Source of the DNA: Carettochelys insculpta
Lineage: Eukaryota > Chordata > Testudines > Carettochelyidae
Assembly (NCBI RefSeq): GCF_033958435.1
Contig: NC_134138.1
Location: 178,110,798-178,174,797, forward strand
Direction: 5' to 3'
DNA: 64,000 bases
The position numbers and the translations under genes were made by a program. The notes below the pieces were generated by a model that was not told the DNA's origin, did not search any database, and saw nothing but the letters and a program-made list of their open reading frames with translations. Below are positions 1 through 64,000 of the stretch, one piece after another (the stretch's first letter is position 1; every line of letters starts with the position of its first letter).

Positions 1-328
1 CCTTTCCAATTTGCAGATCAAATACCAGTGAGGATAATAGAAAGAAGCCCAAACTCTGGAAGAGTACGTATAAGCATATAAGAAGGCAGGTCAAAAGAGA
101 ATTTGAGAAGCCACTTGCTAAAGATGCAGAAAACTACCATTAATAATATTTAAAATGCATCAGACACAGGAAGCCTGTCAAACAGATAGTGGGGTCACTA
201 TTTGACTAAGGAGGCTAAAGGAACACTCTTTGCAGAGAACTAAATGAATTATTTGCGTTGGTTTTCACTGCAGAAGATGTGGCCAGATAACAATATCAGA
301 ACTGCTTTCTATGGGAGACAAATCTGAA
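1..328 (+). mobile_element. CR1 LINE fragment, part 1 (reverse transcriptase region, decayed)
   Basis: Conceptual translation across frames gives pieces typical of the region before the CR1 reverse-transcriptase core: a basic LWKSTYKHIRRQVKREFE stretch, then LTKEAKGTLFAE and, with a frameshift, LNELFALVFTAED. These match the usual CR1 pattern of an Arg-rich linker followed by a 'LN.FFASVFT' motif. Several stops and frameshifts show it is dead. The fragment runs off the left edge of the window and continues at about 1102 after an inserted MITE. Confidence 0.7.
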
Positions 329-332
329 GCAC

Positions 333-1097
333 ACTCATCCCTCGTTAAACGAGTACTTTACTTACAAGTACTTGTTAGAATGAGGGACGCATATACCGAT
401 ATTTGTTCACTAGATGAGTGAACGTCCCCCGCTAATACAAGCCTTAACCCCCACCCTGCGGCTCCAACGCGCCTCCGCCTAAACCCCTGCCATCCCCATG
501 GATCCAACCAGCCTCAGCTTGAAACCCTGCTGGCCCTGAAGACCCAACCCATCTTAGCCCGACCCCCCGCCTCCGCTGGCCCAGTGGCCCAACTTACTAC
601 AGCCTGACGCCCCCTGCCAATGCTGTAGACCCAACCCTCACCTCCCCCATGTCCCCAACCTACTGCAGCCTGAAACCATGCCAGCCTCGCAGACCCAACT
701 TGCAGCAGCCTGAACCCCACCTCCCGCCCCTCAATCCCAACTCACTGCAGCCTTAACACCCTGCCCTCCCTGTGGACCCAACCTGTCACAGCCTTAACAC
801 CCCCTGTCTGCCCCACAGATCCAACCCGCCACCAGGTGTTAACCCTCCCTCCTGCTCATGGCCCCAGACTGCCTCCAGGCCTTTAACCCTCTCCAACCTC
901 CTCCTCCCCTCGCCAAGGTTCACTTACCTTTCAAAAGCAGCGCCACATGCTGCCACTCCTTCCCTGAGTTATGAGCACTTGGAATGAATCAGAGAATTTT
1001 ACATGTATTTTAATTGCAATTCGGTGTCCCTCTTAGGAGTTTTCGCCTATGAGCAGAGAGTTGGGGACCAATTGTGCTCATATAGCAAGGGATGAGT
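333..1097. mobile_element. Non-autonomous DNA element with minisatellite interior, inserted in CR1
   Basis: The ends are inverted: ACTCATCCCTCGTT at the left and AGCAAGGGATGAGT at the right. The flanks are GCAC (329-332) and GTAC (1098-1101), a likely 4-bp target duplication with one change, because joining the flanks restores the CR1 reading. The interior (about 430-930) is C-rich and built of diverged tandem units containing 'CTGCAGCCTGAAACCC' and 'GACCCAACC', roughly 50-70 bp each. The ORFs in it are by-products of the low-complexity repeat. I cannot assign the superfamily. Confidence 0.6.
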
Positions 1098-1101
1098 GTA
1101 C

Positions 1102-1385
1102 TGTGTAAGACACTGTTGTGTCAACAGAGGAAGTTTTAGAACAAACTGACAAATTGCACAGCAGTGAATCACCAGGAGCAGGTGGTATTCACTCAAGAAT
1201 TCTAAAGGGACTCAACTATGACATTCCAGATCTATTACCTCTGGTACTAACCTTTTGCTAAAACAAGCCTCTGTACCAGCTGATTGGATGATAGCTAATG
1301 TGACGCTGATTTTCAGAAGAGGCTACAAAGACAGTCCTGAGAACTACAAGCTGTTGAGCCCAATTTCAATACTGAGCCAATTGGT
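1102..1385 (+). mobile_element. CR1 LINE fragment, part 2
   Basis: This continues the fragment at 1-328. The translation contains SPGAGGIHSRILKGL, the equivalent of the CR1 'GPDGIHPRVLKEL' block at the start of the reverse-transcriptase fingers, followed by NYDIPDLLPLVL. Stops and frameshifts interrupt it. Same strand as part 1. Confidence 0.7.
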
Positions 1386-1389
1386 ATAA

Positions 1390-1680
1390 ATCAGGGGTGT
1401 CCAACCTTTTCTCATTGGAGGCCATACCGCAATTTTTCACTTAAAATTCAGGCATAAGGGGCTGGCAACAGAAGGGGGTTTCGCTGGCAGATGCACATCT
1501 ACACAGCCTGCTTACTGCTGGCAGCAGCTTCTGCTGGCAGTGAGATCCACATGGCTATGCTAATTAGCCATGAGATTATGCTAATGAACAGCCATTTGCA
1601 ATTGTGAGACTGATCATTAGCATGAAGCTGCTGGTAATGCCCCTCCATGTAGACCCAGCCTATGACAGTTCTTATCTTCT
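1390..1680. mobile_element. Composite of hAT-like end and half of a TGTCTACAC-type MITE
   Basis: CAGGGGTGTCCAACCTTTT at about 1393 looks like a hAT terminal sequence. From about 1446 the sequence resembles the interior of the palindromic MITE at 52402-52809 (GGCATAAGGGGCTG, GCTAATTAGC, ATTAGCAT) and ends with a terminal-repeat-like TGTAGACCCAGCC. Only one half of that MITE seems present. Boundaries are approximate. Confidence 0.4.
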
Positions 1681-2693
1681 TAATAGTAGATATCTTACCT
1701 TCTGTTTTACCAACAAGTATCTAGCATTGGCCAAATTGCCTTCAAGAGAGTCATCTCAGCAGCAGGAAGCTTTTGTAATATAAAATAAATTAATGTTTCT
1801 TAAAAATTACAGTGAAAGTGGTATTCCTTTCTACAGAGTTTGGATAGGATTAAATTTGACTCCAAGTGGCTTTGAGAATGTTGGGTAGTTCCAAATATTT
1901 AGGTTAACATCAAAATAATATATCACTGTCTTAATTACTTATAAGACATCAGTCAAAACATTACTAAGGTTTAAAAGTGATGCATTCTGAGCTAAAAGGA
2001 ATTAAAAACAAACAAACAGACAATTGGGATGGTAAGTCAGACACAAAAAATGCACACTACCCCAACCTCAACATATGTACACCACACAGAGAACTATTGG
2101 TATGCGAAATCACAAAAGGTTAACAGACTGCATCATTATTTGAACTGTTCCACCTCTCAGAGGACCGCCACAGGTTAGGCTGTCTTCTCTTCAATAAATG
2201 CCCAACTTAACTCTATCCCATAGAGTTTTTGTTTGCTTGCTTGCTTTAAACTGGAACCACCAGCAGTCTGCAAGACATTTCACAGAAGAAGGACCTTCTT
2301 TACTCTATTATTTTTGAGGACAACCAGCTACAGCTGGATAACGTTTGGGGACTGGTGTGTATCCTACTACTTCTCCCTCTTATATACTCCCCTTCACCTT
2401 TCCTAGTACACTCCACCGCACCACCCTGCACCTAGTCTCAGTTCTCCCATTCCAGTTTTTCCATTACTTTTCTCCATACCCTTCCTGTATGTCTTTTTTC
2501 TTCCCACTTTTACCTCTCAAATTCTTTGTTTTTCACCTGGCCCCTCATCCTGAGATCTAGAGAGATCTCCCAGGTGAAAACCAGACGAGTGTGATGCCCT
2601 GTCTCCTCAATCATGTGTTCCAAAATCCATGATGCCCGACTGCTTCCAGCCATATGCAATTTTCTCTATTCCCTTCTCCATGTCATTTCTCTA
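1681..2693. other. Intronic, no feature recognised
   Basis: AT-rich sequence with stops in all frames and no recognisable repeat. The C/T-rich patch at about 2350-2550 gives a short ORF but no domain. Confidence 0.5.
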
Positions 2694-2696
2694 ACT

Positions 2697-3407
2697 AGCC
2701 GTGTCTACATGTGCATGCTACTTCGAAGTAGCGGCACTAACTTCGAAATAGCGCCCGTCATGGCTACACGCATCAGGCGCTATTTCGAAGTTAACTTCGA
2801 CGTTAGGCGGCGAGACGTCAAAGTCGCTAACCCCATGAGGGGATAGGAATAGCGCCCTACTTCGACATTCAACGTCGAAGTAGGGACCGTGTAGTCATTG
2901 CGCGTCCCGCAACTTGGAAATAGCGGGGTCCGCCATGGCGGCCATCAGCTGGGGGGTTGAGAGACGCTCTCTCTCCAGCCCCTGCGGGGCTCTATGGTCA
3001 CCGTGGGCAGCAGCCCTTAGCCCAGGGCTTCTGGCTGCTGCTGCGGCAGCTGGGGATCCATGCTGAAGGCACAGGGTCTGCAACCAGTTGTTGGCTCTGT
3101 GGATCTTGTGTTGTTTAGTGCAACTGTGTCTGGGAGGGGCCCTTTAAGGGAGCGGTTTGCTGTTGAGTCTGCCCTGTGACCCTGTCTGCAGCTGTGCCTG
3201 GCACCCTTATTTCGATGTGTGCTACTTTGGCGTGTAGACATTCCCTCGCAGCGCCTATTTCGATGTGGTGCTGCCCAACGTCGAAGTTGAACATCGACGT
3301 TGCCAGCCCTGGAGGACGTGTGGACGTTATTCATCGAAATAGCCTATTTCGATGTTGCTACATCGAAATAAGCTATTTTGATGTAGGCTTCACGTGTAGA
3401 CGTAGCC
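2697..3407 (-). mobile_element. Harbinger deletion derivative, copy A (711 bp)
   Basis: Starts AGCCGTGTCTACATGTG, ends CACGTGTAGACGTAGCC, and is flanked by ACT at both sides (2694-2696 and 3408-3410), a 3-bp target duplication as expected for PIF/Harbinger. Subterminal regions are full of TTCGAA and TCGAC motifs and form long hairpins. Read on the minus strand, it holds the 5' leader and start codon of a transposase (MDPQLPQQQPEALG at about 3062-3020), then jumps to the far terminus, so the whole catalytic part is missing. Same length as the copy at 8626 but with a different target duplication, so the two are separate insertions. Confidence 0.85.
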
Positions 3408-3854
3408 ACTGTGTCCTGACGCTGATCCAGCAGCAACTCCTGAAGCCAAGGGCAGGTCAGTTTGTATTTTATATGTAGTTGTAATATTACTAGATGAAAT
3501 ATGGTAGTTTTCCATTTCATAAATACTAACTGTACCTTGTACCTCTACATTCCATATCAGCAAGGCCAGCAAAACAAAACTGGAGTTTCAAGGGCAACCT
3601 GTATTATTAATGGTGGGGTTGCCCTAGCAACCAAGTAGGGGATCAGGAATTGTGCTATATACTGAACAAAATGATAAAAAAATACTATTTGTCCAAAGAG
3701 TTTACAGGTTAAGTAGAAAATAGTGTGGGGAGGAGAAAAGAAGTATTCTCCACTGTTTGACAGGAACGGAGAATGGAAGCACACCATCTCACTGAATAAC
3801 CCTCAAAAAGTACTAAAAGTAACTTAGATGCTAAAGTCCTAATTGTAAAAGTGA

Positions 3855-4060
3855 CTTAAAGGCCAGATTTTCCATGGTATTTGGATACCTTACTGACATT
3901 GAACGTACTGGGAGCTAGGTGTCTAAATCTTGCCTCAGATGCTTAGCTGCCTGTACCCTACTATCAAACAGAATTGGGCTCCTAAGTGCCCAAGTCACTG
4001 TTGAAAATGGGATTTAAGATGCTAAATTATTTAGATGTTCTAAAAAATTTTTAAAGAGAA
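3855..4060. repeat. Old interspersed repeat (left part)
   Basis: Contains 'CCAGATTTTCCATGGTATTTGG', 'GGAGCTAGGTGTCTAAAT' and 'GGGCTCCTAAGTGCCCAAGT', recalling a widespread turtle repeat built of AGATTTTCAAAAG and TAGGTGCCTAA words. It appears to continue after an insertion at about 4835-4985. Highly diverged. Class uncertain. Confidence 0.45.
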
Positions 4061-4149
4061 ATTAAATGAATTGTCCATTATCACAGGGGCAGAGGCAGTA
4101 ACTGAATAAAATCCCAGCGGGGTAGCCATGGCATCTTAAAGATGAACAG

Positions 4150-4600
4150 ATTTATTCGGGTACAGTTTGCAACTCTGAAAACTGGCACTCTCCAGTCTAG
4201 CAACATCCCTTGCTTGGCAGAAAAAGGGATGCTGCTGGACCAGAGGGCCTGAGCAGAAGCAGTCCAAGCTGGCCTCCCAGCAGCCCTGTAGGGGACCTGG
4301 GCCAGAGGCAGCTTCCCTTGGCAGCCCTGTGGAGTGCTGATGTCCCCTGGCAGCTCCACAGAGCCAGATTTGGGGTGCTGGCATCCCCTGTCAGCCCCCT
4401 AGGGTGCCAGGGCTGGGGTACTTGGGTGCCTCAGCAGCCATCACCCCCCAGTTTCCCTGCGCTGAGCCAGAGCTGGGATGCCATCTTCCCCTGGCTGCCC
4501 CACAGAAAGCTGGGGACTAGGGAGGAAAGCCTGCTATGGCAGAAAGCTGTGGAAAGCCAGTGGGGGTGGTCACAGATCAAGGGGTGTCACTAACCTCCCA
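4150..4600. repeat. hAT-like element with GC-rich minisatellite interior
   Basis: The left side (GGTACAGTTTGCAACTCTG, then TCCAGTCTAGCAACATCCC) resembles the ends at 5545 and 17260. The interior consists of diverged repeats of 'CAGCCCTGTGGAGTGCTG' and 'GGTGCCAGGGCTGGGG'. It sits inside the old repeat at 3855-4985. The 127-codon ORF here is a product of this base composition. Confidence 0.4.
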
Positions 4601-4834
4601 TTTCAGCAAATCTCTCATTTGGGACCACTGAGGTCTCAAGGGTGGCCTACCAGGAACATGGAACCTGTATGAGCGTTATGTACGTAAAACTCACTTCGTC
4701 AGATGCACTTCAATCAACTGAGTTGCAATGAATCAAGTCTCCTGAGTCACAACTCAGCCTCTTGGCCCTAAAACCTTCTTTGTACATATTTTTCATAATT
4801 TTGTAGTATGGCTACTTTAAAAAGCACCTACACT

Positions 4835-4985
4835 TATTAGCCACCTAATTCCCCTTTAACTCCATGAGAGATGGGTGCCTACCCTGTTCAGGTACTCTTG
4901 AAAATCCTTCTTGGCATCTATAGGCACATATTTACCTAAATGCCTGAGACATTTTGACAAGTGACTTTGGGTACTTTTGAAACTT
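4835..4985. repeat. Old interspersed repeat (right part)
   Basis: Words such as 'GATGGGTGCCTACC', 'GGCATCTATAGGCACATA' and 'CCTAAATGCCTGAGAC' match the style of 3855-4060 in the inverse sense. Probably the other end of the same old element. Confidence 0.4.
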
Positions 4986-5056
4986 TTACCTATATAACCT
5001 ATTAATTAATTGAATAATAATAAAAAAATACAGCAATGAATCAGAGTGCTGTACAC

Positions 5057-5359
5057 CACTGTTTCTTAAACTATGTTCTGCCAAGCACTGCTGTTCCATG
5101 AACATCTCGCAGGTGTGCTGAGAGTGTTTGGAAAAATACTCCAACTGTATATAAGTTTGTTATTAAAACCCAATACAATGTTATCTCTTCATTGCTATAC
5201 CTGATTAAATTACTTCATTTCTTCATTTTGTTTTTTGCTATAGATGTTCTCGTTTGTTTGTTTGTCAGACAATAATTTTTTGAAGAAAATTCTTCTAGGT
5301 GTTCTGCATGCAAAGTATTGTTTGATGCTGCACAGTCTCAAAAAGTTTAAGAAACGCTG
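5057..5359. mobile_element. Short hAT-type non-autonomous element
   Basis: Terminal inverted repeats CACTGTTTCTTAAACT (left) and AGTTTAAGAAACGCTG (right), fitting the hAT CA(G/C)(T/C)G start. The flanking octamers CTGTACAC (5049-5056) and CTGCAGAA (5360-5367) are only partly alike, so the 8-bp duplication has decayed. About 303 bp, with no coding capacity. Confidence 0.65.
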
Positions 5360-5544
5360 CTGCAGAAGATTTACCCACAACATGCTCCATAGTCAGTGTT
5401 CATGTAGACAAGCCCTCAGTTTTGGTCTACATTGTTACGATCAGGACTTTTCATAACATGGGGGGATGTGCACCCACTCTCCAGCTCTGTCAATCTGGAA
5501 CTCTTCACCAACACAATATTCAGTTAACTTAAAAAATACAATAC

Positions 5545-6030
5545 AGGTTGCATCTCTCAGTTCTGGTTCTCTGTCATTCAGGAACATCTCTCATCCAGCG
5601 GGATGAGAGATGTTGCCAGATGAAAGAATAGCAAGCAGGTGCACGACTGCCAGTAGGGGCTGGGAGCCAGAGCCCTTGCCTGCTCCACATTTGTGGGATG
5701 AGAGTTTGATGAGGGACCTGGACCTCGACCCCCACCTGCCCCACAGCAGTGGGGGCTGGTAGGGTGCCATGGTACCAGCACTGGAACCCCCACCTGTCCT
5801 GCAACAGTGGGGGCTTTGAGGTAGCTGCAGAGTTGGGACCGGATCCCCCACCTGCCCCACGGGGTTGGGACACGAAGGCCTCACCTGCTCTGGCAGGGGG
5901 TGGAGCAGGGGCTGGCCAGAGACCTGTGGCAGCCCATGGGAGCCTGGGCTGTACACCTTCCTTGCCTGGCAAATTCTCTTGTTCAGGACCCATCAGGTCC
6001 CAAGCATGCCATATAAGGGAGTGCAATCCA
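5545..6030. repeat. hAT-like element with GC-rich minisatellite interior
   Basis: The left end CAGGTTGCATCTCTCAG is related to the CAGGTTGAGCCT end at 17260. A local hairpin (CATCTCTCATCCAG / GGGATGAGAGATG) follows. The interior is diverged tandem repeats of 'CCCCACCTGCCCCACAGCAG' with spacing around 60 bp. Several long ORFs on both strands arise from this repeat and show no domain. Confidence 0.45.
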
Positions 6031-8622
6031 TAATCACTTTTTAGACACATGGAAGTGGCCTTCACCTTGCTCTAAAATCAAACTTTGGTTATACAATTCA
6101 CAGGGGACAGCCTTTACCTTCATTTTTCTTCCAGCTGTATCAAAGCTATTAAATGCACTAGTGCAAGCTTATGAACAGTAAGGTTGTCCCTGTGCAAATG
6201 CTACCACACAGAACCTTGCAGATAAGGAATAAAGAAAACAAATACAAATCAGAACTACAAATGACATCCAGCCCACCACATATAAACACAAGAACAGCTG
6301 CTGATTCCATGTCTTGCTACATATATGCAGTGCACTATTCATATTCATTCAACGACACATGATACCATGATCCCCTGTCCAACTTATTTTATAAATTTAA
6401 TAGGGCTGGGCCAACAATGTTTTCTTTTGTTCCAAATTCAGTAAATTAATTCCACTCATACCCTCCCTTTTAACAAGTAATGCTTTAATGAATTCCACTG
6501 GCCTGGATTCAGGGTAAGTGCCCAGTGCTGATGAATTCTAAACCACCTGGAAAACATTTCCTTTTCCTCCTCAAAACATTTGCAAGCTTCCTTATTCAGC
6601 AGAACAAATGCCCTGGTCAGCTGGTAGAATAACTCCATTACCTTCAGGTGCATAGTTGAAGTTGTACCCTCTCTTGTTCCATGCAGATTTAATTGATTAA
6701 TTTGTTGAGGTTTGCAAAGACTTACAGAAATGTAAAATGGAATGACTAGCAACTAGTATTTTCAGATCAGACCTACATGAGGCGACCTTGGTTTAAAAAA
6801 AAAACCAAGTAGTTAAAAAATGAATAAATATAAAGGACATAATTATCGTACTTTTTCTTCTAAGTTAAATTATATTACTCTGACAAAATCATATTTACTT
6901 TCACTTAGTAGTCTCTTTACATTGCCAGACTGGTGTAAACAGACCTTTGTGTAAATGAGAATCAGGTTCAAAACACTTTTGCAAGGGGAGTTTATTAAAA
7001 TCCTATTCTATTAAAGCCATACAAATACAATGGAAATTACCAAGTGTAATTCATTTAAAATGCAAGATGTACAGCTCTTTAATGATTCACTTGACTAGTG
7101 TAAAGGCTGGTCATACAATACAATAATTGCTTAACGGCTCAATACTTGTGCTGAGATGCCTTTTTTGGTGCATTTGCCTATTTATTTGTAATTAATGGCA
7201 AGTCTAAGGCAGACTACCAGATTCGTTAAGACACCACCGTGTTGCAGTATTTCCAAATTCCGACATAATGGGTTATACAGTAGCAATACTTTTATTTGGA
7301 CAACAGTGTTGAAATTCATCCTTGTTGGAATAAATATCAATAGCTACACTGGTAAAATTAACAACTATTCAAACTTTGTAATACACCTATAATACGAAAG
7401 TTTGGTAATAGCAGGAGAGGTGCCGTGCCATTTTACACCAATGTCATTAGGGAAGGTCCATTACAGAAAACAATCCTAATGCCCCTTCTCTCCAAATAAA
7501 AACAGAACATCTAATTCAGACAATTACAGAGTTCCATTCCTACCCCTTTCTCCATCCATTTCCTCCCCTCTAATGTGCTCATGGAAGCTGAATGCAGAGT
7601 GTTTTTGTCCAGGTGGCCAGAACAAAGGCAGGGAGGTTGTTTTCTCTTTTATGTGGGTCCCTTTGCAACTGCATGGGAGAGCTGGGAGAATCAGGGAAGT
7701 TTCTCATGCCTTGAGAGGAGAGGACCAAGTAGGTGGGATGTGCCCCCTTCTTCTAGTTGCCCAGGAGAAGTGGGGATATTTGTACCATCAGCTATTCTGG
7801 AGGAGCTCCCTCTCATGGAACTTGCACTAGCAACAAAGCTACTGGCCAAATATATTTAGTAGTTGAGAAATGTGCCAAATCTACAGTTCTACAGCACAGA
7901 TTCCAAACTCTTTGTGGCAGTGACTGTCTTTTCATAGTGTATTTATACAACACATAGCACAACAGGTTTCTGGTCTGTGGGTGGGACTCCTAGGCAACAC
8001 TGAAACAAATTAATAAATTGAGCATCACTATTGTTTTCTCCAAAGAACTGAAAATAAGCTTATGTCAAAGTGTGTGCGCATGTACACAAAGGCCCATGGT
8101 AACAATGTTTTGAGTTCCTGAGTTATTTTCAAAACGAGAAATCGCAGCACAAAAACATCTTGGATTTTTAGTTTCTGAATAACTGGTCCTTCCTCATACT
8201 TCATAAACACTTTTTAAAATTTAATCTCAAATATCTTATAATAGGTTACAACATATTGGAGATTATTATAGATTACAAACTATTAGGTGACACTTTTGCT
8301 TAGGCTAAGAAATGAATCATTAAGAACTTGAATAACTCTGCCCTTGCTAGATGAGGATGAATGATGAGTTTTAATTTCCAGGGTTATCATTCTGAAAGTG
8401 CTTAGGAGCAATACATTCAGTTGTGGAGGTGTGTGTGAGGGAATAATGTATAAAATCCTGAAAATGGCTTCAGCATACTACCATTCATGAAATCAGATAT
8501 TCTGTTTACTCCTTCTTTCTGTCTTCTGCCTTGGGTGATCCACTTGTGGGAGGGGAGAACCTCCATAGCAACCCTTTGCCCTTTCTAGAGCATGGAAACT
8601 GTACTTTCAATTGACCTTAATG
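6031..8622. other. Intronic, little recognised
   Basis: Mostly AT-rich unique-looking sequence. At 6925-6970 a short stretch (ACTGGTGTAAACAGACC, GTAAATGAGAATCAGG) recalls a palindromic turtle repeat also seen near 55275. No exon with credible splice sites and conserved translation was found. Confidence 0.45.
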
Positions 8623-8625
8623 TAG

Positions 8626-9336
8626 AGCCGTGTCTACACGTGCACACTACTTCGAAGTAGCGGCACTAACTTCGAAATAGCGCCCGTCACGGCTACACGC
8701 GTCGGGCGCTATTTCGAAGTTAACTTCGACGTTAGGCGGCGAGACGTCGAAGTCGCTATCCTCATCAGGAGATGGGGATAGCGCCCTACTTCAACGTTCA
8801 ATGTCGAAGTAGGGACCGTGTAGTCATTGCGCATCTTGCAACTTCGAAATAGTGGGGTCCGCCATGGCGGCCATCAGCTGAGGGGTTGAGAGACGCTCTC
8901 TCTCCAGCCCCTGCGGGGCTCTATGGTCACCGTGGGCAGCAGCCCTTAGCCCAGGGCTTCTGGCTGCTGCTGCTGCAGCTGGGGATCCATGCTGAAGGCA
9001 CAGGGTCTGCAACCAGTTGTCGGCTCTGTGGATCTTGTGTTGTTTAGTGCAACTGTGTCTGGGAGGGGCCCTTTAAGGGAGCGGCTTGCTGTTGAGTCCG
9101 CCCTGTGACCCTGTCTGCAGCTGTGCCTGGCACCCTTATTTCGACGTGTCCTACTTTGGCGTGTAGACGTTCCCTCGCAGCGCCTATTTCGATGTGGTGC
9201 TGCGCAACGTCGAAGTTGAACATCGACGTTGCCAGCCCTGGAGGACGTGTAGACGTTATTCATCGAAATAGCCTATTTCAATGTTGCTACATCGAAATAA
9301 GCTACTTCGATGTAGGCTTCACGTGTAGACGTAGCC
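8626..9336 (-). mobile_element. Harbinger deletion derivative, copy B (711 bp)
   Basis: Near-identical to copy A, with the same orientation and length. Starts AGCCGTGTCTACACGTG, ends CACGTGTAGACGTAGCC, flanked by TAG on both sides (8623-8625 and 9337-9339). CpG sites are better preserved than in copy A. Near the left end, AACTTCGAAATAGCGCCCG pairs with CGGGCGCTATTTCGAAGTT to make a 19-bp perfect stem. The minus strand keeps the transposase start MDPQLQQQQPEALG and lacks the catalytic core. Confidence 0.87.
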
Positions 9337-9727
9337 TAGATCACACATGAGGGCATTCTTCTTGGTCCCAGCCTACTGAATGATTATATAGACAGGCTGT
9401 ATCTACACTATGAGATAAAATTGATATATAATAAATTCAATTTCAATATTATGAATTTAAATAAAGTGCCCACAAACCTTTTTGAAATTCATCCCATATT
9501 TTCTCCATGTCAAATCTCTGCATCCCCATTGCTCTGTGCAAGTTCGACAGTGTGAGCTCTGCATTGTGGATACCTATCCCACAGTGCCTTAGCCCTGGTT
9601 ATTTGTGGGTGTTTCATGGTGGAATCCCAGAATTCCAAGCAGTGTTCCAGAACTCACTGCATTACTAACCATGTGAAAAAAGAACTGGTGATCGCGCCAT
9701 TTCCTACTGCAGCATTCCAGTGCAAGC

Positions 9728-11011
9728 ATGGATCCACGAATGCTCCAACACATAGCACAGATTATTTCGGCAACCACAGCATCTGTCACACAATTTGTCC
9801 TTCAGTTCCAAAGCTCAGTGATGCTTGTCTATTCTACTGATGCCACTGCTGCTGCTGCTGCTGATGACTATGATGAGGATGGTGTTTTGGAACAGAAGTT
9901 GTGCCAACTGTGGTCCAAGAATGCAGAGCTGGCGGCTGCCATGAATGCCTGGATGACAGCGAAGCGGCATGTTTGGACTTGAGAGACCAGCACATATTGG
10001 TGGGAATCACATCGTTTTGGAGTCCTGGGATGATCAGCAGTGGGTACAGAATTTTTGCCTTTGCAAGTCCACCTTTATGGAACTTTGTGATGCACTGGCA
10101 CCCACTCTGAAATGCAGCAACACCAAAATGAGGCCAGCTTTAACACTACAGAAGCAAGTGGCAATTGCACTGTGGAAGTTCACAACCCCTGGCAGTTACT
10201 GGTCAGTGGCAAATCAGTTTGGGGTAGGCAGATCTACAGTTGGGTCTGTGGTTATGGAAGTGGCCCATGCAATCTGTTGGCATCTCCTGAAGAAGACTGT
10301 GACCCTGGGAGATGTACAGGCCATAATGCATGGCTTTGCTGCCCAGGGCTTCCTAACGCTGATGGAGCAATAGATGGCATGCACATCCCTATCATGGCCC
10401 CAGACCATGGCCTCTGAGTATATTAAGCAAAAGGGGTACTGCTCCACGTTCGTGCAGGGGTTGGTAGATCACAAAGGTCGTTTTACCAACATCAACTTTG
10501 GCTGGTCAGGGAGGGTTCACGATGCACGCATATTGCAAAATTTGGGACTGTACCAAAAGCTCCTGGATGGGACTTTCTTCCGTGATTGGAAAATCAAGAT
10601 TGGAGATGCTCATTGTTGTGTTGGGTGACCCTGCTTACCCTCTGCTTCCCTCTCTGATGAAACTCCTACACAGGCACCCCGGACCCCAACAAGGAAAACT
10701 TTAATCACAGACTCAGCAGGCGCAGAATGATTGTGGAATGCATCTTTGGATGTTTGAAAGCAAGGTTTAGATGTTTATTGACCCATTTGGACATTTCTGA
10801 AGCTAATGTCCACACTGTTACTACAGCGTGCACTATTTTGCACAACATATGTGTATCGAGGCAAGAGACTTTCCCATCTATCTGGAATTCTGAAGCAGAG
10901 GCAATAGGCAGGGCTTACTCCCAGCTGTCTACACTGCCAACCACCAGTACCCACGCTCAGGCTGCAGCAATAAGAGATGCTTTACAAAACAGCTTTTTGA
11001 CTGACCTGTAA
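9728..11011 (+). pseudogene. Harbinger DDE transposase, decayed
   Basis: A DDE_Tnp_4/HARBI1-type transposase that would cut and join the element's ends in the nucleus. It starts MDPRMLQH, followed by a poly-Ala stretch coded by a GCT run and an acidic patch, then the helix-turn-helix region (RPALTLQKQVAIALWK, NQFGVGRSTVG). The catalytic core shows GAIDGMHIPI (first Asp), GWSGRVHDARIL (second Asp) and RRRMIVECIFGCLKARF (Glu). It is broken: TGA at about 9979 where the family has an Arg codon, a frameshift just after it, a 1-nt loss near 10352, a 1-nt gain near 10405 and frameshifts near 10620 and 10705. Unlike the copies in elements 2 and 3, there is no intron after the MEV motif near 10263. 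Stop at 11009-11011. Confidence 0.88.
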
Positions 11012-11048
11012 TGCACATGGTACCTATGTATGTCTCCACCATAATGCC

Positions 11049-11054
11049 AATAAA
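11049..11054 (+). terminator. Polyadenylation signal of element 1 transposase
   Basis: AATAAA 38 nt after the transposase stop codon, followed by a T-rich/GT-rich stretch. Placement fits the 3' end of the transposase transcript. Confidence 0.6.
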
Positions 11055-11322
11055 TCAACTGTGCTGTAATGAATGAATGCTCTTTTTTGGTGGGAGGGGG
11101 TTAAGTTGCAGTAAACAGAATGTGCTGTGCCTTTAGCGCTGCCCCCTGCCCCCCCCCCGCAACCTGCCCCGTCCTCTCAGTGCGTCTGCTGCAAACAAGA
11201 CACAGCCCAGCTGTGCTTTCAGTGGCACTAACTCTCCCCGCACCCACTCGTTTTGATTTGTGTCCCCCACACCCCCAGCGCTCCTGAAGGACAAGAAACC
11301 ACACTGAGGTCAAAGGAATGAT

Positions 11323-11328
11323 TTTATT
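11323..11328 (-). terminator. Polyadenylation signal of Myb-like gene
   Basis: AATAAA on the minus strand, just inside the stop of the Myb-like tail exon. It faces the transposase signal at 11049 with about 270 bp between. Confidence 0.55.
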
Positions 11329-12404
11329 CGGCGGGGAGGAGAGTTTAAGTGGCTGGGAAACAACACCCTCTCAAGGGTGCTTGCATAGCCTTTTGCAGTG
11401 TGCTTTGCCATGGCCTCATTCACCTTTGACAATTGCTGCTGCTGCAGGTCAAGCATTCTGCCATTAAAGTTTACTTGACTCTGACAGCTGTACTGTGACA
11501 CCACTGAGCAGTGTCCTTTGCCAAGTTCCTCTGCTCTGCCTGAGTGTCTTGCATGTGCTGCAGGATCAGATCTTGTTTGCATTTCCTGTGTCTCCTGGTT
11601 TTCTGTGCAACACTGGTCACTGGGTCTGGAAAATGAAGGTCAAAATTGAGACACAATTGACATAATGTGCTTTGAAGCATAATGAATGGATCTTGCTGTG
11701 TACTACCACTGAAAGTATACATTTGAAAGACACATGGGTTATTAAGGGTGGGACAGTAAAGGTGCATTTCACAGTACCTTATTTGCCATCACTTATCCAG
11801 GATGTTGCTTTGTGGACTGGTAAGTGATAAACAATTGTCCTCTTTTGGCGGGAATGGGAAAGTCTGAAAAGCAGGGGCAGCCACCAAGTGTCCTGGCTGG
11901 GTGTCCTGTGGCAGTGACAAATGGACAGCTGCATGTGGGGCTTCCATGCACAATATAAATAATGAAAAGAAAACAAAAATATCCAAAGAAAGGCTGGATG
12001 TAAAGGGACAGGGGAGAGGAAAATCACAGCAGAGGAATCCCCTTGCTTGGCACAGTGGGATTCCTGAGAACTGAAAACAAATGGTGCCTGGTAAGGGATA
12101 TGGGAGGGGAAACACCCAGCAGAACCTAGCAGCTGTGTGGCACCTGGGAGTCCTGCAAAATCAACAGAAATGCTGGAGAAATGGAAATGTCCCTCAGAGC
12201 CTGGCAGCAGCATGGCACGGGGGGTGGTGTCATGAAAAATGAAAATAAATATTTGTTGGAAAGGGACAGGTGGGGGTGGGGAGGAGCCTAGAACTTGCAA
12301 ACCACGCTGTGGGGTGGGGAATGGAATGCCTGCTGGCTGCTGCAGGCTGGTGTAAAGGGGCAGAAAGCATGTTAAAAAAACAAACAAACCAGATGTGAAT
12401 TCCC

Positions 12405-12720
12405 ATGCTGCCTCAGGTGGCGAAAGACGACATCACCCTCCTAAAACTAACAGATATGGAGAAAGAACGTCTACTCCTGCTGTGTGACCAAAAGCCTGGA
12501 AAATTTGCTAAAATGGTGTGCAGTGCCCTGACACCAGATCATTATCTGGTTGCCTGGAGCGGCAAGGTGTGCTACTGTGGAAGCTGCAACAAGTCAGGCC
12601 TGCCCAAGAATCTTATGAAAAAAAATACAAGAGTGCCTGGATGAGATCTCCGAAAAGGAGAAGCACTCCATCCCCAGAAACATTAACACACTGTTCTGTG
12701 GAGCAGAGAAGCACAGCTAG
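12405..12720 (+). pseudogene. Third ORF of Harbinger element 1, possible BEN-like domain, one frameshift
   Basis: Starting at ATG 12405, a 105-codon reading (LTDMEKERLLLLCDQK, KFAKMVCSALTPDHYL, SGLPKNLMKKIQECLDEI) ends at TAG 12718-12720, if one base is removed from an 8-A run at about 12616-12623; uncorrected, the frame stops at 12644. The composition is protein-like, with an amphipathic helix, a Cys-rich CYCGSC patch and a C-terminal helix. The layout (K(F/L)...L(F/T)...L...G...LP..L...I) recalls BEN domains, but the similarity is weak and judged by eye. It lies antisense to the Myb-like intron. I see no counterpart in elements 2 or 3. It could instead be an exon captured from the host. Confidence 0.4.
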
Positions 12721-13859
12721 GAAACCTGTACCTGTGCAAAACCCTACAGCTATACCCACCCCCAAACTGATTCTAGCATGCAGAATAGAGACTCACCTAA
12801 ACCACTTGATCCAGAGGGCTCAGAGACTGGTGTGGAGGTAACTGGCATGAAAGGGACTGACATGGAGGGTCACGGTGTGGAGGGGACCACCATGGAGGGT
12901 ACTGGTTCCAGGTCGATGGTGAAGAGCTCCAGGCTGCCCAGAACAACTTCCTCTGTCCCCTGCTCATTGGTCCTTTCCTCCTCTTCATTGCTCTCTTCCT
13001 CTGGGCCATGCTGCTTCGCTGTTCTCACCCTGGAATCCATACCAGGGCCTCCACAATTATCATAATTCAGTCCAGACTCCATAAGCATGTGGAGATGTTG
13101 ATAATAGCGTCAGGTCCGTGGAGCCATCCCTGACCGCTGGTTGGCTTTCTGGACTTTTTGATAGGCCTGATGGAGTACTTTAACCTTCACCCAGCACTGC
13201 ACAGAGTCCCAGGAGTAGCCTTGGACTGCCAGCTCATGCACCATCTGATCATAGACTGCCATGTTTCTCTTGGCCACCCGAAGTCTCTTCACCACTGATT
13301 GGTTTCCCCAAATGGCAATGAGATCCAGAATCTCCTGGTGGGTCCAAGCTGGGGCTCTCCTGCAAGCCTGAGAAGTGCTAGCCAGATCACTACCCTGAGT
13401 GCTCATGATTGCAGTGCAAGGCTACCGATAATTGCTACCGATGTGGTACGATGCGATGGGCAAAGGGATTTTTTTCATAACGAATGCCCTTTTTATTTGC
13501 AGGTTTGGGCTGCTAAATTCTAATTCAAATTTTAATTCAAATTCAATCCAAACTTTGCAGGCTTAGTTTGATCTTCTTCCTGAACACCAGACAGCAAGGT
13601 CACCATGTAGCTTTGTGGGATACCTAATGGGACACTTCTGGAGGCTAACAAATTCGAATTAAGGACATGGTGCTTCCACACTAGCCTTTATACGAGATTC
13701 TGAATTCAAGATAGACACTATATCCCTCCTAGAATGTTGATATTCTGTAATCAGCATTATGGCTCAATAGATTGCGTTAACAATATTACATATGAAGACG
13801 GTCATGTTTTAATATCGAGTTAAAGCCTTGAAATTCAAATTTATCTTGAAGATGCGGCC

Positions 13860-14395
13860 TTAGGGTCTCACTCTTATTCAAAGAGCCAGACACTGAAAAT
13901 TGTTAAAGAAATTATAATAATCAATAAAAAGGATTTTTAAATGGGGCTGAAATTTGATTAAAATTAACTGACTCTCAGAGATGTTGTAGCCATGTTCATG
14001 CATTGTTGAGATTTACTGGATTACTTTATGTAACTACATTATTTCAGTTTCTGATTAGCAGTCACATCGTCTAGAAAGTATAGTTCTAGAGTTCCTGTCA
14101 ATCAGATGTTGGTCCTATAGTGGTCCTATCACCACTATAGATGAGCAATATTCACAAAGGTTTACCTGGAATGTTTTATTGCATACGCTGATATTAGGAA
14201 AAACCAGACCACAAACTCTGCTATAGGATTTATAATTTCCACATATCCATATGGCACTGGCAGATACCTATACAAAGATGAGGTGTTCTGAAGCAATATT
14301 TCATTTCTATCTCCATTAGTTTGTATTTCTTTATAGTACACAGCCAGATTGACACTGAAATCAACATATGCTTATACACAGGGCTCACAGGGCTT
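13860..14395. other. Intronic, nothing recognised
   Basis: AT-rich DNA between Harbinger element 1 and a short tandem repeat. No coding or repeat signal identified. Confidence 0.5.
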
Positions 14396-14640
14396 TTATT
14401 TTATTTTATTTTTTTGGGGTGGAATGCACTGGAACGGAGTTCTGGCACCTTTTTACCATTAGAACATGAGAAAAAATTTCACTGCCAGTTCTACAGCATT
14501 CTACAGCAATGGGGAAATTGGGACAGGAGCCCCTGCCAGTCCTGCAGCAGTGGGGAAATCGGGGCAGGAAACCCACACCTCCCCACAGCAGTGCAGGACC
14601 ACAGCATTAACATTGAATACCCTAACCCTTATGAGGAATC
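14396..14640. repeat. Short tandem repeat with 'CTGCAGCAGTGGGGAAAT' units
   Basis: A T-rich run is followed by three diverged copies of a 40-50 bp unit (CAGCAATGGGGAAATTGGG, CAGCAGTGGGGAAATCGGG, CAGCAGTGCAGGACC). The unit resembles those in the minisatellite-bearing hAT-like elements at 4150 and 5545. Confidence 0.45.
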
Positions 14641-14980
14641 ATCAGACTTGAGTACCAGATTTTTTTTTTCTAGAAGAAAAGCACTGGGTATACGTAATCT
14701 ATAACAACATATTGGATATTAGTTTTAAAAAATATTTTTAGTACCACATCCTTGCTATCTAATAGTAATTCATATTATAATCCATTGCAAGGCCAGGAGC
14801 ATTTACCAACACTCCCAGGCTGCCAAGACAAATTAGCCCTGAGTAATAACTCCTGTTCACAGTCCTGTGCTAATATCCTAATGTACAACTGTACCATCTG
14901 GATTATAACAACACAGTTTATTAATGAGAAGTAAAGGAGGTATATGAGAATCTGAGCTGTCACTCATACAGTACATTTAT

Positions 14981-16024
14981 AGAATCATAGAATCATAGAA
15001 GAGTAGGACTGGAAGGGACCTCGAGAGGCCATCGAGTCCAGCCCCCTGCCCTCATGGCAGGACCAAGCACTTTCTAGACCATCCCTGAAAGCCATCTATC
15101 TAACCTCATCTTAAATATCTCCAGTGATGGAGATTCTACCACATCCCTTGGCAATTCATTCCAGTGTTTGATCACCCTGAAAGTTAGGAACTTTCTCCTA
15201 ATGTCCAACCTGAACCTCCCCTGCTGCAATTTAAGTCCATTTCCTCTTGTTCTATCCTCAGAGGCACGGAAGAACAAGTTCCCTCCCTCTGCCTTATGAT
15301 ACCCTTTTAGATACCTGAAAACTGCTATCATGTCCCCCCTCAATCTTCTCTTTTCCAAACTCAACAAACCCAATTCTTTCAGCCTTTCTTCATAGGTCAT
15401 GTTCTCTAGACCTTTGATCATTCTCGTTGCTCTCCTCTGGACCCTCTCCAATTTCTCCACATCCTTCCTGAACTGCGGTGCCCAGAACTGGACACAATAC
15501 TCCAGCTGAGGCCTAACCAGTGCAGAGTAGAGCGGAAGAATGACTTCTCGTGTTTTGTTCACAACACACCTGTTAATGCATCCTAGAATCATGTTTGCTT
15601 TTTTTGCAACAGCATCACACTGTTGACTCATATTTAGCTTGTGGTCCACTATAACCCCCAGATCCCTTTCTGCTGTACTCATTCCTAGGCAGTCCTTTCC
15701 CATTCTGTATGTGTGACACTGATTGTTTCTTCCTAAGTGGAGCACTTTGCATTTGTCCTTATTAAACTTCATCCTGTTTACCTCAGCCCATTTCTCCAGT
15801 TTATCCAGATCCTTTTGAATTATGACCCTATCCTCCAAAGAAGTTGCAATCCCTCCCAGCTTGGTATCATCTGCAAACTTAATAAGTGTACTTTCTATGT
15901 CAATATCTAAATCGTTAATGAAGATATTGAACAGAACCAGTCCTAAAACAGACCCCTGCGTAACCCCACTAGTTATACTTTTCCAGCAGGACTGAAAACC
16001 ATTAATAATTATCACTGACAACAA
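14981..16024 (-). mobile_element. CR1 LINE, 5'-truncated, 3' end intact
   Basis: Minus-strand CR1 ending in the characteristic tail (TTCTATGATTCTATGATTCT on minus, at 14981-15000) after a short 3' UTR containing the CR1 'GGTCCTGCCATGAGGGCAGG' block. The insertion is cut at about 16024 within the reverse-transcriptase region, as is usual for target-primed retrotransposition. The coding part has no stop. Confidence 0.93.
15074..16024 (-). CDS. CR1 reverse transcriptase, C-terminal 316 codons, uninterrupted
   Basis: Carboxy half of CR1 ORF2. GVTQGSVLGLVLFNIFINDL (residues about 20-39) is the palm motif before the catalytic FADDTKLG at residues 50-57. The thumb and C-terminal region follow (LERDLGVIVDHKL-like stretch; YCVQFWAPQF; RLRGDMIAVFRYLKG; FFRASEDRTRGN; HWNELPRDVVESPSLEIFK). 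It ends WLSGMV and stop at 15074-15076. The ATG at 16024 is only where the truncation falls, not a real start; complete CR1 ORF2 is about 900-1000 residues. One oddity is Leu where the family usually has Pro in GSVLGP. The open frame across 950 bp suggests a young insertion. No promoter is expected to be present. Confidence 0.9.
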   Translation of the reverse strand: MLSVIIINGFQSCWKSITSGVTQGSVLGLVLFNIFINDLDIDIESTLIKFADDTKLGGIATSLEDRVIIQKDLDKLEKWAEVNRMKFNKDKCKVLHLGRNNQCHTYRMGKDCLGMSTAERDLGVIVDHKLNMSQQCDAVAKKANMILGCINRCVVNKTREVILPLYSALVRPQLEYCVQFWAPQFRKDVEKLERVQRRATRMIKGLENMTYEERLKELGLLSLEKRRLRGDMIAVFRYLKGYHKAEGGNLFFRASEDRTRGNGLKLQQGRFRLDIRRKFLTFRVIKHWNELPRDVVESPSLEIFKMRLDRWLSGMV

Positions 16025-16191
16025 CGTGACTTACATTGCAAGTGTGTCAATAGATGAAGCTGCTGTTCAGGGAAGAAAATTTCCTGTCTATAATATTTTA
16101 AATCTGATTACTTGAACTGTTATTTTAGCACATTTCCTCCACTACATCAACAAGCACCTCTTTTCTGCATTCTTAGCCTTATTAGAGGTAG

Positions 16192-16193
<2 letters not shown>

Positions 16194-16225
<32 letters not shown>
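16194..16225. repeat. (GT)16 microsatellite
   Basis: Uninterrupted GT dinucleotide run of about 32 bp. Confidence 0.95.
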
Positions 16226-16227
<2 letters not shown>

Positions 16228-16284
16228 TCTATTATACGTACACATACACCACAGTATCCCTAGCATGAAAGTTAAGGTTTCTTA

Positions 16285-16579
16285 GGGTATGTCTTCACTA
16301 AACGGAAGATTGATCTAATCACAGTTAATCCTCCGGGGTTCGATTTCGTACGCCTAGTAGGGATTCATGAAATTGAACTATGTGGGGTCAACAGTCAACC
16401 CCTGAACTCTTCACTATTGTGAGGAGTAAGTGAGGTTGATGGGATCCTTTCTCAAGCTGACCTCCCTTTTTGAGGCCTATTAGGTAAGTCGATTGTAGAT
16501 AAGTTGATTCTAGCTACGCAGTTGCTGTAGGTAAACTGTGTATATGCAACTGACTTTAAAGTCTGGTGTTGACCTGGCC
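16285..16579. mobile_element. Harbinger-type MITE (295 bp)
   Basis: The left end GGGTATGTCTTCACT and inverted right end GGCCAGGTCAACACC are related. Flanks TTA (16282-16284) and TCA (16580-16582) differ by one base. The interior contains TCGATT and AAGTCGATTGTAG words. No coding capacity. Confidence 0.65.
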
Positions 16580-17259
16580 TCAGTGTTGGAGTTTCACCAC
16601 AAAAGGGAACTTGAAAAACAGTAAAATGCAAGTCAGAGGAAATAGGAAGAATATCTACTAAAAAGCTGGCAGGTTTTTTTTGTCAATTTCAATTGTAATA
16701 TCCCAATGAGTGGGCTTTTGCAGTTCTATTTTTGTGCTCTCAGAAATAAGGAATTTAAAATGAAGTGGGCATCTATAAAAAGTATGAAGTTTTTAGAACT
16801 TGGGACTTCAATAAAAATTGCTTTCAGGTTGATTGACAAACAAAAATTCAGAACATTCCTCATCTTCTGTCTTATAGCCCTTATTTAAAAATGGACTCTT
16901 CCTTACAATACAATCCGGCTAACAATAAAAAAAAGCCACTTTGAGATATTTTCAACCAAACGTCTGAAATCTACAGCAAGAATAATTCATTTTGGCAGCT
17001 AATGTTTTTGCCCAACAGGGGTCCTCACTCAAGTGTGGCCAGGAAAACAATTTCCATGTTGATGAAGATTGAAGCCTAGATGTGCTAAACAAGTGAAAAA
17101 CAAAACAGAACAGGAAGACATCAACATCACAGCCATACAGGCATCTATCCTTTCAAGAGAAACAAAAGTACAAAATACAGAATAGCCATAGTACTTGGAT
17201 CTTCTAAAAATATTCACACTTAACTGTGTTCTATCTGACAGAATGTTTGAATAGAACAA

Positions 17260-17569
17260 CAGGTTGAGCCTTTCTAGTCCAGCATTCCCAGGACCTGACT
17301 GGTGCCAAACCAGAGAATTTATTTGCCCATAGGAAGTCACTATTATCTAGCAGCATTACTAACACTTCCACTGCTCACTGGGGTCTTATAAGATATTTAC
17401 TGATAAATTAGAGCTACATAACAGCACAGAACACTGAGAGCCAGGACAGATGCTTTTAATCAAATTTTCTGGGTCCACAGGAAACTTGGTCACACCCATG
17501 ATAAGACACTAACTAAAATCAGGATGGATTGCCAGATTAGAGAGTGATGGGCTACAGAGGCTCAACCTG
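17260..17569. mobile_element. hAT-like MITE with CAGGTTGAGCCT ends
   Basis: The left end CAGGTTGAGCCTTTCTAGTC pairs with the inverted right end CAGGTTGAGCCTCTGTAGCC. An inner block reads GGTGCCAAACCAGAGAATT. Octamer flanks do not match clearly, so the 8-bp duplication expected for hAT is not confirmed. Confidence 0.65.
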
Positions 17570-17576
17570 TACTTGT

Positions 17577-18213
17577 AACCCCTGTGGCACGGCCAGGCTG
17601 AAGGGCCCCTCAGAGGAAGCCCAGACAAGCAGAAGCATCTGCAGGGCAATCACAGGCAGCTGGGTGGGAGATGGCTCAGCCTAATTAAAGCCAGCTGGCT
17701 CCAATGACTGGGCCAATAAGAGGCCTTTAAAACCCTTCACAGCGAGTGAGCGAGCGACACACACACACACGCACACGCACACGCACGTGCGCGCGCGCAC
17801 GAAGACAGGAGCAGAGAGAGAACAGGTTTGAGAGGAGCAGAGGAGAGCAGCAGGAACACCGGAGATCTCAGAGGGAGAGCAGGAGCTTCTACAAGATCAA
17901 GAGTGAAGGCCCATGACTGCTATGGCCTGGAGAAGGTACCGGGGAAATCGTCTGGGGAAGTGGCCCAGGGAGGAGAGCTGCTGTGCCAAGAGCTAAGGGA
18001 GTCAGCTCCTCCCACTGACAGCTGCACAGGGTCCCTGGGCTGGAACCCGGCACAAGCGGGTGGGGGCTGAGTTCCCCCCAGACCACCCCTTGCCCCAGTG
18101 AGGACAACAGGGCCCTTAAGGACTCCTGATGGACTGACCAGAGGATAGATGCCCAGGAGTAGGACTGACTTTGTCACAACCCTTATTTTCAGATATTTGT
18201 AACAGAGCCTTAA
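17577..18213 (+). repeat. LTR-like interspersed repeat with (CA)n
   Basis: GC-rich block with CTAATTAAAGCCAGCTGGC, CCAATAAGAGGCC and TTTAAAACCC, a plausible weak TATA region, then a CA/CG dinucleotide run at 17756-17800. It shares 'GTCCCTGGGCTGG' and a 'GGCCTNGNNAAGGTAC' block with the repeat at 54655-55135, so the two belong to one family. I see no clean target duplication and cannot decide between LTR and another class. Confidence 0.45.
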
Positions 18214-19067
18214 AAATCCATAAGATCTGAAGGTTGGCATGTCACTTCTCAGTCAGCCCTGAAATACATTTCTTTTTGTATTCCAGTGATTAATTTTTTT
18301 ATCCTGTTTAAAGCACAATTCAACAGGCGCTGGAAATCACAAACTGATGAGGTACATGTGTAATCTACATCATGTTTGAATTGGCAATGTCTATTGCTGA
18401 AAAAAGCAGCAGAATGTAATCAGTTTTCTCTGTTTGCAGATGGGTTCTGAGTACTTCATAGTTGTAATACTATTTGGGACAGGAGGATCTTTAAAAACAG
18501 TCTGGTACGCATGAAAACTTGCATAGAATTTTACAAAACTTCATTTGATTTCCTTTCTCCCAATGTTTTTCTATTACTGGATTATTTTTCTTTCCTCTAC
18601 TGTACAATAAAAAGACCCAATTCTGATTCCACAATCGTTTCATCCCAGTGTAATTTCCACTGATTCCAGAGAGTTGTTATTTATTTACACTAGTAAATGA
18701 GATCACTGTCAATGGATAAACCAAGGTGTAGATGCACCAGTAGGGGACAAAAATCAACCTTCCTAACCCAAAGTCTCAGCTACAGGTCTCCTCACATCCT
18801 TCTCTTCAGGGGTTAGGCTTATTCTCAAACACAGCATACTCAAAAACCAAAAAACATCAGCTCTGATTACAATGTATTAGACCACCATGGCCTTTTCAGC
18901 TCAGTCACGCAGGAAGATGGAGCACATCCCTCTTCCCTGTGATAGTTTCTTTGACACTGGCTTCCTGCAATACAATAGAATCCAGTTAAGACATAAGACA
19001 GGAAGGAACCCAGTAACCTTTATGCCAGAGTGTCTTTACAGCTGGTCATCTAGTCCACTAAGCACAC
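18214..19067. other. Intronic, little recognised
   Basis: AT-rich. 18610-18720 (CAGTGTAATTTCCACTG, TTACACTAGTAAATGAGATC) weakly resembles the palindromic repeat near 55275. Otherwise nothing seen. Confidence 0.4.
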
Positions 19068-19070
19068 ATG

Positions 19071-19285
19071 AGCTGTGTCTACATGTGCATTCCTTATTCG
19101 AAAGAGGAATACAAATGAGGGAAACTGGAAATGCAAATGTGGTGCTGATTTACATATCTCACACTCCATTTGTGTAATCTCTTTTCAGAAGATATTCTTT
19201 TGAAAGAAAAAAAGCAGGGTAGATGTGCCTCTTTCGAAAATAAAACCCACCTTTGAAAGAAACCTTATTCCGAAAAAATATAGTT
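19071..19285 (+). mobile_element. Half of a TTCGAA-bearing Harbinger MITE
   Basis: Begins AGCTGTGTCTACATGTGCATTCC, then a TTATTCGAAAGAGGAATAC hairpin and AAATGAGG/TTTACATATC words in the same order as the complete MITE at 27308-27695. The matching right half is absent and the sequence becomes unrelated after about 19285. Truncated copy. Confidence 0.6.
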
Positions 19286-19976
19286 CCTAGCCAAAGGGAG
19301 CTGCCGGGGCAACGCTCAGGGCAGGATCAGTGTATGCAGACTCCCTGATGCCCTGGTACCTAGTGGCTGCAGGCAGTCAGGACATGCTTTTCGGGGATGC
19401 AGGCAGTCAAATCAAGCCCTGATACACTATGGACCAGACTTTTAATGAATGTCGACTGGAGCCAGTCCCTATGTGGGCAAACTAATATGCTAATAAGGAA
19501 AATGAGACTGTCTAAAAGTCCAAAAAGCATCCATTTATTCCCTGCCACACTTTATTTTTTTCTCAGAATATCTACTGCACTTTGAAATTCTGTTAAGCTA
19601 CGTATACACTAGAGCGCTCTTTGGAAAGGGCAACTTTTGAAAAAGAGTGATTGAAAGATGCCCTTTGAAGGGAAGAGTCTACACACGGGCCAGGGTTGGT
19701 GCCATTGATGAATGTCATCAAAAAGGCCACATGCCACGTCAAAAGGGGCCATCCAGGATGTCAAAAGAGAGCTTTCACACAGACACACACACGCACCCTC
19801 TTTCGAAAGAACGGGGCAGGAAATGCTGCGGATGGCGTCGTGGGGCAGCCAAGCCCTTCTGGGGCTGCAGCAAGCTGCTCCTTTAAAGGGCCCCTCCACA
19901 TCACCCTTGGCCTGCACAGCACTAGGCCTGTGGAGCTGTTACAAACCCCACAGACACAGTGCCCGCAGGAACAGAC

Positions 19977-22300
19977 ATGGAGTAACAGCAGCTCGACACC
20001 CTGCTGGCTGCCACCACTGGAGTGGCACTGTGCTGGCCTCAGCACTGGTGGCCACCCTGAAGCTCCTAGCAGGGTCCTCCCCAGACCAAGGGGGTCCTCC
20101 AGGCCTGCCCCCACTGGCACTCCTCCAGCTCTGGAATTACCCCACAAGGTCCGAGTGGTGGGAGAGACTGGTCATGGGGGAGTGGGATGATAACCGCTGG
20201 CTCTGGAATTTCTGGATGTGGTGGCAGACCTTGCTGGAGCTCTGCCAGTAGTAGTCCCTGGGCCTAAGACACTACGACACCTGCATGCAGCGTACCCTCC
20301 CTGTGGAGAAGAAGGTCATGATAGCTCTCTGGAAGCTGGCCACTCCAGACAGCTACTGCTCCATGGGACACTAATTTGGTGTGGGCAAGACCACAGTTGG
20401 GGCCATTGTGATGGAGGTAAGGAGGCCTGGGCACGCATCTACCAGGGGTGGGAGGCCCAGAGGGGCCAGGATGGGGCCTGGAGTTGGGCCAAGGTGGGGT
20501 CAGGGTCACCCCACACACCTTCACAAGTGACTGTCCCCCCCGCCAGTGGTCTGCATTCTTAATGCCATGCTCCTCCAGAGGGTCGTCCACATCGGGAACC
20601 TGGACGTGGCCATCATGGGCTTTGCCACACTGGGGTTCCGAAGTTGATTCAGGGCTCTCAGCCGGACCCACATACCTGTCTGTGCTCCGGAACATGGCAG
20701 AGGACAATTCATAAACAAGAAGGGCTACATGCCGTGGTCCTGCAGGCCATGGTGGACAGCAGGGACCAGTTCCAGGACATCTGTGTGGGCTGGTGTAGCC
20801 AGACATGAACCCCCCCATTTGGCCTTTTCTTCTTCTCCCCTCCACTGGGAGAGAGAGAGAGAGAAACAAGCAGGGGAGACAGGTAGCTTTTGATGTCCTG
20901 GTAACACAGGTGTGCTGTCTCGCTCAGCCTCTCTACTATACACAAAAAACAGACAGTGAATGGGCTAGCTAATGGCCGCCCTTCTGGCTGATCTCGGTGA
21001 TTGACATGCCTGATCACTTCCCCAGCAAGAACGGGGAACCCCCGCCCATCACCTCCAAAGGTGCCCAATTGTCCACAATTCACAGGTGCAAATTGAGCCT
21101 TGCACCTTCCCTGGGAAACCTGGGTTCAAAACACATTCCTCCCGATTGGCCACTTGAGACCAGGAAGAAGCCTCCGTGACAAAAGGGGTATAAAGGGGTT
21201 TGGCAGCCCACCCCCCTTTGAGTTTCAATCACCTACACCTGCTGGCCAGGTCTGGAATTAACTCCCGAGACTGGGGACGCCTGGTTCGTATCTACTTCTT
21301 CCCGAGGGATTGAGAGAGATTCTGGGTCACGCTGGATCTAGGAGGCAGGGGTAAGAATTACACCTGTATTACACTTCTTTCCTATAGGAATTGAGGGAAA
21401 GACTCTGGTTCCACCAGGTCTAAGAGGCAGGGGTGAAAATCACACCTATAACTTGCCTTTCTTGTGTACACATTAATTGTATTAGTTTAAGCTAGCTAGT
21501 TGGTCTAAAACTTTTCTTAAGTTAAATTGTGTTGTTTCCCCTCTAAAAACCACGACTACTAACTTGTACTTTAATCATTTATCTTAGTTAAATTGTTTCT
21601 ATCTTTGTATAAATAAAAAGTAACTGTTAAAGCCTCTCTAAGTGTAATTTTCCTCTTGCTGCTGTACCCAAACTAAACACAAACCAAAGAACCCAGCCTG
21701 CCCTGGCTGCTTAGCGTAGCTGCTGGTGTGGCATCACTCCCTTTGCCCCACCAGACCCTTAGCTGGCACCTGGGCATCGGCTCACAGCTGTCCTGGCTGT
21801 ACACATGACATGCGGGTCTTCTGGAACTCAGGCCTGTGCTGCCAGCTGGAGGCAGGGACCTACATCCCCCAAAGGGAGATCTCGCTGGGGAACACTAATG
21901 TGCCCCTCTGCCTGGTGGTTGATGTGAAATACCAGTTCCAGCCCTGGCTCATGTGGCCCCATACCCCATGCCACGCCCCCGCCAGCCAGAAGCGCTTCAA
22001 CAGCCAGCTCAACCATGCCTGCCAGGTGGTTGAGCACCCCTTAGGCCACTTGAAGGGGCATTAGTGCTGTCTCTTCACTCTCCTGGATGTGGGCATCCTG
22101 CTGCACACTCCACAATATCATGGAAAGCAAGGGAGAGGCTTTGTGCAGGAGTGGGTGGTCAAGGCCGGCACAGGCTACCCCAGCCAGGGTACCCGCTTCA
22201 ACCAGGGGCCCCAGTGAGTGCTGCCATGGCCACCCCCAGCAGGCCTCTCGCACTGCCCCCACCCTCCCTTACACTGCCTCCTCACCGAGCACACTCTGCA
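19977..22300 (+). pseudogene. Harbinger DDE transposase of element 2, decayed and LTR-interrupted
   Basis: Same family as the transposase at 9728. ATG 19977 is followed by Glu and an immediate TAA (19983-19985). Downstream come WWERLVMGEWDDNRWLWNF, TLPVEKKVMIALWKLATPDS and FGVGKTTVGAIVMEV. After MEV the sequence GTAAGG (about 20417) begins an apparent intron that ends CCGCCAG before 20547, where coding resumes (CILNAMLLQRVVHIGNLDVA, IMGFATLGF). The catalytic block is damaged: the first Asp region reads SRTHIPVCAPEHG, the second survives as GCTHDMRVFWNSGL after the LTR, and the Glu region continues to 22060 and beyond (VVEHPLGHLKGH). Many stops and frameshifts. Confidence 0.82.
20794..21786 (+). 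mobile_element. Solo LTR (993 bp) inserted in element 2 transposase
   Basis: Starts TGTAGCC and ends CTCACA (TG...CA with matching TGT/ACA tips). Flanks GCTGG (20789-20793) and GCTGT (21787-21791) form a near-perfect 5-bp duplication, and removing the LTR plus one flank restores the transposase reading GWPGCTHDMRVF. Inside are a TATA-like GTATAAAGG at about 21188, two related blocks with 'GAGAGATTCTGG' / 'GGAAAGACTCTGG' (about 21310 and 21395), and an AATAAA near 21611. No internal retroviral genes, so recombination has left one LTR. Endogenous retrovirus type not assigned. Confidence 0.75.
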
Positions 22301-22315
22301 CAGAGTTTTTGAAAG

Positions 22316-22321
22316 AATAAA
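22316..22321 (+). terminator. Polyadenylation signal of element 2 transposase
   Basis: AATAAA shortly after the decayed end of the transposase and before the convergent Myb-like gene. Confidence 0.5.
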
Positions 22322-22415
22322 CGGGTGTATTCTTAATTACAAAAACTGCGTGGGTAATACTTCTTGCTAAACAAAACAGAAAGTCCAACTATTTACAGAA
22401 GTGGGGGCTAACTAT

Positions 22416-23860
22416 TTACACGGGGGTGGGGGACCCAGGTGGCCCACCCGGTGGGCCATCACTCAGCAGCAGGAGTGGAGGGCCGTGACCCAAGCCCACC
22501 CTGGGTCCCCCACCATCATCCAGGATCCTCGGTGGGGCTGGGAGTAGGTGGGGAGTACAGGGAGGTAGAGACGGGGCACAACCTTGGGCCAGCGGGTGGG
22601 GCCATGGGGGGAGAGACAGCAGGGAGGACAGCAGGTGGGTGGGGGAGGGGGCAGCCAGGCCTGGAGCTCCTGGTAGGTGACCACCATGTCCCTGAAGGTG
22701 GTCAGGAACTACCCCCAGCCGCCCAGCACCAAGCGGCTCCCCCTCCTCAAAGTGGAGCCGGCACTCGACCAGCTCCATCTGGTGCTGGATGTAGGCAGTG
22801 ACTTGGGGGTTCTCCGCTGGTTGGGTCCACTTTGACTGGGCTCGTCCTGGCGCTGGTGGTGGCTCCTGCCAGTTGCTGTCCCTCACCTCCTGGGGGCTTT
22901 CTGGGACCATGGATGGGGCAAGGTTCTCCCAGCCCTTGGATGGTGCAGCTGTGGAAAACAGGGGGGAAGAGAGGAACAGGCCATGAATACCAACCCCTGC
23001 CCCATGGCCCACATCCCCTGTTCATGGGTGTGGTGGCCCTGTGGGTATCCCCTTTGTGCAGTCCGCCTGCCTCCCCTTCCCCCTGGGGGCAAGGCATGGA
23101 GCTGTCCACGGGATGGGGGGGGCTGATGGGCATTGGTGGTCATGCTGCTATCCCGGGGCTGGGGCCTGGCTAGGCCCTGATGTGCTGGGGTCTACCAGGG
23201 GTGTGAGGGGCCCCCAGTCATGTATGGTTCCCCCACCCCATGATCCGGGGTGTGTGCCCTGTTGTGTACGTACCTGAGCGTCCTCCGCCAAGGTTGGGGG
23301 ATGGCCATCTGGCTGATGCCAGGCTGGAGATATGGGAGGGGAGCTCAGTAACCAGGTCCCCCTCCTTGCTGGACCAGTCTCCAGCTGAGGCTGGCTCCGT
23401 CTCCAGCCCTGGTGGTGCAGGGCTGGCCAACAGTCTCAGCTCCTGCTCCTCTCCTGGCTGGGGCTCCTCGGCTGAGGGGTCCAGGAGGGCTGGCTGGGAG
23501 GAGGTGTCCCAGGGGCCCAGGATGGTCCTGAGTTCCCTGTGATAAGGGCAGCAAGCAGGGGCAGCCCTCTACAGGCTGGTTGAGTCCCGAGCCTGGGCAC
23601 AATCCTGCCACTGCTCCTTAACCTTACTCCTGACCTGGTCAGGAGTGCAGGCAGGGTGACCCCAGGCAGTCAGACCCTCGGCCAGCTGGGTGAAGGTGTA
23701 CATGTTCTGCCACTTGCTCCACCTTAACCCAGAGCGCCGCCGCCTCCTCCTCCTCCTCCCAGAGCCCCAGCAGGTCCTAGAGTTTGTGCTTGGTCCAGGA
23801 AGGGGTGTGCTTTTCCTCCTCCGGCTGAACACTTAGGAGCCCTGGACATGCTCGGAGAGG
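22416..23860 (-). pseudogene. Myb/SANT-like protein of element 2, decayed
   Basis: On minus from about 23860 the frames together read TPSWTKHKL-stop-DLLGLWEEEEE, then after a frameshift WSKWQNMYTFTQLAEGL and CTPDQVRSKVKEQWQDCAQA, aligning with the Myb-like domain at 13406-13110 (WTHQEILDLIAIW; WVKVKVLHQAY). The stop TAG replaces an Arg seen in relatives, and a GAG/GCG run makes a long Glu/Gly tract in other frames. A tail region near 22720-22830 (PQVTAYIQHQMELVECRL) resembles the coiled-coil tail exon of the family. Not functional. Confidence 0.7.
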
Positions 23861-24336
23861 GGGGCCTGTGGCACCTTACCTGCTCAGGTACTGGCCGTGG
23901 CCATCTGGCAGCTGCTCGGGGCACCACCGAGGCGTGCAGGGGCAGCAGGTGTGATGACTGCTGCCTACATGCTCTCAGCTTCCTGCAATGGGGTTTCCTG
24001 GTCCATGCAGCTTTAAGAGCCACTGCACACACAGACCATAGAGCTCAGCAGGAGCTGAGCAGGACGGCTGAATCTTACAGCTGATTGACACCATGGTGGA
24101 CCCTGCTCTTTCAAAAAAGCGGGACATGGAGCGTCTGCACACACCCTTTTTCTAAAAAAGACGTTGAAGGAGAGGCCTCTTCCTATTTTCTGTTTGGAAG
24201 AGCGGTTTCAATTCTTGCGGCACTTAACATCAATTTAATCTTTGAAAGAGTGTGCGGCATGTGCAGTCGCGTCACGCGCCATGTCGAAGAGGGGTCTGCT
24301 CTTTCGAAAGAACAGGCTAGTGTTGACGCAGCTTTA

Positions 24337-25068
24337 GAATATTTCATGAAAAGAATGAGACAAAGCATTGCTTTCCCAAAAGCTGTGCAGGTGTACCCTG
24401 CTCTGTCAAAGCAAAATTAAATAAGCATCAGGAGTTTCACAGCAGATGAACAATTAGAAGGGTGGTTTGTTTAAGTTGCTGATTTTAATCGTGATTTAAA
24501 TCAGCAGGAAACCTTGATTTAAATAATTGATTTTATTAATGTTTTGCACCTGTATATTTTAGTGGTTTTCTTTAAAAAGGTTGGTTTTAATTGATTAGTA
24601 GCCACTGAATCATATTGGCTTGCAGCTAAATATCAGCTGCATACTAAAGAGGGCTCTTTGATAACCAGGAGAACATGCTCTATCTATAAACACTGAAGGA
24701 AATCTACAAGTCAGTTTACATTTATTCAAATACTTAATTTTATACTTTATTAAGTTGGAAAATGGAGAATAATAATTTACCTACTGTTTTAAAAATCGTG
24801 ATTTGTGTTAAGCTCTATTTGGACAAAGATTCAAATTCAATTGAAAATTCATACACTTTTTTATTTTAAATGTGTTGGATACATAACTAATTTATTCATG
24901 TTTTGCAATTTAAATTCACTGATTTATTAAACAAATGATGCATTACTTGCAGTTAATTAATTGAACTGATTATGTCTGCTTCCTCTGTCCTTCAAGATTT
25001 TCTACATAGAAGATCTCGCACTTAATATTTATTCGTAGACTAGAAAAGTAAAATAAGCTTTTGTGCTC
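24337..25068. other. Very AT-rich intron
   Basis: Includes runs such as AATCGTGATTTAAATCAGC and repeated TTAATTGA words but no identifiable element or exon. Confidence 0.5.
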
Positions 25069-25069
25069 T

Positions 25070-25475
25070 TTTAGCTCCCAATGGTAATGTGGCACTTCAG
25101 ACTATGCTAATAAGGCATGTCCATGAATATGCAGCACCTCATTAGCATAATGGCAACAGTGTGTGCTTCGAAACTGCCAGTTTTGAAATGCATGCAGCCC
25201 ATGTAGCCGGGGGCTTTTCGAAATGGCCCCCTGATTTTGAAAGCCCCTTCTTCCCATCTGCTTGGTAATAAGGGGCTTTTGAAATCAGGGCAGTCATTTC
25301 GAAAGGCCCCCATCTACATGGGCAGTGTGTGTTTTGAAACCAGCAGTTTTGAAGCGTGCGTGGCTGCCATTGTGCTAATGAGGCATTGCATATTTATGGT
25401 AGCACCTCATTAGAATATTCCAAAGTGCCATATTACCATAGTCCCTCCAAAAGGAGGGGCTAGTGTGACTACATC
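25070..25475. mobile_element. Long palindromic MITE
   Basis: The two halves are inverted copies: ATGGTAATGTGGCACTTC...GCTAATAAGGC...ATGAATATGCA on the left, TGCATATTTATGG...CTCATTAGAATATTCC...AAGTGCCATATTACCAT on the right. Each inner arm carries TTCGAAA and GCATG words. The right side extends further (CCTCCAAAAGGAGGGGC, TAGTGTGACTACATCC). The left extremity is eroded. No target duplication confirmed. Confidence 0.65.
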
Positions 25476-25989
25476 CAATGTGTTTCTTAACTTTGAATGA
25501 ACTAGTCATTGAACTGAACTAGTTAAATAAACTGAAATGAAAATGCAGCAGAGACCACTGGTGTTAAACACTAGCTTACAACGTGCACCACCTTTGATTT
25601 TAGATCTTTAACCAGTGACTCCTAATACATCAGTGGTTTGTCTTTCATTAAAACTTGACAGCAAATTATTTTTGTATTTTAATTAAATGATTTTAATAGA
25701 TCATAATATGTTTAGGGCTTAACATATATTGCACATTTTAAATAATTTTTAAAAAAATACACCTTTATTTAATTTGAATAAAAAACATTTTCTTTTTGTA
25801 AAAAAGAGTATGATTTTTATTCACGCTGCCAATTGAGCTAAATGAATGCAAGAAGCCACAGTCATTTCCAACAGGAGCCAAGACAGCTGATTTATGCTGG
25901 GCATTGCTCCCTTTCCCTATTTCCATAGGAAACAGGAAGAAGGGAAATGTTTTTAAGCAGATAACAATCAAAATGAACATGAACATCAA

Positions 25990-26711
25990 AGCTATGTCTA
26001 CACAGGGATGCTACATCGAAATAGCTTATTTTGATGTAGCGAAATCGAAATAAGCTATTTCGATGAATAGCGTCTACACGTCCTCCAGGGCTGGTGCCGT
26101 CGACGTTCAATGTCGACGTTGGGCAGCACTACATCAAAGAAGGCGCTGCAGGGGAGCGTTTACACGCCAAAGCGGCACATGTTGAAATAAGGGTGCCAGG
26201 AACAGCTGCAGACAGAGTCACAGGGTGGACTAGCACTTCCGGGGCAACAGCAAGCCGCTCCCTTAAAGGGCCCCTCCCAGACACACTTGCACTAAACAGC
26301 ACAAGATCCACAGAGCCGACAACTGGTTGCAGATCCTGTGCATGCAGCATGGATCCCCAGCTGCAGCAGCAGCAGCCAGAAGCCCTGGGCTAAGGGCTGC
26401 TGCACACGCTGACCATAGAGCCCCGCAGGGGCTGAAAAGAGCTTCTCTCAACCCCTCAGCCGATGGCCGCCATGGCGGACCCCGCTATTTCGATGTTGCG
26501 GGACGCGGATCGCCTACACGTGCTCTGCTTCGACATTCAGCGTCGAAGTAGGGCGCTATTCCCATCTCCTGTTGGGGATAGCGACTTCGACGTCTCGCCG
26601 CCTTACGTCGATTTCAACTTCAAAATAGCGCTCACCACGTATAGACGTGGTGGGCACTATTTCGAAGTTGGCACGGCTACTTCGAAGTAGCCGGCTCTTG
26701 TAGATGCGGCT
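25990..26711 (+). mobile_element. Harbinger deletion derivative, copy C (722 bp)
   Basis: Same family as copies A and B but in the opposite orientation. Starts AGCTATGTCTACACAGGG, ends TGTAGATGCGGCT, flanked by CAA on both sides (25987-25989 and 26712-26714). On plus it keeps the transposase leader and start (ATG at 26349; MDPQLQQQQPEALG, then stop) fused to the 3' terminal region with TTCGAA hairpins (CTACTTCGAAGTAG near the right end). Confidence 0.87.
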
Positions 26712-26871
26712 CAAAAGACCTAGGTTCACAGTAAGCCTTTGCCTCAAATAAAAAATTGCTTTGTTTGTGCCAGAACCTGTGATATTCTAGCAAAGCTTTT
26801 CTATTTGATACACGTATATGCAAGGGGATGTGCACCCATTGTCTTCCTCTTAGAAACTAAGTGCTCTCATA

Positions 26872-27304
26872 GGCCGTTTCTACACATGCCACTAAATGGC
26901 CCAAAATATGCTAATGAGGTGTGGATGCAAATTCCCTTGCCTCATGAGCATAAGGTCACGTGATCTGGAGTCCAGAAGACTTTCTTCCAGACTCCAAAAC
27001 AATGTGTAGAAGTGCGGCCTCCAGGGGGTCTTCTGGAAGGAAGTCCTCCTTCCGGAGGCCCGTTCTTCCCGAAAATTTTCAGGAAGAAGGGGCCTCCGGA
27101 AGAAGGACTTCCTTCCAGAAGACCCCCCAGCGGGCTGCACTTCTACATGTTGTTTTGGAGTCTGGAAGACATTCTTCCGGACTCCAAATCACGTGACCTT
27201 ATCCTAATGAGGCATGGGGAATTTGCATCCTCACCTCATTAGCATATTTCAGGCCGTTTATTAGCATGCCACTTTTGGAGAAAGTGGCATGTGTAGAAAC
27301 GGCC
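26872..27304. mobile_element. Near-perfect palindromic MITE (433 bp)
   Basis: Ends GGCCGTTTCTACACATGCC and GGCATGTGTAGAAACGGCC, with ATA on the left (26869-26871) and ATA on the right (27305-27307). Both halves mirror each other over almost the whole length (GGTCACGTGATCTGGAGTCC / GGACTCCAAATCACGTGACC; GGGTCTTCTGGAAGGAAGTC and its inverse). An extra small hairpin of the end sequence sits at 27252-27304. Confidence 0.85.
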
Positions 27305-27307
27305 ATA

Positions 27308-27695
27308 AGCTGTGTCTACACTTGCATTCCTCTTTCAAAAGAGGCATGCAAATGAGGGAAATCAAAAATGCAAATGAGATGCAGATTTACATATCTGTGC
27401 CTCATTTGCATATTCTTTCAGAAGAGCTTCTTTTGAAAGAAGAAAAGCTGTGCAGACATTGCTCTTTCAAAAGTAAACACCATCTTTGAAAGAACCCTTC
27501 TTCCCTTTTTTATGGGAAGAAGGCTGTTTAGCAGACAGTGTTTGCTTTCAAAAGAGCGGCTTCTATACTGATTTTCTTCTTTCAAAAGATATGCAAATGA
27601 GGCTCCAGATATGTAAATCTGCACCTCACTTGCATTTTTGATTCCCCTCATTTGCATGCCTCTTTCGAAAGAGGACTGCAAGTGTAGACACAGCC
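27308..27695. mobile_element. TTCGAA-type palindromic Harbinger MITE (388 bp)
   Basis: Ends AGCTGTGTCTACACTTGCA and TGCAAGTGTAGACACAGCC. ATA on both sides (27305-27307, shared with the previous MITE, and 27696-27698). Halves mirror each other: CTCTTTCAAAAGAGGCATGC with GCATGCCTCTTTCGAAAGAG. Complete copy of the type truncated at 19071. Confidence 0.85.
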
Positions 27696-27698
27696 ATA

Positions 27699-28719
27699 CA
27701 TAGCAAAGTTCCCAAAAGGCCACCATCCATAACGTTCTGGATCTCAAGATTCAATTTTTTCACCTTGGAGATGAAAGTGCTTGTTTCTCTAAGGTGCCAA
27801 CACACTAATTTAGTTCCTTTAAATCATCTGTATTTTTTTGCTCTTTTGGCCTTACGTTAACTGTTTCTTTCATTCAGCTTAGAAAACAAGAGCAAATCTT
27901 TATGGCTTGTTCACAATTACATGTTTTGAATGAAATGAACTGGTATGGACCCAGTGTTCAAGAAGTAGAATTCCACAGATGCCCATTATTTCTTGTTAGT
28001 TTCTTAAAAAATGAACCTGAAAATCTATGTACCTGTACAAATTATTTACTAAATTATATTAAAAGCTATTATGACCAGTGCCCACGAGACGCTTGCAATA
28101 TATTGTACCTTCTCAAACTCAACCCATCCTTCAGGAAAACCCTGGAGAATTTTATAATATGTGTAGTAACCCAACCACGTTGGCTCTGTTGGACGAACAA
28201 AGATATTTATTTTATTTTTAAACTTATTAAAATTTTGGATTTCTATCAAAGTCACCCACGGACAAGTTAGAAAAAACAAAAACTATGTAATGAAACAGAA
28301 CTCCACTCTTCAGACTTCCCTCTGAATTTCACAAACATCTTCCTTTTCCTCACCAGAACTACTGTATTAAGCCCTACACAATGGAGTCTCCTTTAAGCTT
28401 TGCAAATAATTCTGCTGCCAGAAAGATTCTGAGTGCAATTTCCTTGGGACATCTATATTTTTCAGATTCCCCGCAGTAATAGGAATAGAATTTTAAAAGT
28501 TTGAAACAAAGATAACTGTTTCAGAGAAAAAAATACAAAAGTGTTTCAATAAATCAGAATAAATGATATTCTCCTTGTTCTGACACTACCTTCACTGGCT
28601 ACATCTCTATTAACAACAGATAAGAAGGGTTATGCAGACACCTATGACATTTTACATTGTGTGCTTTCAGAATCTGCAGTTTTAAACTTTCTAGGTGTTG
28701 CCAGTGGCTACTCTCTTAC
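27699..28719 (-). other. Intron downstream of the CNTNAP2 exon
   Basis: AT-rich, with no repeat recognised and no second exon seen. Read on minus it follows the donor site at 28719-28718. Confidence 0.5.
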
Positions 28720-28891
28720 CTGTCAATAATGGCACACATATCAATGCTGACATTGGCAAAGCTTCCCAATTTGCCTTGTTCCACTGCATGCAAATCAACC
28801 AGTTGATCATCCACATGAATAAGCTGCATGCATCCTTGGAATGAGAGCTGGAGCAGAGCGTGATCAGCGTCATTTGTTTGTGTAAGGAACC
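28720..28891 (-). CDS. CNTNAP2: CNTNAP2 internal exon (end of second laminin-G domain)
   Basis: Single 172-nt exon on minus. Upstream is a pyrimidine tract ending TGTTCCACAG, downstream the donor CAG|GTAAGAG. The first two bases (GG) finish a codon (Gly expected), and the last two (AG) start an Arg codon, so the flanking introns are phase 1 and phase 2. The open frame reads [15 protein letters not shown], then [18 protein letters not shown] and [16 protein letters not shown]. Human CNTNAP2 has, from memory, [16 protein letters not shown] and [16 protein letters not shown] in laminin-G domain 2, just before the first EGF repeat; the two Cys residues form its disulfide. CNTNAP2 is an axonal and synaptic neurexin-family adhesion protein that clusters Kv1 channels at juxtaparanodes. 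Paralogues CNTNAP3-5 end this domain differently. No neighbouring exon lies recognisably in the window, in keeping with the huge introns of this gene. Confidence 0.9.
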
Positions 28892-31800
28892 CTGTGGAAC
28901 AGAGGAAGCAAGAGGATTGTTAACTTCAGCAGATGACACAAAGCAGCACTTCTGTCACCAAAGACACCCTGTACTGGAAATGGGGGAAGAAAGACTACAT
29001 TCAAGAGATGTTATTTAACTAAGTTGTAACTGTGCTAACTCCATGGGGCACCCCCACAACAGTCCACACAAAGTCTTTGAGGTTGCAGTGGTTGCTTTCT
29101 GAAAGCAATTCCTTTTTTCATCAAAATGGAGCCTACTTGCCAGTCTCTGATTCAGTTTTTCATGGCCAAATTAATCCTTTGATTATAACAATAGGATATG
29201 GAGGAGGCAACTGCTCATGATTACAGCAGCACTTATTTCATGGTGGGAAAAGATAATTATTACAGGACAACTTTGTATTTCATAAACACACTTTAACAGT
29301 GAGAATCAAGCAAACAATACTTCCTTTAAAATACTAGAAATAATTCAATATGCTCTTGAAGAAAAAAGATCCAGACCTTCAGTTTATGTTGATCAGTATT
29401 CTACTTTCTTCAAAGGAGCTGTGCTTATTTACACCAGCTGAGGATTTGGTCCCACATTGTTTTCTCCCCCCCCCCACCCACACATACTGCTTAATGACCA
29501 CTTCAGAAAGCCCAAGAGCAGTCCAAATCAGTACAATCAAGTTGCCATCCTCCCTTGTTTCTCTCCTCCTCCCCACCCCACTCATGCAGAAAATTGAAAC
29601 AATGTCAGAAAGTTTCAGTTCTATAATTTCCATTTAAAAAATACATCCCAAACGGTTAATTTAACTGTTGCTTTCTAAAAGTATTATACGTATGCCATAT
29701 CACAGATATACAGTGATATGGTTAACCCTTGAACAATACCTAGAGAGCATAGATTTATTATTCTATTCACTATCTCTATCAACACTAGAAATATTTGATC
29801 ATTTAGCCCTTAACCCAGTTCTGTTGTTAAGGGAAAAGAAACAGTATCGATTGCTTTATAAGTATTCTACCAGGTATCTCAAAGCACTATGGATAACTAA
29901 TCAACCCTCAAATATCCTGATGCAACTATTATAATTAATCCTATTTTACAGATGGTAACACAAGACCAGATAATTAAGAGACTGCTGCAAAGCTGCATAG
30001 TAAAACAGTGAAAGGGGAAACAGAACCTTGAACTATTTATTTTTATGTCCAAACTCCCATAGCTTAACATTCCTCCCCCCTTTAACATATGAGTGTAACT
30101 GGTGGTATGTTGTCCATTTTGTTTATGGTCAAAATGAAGATAACAAATGTAGTTGTACTCAATAACAGAGAGAAGTGTTGCATACAAGACTAGTCTGCTT
30201 ACAGTTTTCAGATACTGCTCCCACCACAGCCAGTGATAAAATTTCCAACAGTTAAAATTTTTGGACCAATTCCTATGATGTATCACAGAATCTAAAGACA
30301 GAAAAAGGTAATTCATCCCTTCCTCCTTTGGCCATGGAGGCTTGATACTTTTATTTCGTTACTTCGTGCTTTTTCCAGCTGGGTTTGAAATGATGGATGA
30401 TGTTGAGGAAAACCTTTGGGCTGTTTCATTCTACTTCCCTCTTTATTCATACCATTAAACTATCAGGAAGATGACAATAATGTCTCTTTTTGCAAAGATC
30501 CACAATGAAACATGGCAGGTGTGCTGCTGTTTAGATTTGAGTGCACCTGCTTTGTGAGGAGGTTTGTACGCATAGCACTTGTTGCTAGAAATTGAGCACC
30601 TATCTTTGACTAAAATGAAAGTATGACCTCATCTACTGATCCTGTAATCAACTCTGCCTCTGGTCTTTCTTCATGGTCCAGTTGGTCTTCATTCCCTTCT
30701 CTCCTTTTCCAGGCTGGGTGTTGCAAGGTGGGAAAGGAGAGAAGGAGCCATTGCTTAATGGAGGAGCAGGGGGAAGAAGAGCTGCCTGGAGCCACTGGCC
30801 TCTTACTGCTCCCATCTCCCCACCTGTAAGAAATGATTAATCTCCTGAGAGGACAATGGGAGGTGAAGTGTGGAATTCTGCCTGCTTCCTAGAGCAGCTG
30901 CCAATGGCTTTTCTGCCTTACGAGGCAGGGTAGCAGCCAGGGGCTAGGGGAGAGCAGAGGGAGAAACCAGCCAATCAAAGGGACTTTTCCTGTGTCTCCT
31001 CAGCAGCCTTAGTGGAATTGTATTAGTCAATTATGTTTTGTGGAACAAGGGAAAGGATTTAGCAAAAAGAATGATCATCTGATGAATATTCAAGTACTGA
31101 CAAAAACAGTCACTTAAATTCTGTCGCACAAAGCCAATCTTTATCCAGGCACACCCAAACTGGCATCATCAGGAGTTTCACTTCAGTAAGGACAAAGTAA
31201 TGATTGCATTATTAGGCCCAGCAATCTGCTATATGACACAAAGTATTATTCCAAAATCATTTGGAGAGGTTTTAAGGAAGGAAATGCATCATTTAAAAAC
31301 ATTCTTGAACTCAACCCACTCACTCCTCTATTAAAAACAGAAAAAATTGCTAAATTAATAATGAAGTTTTATGTCTGACTAATTTAAATGCCATTGTTAT
31401 TATGTCTAATACAGTTAAACTTATTTTTACTGAAACACTAAGGCAGAAAAGTATTTTACTACAAGAATTTTTTAGGGTTTGCAGTTAGATTGTTTGGAGT
31501 TTCCAGACAAAATCATTGCTGGAGTAGTCCAAAAAGATCAGGTCCAGGTCAGAGAGTTAAAGCCTCATATTGCAGATCCTGCAAACATGTGCATTGCATC
31601 ACAATAGAATCAGTATAACTGATCCCATAAAACAAGCATTCTTTAGTTACCCAGGACAACAAACTGAACTCAGGCTTGATCAATTTGGAGTTCTGATATT
31701 TGCCAAAGTCCTAAAACTATGAATAAAAGAAAATAATTATCTTCTCACTGATACATTGGTATGTTCCACAGGGCTTGCTATATTCAGCTATTCTTCCTCA

Positions 31801-32086
31801 TTATGTAAAATATTTGACTCTTGGACCATCTTTTTTTATTATATGTATAAACAATGCTTAGGACACTAACAGAAATGGACACTAATCCTGCCTGGGGCCT
31901 ATTGGTGCTATTGCAATGCAAATAAATAACGCAGATGATAAAATTCTGGAAGAAGGCAATTACATACCCAAATCCTTACTCACAAGGGCCTCTCAGTATT
32001 TCGTAACGGGCCTGCTTTTCAAACAGCCATATTTGTTGTGCAATTTCCACACATTCCCTTTACGTATTGAGATGCTTGTTGAACGT
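28892..32086 (-). other. Intron upstream of the CNTNAP2 exon
   Basis: Mostly AT-rich with no clear element. A short stretch at 29428-29456 (TTTACACCAGCTGAGGATTTGG) is a relic of a repeat common in turtles. 30620-30960 is GC-richer without a recognisable domain. No regulatory call can be supported by eye. Confidence 0.45.
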
Positions 32087-32369
32087 GATGAGCTTTGTGG
32101 GACAGACCCACTTCTTCAGATCAATTTCATTTCCAACACAGACTGACATTTATAAGTACAGAGGACCAAAAAAAAAACCAAAAAACCCTGACATTTATAA
32201 GTACTTATAAATGTCAGTCTGTGTTGGAAATTAAATTGATCTGATGAAGTGGGTCTGTCCCATGAAAGCTCATCACTGAATAAATCATTTTGTTAATCTT
32301 TAAAGTGCTACATTTTTGCTGCTTTGTTTTGTTGGAGTACAGACTAACACTGCTACCTCTCTGTTACTA
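32087..32369. mobile_element. Penelope-type element end in inverted (hairpin) arrangement
   Basis: The left arm (GATGAGCTTTGTGGGACAGACC...CATTTATAAGTAC, about 72 bp) is mirrored by the right arm (GTACTTATAAATG...GTCTGTCCCATGAAAGCTCATC, ending 32274), separated by an A-rich spacer. The sequence then runs on through CTTTAAAGTGCTACATTT to CTGCTACCTCTCTGTTACTA, the terminal sequence also seen at 45661 and 62182. No coding sequence. Confidence 0.75.
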
Positions 32370-34847
32370 TACCAGTTGAGTAAAAAGGAGAGTTGGGAAC
32401 AGTTGATATTTTGACTATAGTATAAAAATACACAAAAGGTGTGGGAGAGGGATAAAACAATTTCATATGAATTTATGTCTCAGTAATTTTATTGGTACTT
32501 GCACATTTAAATCTCTTAGGCAACTTTGAAAAATCCAGTTCTTTTGTATAGGGCTTTACTATATTTTCGGAAACGTTTAATGAATCGTGAGTGTTACTGC
32601 AACAAAAACAATAAAAACAGTGTTTTTACCTTCTAGATTTCCTGTAGCACAACTTGATTTACTTACTGCACACAATCAAATAAAAACTAACTCAAGTTTC
32701 ATAAACAGGACTGAGAGCAATGTTGACACTGAGAAAGGCCAAATAATAGATGCCCATGCCGTTTCAAAAATGCTGTATTGATTTTTCTTTTTTTTTGTTG
32801 GGAAGAATATATATATATATTTAGACTGCATACAAAACATAATTTGGATAGCCACTGCTTAAAAGAATGTTTATTATGCTCACACACCGACAATCTAATA
32901 TTCTGTCATTTTGAAGATCTTTCTGTATTTTATTTTTTGTCCTTTGTTCCCCGACACTCGTCTCTTATTATTTGGAAAGTAAATTTCTTACCCTTTTGGG
33001 GGAAAAAAAAGACAGCTTTCACTACAAGGGTCAGATAGAAAGCAAACCTGAATTTTTCCCACAGTTCAGGGAAGTCTAGGTAAAGATTTATATTCTGGCT
33101 TGTTAGAAATAGCAAATATCTGGATATCTGAATCCATGTCCTATCTTGATGCAAATTTTCAAAACATTTGGGGTTCATTAAAGAGGGTTTAGTTCAGCAT
33201 TGTTGAGCTAAATGTCACTTTTAGCTGACTGAAGGCTATCAACAGATGGAAAGTGATATCATTGCCATGGTGTCAACAAAAGTTACTCTCTCATCCAGGG
33301 CCCCCCATCACTTCACTGATTTTCTAATTTCATAGTCGAGCTGGAATCATTTAAATTAGGATATGTATAAGCCAGGCTATTTATGTCACATACATTTATA
33401 TTCATGGTATAATAAAGAATAAACAGTTTGGTTCAACATACAATAACAAATGTTTTATGTATTACTTGGAGCTTGGATATGGCCCAGGAATGAAATAAAA
33501 TATTTTAAACTATGCTCTGAATATATGAGTAGAATTCCTTCTGCATTATTATGTAAAATACATGGCTGGCCTATGAAGAGTAATACAAGTGCTAATTTTG
33601 TCAGAGACCACACAAAATTGCCCTTGTGAAAATTTCTCTCCCCAGTAAAGCTCTTGTGAACACTTTGCTGTGGGGTGTTTATTTCTATAATATCTGTTCC
33701 TAATTTGTAAACGAACGACAGGCTGATTTCATATGCAGATGGCATTTAGTTTCTATTCTCCTGGAATATATCTTTGAAAAAAAGAAGTCTCCTCCTCAAA
33801 AGCAGATATGCTCAGATTCAAAGCTAAACAATTAAGGAGGTTAACAGGCATTGGGTGCTCTTACTAGCACTGATTGGCTCACTTCCCCACAGAAACCACT
33901 AGTTGATAAAACAATGTGATTTTTTTCCTCATAGCTGCCAGTGCTCAGGTTTGTTGCTGTTGTTTTTTTGTTTTTGTTTCTTTGCTATTGTTTAGATTTT
34001 CACCATGTCCCACCTTAGTATCTTAAAAAAATAGTAAACATGATGAAATTCTGTCAAAAGCTGGAGTTAGCCAGTGAACTCCGGAATGGTGACTGGAAAA
34101 CAAAGTGTTAGATTATTTGTTATTTTAGACAACCACATATTATTTTGAGTCTAAATGACAGTTAAACCGTATCGGACATATGCAGGTACTATACACAATT
34201 AAAATGTTCAATTTTTTGCATGATCATACATGTTTTTTCAGTGTAGCTGTATGTGTGCACACGGTAAAAAAAACAGACGGAGTTCCACAAGATAATAGAA
34301 AGTAGAAAGGAAAACAGATTCTGATCTGTCTGGCTCTGGTGCAAATCCTGGCCAAATTCATTGAAATGCAATTGATTTCTACCTGCGTACATGTGAACAT
34401 AATCAGGTCTTCAGTGTGTCATGTGTTTCAATACCGGAAACTTGGAAAACTATCAATTATAACAGTACTAAAGAAGCTCAGATAAAGGAACTGCAAAAGG
34501 ACTGCAATGATTGACTTCTCTTTTCCTCTTAGTGCATCTCAGCAGAACAGACATATTCCCTGTAGGAGAGAATTGCAAACACCTTTCTCAACTGAAAGCT
34601 TTGACTAGAAAGATATTTTATTATTGGGCATATCCCAAAACAAGGATGCTCATAAACGTCAATAAAGAATGGTGTATAGGCAATGCCCTTTATTGAATGC
34701 ATAAAAAATTATAAGATTTTACAAAAGTATTGCTTAAAACCAGGCCACACTCAATCACCAAAACAGATGCCTCCCATTTCAGACATGAGAAACTGCAAGG
34801 GTTACCTACACAATGCTTGGATGTGGTCCACAGTACGCTAAGTAACA
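32370..34847. other. Intronic, nothing recognised
   Basis: AT-rich. Includes a short (TA)n at 32807-32820. No element or exon identified. Confidence 0.5.
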
Positions 34848-35690
34848 TAAAACATACGAATGGCCATACTGGGTCAGACAAAAGGTCCATCAAGCCCAGT
34901 ATGCTGTCATATGACAGTGACAGAACACATAATTATCAAGTGATCCATTTCCTGCCATTCATTCCCCACTTCTGACAGAGACTAGGACACCATTCATGTC
35001 TCTGATGGTTAATAGCCATTGATGGATTTATCCTCCCTGAATTTATCTAGCTCTTTCTTGAACCCTGCGATAGTCTTGTCACAGTCTACCTGAAAACTCT
35101 TTGCAAAGAGCTCCACAGTTTATCTGTGCATTTTGTTAAGAAATACTTCCTTACTTCCTCTTACTTTCATTTGGTAATCCTTGTTCTTGTGTTATGAGAA
35201 GGTATAAACAGCATTTCATTATTTATTTTCTGTACACCAGTATGATTTTTATAGATCTCAGTCATATCACCCAGTAGTTATCTCTTATCCAGGCTAAAAA
35301 GTCCTACATCTTTCCTCATGTGGAAGCCATTCCATATCCCCAATAATTTTGGTGTTCTTTTTCTAACCTTTTCTAATTCCATTATATCTTTTTTTTAGAT
35401 GAGGGTGACTACATCTGCAAACAACACTCAAGATGTAGGCATACCAGAGATTTATGTGGAGGCAATATGATATTTTCTTATCTATCCCTTTGTTAATTAT
35501 TGAAAACATTATGGGCTAGGTTTTTTGAGTACAGCTGTATAGTGAGTGGATGTTTTCAGAGAACTATCCACAGTGACTCTAGGGTTTCTTTCTTAACTGG
35601 TAACAGATAATTTAGACCTCATCATTTTAGATGTATAATTAAGGTTATATGTTCCATTGTGCACTGCATTGCATTTATCAGCATAATGAA
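34848..35690 (-). mobile_element. Old CR1 LINE 3' portion
   Basis: Begins with the well-known sauropsid CR1 3' end (CATACGAATGGCCATACTGG, GTCAGACAAAAGGTCCATCA, AGCCCAGTATGCTGTC), continues through TCAAGTGATCCATTTCCTGCC and extends into degraded reverse-transcriptase sequence up to about 35690. Heavily mutated with no open frame. A different, older CR1 subfamily than the one at 14981. Confidence 0.85.
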
Positions 35691-38600
35691 TTGTAACCAC
35701 AAGCCACAAAGGATTTTAAATTGTCATGAAACAGATCACCAGGCCAACCTCCCACCTCTGTCAGGTACATTTTACATCCAATATCCTACTACCAGATTTG
35801 AGACACGAAGTCCATCTCTTTCCAATCAAATGCATCGTAAATTTACTCCCCGGAAGAATAACCTGTGCAAATACATAGATGGAAATGCACATTGCAAAAG
35901 CTCTGAAAATAATTTGTACCCCATATTTTCCTTCCAACAGAGAAGTGTAAAATTTAGTGCAATGAAAAAACCAAAGACACATAAACTTGTATCAAAGACA
36001 GCTTTTCTCCAACTGCTGTACATACGAGTGGATGCAAATATAAGTTCCATACAGTAGGGAAGGAGTCATAATTGTCCTACTCCTGACAAACAATCTCACT
36101 TTTTGACTACAGAGTCCAAAGGGCAAACAGTTGCCAAACCTAATTTGCAATTGGTCCAGCAGAATAGGGATAATGGTGCTACAATTTATACACCTCACAG
36201 GCACCCAAGGAGTAATAACAGATTAATGTGGACACTAGGAAGTAAGAAAGACAGAAGCCGGTTCCTCTTACACTCTCATAAAAGGCTCGATTCTCCTAAG
36301 AGAATAAATTAGGTAGAAATAAGTAATCTCTAACAGATCAAGGAAGATAAAATAAACCAGGATAACTAAGTAATGCTTTATAAACCATTGCAATAATTTG
36401 TCTTGTCTAGAAAAAAAATACCCAGAACAGATCAGAGGGGCTGTGGCTAGCCTAGGAACTGACAACTTCTTACAGTGGGCTGCAGAAAGCCTATTTATTA
36501 CATGTTTTGTTGATGAGTACTGAATCAAACATGGCCACTTCATCTTCTTAAAGAAATAGTACTGATAAGGTCAGAGACTAGCCTGCTGAAAATTCCATAC
36601 CCACTTTTATCTTTCCTAAAAGATCCTGGTGTCACCTACCTGGCTGATTGTAACCTAGTATGCTCCAGGAAATGTTCACTCAGCCCATGACAAATCTCAG
36701 CTTCCACACTGGCATATCATCTGGGATCAATTCAGACAGTTGTGTAGTACATCTCCATTGTGAAACAAAAACAGCTACTTACACAAAATACAAGGTATAT
36801 CTCAGACAAGTCACAAATCCACAAAGAGGTTCTAAGTCAATCTAATCCAAAAGATAAGCATTAAGAAGAGATCTGGCCTACATCTTTAAAAAAAAAAAAA
36901 AAAAAAAAACCCTCCAGACAACACTTAACATGTATACAGACACACAGAAGTCAGATCAGTCTGCATGGCAGTATCTAGCAGAGACCTACACAACTGCCAT
37001 ATATACAAATGAATACTGAAATGTGAAACTTGCTTCAAGAACACTAGTCCAATGGTCAGCTCTTACTTTAAGCTGCAAACAGTTTCACTGGCTGTCAGAG
37101 GTTTAAGTATATAATCACATGAACAAGAATTCAAAAGGATGTGCATTATCTGGGAGGGGCAAGTATTATCTGAGATTTCCACACTGGCATTTATCAGCAG
37201 CCACCCACCCTATTTGACTTCTCAACAAACTGCACATTTTCATGAATTTTGTTCCATATTTCTTAATGTCTTCCTAGGGAGAGGGGTGATACCTGATGTA
37301 ACAATGTGAGAAGCATGGACATATTAGTCTAGCTTTTTCATGAGAGATATTGCATTGGATTTGAATGTGCCCAATGGCTAAATAGGAGTCATAAACATGC
37401 AGAAACAAAACCTGGAAGTAATTTCCTGTGGCAGAAGGAAGAGAAGGGGGAAGAAAAAGACCCAAGCCACCCTTATGGAATGAGAAATTTGGCCTGGCTG
37501 CCTCTCTCTCATGATGGAGCAAAGGGACTTAATGTTAGTCAAATTTGTCCCATCTGTGTTTCTGCTTGTACTTTCCCCACACCTTTGTATTTCTTCTAGT
37601 TGTGATGGGCACCAGGCACTCCCAGTCCCGGCAGGGAGAGGCAGAGAAAGAGTTACTGTGGATTCCAAAGTGCCTAGGAAGGGGGGAAGAATAGACACAG
37701 GGATTTGGTGCTTCCTTGGGATGGGAAGACACAAGATGACCCTGGATTTGGGGCTCGCAGAACTGTCTGGAGCCAGGTGGGAATGGTGCTCTCAGTCTGA
37801 CTTTATCTGGGTAACAGCTCAGGGCTCAGTTTGGGATGGGAAAACTGTAGGGTTGGGCAGAATAGGGAAAGCTAAGAAGGGGTGCAGGATAATGCGGGTA
37901 AGGAAAAACACAGGGCTCAGTCTGGGGCAGCAGGAGGGATGTGTGCATGGCATTGAGCATTCACAGTAGAGAGAGCATAGGGACCTCATGCTAAGAGTAG
38001 TGAGCTTGGGAGTGGGCAGAGCTGGGTACAGAGGGCAAGAGAGTTCTGAGTGCTGTCCTTTTCACAGTTCCAGCTGAGCTGCTAGATAAAATCCATACAG
38101 GGTTTTACATTGCTAATGGCTGTTTTGTACTCTTTTAATTACTTGCCTTATTATTATTTGTATTTGGCGATGCAACACAAAATGGCTTATAGCCTCAGTT
38201 TCAGTACGCAATTTATCATGGGTTAAGGTAGATTCTCTCCATCATTGCCAATTTATAAATAAAGGTTAGATTGTTTTTATTCTAAAAGATACGTTCCAGA
38301 TAAACAAAATTTATTCTAGAAACTCTATGGCCTCTGTTATACAGAAGTCAGGCTATGTTATTACTAATGTCCCTTCTGCCCTTAGAAAAACCTACATAAA
38401 TCCTCATAGTTCAGTGGTATTTATCTTGCACCTGCAGCAGCCATTTATGATGCTGAAATAGCATTTCATCAGTCTTCTCTGTGAATTTTTGCCTAATAGA
38501 ATTTTTTTCCCGGGGGGCAGGGGAGCAGCAAGGACATCAGATCCCACAGTAATTAATGAAGCCAAAAAGAAAGCAAACCAGGAGAATATCAGAGATTAGT

Positions 38601-40517
38601 TAAATTTTGTAAATATCATTGAGAATGGAAAGACTAAATATTACTATTATTATTCTAATAATGAGGAAAAATGTGCCAGAAGGAGCAGAATAAATATAAT
38701 AATGCAATTTCTTCTTTTGCTACCAGTGCTGTAAGGACCTCTAAGGAATTGCAATTTTCTTTCTGAAAATTGGATCAATTTCTGCTTCAGTTTTCAAAAG
38801 TATGACAAAGCCTTTTTATTCACTTTTGCCAGAGTAAGAGTGATGAAGTGTGCTCATCAAATGTTCTATAGCATCTTTGAAGGTGGACTGCAAAGGAAAA
38901 TAAATACTATAGCTGGAATACTACAGTCTCCAAACTACAGTCATTTTAACCTGTGTGTAACTTGCCAGATTTCAACCCAAGCAGATTCTGACCTATCCAA
39001 CTTCAATTGCAAAGGTAATTTTTTCACATTTCCTCTGACTAAGAGGAGCCACCTCTTTTCAATGGTGGATGACAAAAATGCTGTACATATTATCTTTGCA
39101 GTGCCAATATTTGTGAGAGACTTTGTGTAAACCTATAAGTAATCTTAAAAACAAACAAACAAAAATAAAAAAACAAAAAACCCATGTGATTTCCTATTTT
39201 GACATTGTCTAAATGCTGAGGGGCTCACAAACTTCTTGCTGCATTTCAAATTTGTTCAGAAATTCAGTAATGTAAATGAATGATTCACATCACTTTCCAT
39301 GACTTAAGTTTTAATTTGCTCCCTTGTTAAATAAGCATTCCCCATCAGGCCTTATTTTAGGAAGGATGATGCAGAAAAGCTGGAGGCAGACAAAATCTGT
39401 GGGAATTATATGTGCACCAGACTGTCACTGCTAGACATCTGAGTGTGGATCTGTGGTACTTACAGGAGATCAGCAATCGCTGGGCAACAAGCCGTCAGAG
39501 TGAGCCCTCCTGTGAAAGAATGCTGAGCTGGAATTAGATACCTGAAAGTTCCTATGTGCTTGAGTAAGAAGGGACCAGAAAGGGTACCCCAATCATTAGG
39601 CCTGAAGTTCCCAGTTTCTTGATTTGGCTGCCCAAGGGCACCAACATTCACTGCTATTGCTCACCTGAACTGTATGAGCCTTTGTACACAGGGTATGTGC
39701 AAACTTGCTCTTTCCAGCAAGGCCTCTGATTATTTTCTTTTCATATTTTAAAATCAAAGATAGCATTACTCCCACATAAAAACACAATGACGTCCACACA
39801 GATGGGATCCAAATTTGTGTCAAAACACAAAACAACTGGATGTCATGGTGAAGTAAAATGTAAGGATTTTATCTGCACTCCTTGCTCACAAAACAGTCTC
39901 CTTACAGTCAGAGGGAGTTTTGCCTGATTAAGAAGCAGAGTGTTAGCCCACCAGAGTTCTATGACCCATAAGAATGAGATTCACCATCAGCCTTGGCTAA
40001 TTGAAGCTAATCTAATACTTCTCTGCAGTTCTTATATTTGATATAATGGAAGATGTAACAGGAGAAAGCGGAATAATGATTAGATTGCAGAATTTTTGTA
40101 TACCACTGATGCTGCCTAACACATTCAATCAACCCTCAGGCTTTCCATTTTATGACACTGCATGATAAATAGTGGTATTTTCAATATGAGTTTTTCTGTC
40201 CCCTTCCTCAAATGTAAATATGGATTCTACCAAAGACATTTTTTTTGTCTGAGTGGCAGCAACAGCAGGGAGCACACTGTCGTAATTCAGTATTTTTAAG
40301 ATTGGTAGTGGGTGAGGGAGTAGGGGTGAGGGCAAAGAAAGATTGTATGGTGTTGGCAGTAATTTTGCTAAGTTGCTGCTTTTGTATTAGCTTACTTAGT
40401 ATCACTAAGTACTGCCATTGCTCCAAAGTCCTGGCTTTGATATTAATAAGGCAAGTTTGTTCAAAAGTAAAATAATGCAAGCTTAGGGGGCGGGGAGTTG
40501 CTGACTAACAGATCTAC
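35691..40517. other. Intronic, mostly nothing recognised
   Basis: AT-rich. Contains a 22-A homopolymer (listed separately) and, at 37500-38060, a GC-richer block with two diverged copies of 'CAGGGCTCAGTNTGGG' about 95 bp apart, perhaps a worn minisatellite. The ORFs here lack domains. Confidence 0.45.
36888..36909. repeat. A22 homopolymer
   Basis: Uninterrupted run of 22 A. No recognisable retrotransposed gene or SINE body upstream. Confidence 0.9.
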
Positions 40518-40660
40518 TGAAAAACCAGGCATGCAGCACTTGAAAGACTAACAAAATAATGTATTAGGTCATCACCTAATAAACTGTTTTGTTCGTCTGT
40601 AAAGTGCTACATGACTGCTATTCTGTTTTGTGAAGACAGAGACTAACACATCCACCTCCC
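40518..40660. mobile_element. Penelope-type element end in inverted (hairpin) arrangement, short
   Basis: AGCACTTGAAAGACTAACAA...TGTATTAGGT is mirrored at once by ACCTAATAAACTG...TCTGTAAAGTGCT, followed by ACTAACACATCCACCTCCCTCT, a degenerate form of the Penelope terminal sequence. Same design as 32087 and 62182. Confidence 0.65.
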
Positions 40661-42619
40661 TCTAAAGCTATTGCGCCAATTTGTACATTTGTTTATGCCA
40701 GGGCCACATTTTGACAATTCTAAAATGTTTTTGGTTCAATTACCACAGATGAAGGAACTTAAATCATTGTTCAGGGTAGGAGAGTGAGGGTAGGGATCAG
40801 TTCAGCCACTGGTGGCTAACCACAAGCCCCAGTGCTGTGTATAGCCAAGCAAAATTACTCTGGACCATGATGTCCATGGTTACAGCTTCTCTTTGCTTGA
40901 AACTAAAGTTGTTTATAGTGGTTGAAACCATGACTGGACTTTAAGGTGCTAAAAGGAGACATCCTCAATTCCCAGAGCTCTGTTACATTCTTCAAGATGC
41001 CTGACTTTCCAAGTCAGCTTCCACTGTTTTCCATCAATCTTAATGCCACAAAGATCCAATCTCCACAGTTAGGAAATCTGTAGAGCTGTCAAGGCTGAGA
41101 AATTTAGCCAAGATCTCAGGGAGTTTGTGCAACTTCTCTGTTCATACACACATCAGAAGTCTCTATTACTTTTATAATGTGGAGTTACTACTCTATGAAC
41201 CAGAGACTCAAACTCTTGGGGAGAAATGAAATGTCTTTTAATCTTTTAAAACCAGACATGCTCTCTGATATTTAAAAGGCATCAGGTTCATAGTGTCTCT
41301 ATCACCCTTTGAACCTTATACATTTTAAACTGTCTAGATTCCTCTTCCTAATTTAGGTGAGTAACTCAATATGTTAATTTCCAATAATATGCTGGATATA
41401 TGTGTGTGACTGACTTAACATTTTGTGCCACATATGCAAGGTGAACTTTAATGTTAAAATTATCAGCTGAATATACAAACTATAAGACTGGAAGATTTAT
41501 AGGAATTGTCCCAACTAGTCATTTTCATACTTTGCAATCCTTAGGTTTTTCTTCATTCATCATACTTTATGCAGTTTATGTAAGATTATATTAACTACCC
41601 AATCAACCTTTCTTGAGAAATTAATGATGTTAGCACAGTGGCTAATACAATTCCTAGATACACAGTAATTAAATTTATAACTACAGGTTGCTCTTATGAT
41701 TAATCTTATATAATCTATATAACAAGGACACAATGATTACTTTAAAAAATCCTTAAATGGATATAATTTATTAGCTCAAGTAAGTTAATTAACTATTCTT
41801 TATTTTTACTGTTTATATATTTGGTTCAATGACAAAATTGTTATGCAAAAATTCATTTAACATATTTTACAAATCTGCTTAATGCTGACCAACAAAAACA
41901 TGCCTACAAACTTTCTCAACACATATTTGACTGCACTATGTTCAAGTACTATTTTTAAGCACATGAAGTCTAGATTACCCAGAGCAGAAAATAAATGAGA
42001 ACAGTGATTCACAATATCAATTTTTTTCTTGATATTTCCAAGTGCATACCACAGACCATGAGCCGTAATCTCCAAGTTCTCACTGTGATTTTCTCATAAT
42101 GTAATTCTAAAGGTAAAATATAAATTCTAATTGTCTGTAGACCCATTCATGTGACCACGTTAATATAAATTAAAGTGCTGTATGCTCTGCAGTATTGTTA
42201 GCTCCTTATTTAGACAGAACTGTGGAAAGGAACTCTCTAGCTTAATTTCAGGTAGGCACTGTTAACCAAAACTGGCCCCATAAATTCTGTGAGATTTTTT
42301 ATTTTAGGTACTTTGTCACATCTTAAACAACTAAGAACAAGCATTTCTATTCTATGTAAACAAAGATCATCATGCTTCCTGAATCCAACTTTATCTACAA
42401 CACTTACATGTATACATCTGTGCCAGAAAATCACAAACATAGTAACTCATAATGTTGTATGTAGGTCAATATTATCACAGGTGAAATCAGTATTAACAGA
42501 GGCAGAATCCTATAAATATACCAGTAGTCAAAGACACTTCTTTGAAGACTTATGCTGGGGGCTTGTAAACACATTTTAAAATTAATTTACCATAAATTCT
42601 AAAATAATAATTCACAACC
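40661..42619. other. Intronic, nothing recognised
   Basis: Strongly AT-rich, no exon or element identified. Confidence 0.5.
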
Positions 42620-42623
42620 ATTA

Positions 42624-42941
42624 GGGCTGCAACTACACTACACCTCCTTTTCGGAAGGGGCATGTAAATGCAGCCATTCAAAAATGCAAATGAGATGGGG
42701 AATTTAATATCTTGCACCTCATTTGCATATTCCCACAGGATCTCAAATAAAAAAAATGATAAGAAGGGTGCTTTCAAAAGTGGGGTTTCCTTTCGAAGGA
42801 ACCCCAGCTACTTGATTCAAAAGCAGCCCTTTTTGGAATTGTGATCCCATGGGATTACACAAATGAGGCAGGAGATATTTAATGGCTGTATTTACATGCC
42901 TCTTCTGAAAGGGAGGGGTAAAGAAGCCGCAGCCGAAGGCC
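42624..42941. mobile_element. Harbinger-type MITE (about 318 bp)
   Basis: Left GGGCTGCAACTACACTACACC with TTTTCGGAAGGGGCATGTAA; the right half is the inverse (TTACATGCCTCTTCTGAAAGGG...GCCGCAGCC). ATTA occurs at both borders (42620-42623 and 42942-42945), consistent with a 3-bp ATT or TTA duplication. The centre carries CTTTCGAAGG. Confidence 0.65.
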
Positions 42942-42945
42942 ATTA

Positions 42946-43638
42946 ATGTTGGATCACAGAGTAAATGAATTTTTAAAATGATATTTTTCCAAAATAATTC
43001 CTACTCTGATTTCTTCATGTAAATAATATCACTTCTCTGACCTCTACTCAATATTTTCATGTTAGAAAACACTTTACCATTCCTAGTATCAGATAATTAT
43101 CTTTTTATTACTTCTTTCTCACAACAAAGGGGGAAAACAGGATCATTTGGACAGCTTTTAAATTCCCGTAATCACACTAATAATATAAGGGTAAATGTAA
43201 CAGCAGATATTTTGTTTCTGTATTTTTTTCTGACACTTGGGTAACTATCACTCTGTTGTAAATCTTCTCTCAGCAGGTAATGCATTCAGACAGAAGAGAA
43301 CACAGAGCAAGGGTAATAACATACAGAAAGAAATCTAAAATTATAATCTTCTTTCCTAGGTACAGGAGTTTTAAAGTTTGTTTTGTTTTCTTTTGTTTTT
43401 GGCAGAAGCTGGGGAGTGTCAATTCACCCACACAACAACCTTACCCTTCCCATTCCCCTAATAGGTGAAATTAATAAAAAAAAATATTTTGGGGAAGGAG
43501 CCAGAAGTTTATTGCCTCCATTAGTAAAGTTGTTTGAAAAGAGCAGCAAAATTTCACCGACTTCTGTTGTAGAAGCGAAGCTTAGTGTAGCACTCTTAAT
43601 AATGTGTCAGGGGCTGCAAAGGGCCAGACTGGCATCTT
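42946..43638. other. Intronic, nothing recognised
   Basis: AT-rich with a few short ORFs and no domain or repeat. Confidence 0.45.
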
Positions 43639-43639
43639 G

Positions 43640-44100
43640 GGCTATACCTACGCTATGAAATAAAGTCAAATGTATTACAGCATACTTTGTAAAACTAGGT
43701 TTTATAAAGTCAAAGTTGAGTTTCCACACCTGCCCACAAAGCTGACTTAGTGCATCTCCACTAAATTGCCAAAGTTTGACTGATGCAGCAGTATATTGTG
43801 GGAAGCTATCCCACAGTTCCCTCAGCCCTCTGGCATTCTGGGTTTTCTTGCTGGTGCATAATGGGAAAATAGGTCCTGTGAGCGGTTGTGGGTGTGTGAT
43901 GTTATCTTCCCAGAATGCATTGCCCTCATTCCCCATCTGTTGAAAACAAATGGTCATTTTTCTGAAGTCTCTTTGCCTGATGAGAGAAGTTGTTTGAGTC
44001 ATCCACATTATGCCCCCCTCCCCCCTCCTACAAGCTTTTTCTAAGTATCCATTGCTGGGACTGTGCTTCATTCTGTCCCTTTTTATTTAAAAACTAAATA
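43640..44100 (+). mobile_element. Left end of a Harbinger related to element 1
   Basis: GGCTATACCTACGCTATGAAATAAAG parallels the left end of element 1 (GGCTGTATCTACACTATGAG). A second shared block follows at similar distance: CTATCCCACAGTTCCCTCAGCC here, TATCCCACAGTGCCTTAGCC near 9577. No matching right end found, and no transposase is present. Confidence 0.55.
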
Positions 44101-44104
44101 AACC

Positions 44105-44560
44105 ATGTCAACAGGTCACTCAACTACTCTTCCCCCTGTGAAAATACAGCCAACTGGTGTGCTTCATAAGGTGAAGCCAATGAGCTGCTGGAGGAAAGCA
44201 GAAAACCAGTGCCTTTTAAAAATAAGTGAGCACACGTCTCACTGTGCCATGACAGCAGGTTGCTCAGCTACTTTCCCCCCCAGTGAAAATACAGCAAACA
44301 GGTGTGCTTCACAAGGTGAAGCACCCAGATGAGGTCTGGGAGCATCCAGCTGACTGTACCATGTACCTAAGATGCCCATGTGACTGAGAAAAGACTTTGT
44401 ATTACTCTCAAGCAAAACAGGGGAGAAGGAAAAGTCAGGAATCCCAGGAAAAGAAAAACAGTGACTTTTAAAAATAAGGGAGCACGCAGCTGACTGCCAT
44501 GTCAACAGGTCACTCAGCTACTTTTCCCCCAGTGAAAATACAGCAGTTGGGTGTGCTTCA
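44105..44560 (+). repeat. Three-copy tandem repeat
   Basis: 'CATGTCAACAGGTCACTCA...CCAGTGAAAATACAGC...GTGTGCTTCAC' occurs at about 44105, 44249 and 44499, with the middle copy reading CATGACAGCAGG. Spacing is about 145 and 250 bp. The first copy opens a 75-codon ORF (MSTGHSTTLPPVKIQPTG). I see no known domain. It directly follows the Harbinger-like end at 43640 and may be part of it. Confidence 0.6.
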
Positions 44561-44599
44561 CAGCTGAGAGTGTGGCTACCCTGAGGCACATGCTTTGGG

Positions 44600-45060
44600 A
44601 AGGGAGTGTGTTAATATCAGTTGCCAGGGGCCATCGCCCCCAGCACACGTGGCATCTGAGGGCCCAGCCCCCAAGTAACCTATTGATATTTTTTGATCAG
44701 TTGTGTGTTTAAGTGGGGGGACAGCCCCGAAAATATCTGCTACCCTCTGAGTGGGGTCAGCCCCTGAAAATATGTGCTGCTGGGGGCCAGCCCCCCCCAG
44801 GAAAATGTTGCCTTTGAGGGGCCAGCCCCTAACTAACCTGTTGGTATTTTTCCATTAGTTATGCGCCTTGGCCTGGGAGGGGGGGCAGCCCTGGAAATAT
44901 TTGCTGATGGGGGCCAGCCCCTGAAAAACTCAGCAGGCAGGGGCCAACTGAGTAACTTGTAGACATGATTCAATCTCAGTGCTGCGATGAGGAGGGGTGG
45001 AGGACTGGCCTGAAAATATTTGCCAATGAGGGGGCCGCCTCCAATGCTTGGTGAGCCCTG
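44600..45060. repeat. Diverged minisatellite with 'GGGGGCCAGCCCC..AAAATAT' units
   Basis: Units of roughly 60-70 bp containing GGGCCAGCCCC(T)GAAAATATNTGC recur at about 44640, 44700, 44750, 44820, 44885 and 44990. Two of them are joined by 'TAACCTNTTGATATTTTT'. No coding signal. Confidence 0.6.
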
Positions 45061-46082
45061 GAAAATGTAAAGTGCAGAAGCCTTCACTCAGCGCAGGCCA
45101 GGGCATGCTGTGGTCTGGAAGCATGGTCCACACTGCACAGCCTGCACATGGTATGGTGGGGTGGGGACTAGCCCACCAGTCGCATGGTGCCTGTCAGGCG
45201 GGAGGCTGCCTTGTGCAAATATGAAGTGCAGAAAAGGAGTTTCTCAGCCTCTCCTGCTAAATCCTGTGCAGGCAGGAAGCCTTCACCCTCGGCAGACAGC
45301 ACATGCCGCTGTCTGTAAGCATGATCCCCACAGCCCAGCCACCACATTCTTTTTGTTTGCTTGATTTAACAGGGGACACCACTGTGCACAAACCAAAGAG
45401 CTTTCAGATGTGCCAGGAACAATCACTTTAAGAAAAGAATGCAAAGTCCATGAAATCAGGGAGAGGGAGAGAGGAGTAGGGAATACATAGAAAAATTATA
45501 CTTTGCACTGCAGCGTTCAGTTAGCCATGCTAAAAGTCAATGAGCATTCTGTAATCAGTTTCAACACAAAAGTACAAGATTGAGTCTATGTAGAATTCTA
45601 TTCTGATCTTTACAAATTCCTAGGCAAAGGTATTTTGAGACACATTGCAGTATGTTGAATAGTAACAGAGAGGAAGCCGTGCTAGTCTATACACTATCAA
45701 AACAAAAAACAGTCAAGTAACACTTTAAAGACTAGCAAAATAGTTTATTAGGTGAGCTTTCGTGGGGCAGACCCACCTCTTCAGACCATAGCCAGACCAG
45801 AACAGACTCAATATTTAAGGCACAGAGAACCAGAAACAGTAAGCAAGGAGGACAAATCAGAAAAAGATAATCAAGGTGAGCAAATCAGAGATTGGAGGGG
45901 TGGGGGGGGAGGTCAAGAATTAGATTAAGCCAAGTATGCAGACGAGCCTCTCTAGTGACTCAGAAAGTTCCCGTCCCTGTTTAAACCATGTGTTAACGTG
46001 CCAAATTTGAATATAAAAGCCAGCTCGGCTGCTTCCCTTTGAAGAACCATGAGAAAGTTCTTTTTCAGTAACACACATACCT

Positions 46083-46466
46083 TTAGGTCATTGACAGAAT
46101 GCCCCATTCCATTAAAATGTTGACTGACTGGTTTGTGGATCTGGAGCATTTTGATGTCTGTTTTGTGCCATTAACCCTTTGTCTAAGGGAGTTAGAAGTC
46201 TGTCCAATATACAAAGCATCTGGGCATTGTTGGCACATGATGGCATATATGATGTTAGTAGAGGAGCATGAGAAAGTGCCCATGATTCTGTGAGTAACCT
46301 GGTTAGGTCCAGTGATGGTATTTCCAGAGAAGATATGTGGACAAAGCTGGCAGCGGGCTTTGTTGCAGGGAAATGTTCCAGGACTGGTATTCCTAGGGTA
46401 TAGACTGTGGCTGTTAGTGAAGATCCTCATAAGGTTGGGAGGTTGTCTGTAGGAAAGAACAGGCAT
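46083..46466 (-). pseudogene. Penelope GIY-YIG endonuclease domain
   Basis: An open frame of 127 codons, one frame away from the reverse-transcriptase reading, so a frameshift separates the two. RQPPNLMRIFTNS leads to the Cys knuckle PCNKARCQLCPHI typical of Neptune elements, then the nuclease core NIIYAIMCQQCPDALYIGQT and SLRQRVNGTKQ. The following linker region (HFNGMGHSVNDLKV) is in the shadow frame, showing a second frameshift. This enzyme nicks the target to prime reverse transcription. Confidence 0.85.
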
Positions 46467-46482
46467 GTCACCCAGGGCCTTC

Positions 46483-47283
46483 TGGAGTGTGGCATCCTGA
46501 TTAAGGATAGGTTGTAGGTCTTTAATAATTCGTTGCAGTGGTCTGAGTTGGGGGCTGTAGGTGATGACCAGTGGTGTTCTGTTCTTGGCTTTTTTGGGCT
46601 GATCTTGGAGTAGCTGGTCTCTGGGTATTCGTCTGGCCCTGTCGATTTATTTTTTTTACTTTTCCTGGTGGGTAATTCAGGCTTATGAATATTTGGTAAA
46701 GATCTTGTAGTTTTTGGTCTCTGTCAGTTGGATCAGAGCAAATGTGATTGTATCTAAGAGCTTCACTGTAAACAATGGATCTAGTCATGTGTGCAGGATG
46801 GAAGCTAGAAGGGTGTAGGTAAGTATAGAGATCAGTAGGTTTTCAGTACAGTGTGGTACTGATCAGGCCATCCTTGATTAGTACTGTAGTGTCCAGGAAA
46901 TGAATCTCTTGCATGTTGTAATCGAGGCATAAGTTGATGGTGGGGTGTAGATTGTTAAAGTCTCTGTGGAATTCTTCTAGAGTCTCTGTATCATGGGTCC
47001 AAATCATAAAGATGTCATCAATGTATCTTAAGTAGAGGAGGGGTAATAGGGGACGAGAGCTGAGGAATCGTTGTTCCAGGTCAGCCATAAATATATTAGC
47101 AAATTGTGGGGCCATGCAGGTGCCCATAGCAGTTCCACTAATCTGGAGGTATAAATTGTCCCCAAATCGGAAATGATTGTGTGTGAGAACAAAGTTACAG
47201 AGGTCAGACACCAGATTGGCTGTGGTGGCATCAGGGATGGTATTCCTGATTGCTTGTAATCCGTCTTTATGTGGAATATTATT
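46483..47283 (-). pseudogene. Penelope reverse transcriptase, C-terminal part
   Basis: The translation from 47283 gives IPHKDGLQAIRNTIPD, then GTAMGTCMAPQFANIFMADL and the catalytic LRYIDDIFMIW, followed by NLCLDYNMQEIHFLDTTVL. An in-frame TGA at about 46841-46843 stands where relatives have Arg (Y-R-KPTD), consistent with CGA to TGA. The same frame resumes as KPTDLYTYLHPSSFHPAHM and LRYNHICSDPTD up to about 46522. Penelope enzymes are telomerase-like reverse transcriptases. The finger region and N-terminal part are missing by truncation. Confidence 0.88.
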
Positions 47284-47424
47284 TTCTTTATGTCAGGGTT
47301 TACAGCAGTTCAGCAGATAGATATTTGCTTATTACATCTTATTCTTTTTGAAACTATGAGCTGGTTCTGGTAGCCTGCATTTTCTTCTTCAAGGTAAACA
47401 CAGAAGTTCTTTGAAAAAAATATG

Positions 47425-47795
47425 ACTGGGCCATATCTCCACTACAGCTCATATCCATACACAAAAACCGACTGAAAGAGCAATCCACCTTCTTTTGACA
47501 GAACAGCCACTCAGAAGCTTGGCAAACAGCGTTGCTTGGTGAACTGGAGGCTCTGTGTGTTGACAAAAGGGCCCCCAGTGTGTCTACATAGCCTTTGTAT
47601 CAACAAGAAATCTGCTAAAAAAAGCATTATTCCTCATTGCAGAGAGGCACAATGCTGTTGGTGGATAGGCTGGGTTTTGTCAACAGTCTGTCAACAAAGC
47701 CCATTTTGTATATAGATCCTCTGTGGGGGTTTGTTGACAAAAGCCTGGTTTTGTCAGAAAAAAACGCTGTCATGTGGACAGAGCTCTGGTGCACT
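47425..47795. mobile_element. Worn MITE of the GTTGACAAAA family
   Basis: Carries repeated TTTTGACA / TGTCAACAAA words mirrored between halves (GTGTTGACAAAAGGGCC near 47558; GGTTTGTTGACAAAAGCC near 47730). The termini are degenerate (GGGCCATATCTCCACTAC on the left; CATGTGGACAGAGCTC on the right). Related to the intact copy at 50075. Confidence 0.55.
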
Positions 47796-50071
47796 GCAGC
47801 CGAAATCCAGCTCTGATTACTGGACTACTGGACTATGTGGCCATTCAGACTTTTGAAAAATATTTAACATTGTTTACAAGAAGAAAATGGATTAGGAATT
47901 ATTCCTAAAGCTTTAAAGTTATTTTTAAAATTCCCCTTTGTTACATACTGTCACATTTACATTCTCAGTTATTCTAAATGATTATGGAAATTATGGTTAA
48001 ATACATTTTAAAAGCTATTGGTTGACAGGAGCTCAACTTCAACATTTCAAAAAGGTTTCTTCTACCACTGTTATATGCATAGGCTTCTCTGTAGTGATGC
48101 CTCAAGAGTGTAAAAATAAATGAGAAAATTATGTTGGTGATAATAATAAAAAAGAATTTTCTTTACCCACAGTATTTTCCGAAGAAAAATGTAAGTAATA
48201 GTATCATAATATAGATGAAAACTGATTTGCTAAAAAGTCCAGAAAGGTTTGCTTTAACTTTGGCTGAACAGAGGAGATGGAACTCAATTATATTGTATAA
48301 TTTCTTAATATCCATTTTAGGTTACCATTACAATGGGATAGTGGGGGGGACAAAGGAAGGAGAAGGCTTCTGGAATGAGGCCTTCAGGGTATTCTGGCCT
48401 TCAAGTATTTGCAACTGTATGTACTCTGTTGCATGATTATCATTTTGGGTTTCAATTACAAAACTGATATTCAATGTGGATTAATGTAAAGGTTAGTTAA
48501 GCGTCAAAGCCACTGACTCACTCTTGTGTATTTTTAATGGAATATGGGCTGATTTAGGGTTTATCTTCAAAGTCACGTGCCATGTAGACATTTTCCTGAT
48601 ATTTTGCAAGGGTCAAAAAGAAATTTGATGTTTTTTTCAGTTTATTAAAATTCAGAAAGAACCCCTGGGCCCTGAGTCTACATAGTTGAAAACCACAAAT
48701 ATATGCTAAGAAATGAAAATGCTAAGAGTGGTAAGAAAACATGACATTTCAGACATCTCTGGATGTATTTTAAATAAACTATCTACAGTCTAAACAACTT
48801 CCAGTGGCTTCACTAGGAATCACACTGCTAAAATCCTGTCCATCACTTTGAAAATGTACACGTGAAAGCATATTATACTTCATCAAACATATTTTAATGT
48901 ATTCAGGATTTAAGCACTAAGGCTTCAATGCAGCAGGGTTCTGAGGAGTCCTGAGAGGTGATTCTTGCCCTCTCCCCTCACACACACAGAATGAGCAGTG
49001 GATATTTTATTTACGTCCTTTTTACTCTCTTTGTTTAGAAGTACCATTTTTATTACAAGTTACCATTGAAAATTTACCATTTCTAGTGGTACAAAACATC
49101 AGAGAAATTAAAACTATATACTGGGCCATCCAGTCCATCTCTCTGCTACGTGGAAGACTTTTCTTGCAAGTGTAGCCAAAAGACTAATATTAAATAATAC
49201 ATTCAAGAGAGCTCAGGAGACTAGTCCATAATGTAACTGAGTACACGTTCAGGAAATTAGGTATATACACACACACATATATATAGGGAAAAACACACAT
49301 ATATATATAGGAAAAACAATTATGTGATTATGTGTATGTTGCAACTGAGATTGAAATCTAGGCCTAAACATAATGACTGAACAAAGTTCATTCAACATAT
49401 TCAGATTTGATAAAAGTGGCAACATATACATGATTGCTTGAATTTATCACAGTCTCCGTCATTTCATTCTATCTCACTCAGTCTCTCTGTTTTCTTTGTA
49501 CTTTTCCATGGATGTACACTAAAGGAAAATTTGAAGTTCCCACAAAAGAGCCAGTAAAAATATAATTGCCAGTGTTCTGGCAGAAACAAAAATGAACAGA
49601 CATTCTTCCAGCACCGTCAAAGATCAAATCCAGATAAATTTATTTCAGACACATGCAGTACCCCACAGTATGATATACAAGTAAATGCATTAATGGTTTC
49701 ATTACAAATAGCACTAAGCATCGACAGCTGCAAATAAAGTGAATGGGAGATGTAGTTATTCAATAAACCTGACAATCAGATTCTGTTTCATGTTGATCTG
49801 TACAGCATATACAGTTTACATGGTGGGATATATATATTTTTTTTCTATGTGCTAAATTGTTGCCTAGACTTGTACTGAGTCTCCATATGTGCAAATATGC
49901 CCATATTTTGAGTGTGCAAATCAGTGGACACTTGAAAAAATTTTGCACTCAGAAAACTCATTTCTCCCAATAGCTTTTGCAGGTATAAATTCTTACATTT
50001 GTGCATGGGTAGTTGTTTGTACCTGGAAAGTGTGGACAAGTTTATGCACATAATTTAGCATGGACAAACAC
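47796..50071. other. Intronic, nothing recognised
   Basis: AT-rich. A local 25-30 bp duplication of a CA/TA-rich string lies at 49264-49315 (ACACATATATATAGG twice). No exon or element found. Confidence 0.5.
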
Positions 50072-50074
50072 AAT

Positions 50075-50505
50075 GGCTATGTCAACATGGGCAACCTCTG
50101 TCAACAAAACTAGGCTTTTGTCGGCAAAACTCGCTGAGCATCTACATGGTTAAAGAGCTGTCGGGAGTTTGTCAACAAAACTCAGCTGTTCAACCAGCAG
50201 TGTTATACCTCTCCTTGATCATGTATAATGAGTCCATCAACAGTGTTTTGTCGACAGAGTGCCCATGTAGACAGTTCTGTCAACAGAGAGGGTTTCCAGA
50301 TTACCGGGCAGCCCTGCGTGCAGACCTTCTGGTCAGCCATTCTGTTGAGACAGGGCCGGGAACTCTGGTGGCTCTCTGTTGACAGAGAAGCTTTCTCTCT
50401 TGAGCAGCTTTTATATGTAGATGCAATCTGTTGACAGAGGTACAGCCAAGGTTTCTCTGTCAACAGTGACCTCTCGCGACAGAGTCTGCCCATGTAGACA
50501 TAGCC
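50075..50505. mobile_element. Harbinger-type MITE, GTTGACA family (431 bp)
   Basis: Ends GGCTATGTCAACATGGGCA and TGCCCATGTAGACATAGCC, flanked by AAT on both sides (50072-50074 and 50506-50508). Contains many TGTCGACA/CTGTTGACAGAG words in both orientations, partly as inner copies of the terminal block (TGCCCATGTAGACAG at about 50262). Confidence 0.82.
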
Positions 50506-50508
50506 AAT

Positions 50509-52398
50509 GATGCCTGGGTTGAAAATTACCATTTATAAATATAAATTTAAACTGAGTTTTGAGTGCATCAAATATAATTATTGGCAAGAGTAAAGTGTAT
50601 ATTCTTATATTCTTGGAAGAAATTACTTGTAGTACAAAAATTCTAAAGAATTCTATCAAACATGAAAAATCTGAGGGGAAATATGGGAGAAAGATCACAG
50701 CTATCCTTGATGAAAATCAATACCAGTTATCATTGTGATATACAGAAACTAATAGTGTAAAATGGTATAGGTTTTAATTTTTGAGAGATATGCCATGTCT
50801 ACTAAAGCTAATACTGATGATTAAAGAGAGTCTGCTTTTTCATTTGTAGCTCATTCAATCGCATTTAAATAAGTGATACTCGGGCACAGCTTATCAGTCA
50901 CAAGTGCCTTCTTTACTGCATTTCCTGCAGTTGTTTGCAGCACATGATATTAAAACACTGATTTAACTATTAGCCAATCTAAGATAGTAAAAGCATCCTT
51001 ATTGGTTAATAGGTCATTAACCAGTTATCAATATGCACGAAGTTATTAACTTATTTGCTGTGTGAATAAACAAACTAAATATTTCCCTGGTCAAACTGTT
51101 TACATGTGAATAGTATAATGAAATAATAAACTCACACTAGTATGGCTCTTTTGCATAATGTTGCTCACTGACTTGGCTCCAGAACTACTGAGGTCTGAGT
51201 ATCACTGATTTAAATGGTAAGAGATAGGTAAACTGGCAAAATGGGGACCAAACCTTAGCCATTTTGATTTATGTATGGGATTTTAACTCTGTGTTCCAGA
51301 CAAGTACATTTAGATAACATTACTAATAAAGAGTTAAATAATTTATATAATTTATAGTAATATAATAGTAATATAATATAAACCTAGTTTTTAATGGATC
51401 AAGAAGATTGGAATATATGGATCTTGAAGATTCTTTATTGGGAGAAAATTGATTGGACTAACAAACAAAACAGTATATTCCAAGTTGCGTTCTCCCAATC
51501 TGCCGTGTGTACAGCTCCAGCTTAATCACTCCCCAAACACAGTAAGGGCCAAGTTTTCCAAGATAGATGCATGCTAATGTGGACCTGCACTGCGTAGGAT
51601 GCCTACACTTGTATTCCTTCTCTGTCTTCTGGATGAAGCACCTACCCGATGCTTTTTGCTCTCAAGCTCTTGTCTCTTGGATGGAAACATACATCTCTGT
51701 GTCTTCTCCAGGCTGTGTATACCAGGAAATTACTAGTGAAAGAGAGTCTACATGAATGAATTCACTTAGAGATTCCCCTTCACGGGGAAGTGAGGAATGA
51801 AATCAAACAAAGTCTTTTGTCCTCTTCAATGTTTCACAACAGCATAGCTGTTGCCCATGGACCTTTCTTATGGAGCAGGCCATAACTTCCATTGTTCATC
51901 AGCACTTTACACTGATTATTTTCTCTCCCGTCTGGTGATTTACAAATGATTAAATATTATTTTAGAAGATTAGGATGCAGATGCTACCAAAAAGACTACA
52001 AGTTAATCAAAGAGATCATGAATTCTGCAACTTTACTGGACCTCCACTGACTTCTTTGGCTTCAGTTGCCCTGAGGCTTGTGGTGGGGCTCTGGGCAGAG
52101 CTGCAGGGCTGCAAGTCACCATTCCATGGCTTAAATACCTGAGCTGAGCACAGCTTCTCCCCCCCTCCCTCTCTAGCTGTGGCTGGGCTGTGCACCTGTG
52201 GCTGAACTGACAGATGTGCTAATGTGTTTACCAGAAATTTCTCCTGGTTCTCCCCAGCATGGGCTCTTGCAGCTGAACAGTCCTTCAACAACTCACACAA
52301 AGTAATCCTCTGGTTTCAACTTCAGAAGACATTTTAGCCCAGAGTAAGTCTCTGTATGACTCAGAATTACTTTTTGTTTTAATTTGGGCCATTGAAAC
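50509..52398. other. Intronic, nothing recognised
   Basis: AT-rich with a GC-richer patch at 52020-52300 that codes no recognisable domain. Confidence 0.5.
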
Positions 52399-52401
52399 AC
52401 T

Positions 52402-52809
52402 GGCTGTGTCTACACTGAGCTCTAGGGCTGACAGTTTGATGCAAATAAGCAGTCTCTAAAATGCAAAATGGCAGTTGATTAGCATATTCATGCAGCTATT
52501 GTGTATATTAGACTAATTTGCATATATGTGGCAGAAATCAAGCAGTGTAAATGTGGTTCTGCCAGCAAAACAACCCTTTGTCGACAGCCCTTTATGCCTG
52601 ATATTTTCCAGGCATAAGGAGCTGCCAACAAAGGATTTTTTTGCCAACAGAACCACATTTATGCTGAGTGAGTTCCATCATGAATATGCAGATTAGCCTC
52701 ATAATATGCACACTAACTGAATGAATATGCAAACGCGCCACCATTTTGAATTTTTAGACTGCTTATTTGCATCAACCTGTTGGCACTAAGGCTCAGTGTC
52801 GACACAGTG
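52402..52809. mobile_element. Palindromic MITE (408 bp) with ACT duplication
   Basis: The left end GGCTGTGTCTACACTGAGC is mirrored by GCTCAGTGTCGACACAGTG. ACT on both sides (52399-52401 and 52810-52812). Inner arms mirror too: TGATGCAAATAAGCAGTCT with AGACTGCTTATTTGCATCA, and CTGCCAGCAAAACAACC with a related inverse. A partial copy seems present at 1446-1675. Confidence 0.85.
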
Positions 52810-52961
52810 ACTGTTTACAGGTAATTTGCCAGAGTGTCCTTTTCTGCTCAGGGAAAAGCTTAAAAAGGAGGCATGGGTTTTTGAATTCCCCTTACCCCAA
52901 TTATTTCTAGAAATTCTTTTTACATGAATTGTCCCCAAAAGTCCTTTGAAGTTCATAATAC

Positions 52962-53125
52962 AGAACACTCCTGTTTATCCAAAGACCTATTATCTAAACT
53001 TCCCCATTATCCAAATTCCATCCTTGTACCCCAACATGACATACATTCTGTAGAGGACATATAGCACATGATGGAGGACAAGGAAGGGATTTGGATAATT
53101 CTAAATGTGGCTAATCAAGAGGACA
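52962..53125. repeat. Possible short Tigger-like MITE
   Basis: TTATCCAAAGACC and CATTATCCAAATTCC on the left face GGGATTTGGATAATTC and GGCTAATCAAGAGGACAG on the right, an imperfect inverted arrangement recalling mariner/Tigger 'TTATCC' ends. Weak. Confidence 0.3.
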
Positions 53126-54650
53126 GAAGACATTCAGCAGTGGTGTGATCTCCCACACAGGAGTGAGTTAGCAGACCATGATGTTGGTATTTTTTAGGGC
53201 CTCCTGAACTGCCACAGGGACAGTGACGCAAAAGCCTGCAGGGGCAAGGTGCGATAACAAGGCTGCAGTTCTTGTTAGGGAGCAAGTAGAAATCCTAATC
53301 AAGATTAGAAAAGGAAAGAGGAGAAATCAAGAAGTGGGCCACTGGTGAGATCACCCCACAGCTGACTGGTGCCTGTCCTCCTGAGTAGCCAGACTGACAA
53401 TAACCTGAATAAAATCCATATCCATCATACTATTTGGATAAAATGGTATACTGTGGTATACTGTACTATTCAGAGACTGCATTAATCTAAAAAAAACACA
53501 CAATTTCATAAAAAAAGCAAGTGACTGAATTTTAAATACCATGGTCCCAAAGATATTAAACTAAATTTAGTATAACATATCCAGCATATTGGAGGAGATG
53601 GCCCTGTTGTCATATGCACATTTACACATGCCTACTTCCCCTTCCATGTTTTAAATGTCTTCCTCAAAATCACCCCGACTTAGAGTTAAATAATTAGGTT
53701 AAACATTTATTAAATAAATTATTTATTAATAAACAAGAAATTGTAACTTTGGATGATTGAACTACTTTGGGACATGCTTAAAAAAGTCATCTTCAGGCAG
53801 AGAGATACTACACCTTGAAAGTTTTAGCCCAAAGGCTGGCAGTAGTAACCTGAAGTATTGTTGCTATCATTGATCCAGCTATATTTATATTAACAGTTAA
53901 CAAAATTTTCTCCCCCCCCCCCACATCATTCTATGACTTCGTTTCTGTAAAAATGGAGCATAATTTTAAAAAGTGTACTGTTTGTCACTTGAAGTCCATT
54001 GATTTGATTACCAGCTAACTGCAGGCATTTCTCTAATTAACACTGGGAATTGCACTGTGTGTTATAACAGACAACTGTGCTCTGCTGCCCATTAGCCCAA
54101 ATTAGCAGAAACATCAATGAGATATCATGTACAGCCAATCTGTTAAGTTACATATCTAGATTGCTCCTTTTACTGGATGTGTTTCTCTAAGAATCTACAT
54201 GGTAAAACCATTCAGAAATTCCATACAGAAGAGAAGCCTCCAACTAGATACTGCTATTAAATTTGAACACTAGATACTTAATATTTGATTTATAATACCA
54301 ACTGTGGTTCATGGCAAAGGAGGAAAGACTGCCTCACCATGAACAGTTAATTGAAATTATTACTTAGGCAAAACTTCCAATATTACCATTAAGTGAAGTA
54401 GTATATCCTGCTGCACCTTGGCTGTCCTTAAATATATTTGACACACAAAACAGTATCACAAATTATTTCAATTTATTTACATCAAGGTGTTAATAGGCAC
54501 AATCATGGTGTTTCTGCTGGATTGCCCTTGCAGAAAATTAGCATTATCTGCATGCAGTGCTATATAAATGTTGGAACAATGCCTGTTTGCTTAGCTAAAG
54601 TCTTGGCACTTCTGACATTTGTGATATTTGAGGATAATCACTGATATTCT
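53126..54650. other. Intronic, nothing recognised
   Basis: AT-rich. Contains a C9-10 run near 53911. No element or exon identified. Confidence 0.5.
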
Positions 54651-54654
54651 TAAG

Positions 54655-55135
54655 GTGAGAATTGAAGAAGCTATGAACAGTGATGGGGCTGCTGCTCCTC
54701 ATTGGTTGAAAAGGGGTCAAAAAGCAGCCAAAGGGAGGCTGCGCTGGAGGCAGCCAATTACACTGGGTCTGAGAAGAGTCGCCAATCATGACACAATAGG
54801 GCTCAAATTAGAGAGGAAGCAGGGCAGAGTAGAGTTCAGTAACTGACTGCAGTTTGAGGTAAAAAGAGGAGCCTCCTATCAGGAGGAAGGTGCATCAGCA
54901 CCCTGGACAGAGCAGTACTACCAGCAGGGCAGGAAAGCTAGAGCGAAATCCCAGCTAACTGCTAAGACTGGCAGGCTGAAGCTCCACAATAAAGAAAAGA
55001 AGGTGCTGAGGGGCAGGGAGAAATGGCCTAGGAAAAGGTACAGAGAGGTTGGAAGGAATGCAGCATGTGGCTGCTATCTACAGCGTCCCTGGGCTGGGAT
55101 CTGAAGTAGTGGGAGGGCCTACGCACAATCTGCTT
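54655..55135 (+). repeat. LTR-like interspersed repeat
   Basis: GC-richer block sharing 'GTCCCTGGGCTGGGATC' and 'GGCCTAGGAAAAGGTAC' with the repeat at 17577-18213. Contains CAGCCAATTACACTGG and an AATAAAG near 54989. Termini not resolved. Confidence 0.45.
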
Positions 55136-55274
55136 TTGAAATTACACTGAAGATTTTCGGTTTAAGCTTTATTTCTAATAAATCATCATGATAAAACAAA
55201 AGATTAGGTTCTTCCAGAAAGGGTAGTATATCATGATATGTGACTGCTTTTTTTTTTTAAAGGAAGCCAAAAGA

Positions 55275-55375
55275 TGCCAATCTGTGTTCTCAGCTGATGT
55301 AAACTAGCATAGCTACATTGACTTCAATAGATTTACGTCCATTTAAGCCAGCTCAAAATCTGACTTCTGTAGGCC
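55275..55375. repeat. Short palindromic repeat relic
   Basis: CAGCTGATGTAAACTAGCAT is answered by the inverse TTTACGTCCATTTAAGCCAGCTC around ATTGACTTCAATAG. This matches a palindromic element frequent in turtle DNA. Related scraps occur near 6930, 18640 and 29430. Confidence 0.5.
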
Positions 55376-56339
55376 ATTAGTTTTCAAATTTCTAGCAAGT
55401 ATGATGTGTCCTGGTATCTTTGATTGAGCAGTGAAACTTTCACATAAGAATAAATGATACTTTCTTATGTTTACAGGCAATATGATAGTAATATTTTAAT
55501 TAAAGTTAATAAGGGTTTTAGGAGCAGAGTGGTTTCCTGCATTTAATATGCAATGCTTTAATAAGTTTCATAAGGATTAGGCACATAGATAAATTGACAC
55601 ACATTACTTTGATTTGATTTGTTTTATTCTGAGACTCATTCTAGGTTTGGGGATAACAGCGACAGAAGTAGATACAAAAGGCTTTCCTAAATTTGAATTT
55701 GATGGCCATGTTAAATTGGGCATGTTTCCATTTCTGCTGAAACAGGACAGTTTGCTTAATGCTACAATGTGGATGAAATTCACACCTGTGCAAAGGACCA
55801 ACATAGGCTCTCCTTGCTGGCTATATATCAGTTCTTTCCACCTCTTGTCCCATTGCTATTTTTCTTCCTGCATGTCCCATTCTTCAGCAAAACTGCTTAA
55901 TTTTCTTCTCACTTCTTGTGTGTTTCTTTTATATCCGTCTTCTTTAGGTTTCTTTCATTCACTCTTCTTATCATTCACCTCTAAACTCAGTCTTCCTGTT
56001 TCTTTCCAGTTTCATACTTTTTGACTGTCTACACTAGCAAGTTCTTTTGAAAGATTTTTCAAAAGAAGGGGGCTTTTTTGAAAGATCCTGCAGACCGTCT
56101 TTGAAAGAAAGCATGTGTGGATGCTCCATAGGCCGCTCTTTCAAAAGAGCCGTTGTCCATGGTGCCAGCCAGCTGGCATACAGAGATGCCCTTGCCAGCA
56201 CAAGTGGGGCTCTATGGTTAGCGTGTCTGGCCGTGTTTAAAGACACAGAGACCCAGAAACCCCATGGATGGAAGCTGATAGTGTGCTGGGTGCAGGAAGC
56301 TCATGAGCCTCCAGCAGCACGCTCACCCAGTGATGCCAG

Positions 56340-57780
56340 AGCTCAGCAAAGCACTCTACTGGCCCCATGGCCAGCTTTCAGGACCCCTGTGCCCCTCAGG
56401 AGCCCCCCACTGACCCACCAGAGGGAGCCCTAGAGGCCATCCAGAGGCTGAAGAAGGCCCCTTCCTGAAGTGAGGAGGAGATGAGAGACTTGATGGGACT
56501 ATGGGAGGACAAGGATGTCCTCTGTCACACCAGTAGCTGGCACCAGAATGCTGCAGACTTCATCTGGCTGTCAGTGGGACTCAGGACCCAGCCTTCCTCT
56601 CCCTCCCCACCCCCCCCCCACCCCCACATGGTCAACCAGGTTCAGTCAAAGATAAAAGAGCTGCAGCAGGCACATACCTGGGCCCGGGATGTGGCCAGCC
56701 GTTTAGGGGCAGGGGGAAGCATCCACCAGCTGGCCCCACTACAAAGCCCTCAATTGGCTACTGGGGCTGAAGGATGCAGCTGAGCTGAAGGCTGTGCTGG
56801 ACATAGCGGTGCCCAAGGTGGAGCCCCAGCTGGTGCCTGACAACCAGCCAGGAGCCGCAGCCAGGACCCAGGACCAGGAAATAAAGATGTCCTTGGACAA
56901 GAAGGGGATCCTGGTCATGGCCATACCCTCCATCTCCTCAAGCCAGGCCCCTTCCACCTGGGCCACCCTTAAAGTCCTCGAGGGACCCTCAGGTAGGTAA
57001 GCAGTGATCCAGACACCCCAGGATGGGGTGAGACCACTTGGCACAGCCAGGAGTGGGCCAGTCTCATGGCCACCAGCCCATACTGACATATCTCAGGCAG
57101 CAGCAGCCCATGAATGGCACTCAGCGCCCCCTGCTGTAGACAGCACCACAACCTGAAAGCCTGGGGACAGGTACTGGAAGGGGGACGGACATCACCTGGT
57201 GCATGGCCCACCCATGTGGGGACCTCCAGGTGCCCAGGATCTGCCAGGGCCCCCAGGCGATTAAAGGGGGGCTGGCCAGAAGGGGTGGGAGGCACAGTCC
57301 CCATGGCCAGATAACTGGGCTGATGGGTTGCCCCATCTCCTCTTCTGTCTCCACAGCACCACCATCTGAGGGCTAGGCAAGACCTGTTCAAGGCTAGGGG
57401 AGCCCCCACTCCCAAGTGCCAAAGGGGTCGTGGCACCACTACCCCTGCCACCTTGGTGGGCCTGCTCCCAGAGGCTCTGCCACTGCTGCCAGAGGCGGGA
57501 GAAAGAGGAGGAGAAGGAGGCACCTCACAGACTGCTGCCATCCAGGAGCAGACCACTGTGCTTTGGCGGTAGCTGGAGCTGGAGGAGGCAGACAGGGTAG
57601 CATTGGGTGATCTGGGGTGACCATGGCCCTCTGGGCTCTCACCCAGGCTGTCATCCAGCACCCGCACCCGCCACCACCCCCCATCACCACACCTGCTGAT
57701 CCCCCTGATGCCTCCCCTACTACATCCCCTCCTCTCCCACCCCCACCCTTGCTGCCCCTGACCTCGCTGTCTTGATCCCA
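56340..57780 (+). pseudogene. Myb/SANT-like protein of element 3, decayed
   Basis: The plus-strand reading has CCTTCC-TGA-AGTGAGGAGG, i.e. a stop in place of the first conserved Trp (PS-W-SEEEMRDL), then EEEMRDLMGLWEDKDVL, HQNAADFIWLSVGL and VNQVQSKIKELQQAHTWARD, matching the domain at 13406-13110. A splice-like CCACAG at about 57352 precedes a second coding-like stretch (QTAAIQEQTTVLWR, LELEEADRVAL) resembling the family's coiled-coil tail. The long minus-strand ORF across 56969-57781 is its shadow. Confidence 0.7.
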
Positions 57781-58153
57781 ATTAACCTTCCTCAAGCTGT
57801 CCTGCTGGAACTGGCACAGCTCATTGTGTCTAGAGCACGCCAAGCCTGGCTGAATCCCTCCACCTGCCCAGCCCAGGCTGCTGAGCCCATGGACACAGCG
57901 CCCCCACCACACACTTATCTCCCCATGGTCCCAGGCCCATCCCAGCCCTGCCAGAGACCCTGGACCTCGGGCAGTAGGGGCTCCAACAGCTGGTGTGGCT
58001 CACAGCCCCCCACCACTGTGGAATACTGAGGCTCCCCACCCTCTCCCACCTCCAGGTTCAGGTGCCCCCACCACCACACTGTACATAGTTCCCCATTCAA
58101 CCCCCTCGTTCGTATTGTTGTTCAGAAAAGGTTCATTTTTCAGAGTTAACATG

Positions 58154-58159
58154 TTTATT
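58154..58159 (-). terminator. Polyadenylation signal of element 3 transposase
   Basis: AATAAA on minus about 160 nt after the last transposase stop at 58320. Confidence 0.5.
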
Positions 58160-58319
58160 TACAAACAACCCCGAGTCCTGTGATCATTAGAGGAGGTGTG
58201 AGGGGCAGTGGCAGGGCATGTGTGATGGGGTCGAGGTGGAGGGTGCCTGGGGGTCATTGGGTCATCCTGGTGAAGGCTGCCCTGAGGGCCTCCTTGATCT
58301 GCACCCCATCCCAGTGCAC

Positions 58320-59659
58320 CTAACAGCATGGGCCATGGAATGGCTGCTCATATCTGGCCACAGCCTCAGCAACCCACCCCTGCAGGAATTGCTTGTGCTT
58401 GCTTTCCACAATATTGTGGAGAGCGCAGCATGCCCCCACCACTGTGGGCACATTCTGGAGGGTGACCTCTATCCACATGAGGAGGCACTGAAAGCACCCC
58501 TTCAAGCAGCTGAAGGCCCGTTCCACCATGCCCCAGGCCCGCTTAAGGCACTCATTTAACTGCTCCTTGGTGGGGTCAGTTTGTCCCAAGAGGACCACAT
58601 GAGCCACAGGTGCAGTGGGCAGGTGGCATTGGCCACAATGTGGAGGGTCATGATGGTGTCGCCAGGGAGGAGGTCCCACAGAGGGGCCTAGGTCCCCTCC
58701 TGCATCCTGTGGCTGACCCAGGAGTTGTGGAAAATACAGGTGTCATGGACTTGCCCGGACCATCCCTTGCAGACATCCATGAACCAGCTCTGGGCATCCA
58801 TGACAGCCTGGAGTACCACAGAGTGGTACCCCTTTCTATTGCTATATTGCCCTGTGTTGTGGTCTGGGGCCTGGATGGGAATATGGGTCCAATCCAGGGC
58901 CCCTGAGCAGTTGGAGAAGCCCAGGCTAGCAAATCCCTCAATGCTGGTGTCAAGGTCCCTGACTCGGATGACCCCCCACAGGAGGATGGCTTGGTCGACC
59001 TGCATGGAATGGAGGGCATGCATATAGTGAGTGCATGTCACGGTATCCCAGAGTCCCCTGTCCCTGGCTCCTGTCCCCCATGCCCCTCCCGGGTCTTTCC
59101 CCTGCTGCCTTCAGGGCCCCTGCCCATGACAGTCCCCTTTTCCCAGGAGCCCTGCCTCCTCCCCTTGTGGTGGGTGTGTGGCCTGAGCATCATTTGTCTC
59201 CAGGAGGATGGCCCCAATGGTGGCTTTGCGCACCCTAAACTGGTGGCTAACTGAGTGGTGGCTGTCTGGGTTGGCCAGCTTCCATGTGGCTGTTGCAACC
59301 CCTTTGTCCTGAGGGAGCACGGGCGGCATCCACGTGTCCTGTTACTGAAGGGCAGGGGCCAGCCAGTGGCATAGCTAGAGGAATGTCTTCTTCCTCATCT
59401 GGAGGTTCTGAAGCCACCGCTTGTTATCCCATTCAAGCATCACCACCCAGTCCCACCACTACGCACTGGTGGGGTAGCCCCACAAGCACCAGATGGCAGG
59501 GGGGATGGGGTGCAGATGGTGCCCTGTGGCAAAGTCCTGCAGGACTGGGGTGGTGGGGTCAGCCACCAGAGAAGGTAGAGAATGGCATTTGATGATCGTG
59601 GTCAGCAGTCTGACCCAGTCATTAGTGGCATCTCTTCTGGGGACCTGAATGGGATCCAT
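58320..59659 (-). pseudogene. Harbinger DDE transposase of element 3, decayed
   Basis: Starts MDPIQVPR at 59659, sharing the MDP start with the other copies. Helix-turn-helix pieces are GVATATWKLANPDSHHS and FRVRKATIGAILLE. After LLE the expected intron donor GT reads AC (ACAAAT), so splicing would fail. Coding resumes near 59030 (MHALHSMQVDQAILL, DLDTSIEGFASLGFSNCSGA). The first catalytic Asp is LDWTHIPIQAPDH, the second GWSGQVHDTCIF and the Glu MVERAFSCLKGCF, followed by VVGACCALHNIVES. Stops and frameshifts are frequent, but all three catalytic acids are still visible. Confidence 0.83.
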
Positions 59660-60254
59660 GTGGAGAGTGACTGTGGGATCCTGTCTTTACTCTGGGAACA
59701 TGGTCTGCAGTGCTATGTCTTGGAGAGCAGCCCTCAATGTGTTCAGGCTGGGGATGTTTGGGAGGGGGTCCATTAAGGGAGCAGCTGGCGGCAGTGCCCA
59801 GAAAGGCTTGTCCACCATGCGACCCCATCTGGGGCATTTCCAGGCTCATTCTTTTGGAAATGTGCCTGTTGCTGTGTGGACACCCCCTTTTGAAAGAATG
59901 CCTCACTCTTTCAAAGTACAGGTCGGAAGGTTGATCCGCTTTTGGGTGTGTGTGCACTCTTCAAAACATGATCTTCTGAAAAATGCTTTCTGGAAGATAG
60001 CCTTTGGAAAGCACACTGTAATGTAGACACAGCTTCTGTGGGCTCTTTTTTTATGAAAGAGCAGTCCTCATGGCACCTGAATTTTTGATCCTGGGCCCAT
60101 TCTTTCGAAAGAGTGGGGGGCTGTGTGGATGCTCTCTTTTGAAAGAGCAGGTCACTCTTTTGATCCACTTTTTCGTATGTGGATGTGCTCTTTTGAAAGA
60201 GATTTTCTGGAAGGGATTCTTCCAAAAGATGTCTGTAGTGTAGACATAGCCCTT

Positions 60255-61770
60255 AGGTGTTCATCGTGGTATATAGATGTGACCAAATGTCTTAATCCTC
60301 CTCTATGGTAAAATCAGAAAGTATATTAAGGTGACACTTGGGACAAGTGAGTCAATTTTTTTTTCAAGATTGGTTTGGTTGTAATCATAGCACTTGTCAG
60401 AATAAGAGCCCAATGGTTCATGCCTGTCATTGATAGCACCTGAATTCATCTGAAGATGTGGAGATTTGGGAAAAGGATAATTCACTTCTGTGTATGTCTA
60501 TATTCTTTCTGTTCACCCCTTCCTTCAAGATTATGATAAACCAGAGTTGAAAGTGTTTTAGGGACAGGCAACCTCTAAAGAAATTGAGGAAAGAGGCACA
60601 GGGGACTCTTTTAGGACAGTGAGGAGACAAGGGTAGGTGTGGGAATACCAAGAAGCCCTTCCCAACTAGGGGGAGGCAAGTAAGGAAGAAATAATGACTG
60701 CTGGATCATTCCCTATTGGTTACATTAACAAAGCTAGGATCAAATTAAACCACTGACGCTTTGTCTTCTCATTCTTGATGCATAGTCCAGGACACTTCAT
60801 ACTCCAGCTACCACCTCTTCATTTCCTCCATCTTTGCATGTTATCCTACAGGCTTCATTGTGTATCCCAGCAACCTGGAATTCCATTGCTGTTTTAAAAT
60901 CTGATGAGATCTCAGGTAACCCAAGGTCAGACATACCTCAGAATGTATGAAAGTTTCTGATGCTTTCTGCATTAATTTCTTCAATTATATCAGAAAATGT
61001 CCTCCTAATTCTTCTTACTATAGACATGGCTTACAAAGATATTTATGTATTTTCAATCCATAGCTTCAGGAAATTGTTAAAATGCTGTTGGATGGAGCCT
61101 TATGTTTGAAATATGAGTTTTTGACTTAACTGGATAAGTATTTTATGTCAGAGATCAGACAACCTGTTAGCGAGGCAGACTATATGATAGCCAAAATCCA
61201 GCACAGCAGATTGTAATGTCATATTTCAACAGTATTTTTCACCTGAAGCAAGGTCAGGAATGTAGCATGAGACACACAACAGGAAACAAGGCAATTTGAA
61301 AAAGAAAGATAAATGAAAACCTAACAAGAAGCAAAATACTGGATGTATTAAAGTTTTAGTGAATTTTGTATATTAGATGTCCCTACCCTCATGAACATAA
61401 TTTCCACATTTAAAAACTATGGTGTTCTGAGAACTGACTTTTATTATGTTCATTTTTATTAAATAGCAGAATAGAATTATATATCATATTGTACTATGCA
61501 AGGTTTCTGGACTGGTCAGATCATTTACAAATTTGACCCAATATATATATAATTTCATCTAAGCCCTGTAGCTTTCAAACTGTCATCAGTAGGAAGACAT
61601 AAAATTATGTAAACAGCTACAATATTGTGTCCCTATAGAATGAAGTGAAAAAATCAAGATTTTGCTTCAGGGATCAAATCTTTCTACACAGCAAGGATGA
61701 CAGATTCAAACCACTCCACCACAGGTAAGGGAACTAAGTTTTCCATATTTTTTTCAATGTTTTACATACT
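60255..61770. other. Intronic, nothing recognised
   Basis: AT-rich, with no element or exon identified. Confidence 0.5.
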
Positions 61771-61774
61771 GGTG

Positions 61775-61930
61775 ATACCAGGCCCGGAAGGAACCTTGAG
61801 CAGTCATCAAGTCCAGTCCCCTGCACTCATGGCAGGATCAAGTACCATTGACCATACCTCACAGGTGTTTGTCTAACCTTCTCTAAAATATCTCCAATGA
61901 TGGAGGTTCCACAACTTCCCTAGGTGGAAA
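61775..61930 (-). mobile_element. CR1 3' fragment
   Basis: CCCGGAAGGAACCTTGAGCA, GTCCAGTCCCCTGCACTCAT and GGCAGGATCAAGTACC match the CR1 3' UTR and ORF end seen at 15015-15140. AAAATATCTCCAATGATGGA follows. Diverged, with both ends lost. Confidence 0.8.
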
Positions 61931-62181
61931 ATCAGTTGGATGAAGGACATGGAGAGTAAAAGGGAATGTATCCAGAATGGATTGGTGTGTATTTGTAGCA
62001 GGAGTTAGAGAGTACAGTGAATACAATATTTCATATAAACAGGAGAAGACCCTTTGATGTGCTGCAGAGACAAACAAAGTAAGGAAAGTATACTCATGAT
62101 CTTCCAAAGATGATCACGTTATCATTGCAACGATGCAGCAGGACAGTGATCAATGCCACATGGCACACATGAAGTAGTGGT

Positions 62182-62420
62182 GAATAGTAATAAAGAGGAA
62201 GCCGTGCTAGTCTATACACTATCAAAACAAAAAGCAGTCAAGTAGCACTTTAAAGACTAGCAAAATGATTTATTAGGTGAGCTTCCGTGGGACAGACCCA
62301 CTTCTTCAGACCATAGTCTGGTCTGGCTATGGTCTGAAGAAGTGGGTCTGTCCCACAAAAGCTCATCTAATAAACCATTTTGCTAGTCTTTAAAGTGCTA
62401 CTTGACTGCTTTTTGTTTTG
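62182..62420. mobile_element. Penelope end hairpin (239 bp) with 13-bp target duplication
   Basis: Two copies of the Penelope 3' terminal block in inverted orientation. GTGCTAGTCTATACAC...CAGTCAAGTAGCACTTTAAAG...GGGACAGACCCACTTCTTCA is answered by TGAAGAAGTGGGTCTGTCCC...CTTTAAAGTGCTACTTGACTG, meeting at ACCATAGTCTGGTCTGGCTATGGT. The direct repeat ATGAAGTAGTGGT flanks it exactly (62169-62181 and 62421-62433), so the hairpin was inserted as one unit. No coding sequence. Confidence 0.88.
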
Positions 62421-62433
62421 ATGAAGTAGTGGT

Positions 62434-63370
62434 AAATATTACACTAGCACAGTTGAATGGAACAGATAGACTGGAGGCCAACAATCTTTGGACCTGAAGA
62501 TGAAACTTGATTTCAGAGTCTGAACTGGCTGTGGTCATGGTTAAATGACTTAACATCTTTAAAAGCCACTCTAGTTAATGTTAAAATGAATTGATTTTTT
62601 AAAAAAAACCTGAAATTAAATGCCAAAGATATGACATTTTGCTCATATCCAATTTATCACTGTTTCCCTATCTTTCTTTCTGATTGTTTTTTTCCCTCTC
62701 CTCACAGTAACCTCTGCTGACACTGAAAGCCATGAAAGATCCCAGCCTTCTGAAGTGCTGATGTTTGCCCAACCTACCACAATATCTGTAATCACTAGAA
62801 CTGGCTTCCTAAGAAGAGACTAAGTTTTTCTCAACAGCTGGTTCACTGACACAAGTTTCCCTTCTGCCACATACAGACTGACCAACTTCAGCCATATTGT
62901 ATAACCCACACCTTTGCTTCTTTTTTGTTTTTTCAAAGCCACCTCTACCAAGAACATACTCATGGAGTTTCACGAAGATAGGAGAAACATTGGGCCAATC
63001 TGCATTTTCATTTGGGCTTACACAGTATTGTTCAAATACCATTTTTTAGACTGGCTTCTGTTGGTGAGTGAGAGAAGCTTTCAAGCTCAATGAGACCAGG
63101 ATTCCTGAACTCACATCTTGGCAGGTACATGAAGAAAGGGGATTTTCTAGTACTGTGAGAAAGTGTCCACTATCTTACATCTACAGTCATAGTTCTACAA
63201 AGTGAGCACTTTTCACTGGATTGTATTTTACACTCATTTTGGAGAGGCATATATGATGGCAAGATTAAGAGCAGTTGAAAATCTGACTCTGGATCTTCTT
63301 GTACAATCAGAACAGATCAGTACTTTTGTATTTTTACAGAGGAGTTCAACTAAATATTTGCACTTTTAAA
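62434..63370. other. Intronic, nothing recognised
   Basis: AT-rich, with no exon or element identified. Confidence 0.5.
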
Positions 63371-63374
63371 AAAT

Positions 63375-63480
63375 TGATTTAGACTTTAAGGCCAGAAGAG
63401 GCCATCATGATCATTCAGTCTGACCCTTTTGCACAGTCACTAGTCTCAAACTTCTGAGGAAATTACTCCACTCTCTGTTT
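63375..63480 (-). mobile_element. CR1 3' end relic
   Basis: TTTAAGGCCAGAAGAGGCCATCATGATCATTCAGTCTGACCC (given here as overlapping words AAGGCCAGAAGAGGCC, ATCATGATCATTCAG) resembles another CR1 3' end subfamily of turtles. Short and diverged. Confidence 0.6.
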
Positions 63481-64000
63481 GTTATTATTAGAAAACTCCA
63501 AGGTATGAACATCAGGTAAAAGATAAATTGGGTGCATCATTCATAGTGTCACACCTAATTCCCAATAGTGAGACGCATTGCAGGTTTAGTGGTTATCATG
63601 AGTGCATTTCTACCCAAGCCCTTGAGTGTGAAGGGCAGCTCATTAATCCAAAGGTCTATAGGTTCAATCTTAAAATGGACATATCTTTCAGAGGGATCGG
63701 TATGGTTTAGTAGTTCCATGTCCCTGAAACTTCCTAGGCTTAATGCACACTGTGCAGTCCTTGACCTTGAAACATACGCAAATTCTTTGAGTGCATTTAG
63801 ATGAGGAAAGACAAATAGTCTGAATCAGTTTTACTGGCATGTGTGACCTTGATGGCAAGAGGTGGTGGTAGCAGGGAAAGAAATTTACGAAGTGTCCAGT
63901 AGGCATAGTCCTTAATGAGACAGAAGGACCATCTTTCTGACTAGCTTCTTATACAGCAGTCCTTGAGTAGCATCTTATCTCCAGCAAACATATGCTTCCC
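63481..64000. other. Intronic, nothing recognised
   Basis: No credible exon or repeat seen up to the window edge. Confidence 0.45.

Follow-up and report, generated by a model that had tools for sequence, protein, structure and literature searches.

A putative third gene nested antisense in the Myb-like intron of a PIF/Harbinger transposon family of the turtle Carettochelys insculpta

From a comparison of copies across the genome, we conclude that the family of Harbinger element 1, which lies in the 64-kb stretch of turtle DNA analysed here (the window), carries a third, apparently two-exon gene (ORF3), placed antisense in the intron of its Myb-like gene and predicted to encode a basic protein of ~98 residues. 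The frame at 12405–12720 is very probably a decayed coding exon of this gene. The three-gene Harbinger lineage proposed in a first-pass annotation of the window is supported by the presence of the exon in most copies sampled through the Myb-like gene, by a frame left open in the consensuses of two subfamilies (A and B), by a codon pattern indicative of constraint and by the surrounding gene structure. The case is one of sequence comparison, and ORF3 is without a homologue of known function.

Element 1 is a PIF/Harbinger element by its transposase on the plus strand (DDE_Tnp_4, Pfam, E = 3.4e-08 and 3.2e-11) and its Myb-like protein on the minus strand (Myb_DNA-bind_4, Pfam, E = 2.1e-12). It also resembles PIF/Harbinger in the convergent orientation of these two genes. 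Its ends may do so too: family TIRs are present in copies, some of which show a TTA-like target site (in copy L026, TTA flanks both sides); a clear target site duplication was found neither in the window copy nor in several other copies. The left end of the element was reached by alignment in 16 of 20 long-flank copies, and right ends fell at ~13846–13863. On the minus strand, the Myb-like intron begins with the donor AGGTGAGT, which closes the exon at ~12797, and finishes with the acceptor TTTTCCAG, the next exon starting from ~11625. Coordinates of the features are collected in Table 1.

Table 1. Harbinger element 1, its genes and other Harbinger-like remnants, in window coordinates
Feature	Position	Strand	Remarks
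Harbinger element 1	9395..13859	.	TIR of the family: GGCTGCATCTACACTATGAG...; window copy lacks a clear TSD
Transposase gene, broken in window copy	9728..11011	+	DDE_Tnp_4 at 10374-10628 and 10661-11011
Last exon of Myb-like gene (approximate limits), broken in window copy	11330..11625	-	Sequence and family consensus frame
Myb-like gene intron, with putative third gene on opposite strand	11626..12796	-	Read from sequence
End of proposed leader exon	11810..11819	+	Family ...GTGGACATG; window copy GTGGACTG
Proposed splice donor GTAAGT	11820..11825	+	GT kept in 13/14 copies
Predicted splice acceptor	12414..12416	+	CAG in 40/63 A; TAG in 40/52 B
Predicted ORF3 coding exon	12417..12699	+	Window copy: one additional A in 12618-12625, 12 exon nt missing, TGT at family stop
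Predicted poly(A) signal of third gene	12784..12789	+	AATAGA in window copy; AATAAA in 16/21 copies
Myb-like gene exon 1, broken in window copy	12797..13409	-	Myb_DNA-bind_4; splice site read from sequence
Other Harbinger-like remnants	21795-23812 and 56442-58867		Transposase pieces, weak Myb-like matches

Several further observations were made in and around the element. At ~11396–11400, which is within or next to the last Myb exon, many other copies carry some 185–330 nt extra that are absent from the window copy. The part of the Myb intron at ~11990–12360 looks by eye to be made of degenerate ~80-nt repeats, Tandem Repeats Finder reporting none. Directly left of element 1 lies a short element (8632–9330) with ~30-nt inverted ends and with relatives at 3072–3407 and 26338–25985; judged by eye, the ends of this short element (..GTCTACACGTG..) are similar to the Harbinger TIR, and it may represent a non-autonomous relative. 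A reverse-transcriptase-like protein tail (RKDVEKLERVQRRATRMIKGL...), presumably CR1-like, occupies ~15250–15469 on the minus strand.

The plus-strand frame described in the first-pass annotation at 12405–12720, antisense to the Myb-like intron and broken by an extra A in an A8 run, was found in the sequence in all these respects. From stop to stop it spans 12399–12644 (81 aa), and past the A8 run the next frame continues up to a TAG at 12718–12720. Its limits needed correction, however, as the conserved coding part starts at the 12417 acceptor and not near 12405, and the family stop (12697–12699 in the window) comes earlier. Openness and composition within the window were set aside as coding evidence, having given no usable signal. 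Open frames of 81 codons occurred in 97% of 300 simulated introns, and frames of 104 codons, tolerating a single frameshift, in 99.7%; a longer one of 217 codons is present on the other strand of the same intron. By amino-acid composition the ORF3 stretch ranked 89 or 90 of 235 in the window. Its codon score of 13.9 bits was the best of six frames and per codon similar to that of the Myb exon (transposase pieces scored below zero), and fell outside the 40 best stretches of the 64-kb window. Since frames of such length are expected in such introns, the window-copy frame alone is no better than chance, and what support the predicted ORF3 has beyond chance comes from other genomic copies.

These copies were sought in the 2.18-Gb Carettochelys insculpta assembly. 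With the exon DNA as a query, the best 40 of 1784 first-look candidates were scored, and the exon was embedded between flanking element sequence in 20/20 long-flank copies, a sample chosen by the exon itself. A second sample was obtained via Myb exon 1, with 39 other copies scored out of 1355 candidates. Fourteen of the 39 had an opposite-strand exon match already among those listed by the exon DNA and protein searches; from the remaining 25, a segment of 501 nt was fetched at the expected place, and 19 of these contained the exon (at least 284 of 294 nt in 15 copies, partial in four). In total, the ORF3 exon was present in 33/39 Myb-sampled copies, antisense to Myb and in one fixed place, an outcome which speaks against the segment being absent from most copies. 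Deletion, interruption or displacement of the exon may account for the other six. Across genome searches, the family gave 1784 to 4771 first-look candidates. A weak ORF3 match outside the family was seen (L028, E = 0.018). No ORF3 match was found in the two other Harbinger-like remnants of the window, suggesting that the third gene may be lineage-specific. It may also derive from a captured host exon, the other origin raised in the first-pass annotation; matches to transposon copies saturated the genome searches.

An alignment of 120 exons (the window copy, the 39 best by DNA and 80 from protein matches, half picked for low identity) comprised 63 exons of subfamily A, 52 of subfamily B and five of mixed type. 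Eighty-two were free of premature stops in the alignment frame, and the family stop was kept in 106. Nine of the first 40 copies were uninterrupted, one of these through a double frameshift. The first-pass annotation had envisaged that a consensus of related copies might contain stops in this frame; none was found in the exon consensus of either subfamily.

The copies show the exon to be surrounded by a conserved predicted acceptor, a plausible conserved upstream donor with ATG as the last codon before it, and a downstream poly(A) signal. The acceptor triplet corresponds to codon 8 of the longer frame, and long runs identical between A and B start there. That A has CAG and B has TAG at this codon fits an acceptor, because TAG would end the frame whereas both triplets work as YAG. 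The TAG in subfamily B was also the reason for setting aside the ATG of MQIP, kept in 33/40 copies, as a start. Upstream, in a scan of three consensus pieces, no plus-strand donor outscored GACATG followed by GTAAGT (score 6.4), and subfamily B shares this consensus. Over TTGTGGACATGGTAA, A and B are identical in consensus, their surroundings differing by about a quarter. Among copies in which the stretch could be located, ATGGTAAG was exact in 15/19 A and 6/12 B; no match to the stretch was obtained in 2/21 A and 8/20 B copies. As a second identical 15-nt run exists in the intron, the run in the donor region is by itself no proof. The AATAAA signal is located ~85 nt downstream of the family stop. 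Splicing would join GACATG, the leader end, to GTTGCCAAAG, the exon start. Transcription from a promoter of its own would thereby give a two-exon ORF3 transcript, consisting of a 5′ leader ending in ATG and a further 97 codons, and the putative product would be a basic protein of 98 residues (M + VAKEDITLL...NTLF, pI 9.2).

In a database of 5.8 billion proteins, a profile built from eight uninterrupted copies matched one turtle protein model, uncharacterized protein LOC142009716 isoform X2 of Carettochelys insculpta (P0002), a public gene model over one decayed copy, with no named function. Here, transposase residues are joined straight to VAKDDITLL, exactly at the predicted ORF3 acceptor; the model contains the beginning of the exon and departs from the family sequence after TPDRYL. 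Based on this model, some copies may produce a transposase-ORF3 fusion. A reading of the exon as an alternative terminal exon for the transposase, with such a fusion as the product and no separate protein, would agree both with this junction and with the transposase being on the same strand as ORF3. It appears improbable nonetheless, given that the public model represents one decayed copy and that the transposase consensus is without a strong conserved donor, the best scoring 4.3, with a T preserved in 57% of copies, and 1.4, compared to 6.4 for the donor preceded by ATG. We therefore prefer a separate gene with a leader exon of its own.

Comparison of the A and B consensuses (15 and 19 region-spanning copies, respectively) shows an exon which is sharply bounded and whose differences between A and B look like those of a protein under constraint. 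Only 18/302 ungapped exon sites differ, with zero gap columns, versus 199/621 sites, with many gap columns, in the intron pieces and 3′ flank (p = 4e-21 for exon against noncoding; differences per piece 39/157, 37/126, 68/133, 45/159 and 10/46). Elsewhere, 47/162 sites differ in a piece of Myb exon 2 and 4/22 in the acceptor stretch. Enlarged A and B sets gave 20 exon differences, six of them CpG-like. In this comparison of A with B, which is one single comparison, the 14 non-CpG differences were distributed over codon positions 3/1/2 as 11/3/0 and eight were synonymous (permutation p = 0.001 for position 3, 0.004 for position 2 and 0.005 for synonymous changes); the p values were weaker when all 20 differences, including CpG-like ones, were used (0.004, 0.023 and 0.033, respectively). 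The synonymous to nonsynonymous ratio was 8:6 between A and B against 46:140 for private changes (p = 0.024). Private changes outside CpG comprised 46 synonymous, 131 nonsynonymous and nine stop changes and resemble neutral decay, as expected since the copies are dead. Variants present in at least 12 of the 120 copies were at position 3 in 13/20 cases, yet synonymous in 6/20.

Low divergence might also be displayed by a conserved noncoding or regulatory stretch, or by a module exchanged between subfamilies, that does not encode a protein. Fourfold sites are likewise slower than the intron (5/38 versus 199/621, p = 0.017), and part of the low exon divergence may consequently come from, for example, exchange between elements. 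We nevertheless regard an explanation of this kind as highly improbable in view of the distribution over codon positions given above, the lower rate of differences at zero-fold (6/190) than at fourfold (5/38) sites (p = 0.021), the lack of gaps, and an open frame with a preserved stop in A and B alike. That the intron contains by chance an open stretch which was never coding is hardly credible: length and composition are indeed ordinary for the window, and the intron consensus is also open for 187, 143, 110 and 108 codons, but all copy-based results contradict it, barring an artefact in the A/B exon alignment.

With a constrained third gene as the preferred reading, the identity of its product was considered. 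The first-pass annotation had likened the layout of the frame to BEN domains, and this is suggestive only. Relative to BEN proteins, above all a gene of the turtle genome with four BEN domains, ORF3 displays a weak co-linear likeness (GKFAxxL...P...G-CNK..L). We take this four-BEN gene to be BEND3 from its layout. Comparison with shuffled sequences gave a weakly positive outcome. Nearly all shuffles scored below the three ORF3 consensuses on a 13-sequence BEN profile: out of 3000 shuffles per consensus, 7 reached the score for A, 0 for B and 31 for mixed, compared with 206 to 424 for each of four control proteins. With the four BEN repeats of the four-BEN gene alone as the profile, the corresponding numbers were 37, 50 and 534 of 3000 (A, B and mixed; controls 245 to 1251). 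On a 4-sequence BEN profile, the window copy was mid-range, its score being reached by 1097 of 1759 reported shuffles. In local alignments, ORF3 scored above shuffles with two of 13 BEN domains, both in the four-BEN gene (p = 0.004 and 0.007), with p = 0.175 for the sum over all 13.

Pfam, PDB and hhalign lent no support to a BEN identity. Profile searches returned no hit, with no Pfam match at E ≤ 10 for the window copy or either consensus and probabilities of 0.1, 1.3 and 6% in hhalign comparisons to BEN sets. A PF10523 search of the genome yielded nine places (23 candidates scored), none reported in the ORF3 family. Searching PDB by sequence gave nothing for the window copy and, for the family profile, only weak unrelated matches (best E = 0.42). 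There was no match to ORF3 in NCBIfam or among viral contigs and bacterial contigs, and no Rfam match in the 64-kb window. The window copy had no match in the database of 5.8 billion proteins either; a transposase-piece control was also without a match, suggesting that this database holds few such vertebrate proteins. AlphaFold2 models were not usable (mean pLDDT of 46 for one sequence and 43 for eight copies). On this evidence, a BEN identity for the ORF3 protein is possible but doubtful.

As to function, the least certain part of our interpretation, we tentatively picture ORF3 as a small nuclear DNA-binding accessory factor, possibly BEN-like, which would act with the transposase and the Myb-like protein at the element ends or would regulate the element. 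The antisense position within the Myb intron would couple transcription of ORF3 to that of the Myb gene. A fuller scenario, in which a Harbinger lineage gained a diverged BEND3-like BEN DNA-binding gene that was nested antisense, acquired its own ATG-ending leader and spread as a working part of transposition or anti-silencing, seems rather unlikely as a whole.

Vertebrate Harbingers are described, in a teleost study, as two-gene elements in which both genes are needed to move, the teleost PIF/Harbinger elements themselves being two-ORF elements (PMC9179366). Most candidate autonomous PIF/Harbinger elements likewise have two ORFs according to a survey of 380 PHIS families (PMC4482050). The element-1 family differs in having a third, apparently constrained exon with its own predicted splice sites inside the Myb intron; this extra exon breaks the rule of two genes only, and the family is best classed as a variant of PIF/Harbinger, still a member. 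In the related superfamily ISL2EU, the transposase is accompanied by a YqaJ protein, that is, by a different second gene (PMC9179366). In contrast, ORF3 is added to the Myb gene rather than replacing it, and it showed no YqaJ match in Pfam. Among the literature matches listed, which did not extend to subscription papers or Repbase, none described a third Harbinger gene; this does not prove that the gene is unpublished.

A constrained third gene would imply a different way, in this family, of managing some step of mobility or of host escape. ORF3 would be the protein to add to, or omit from, a standard transposition assay. The family may also offer a clean example of a gene gained antisense within an intron of another transposon gene, visible only through many dead copies.
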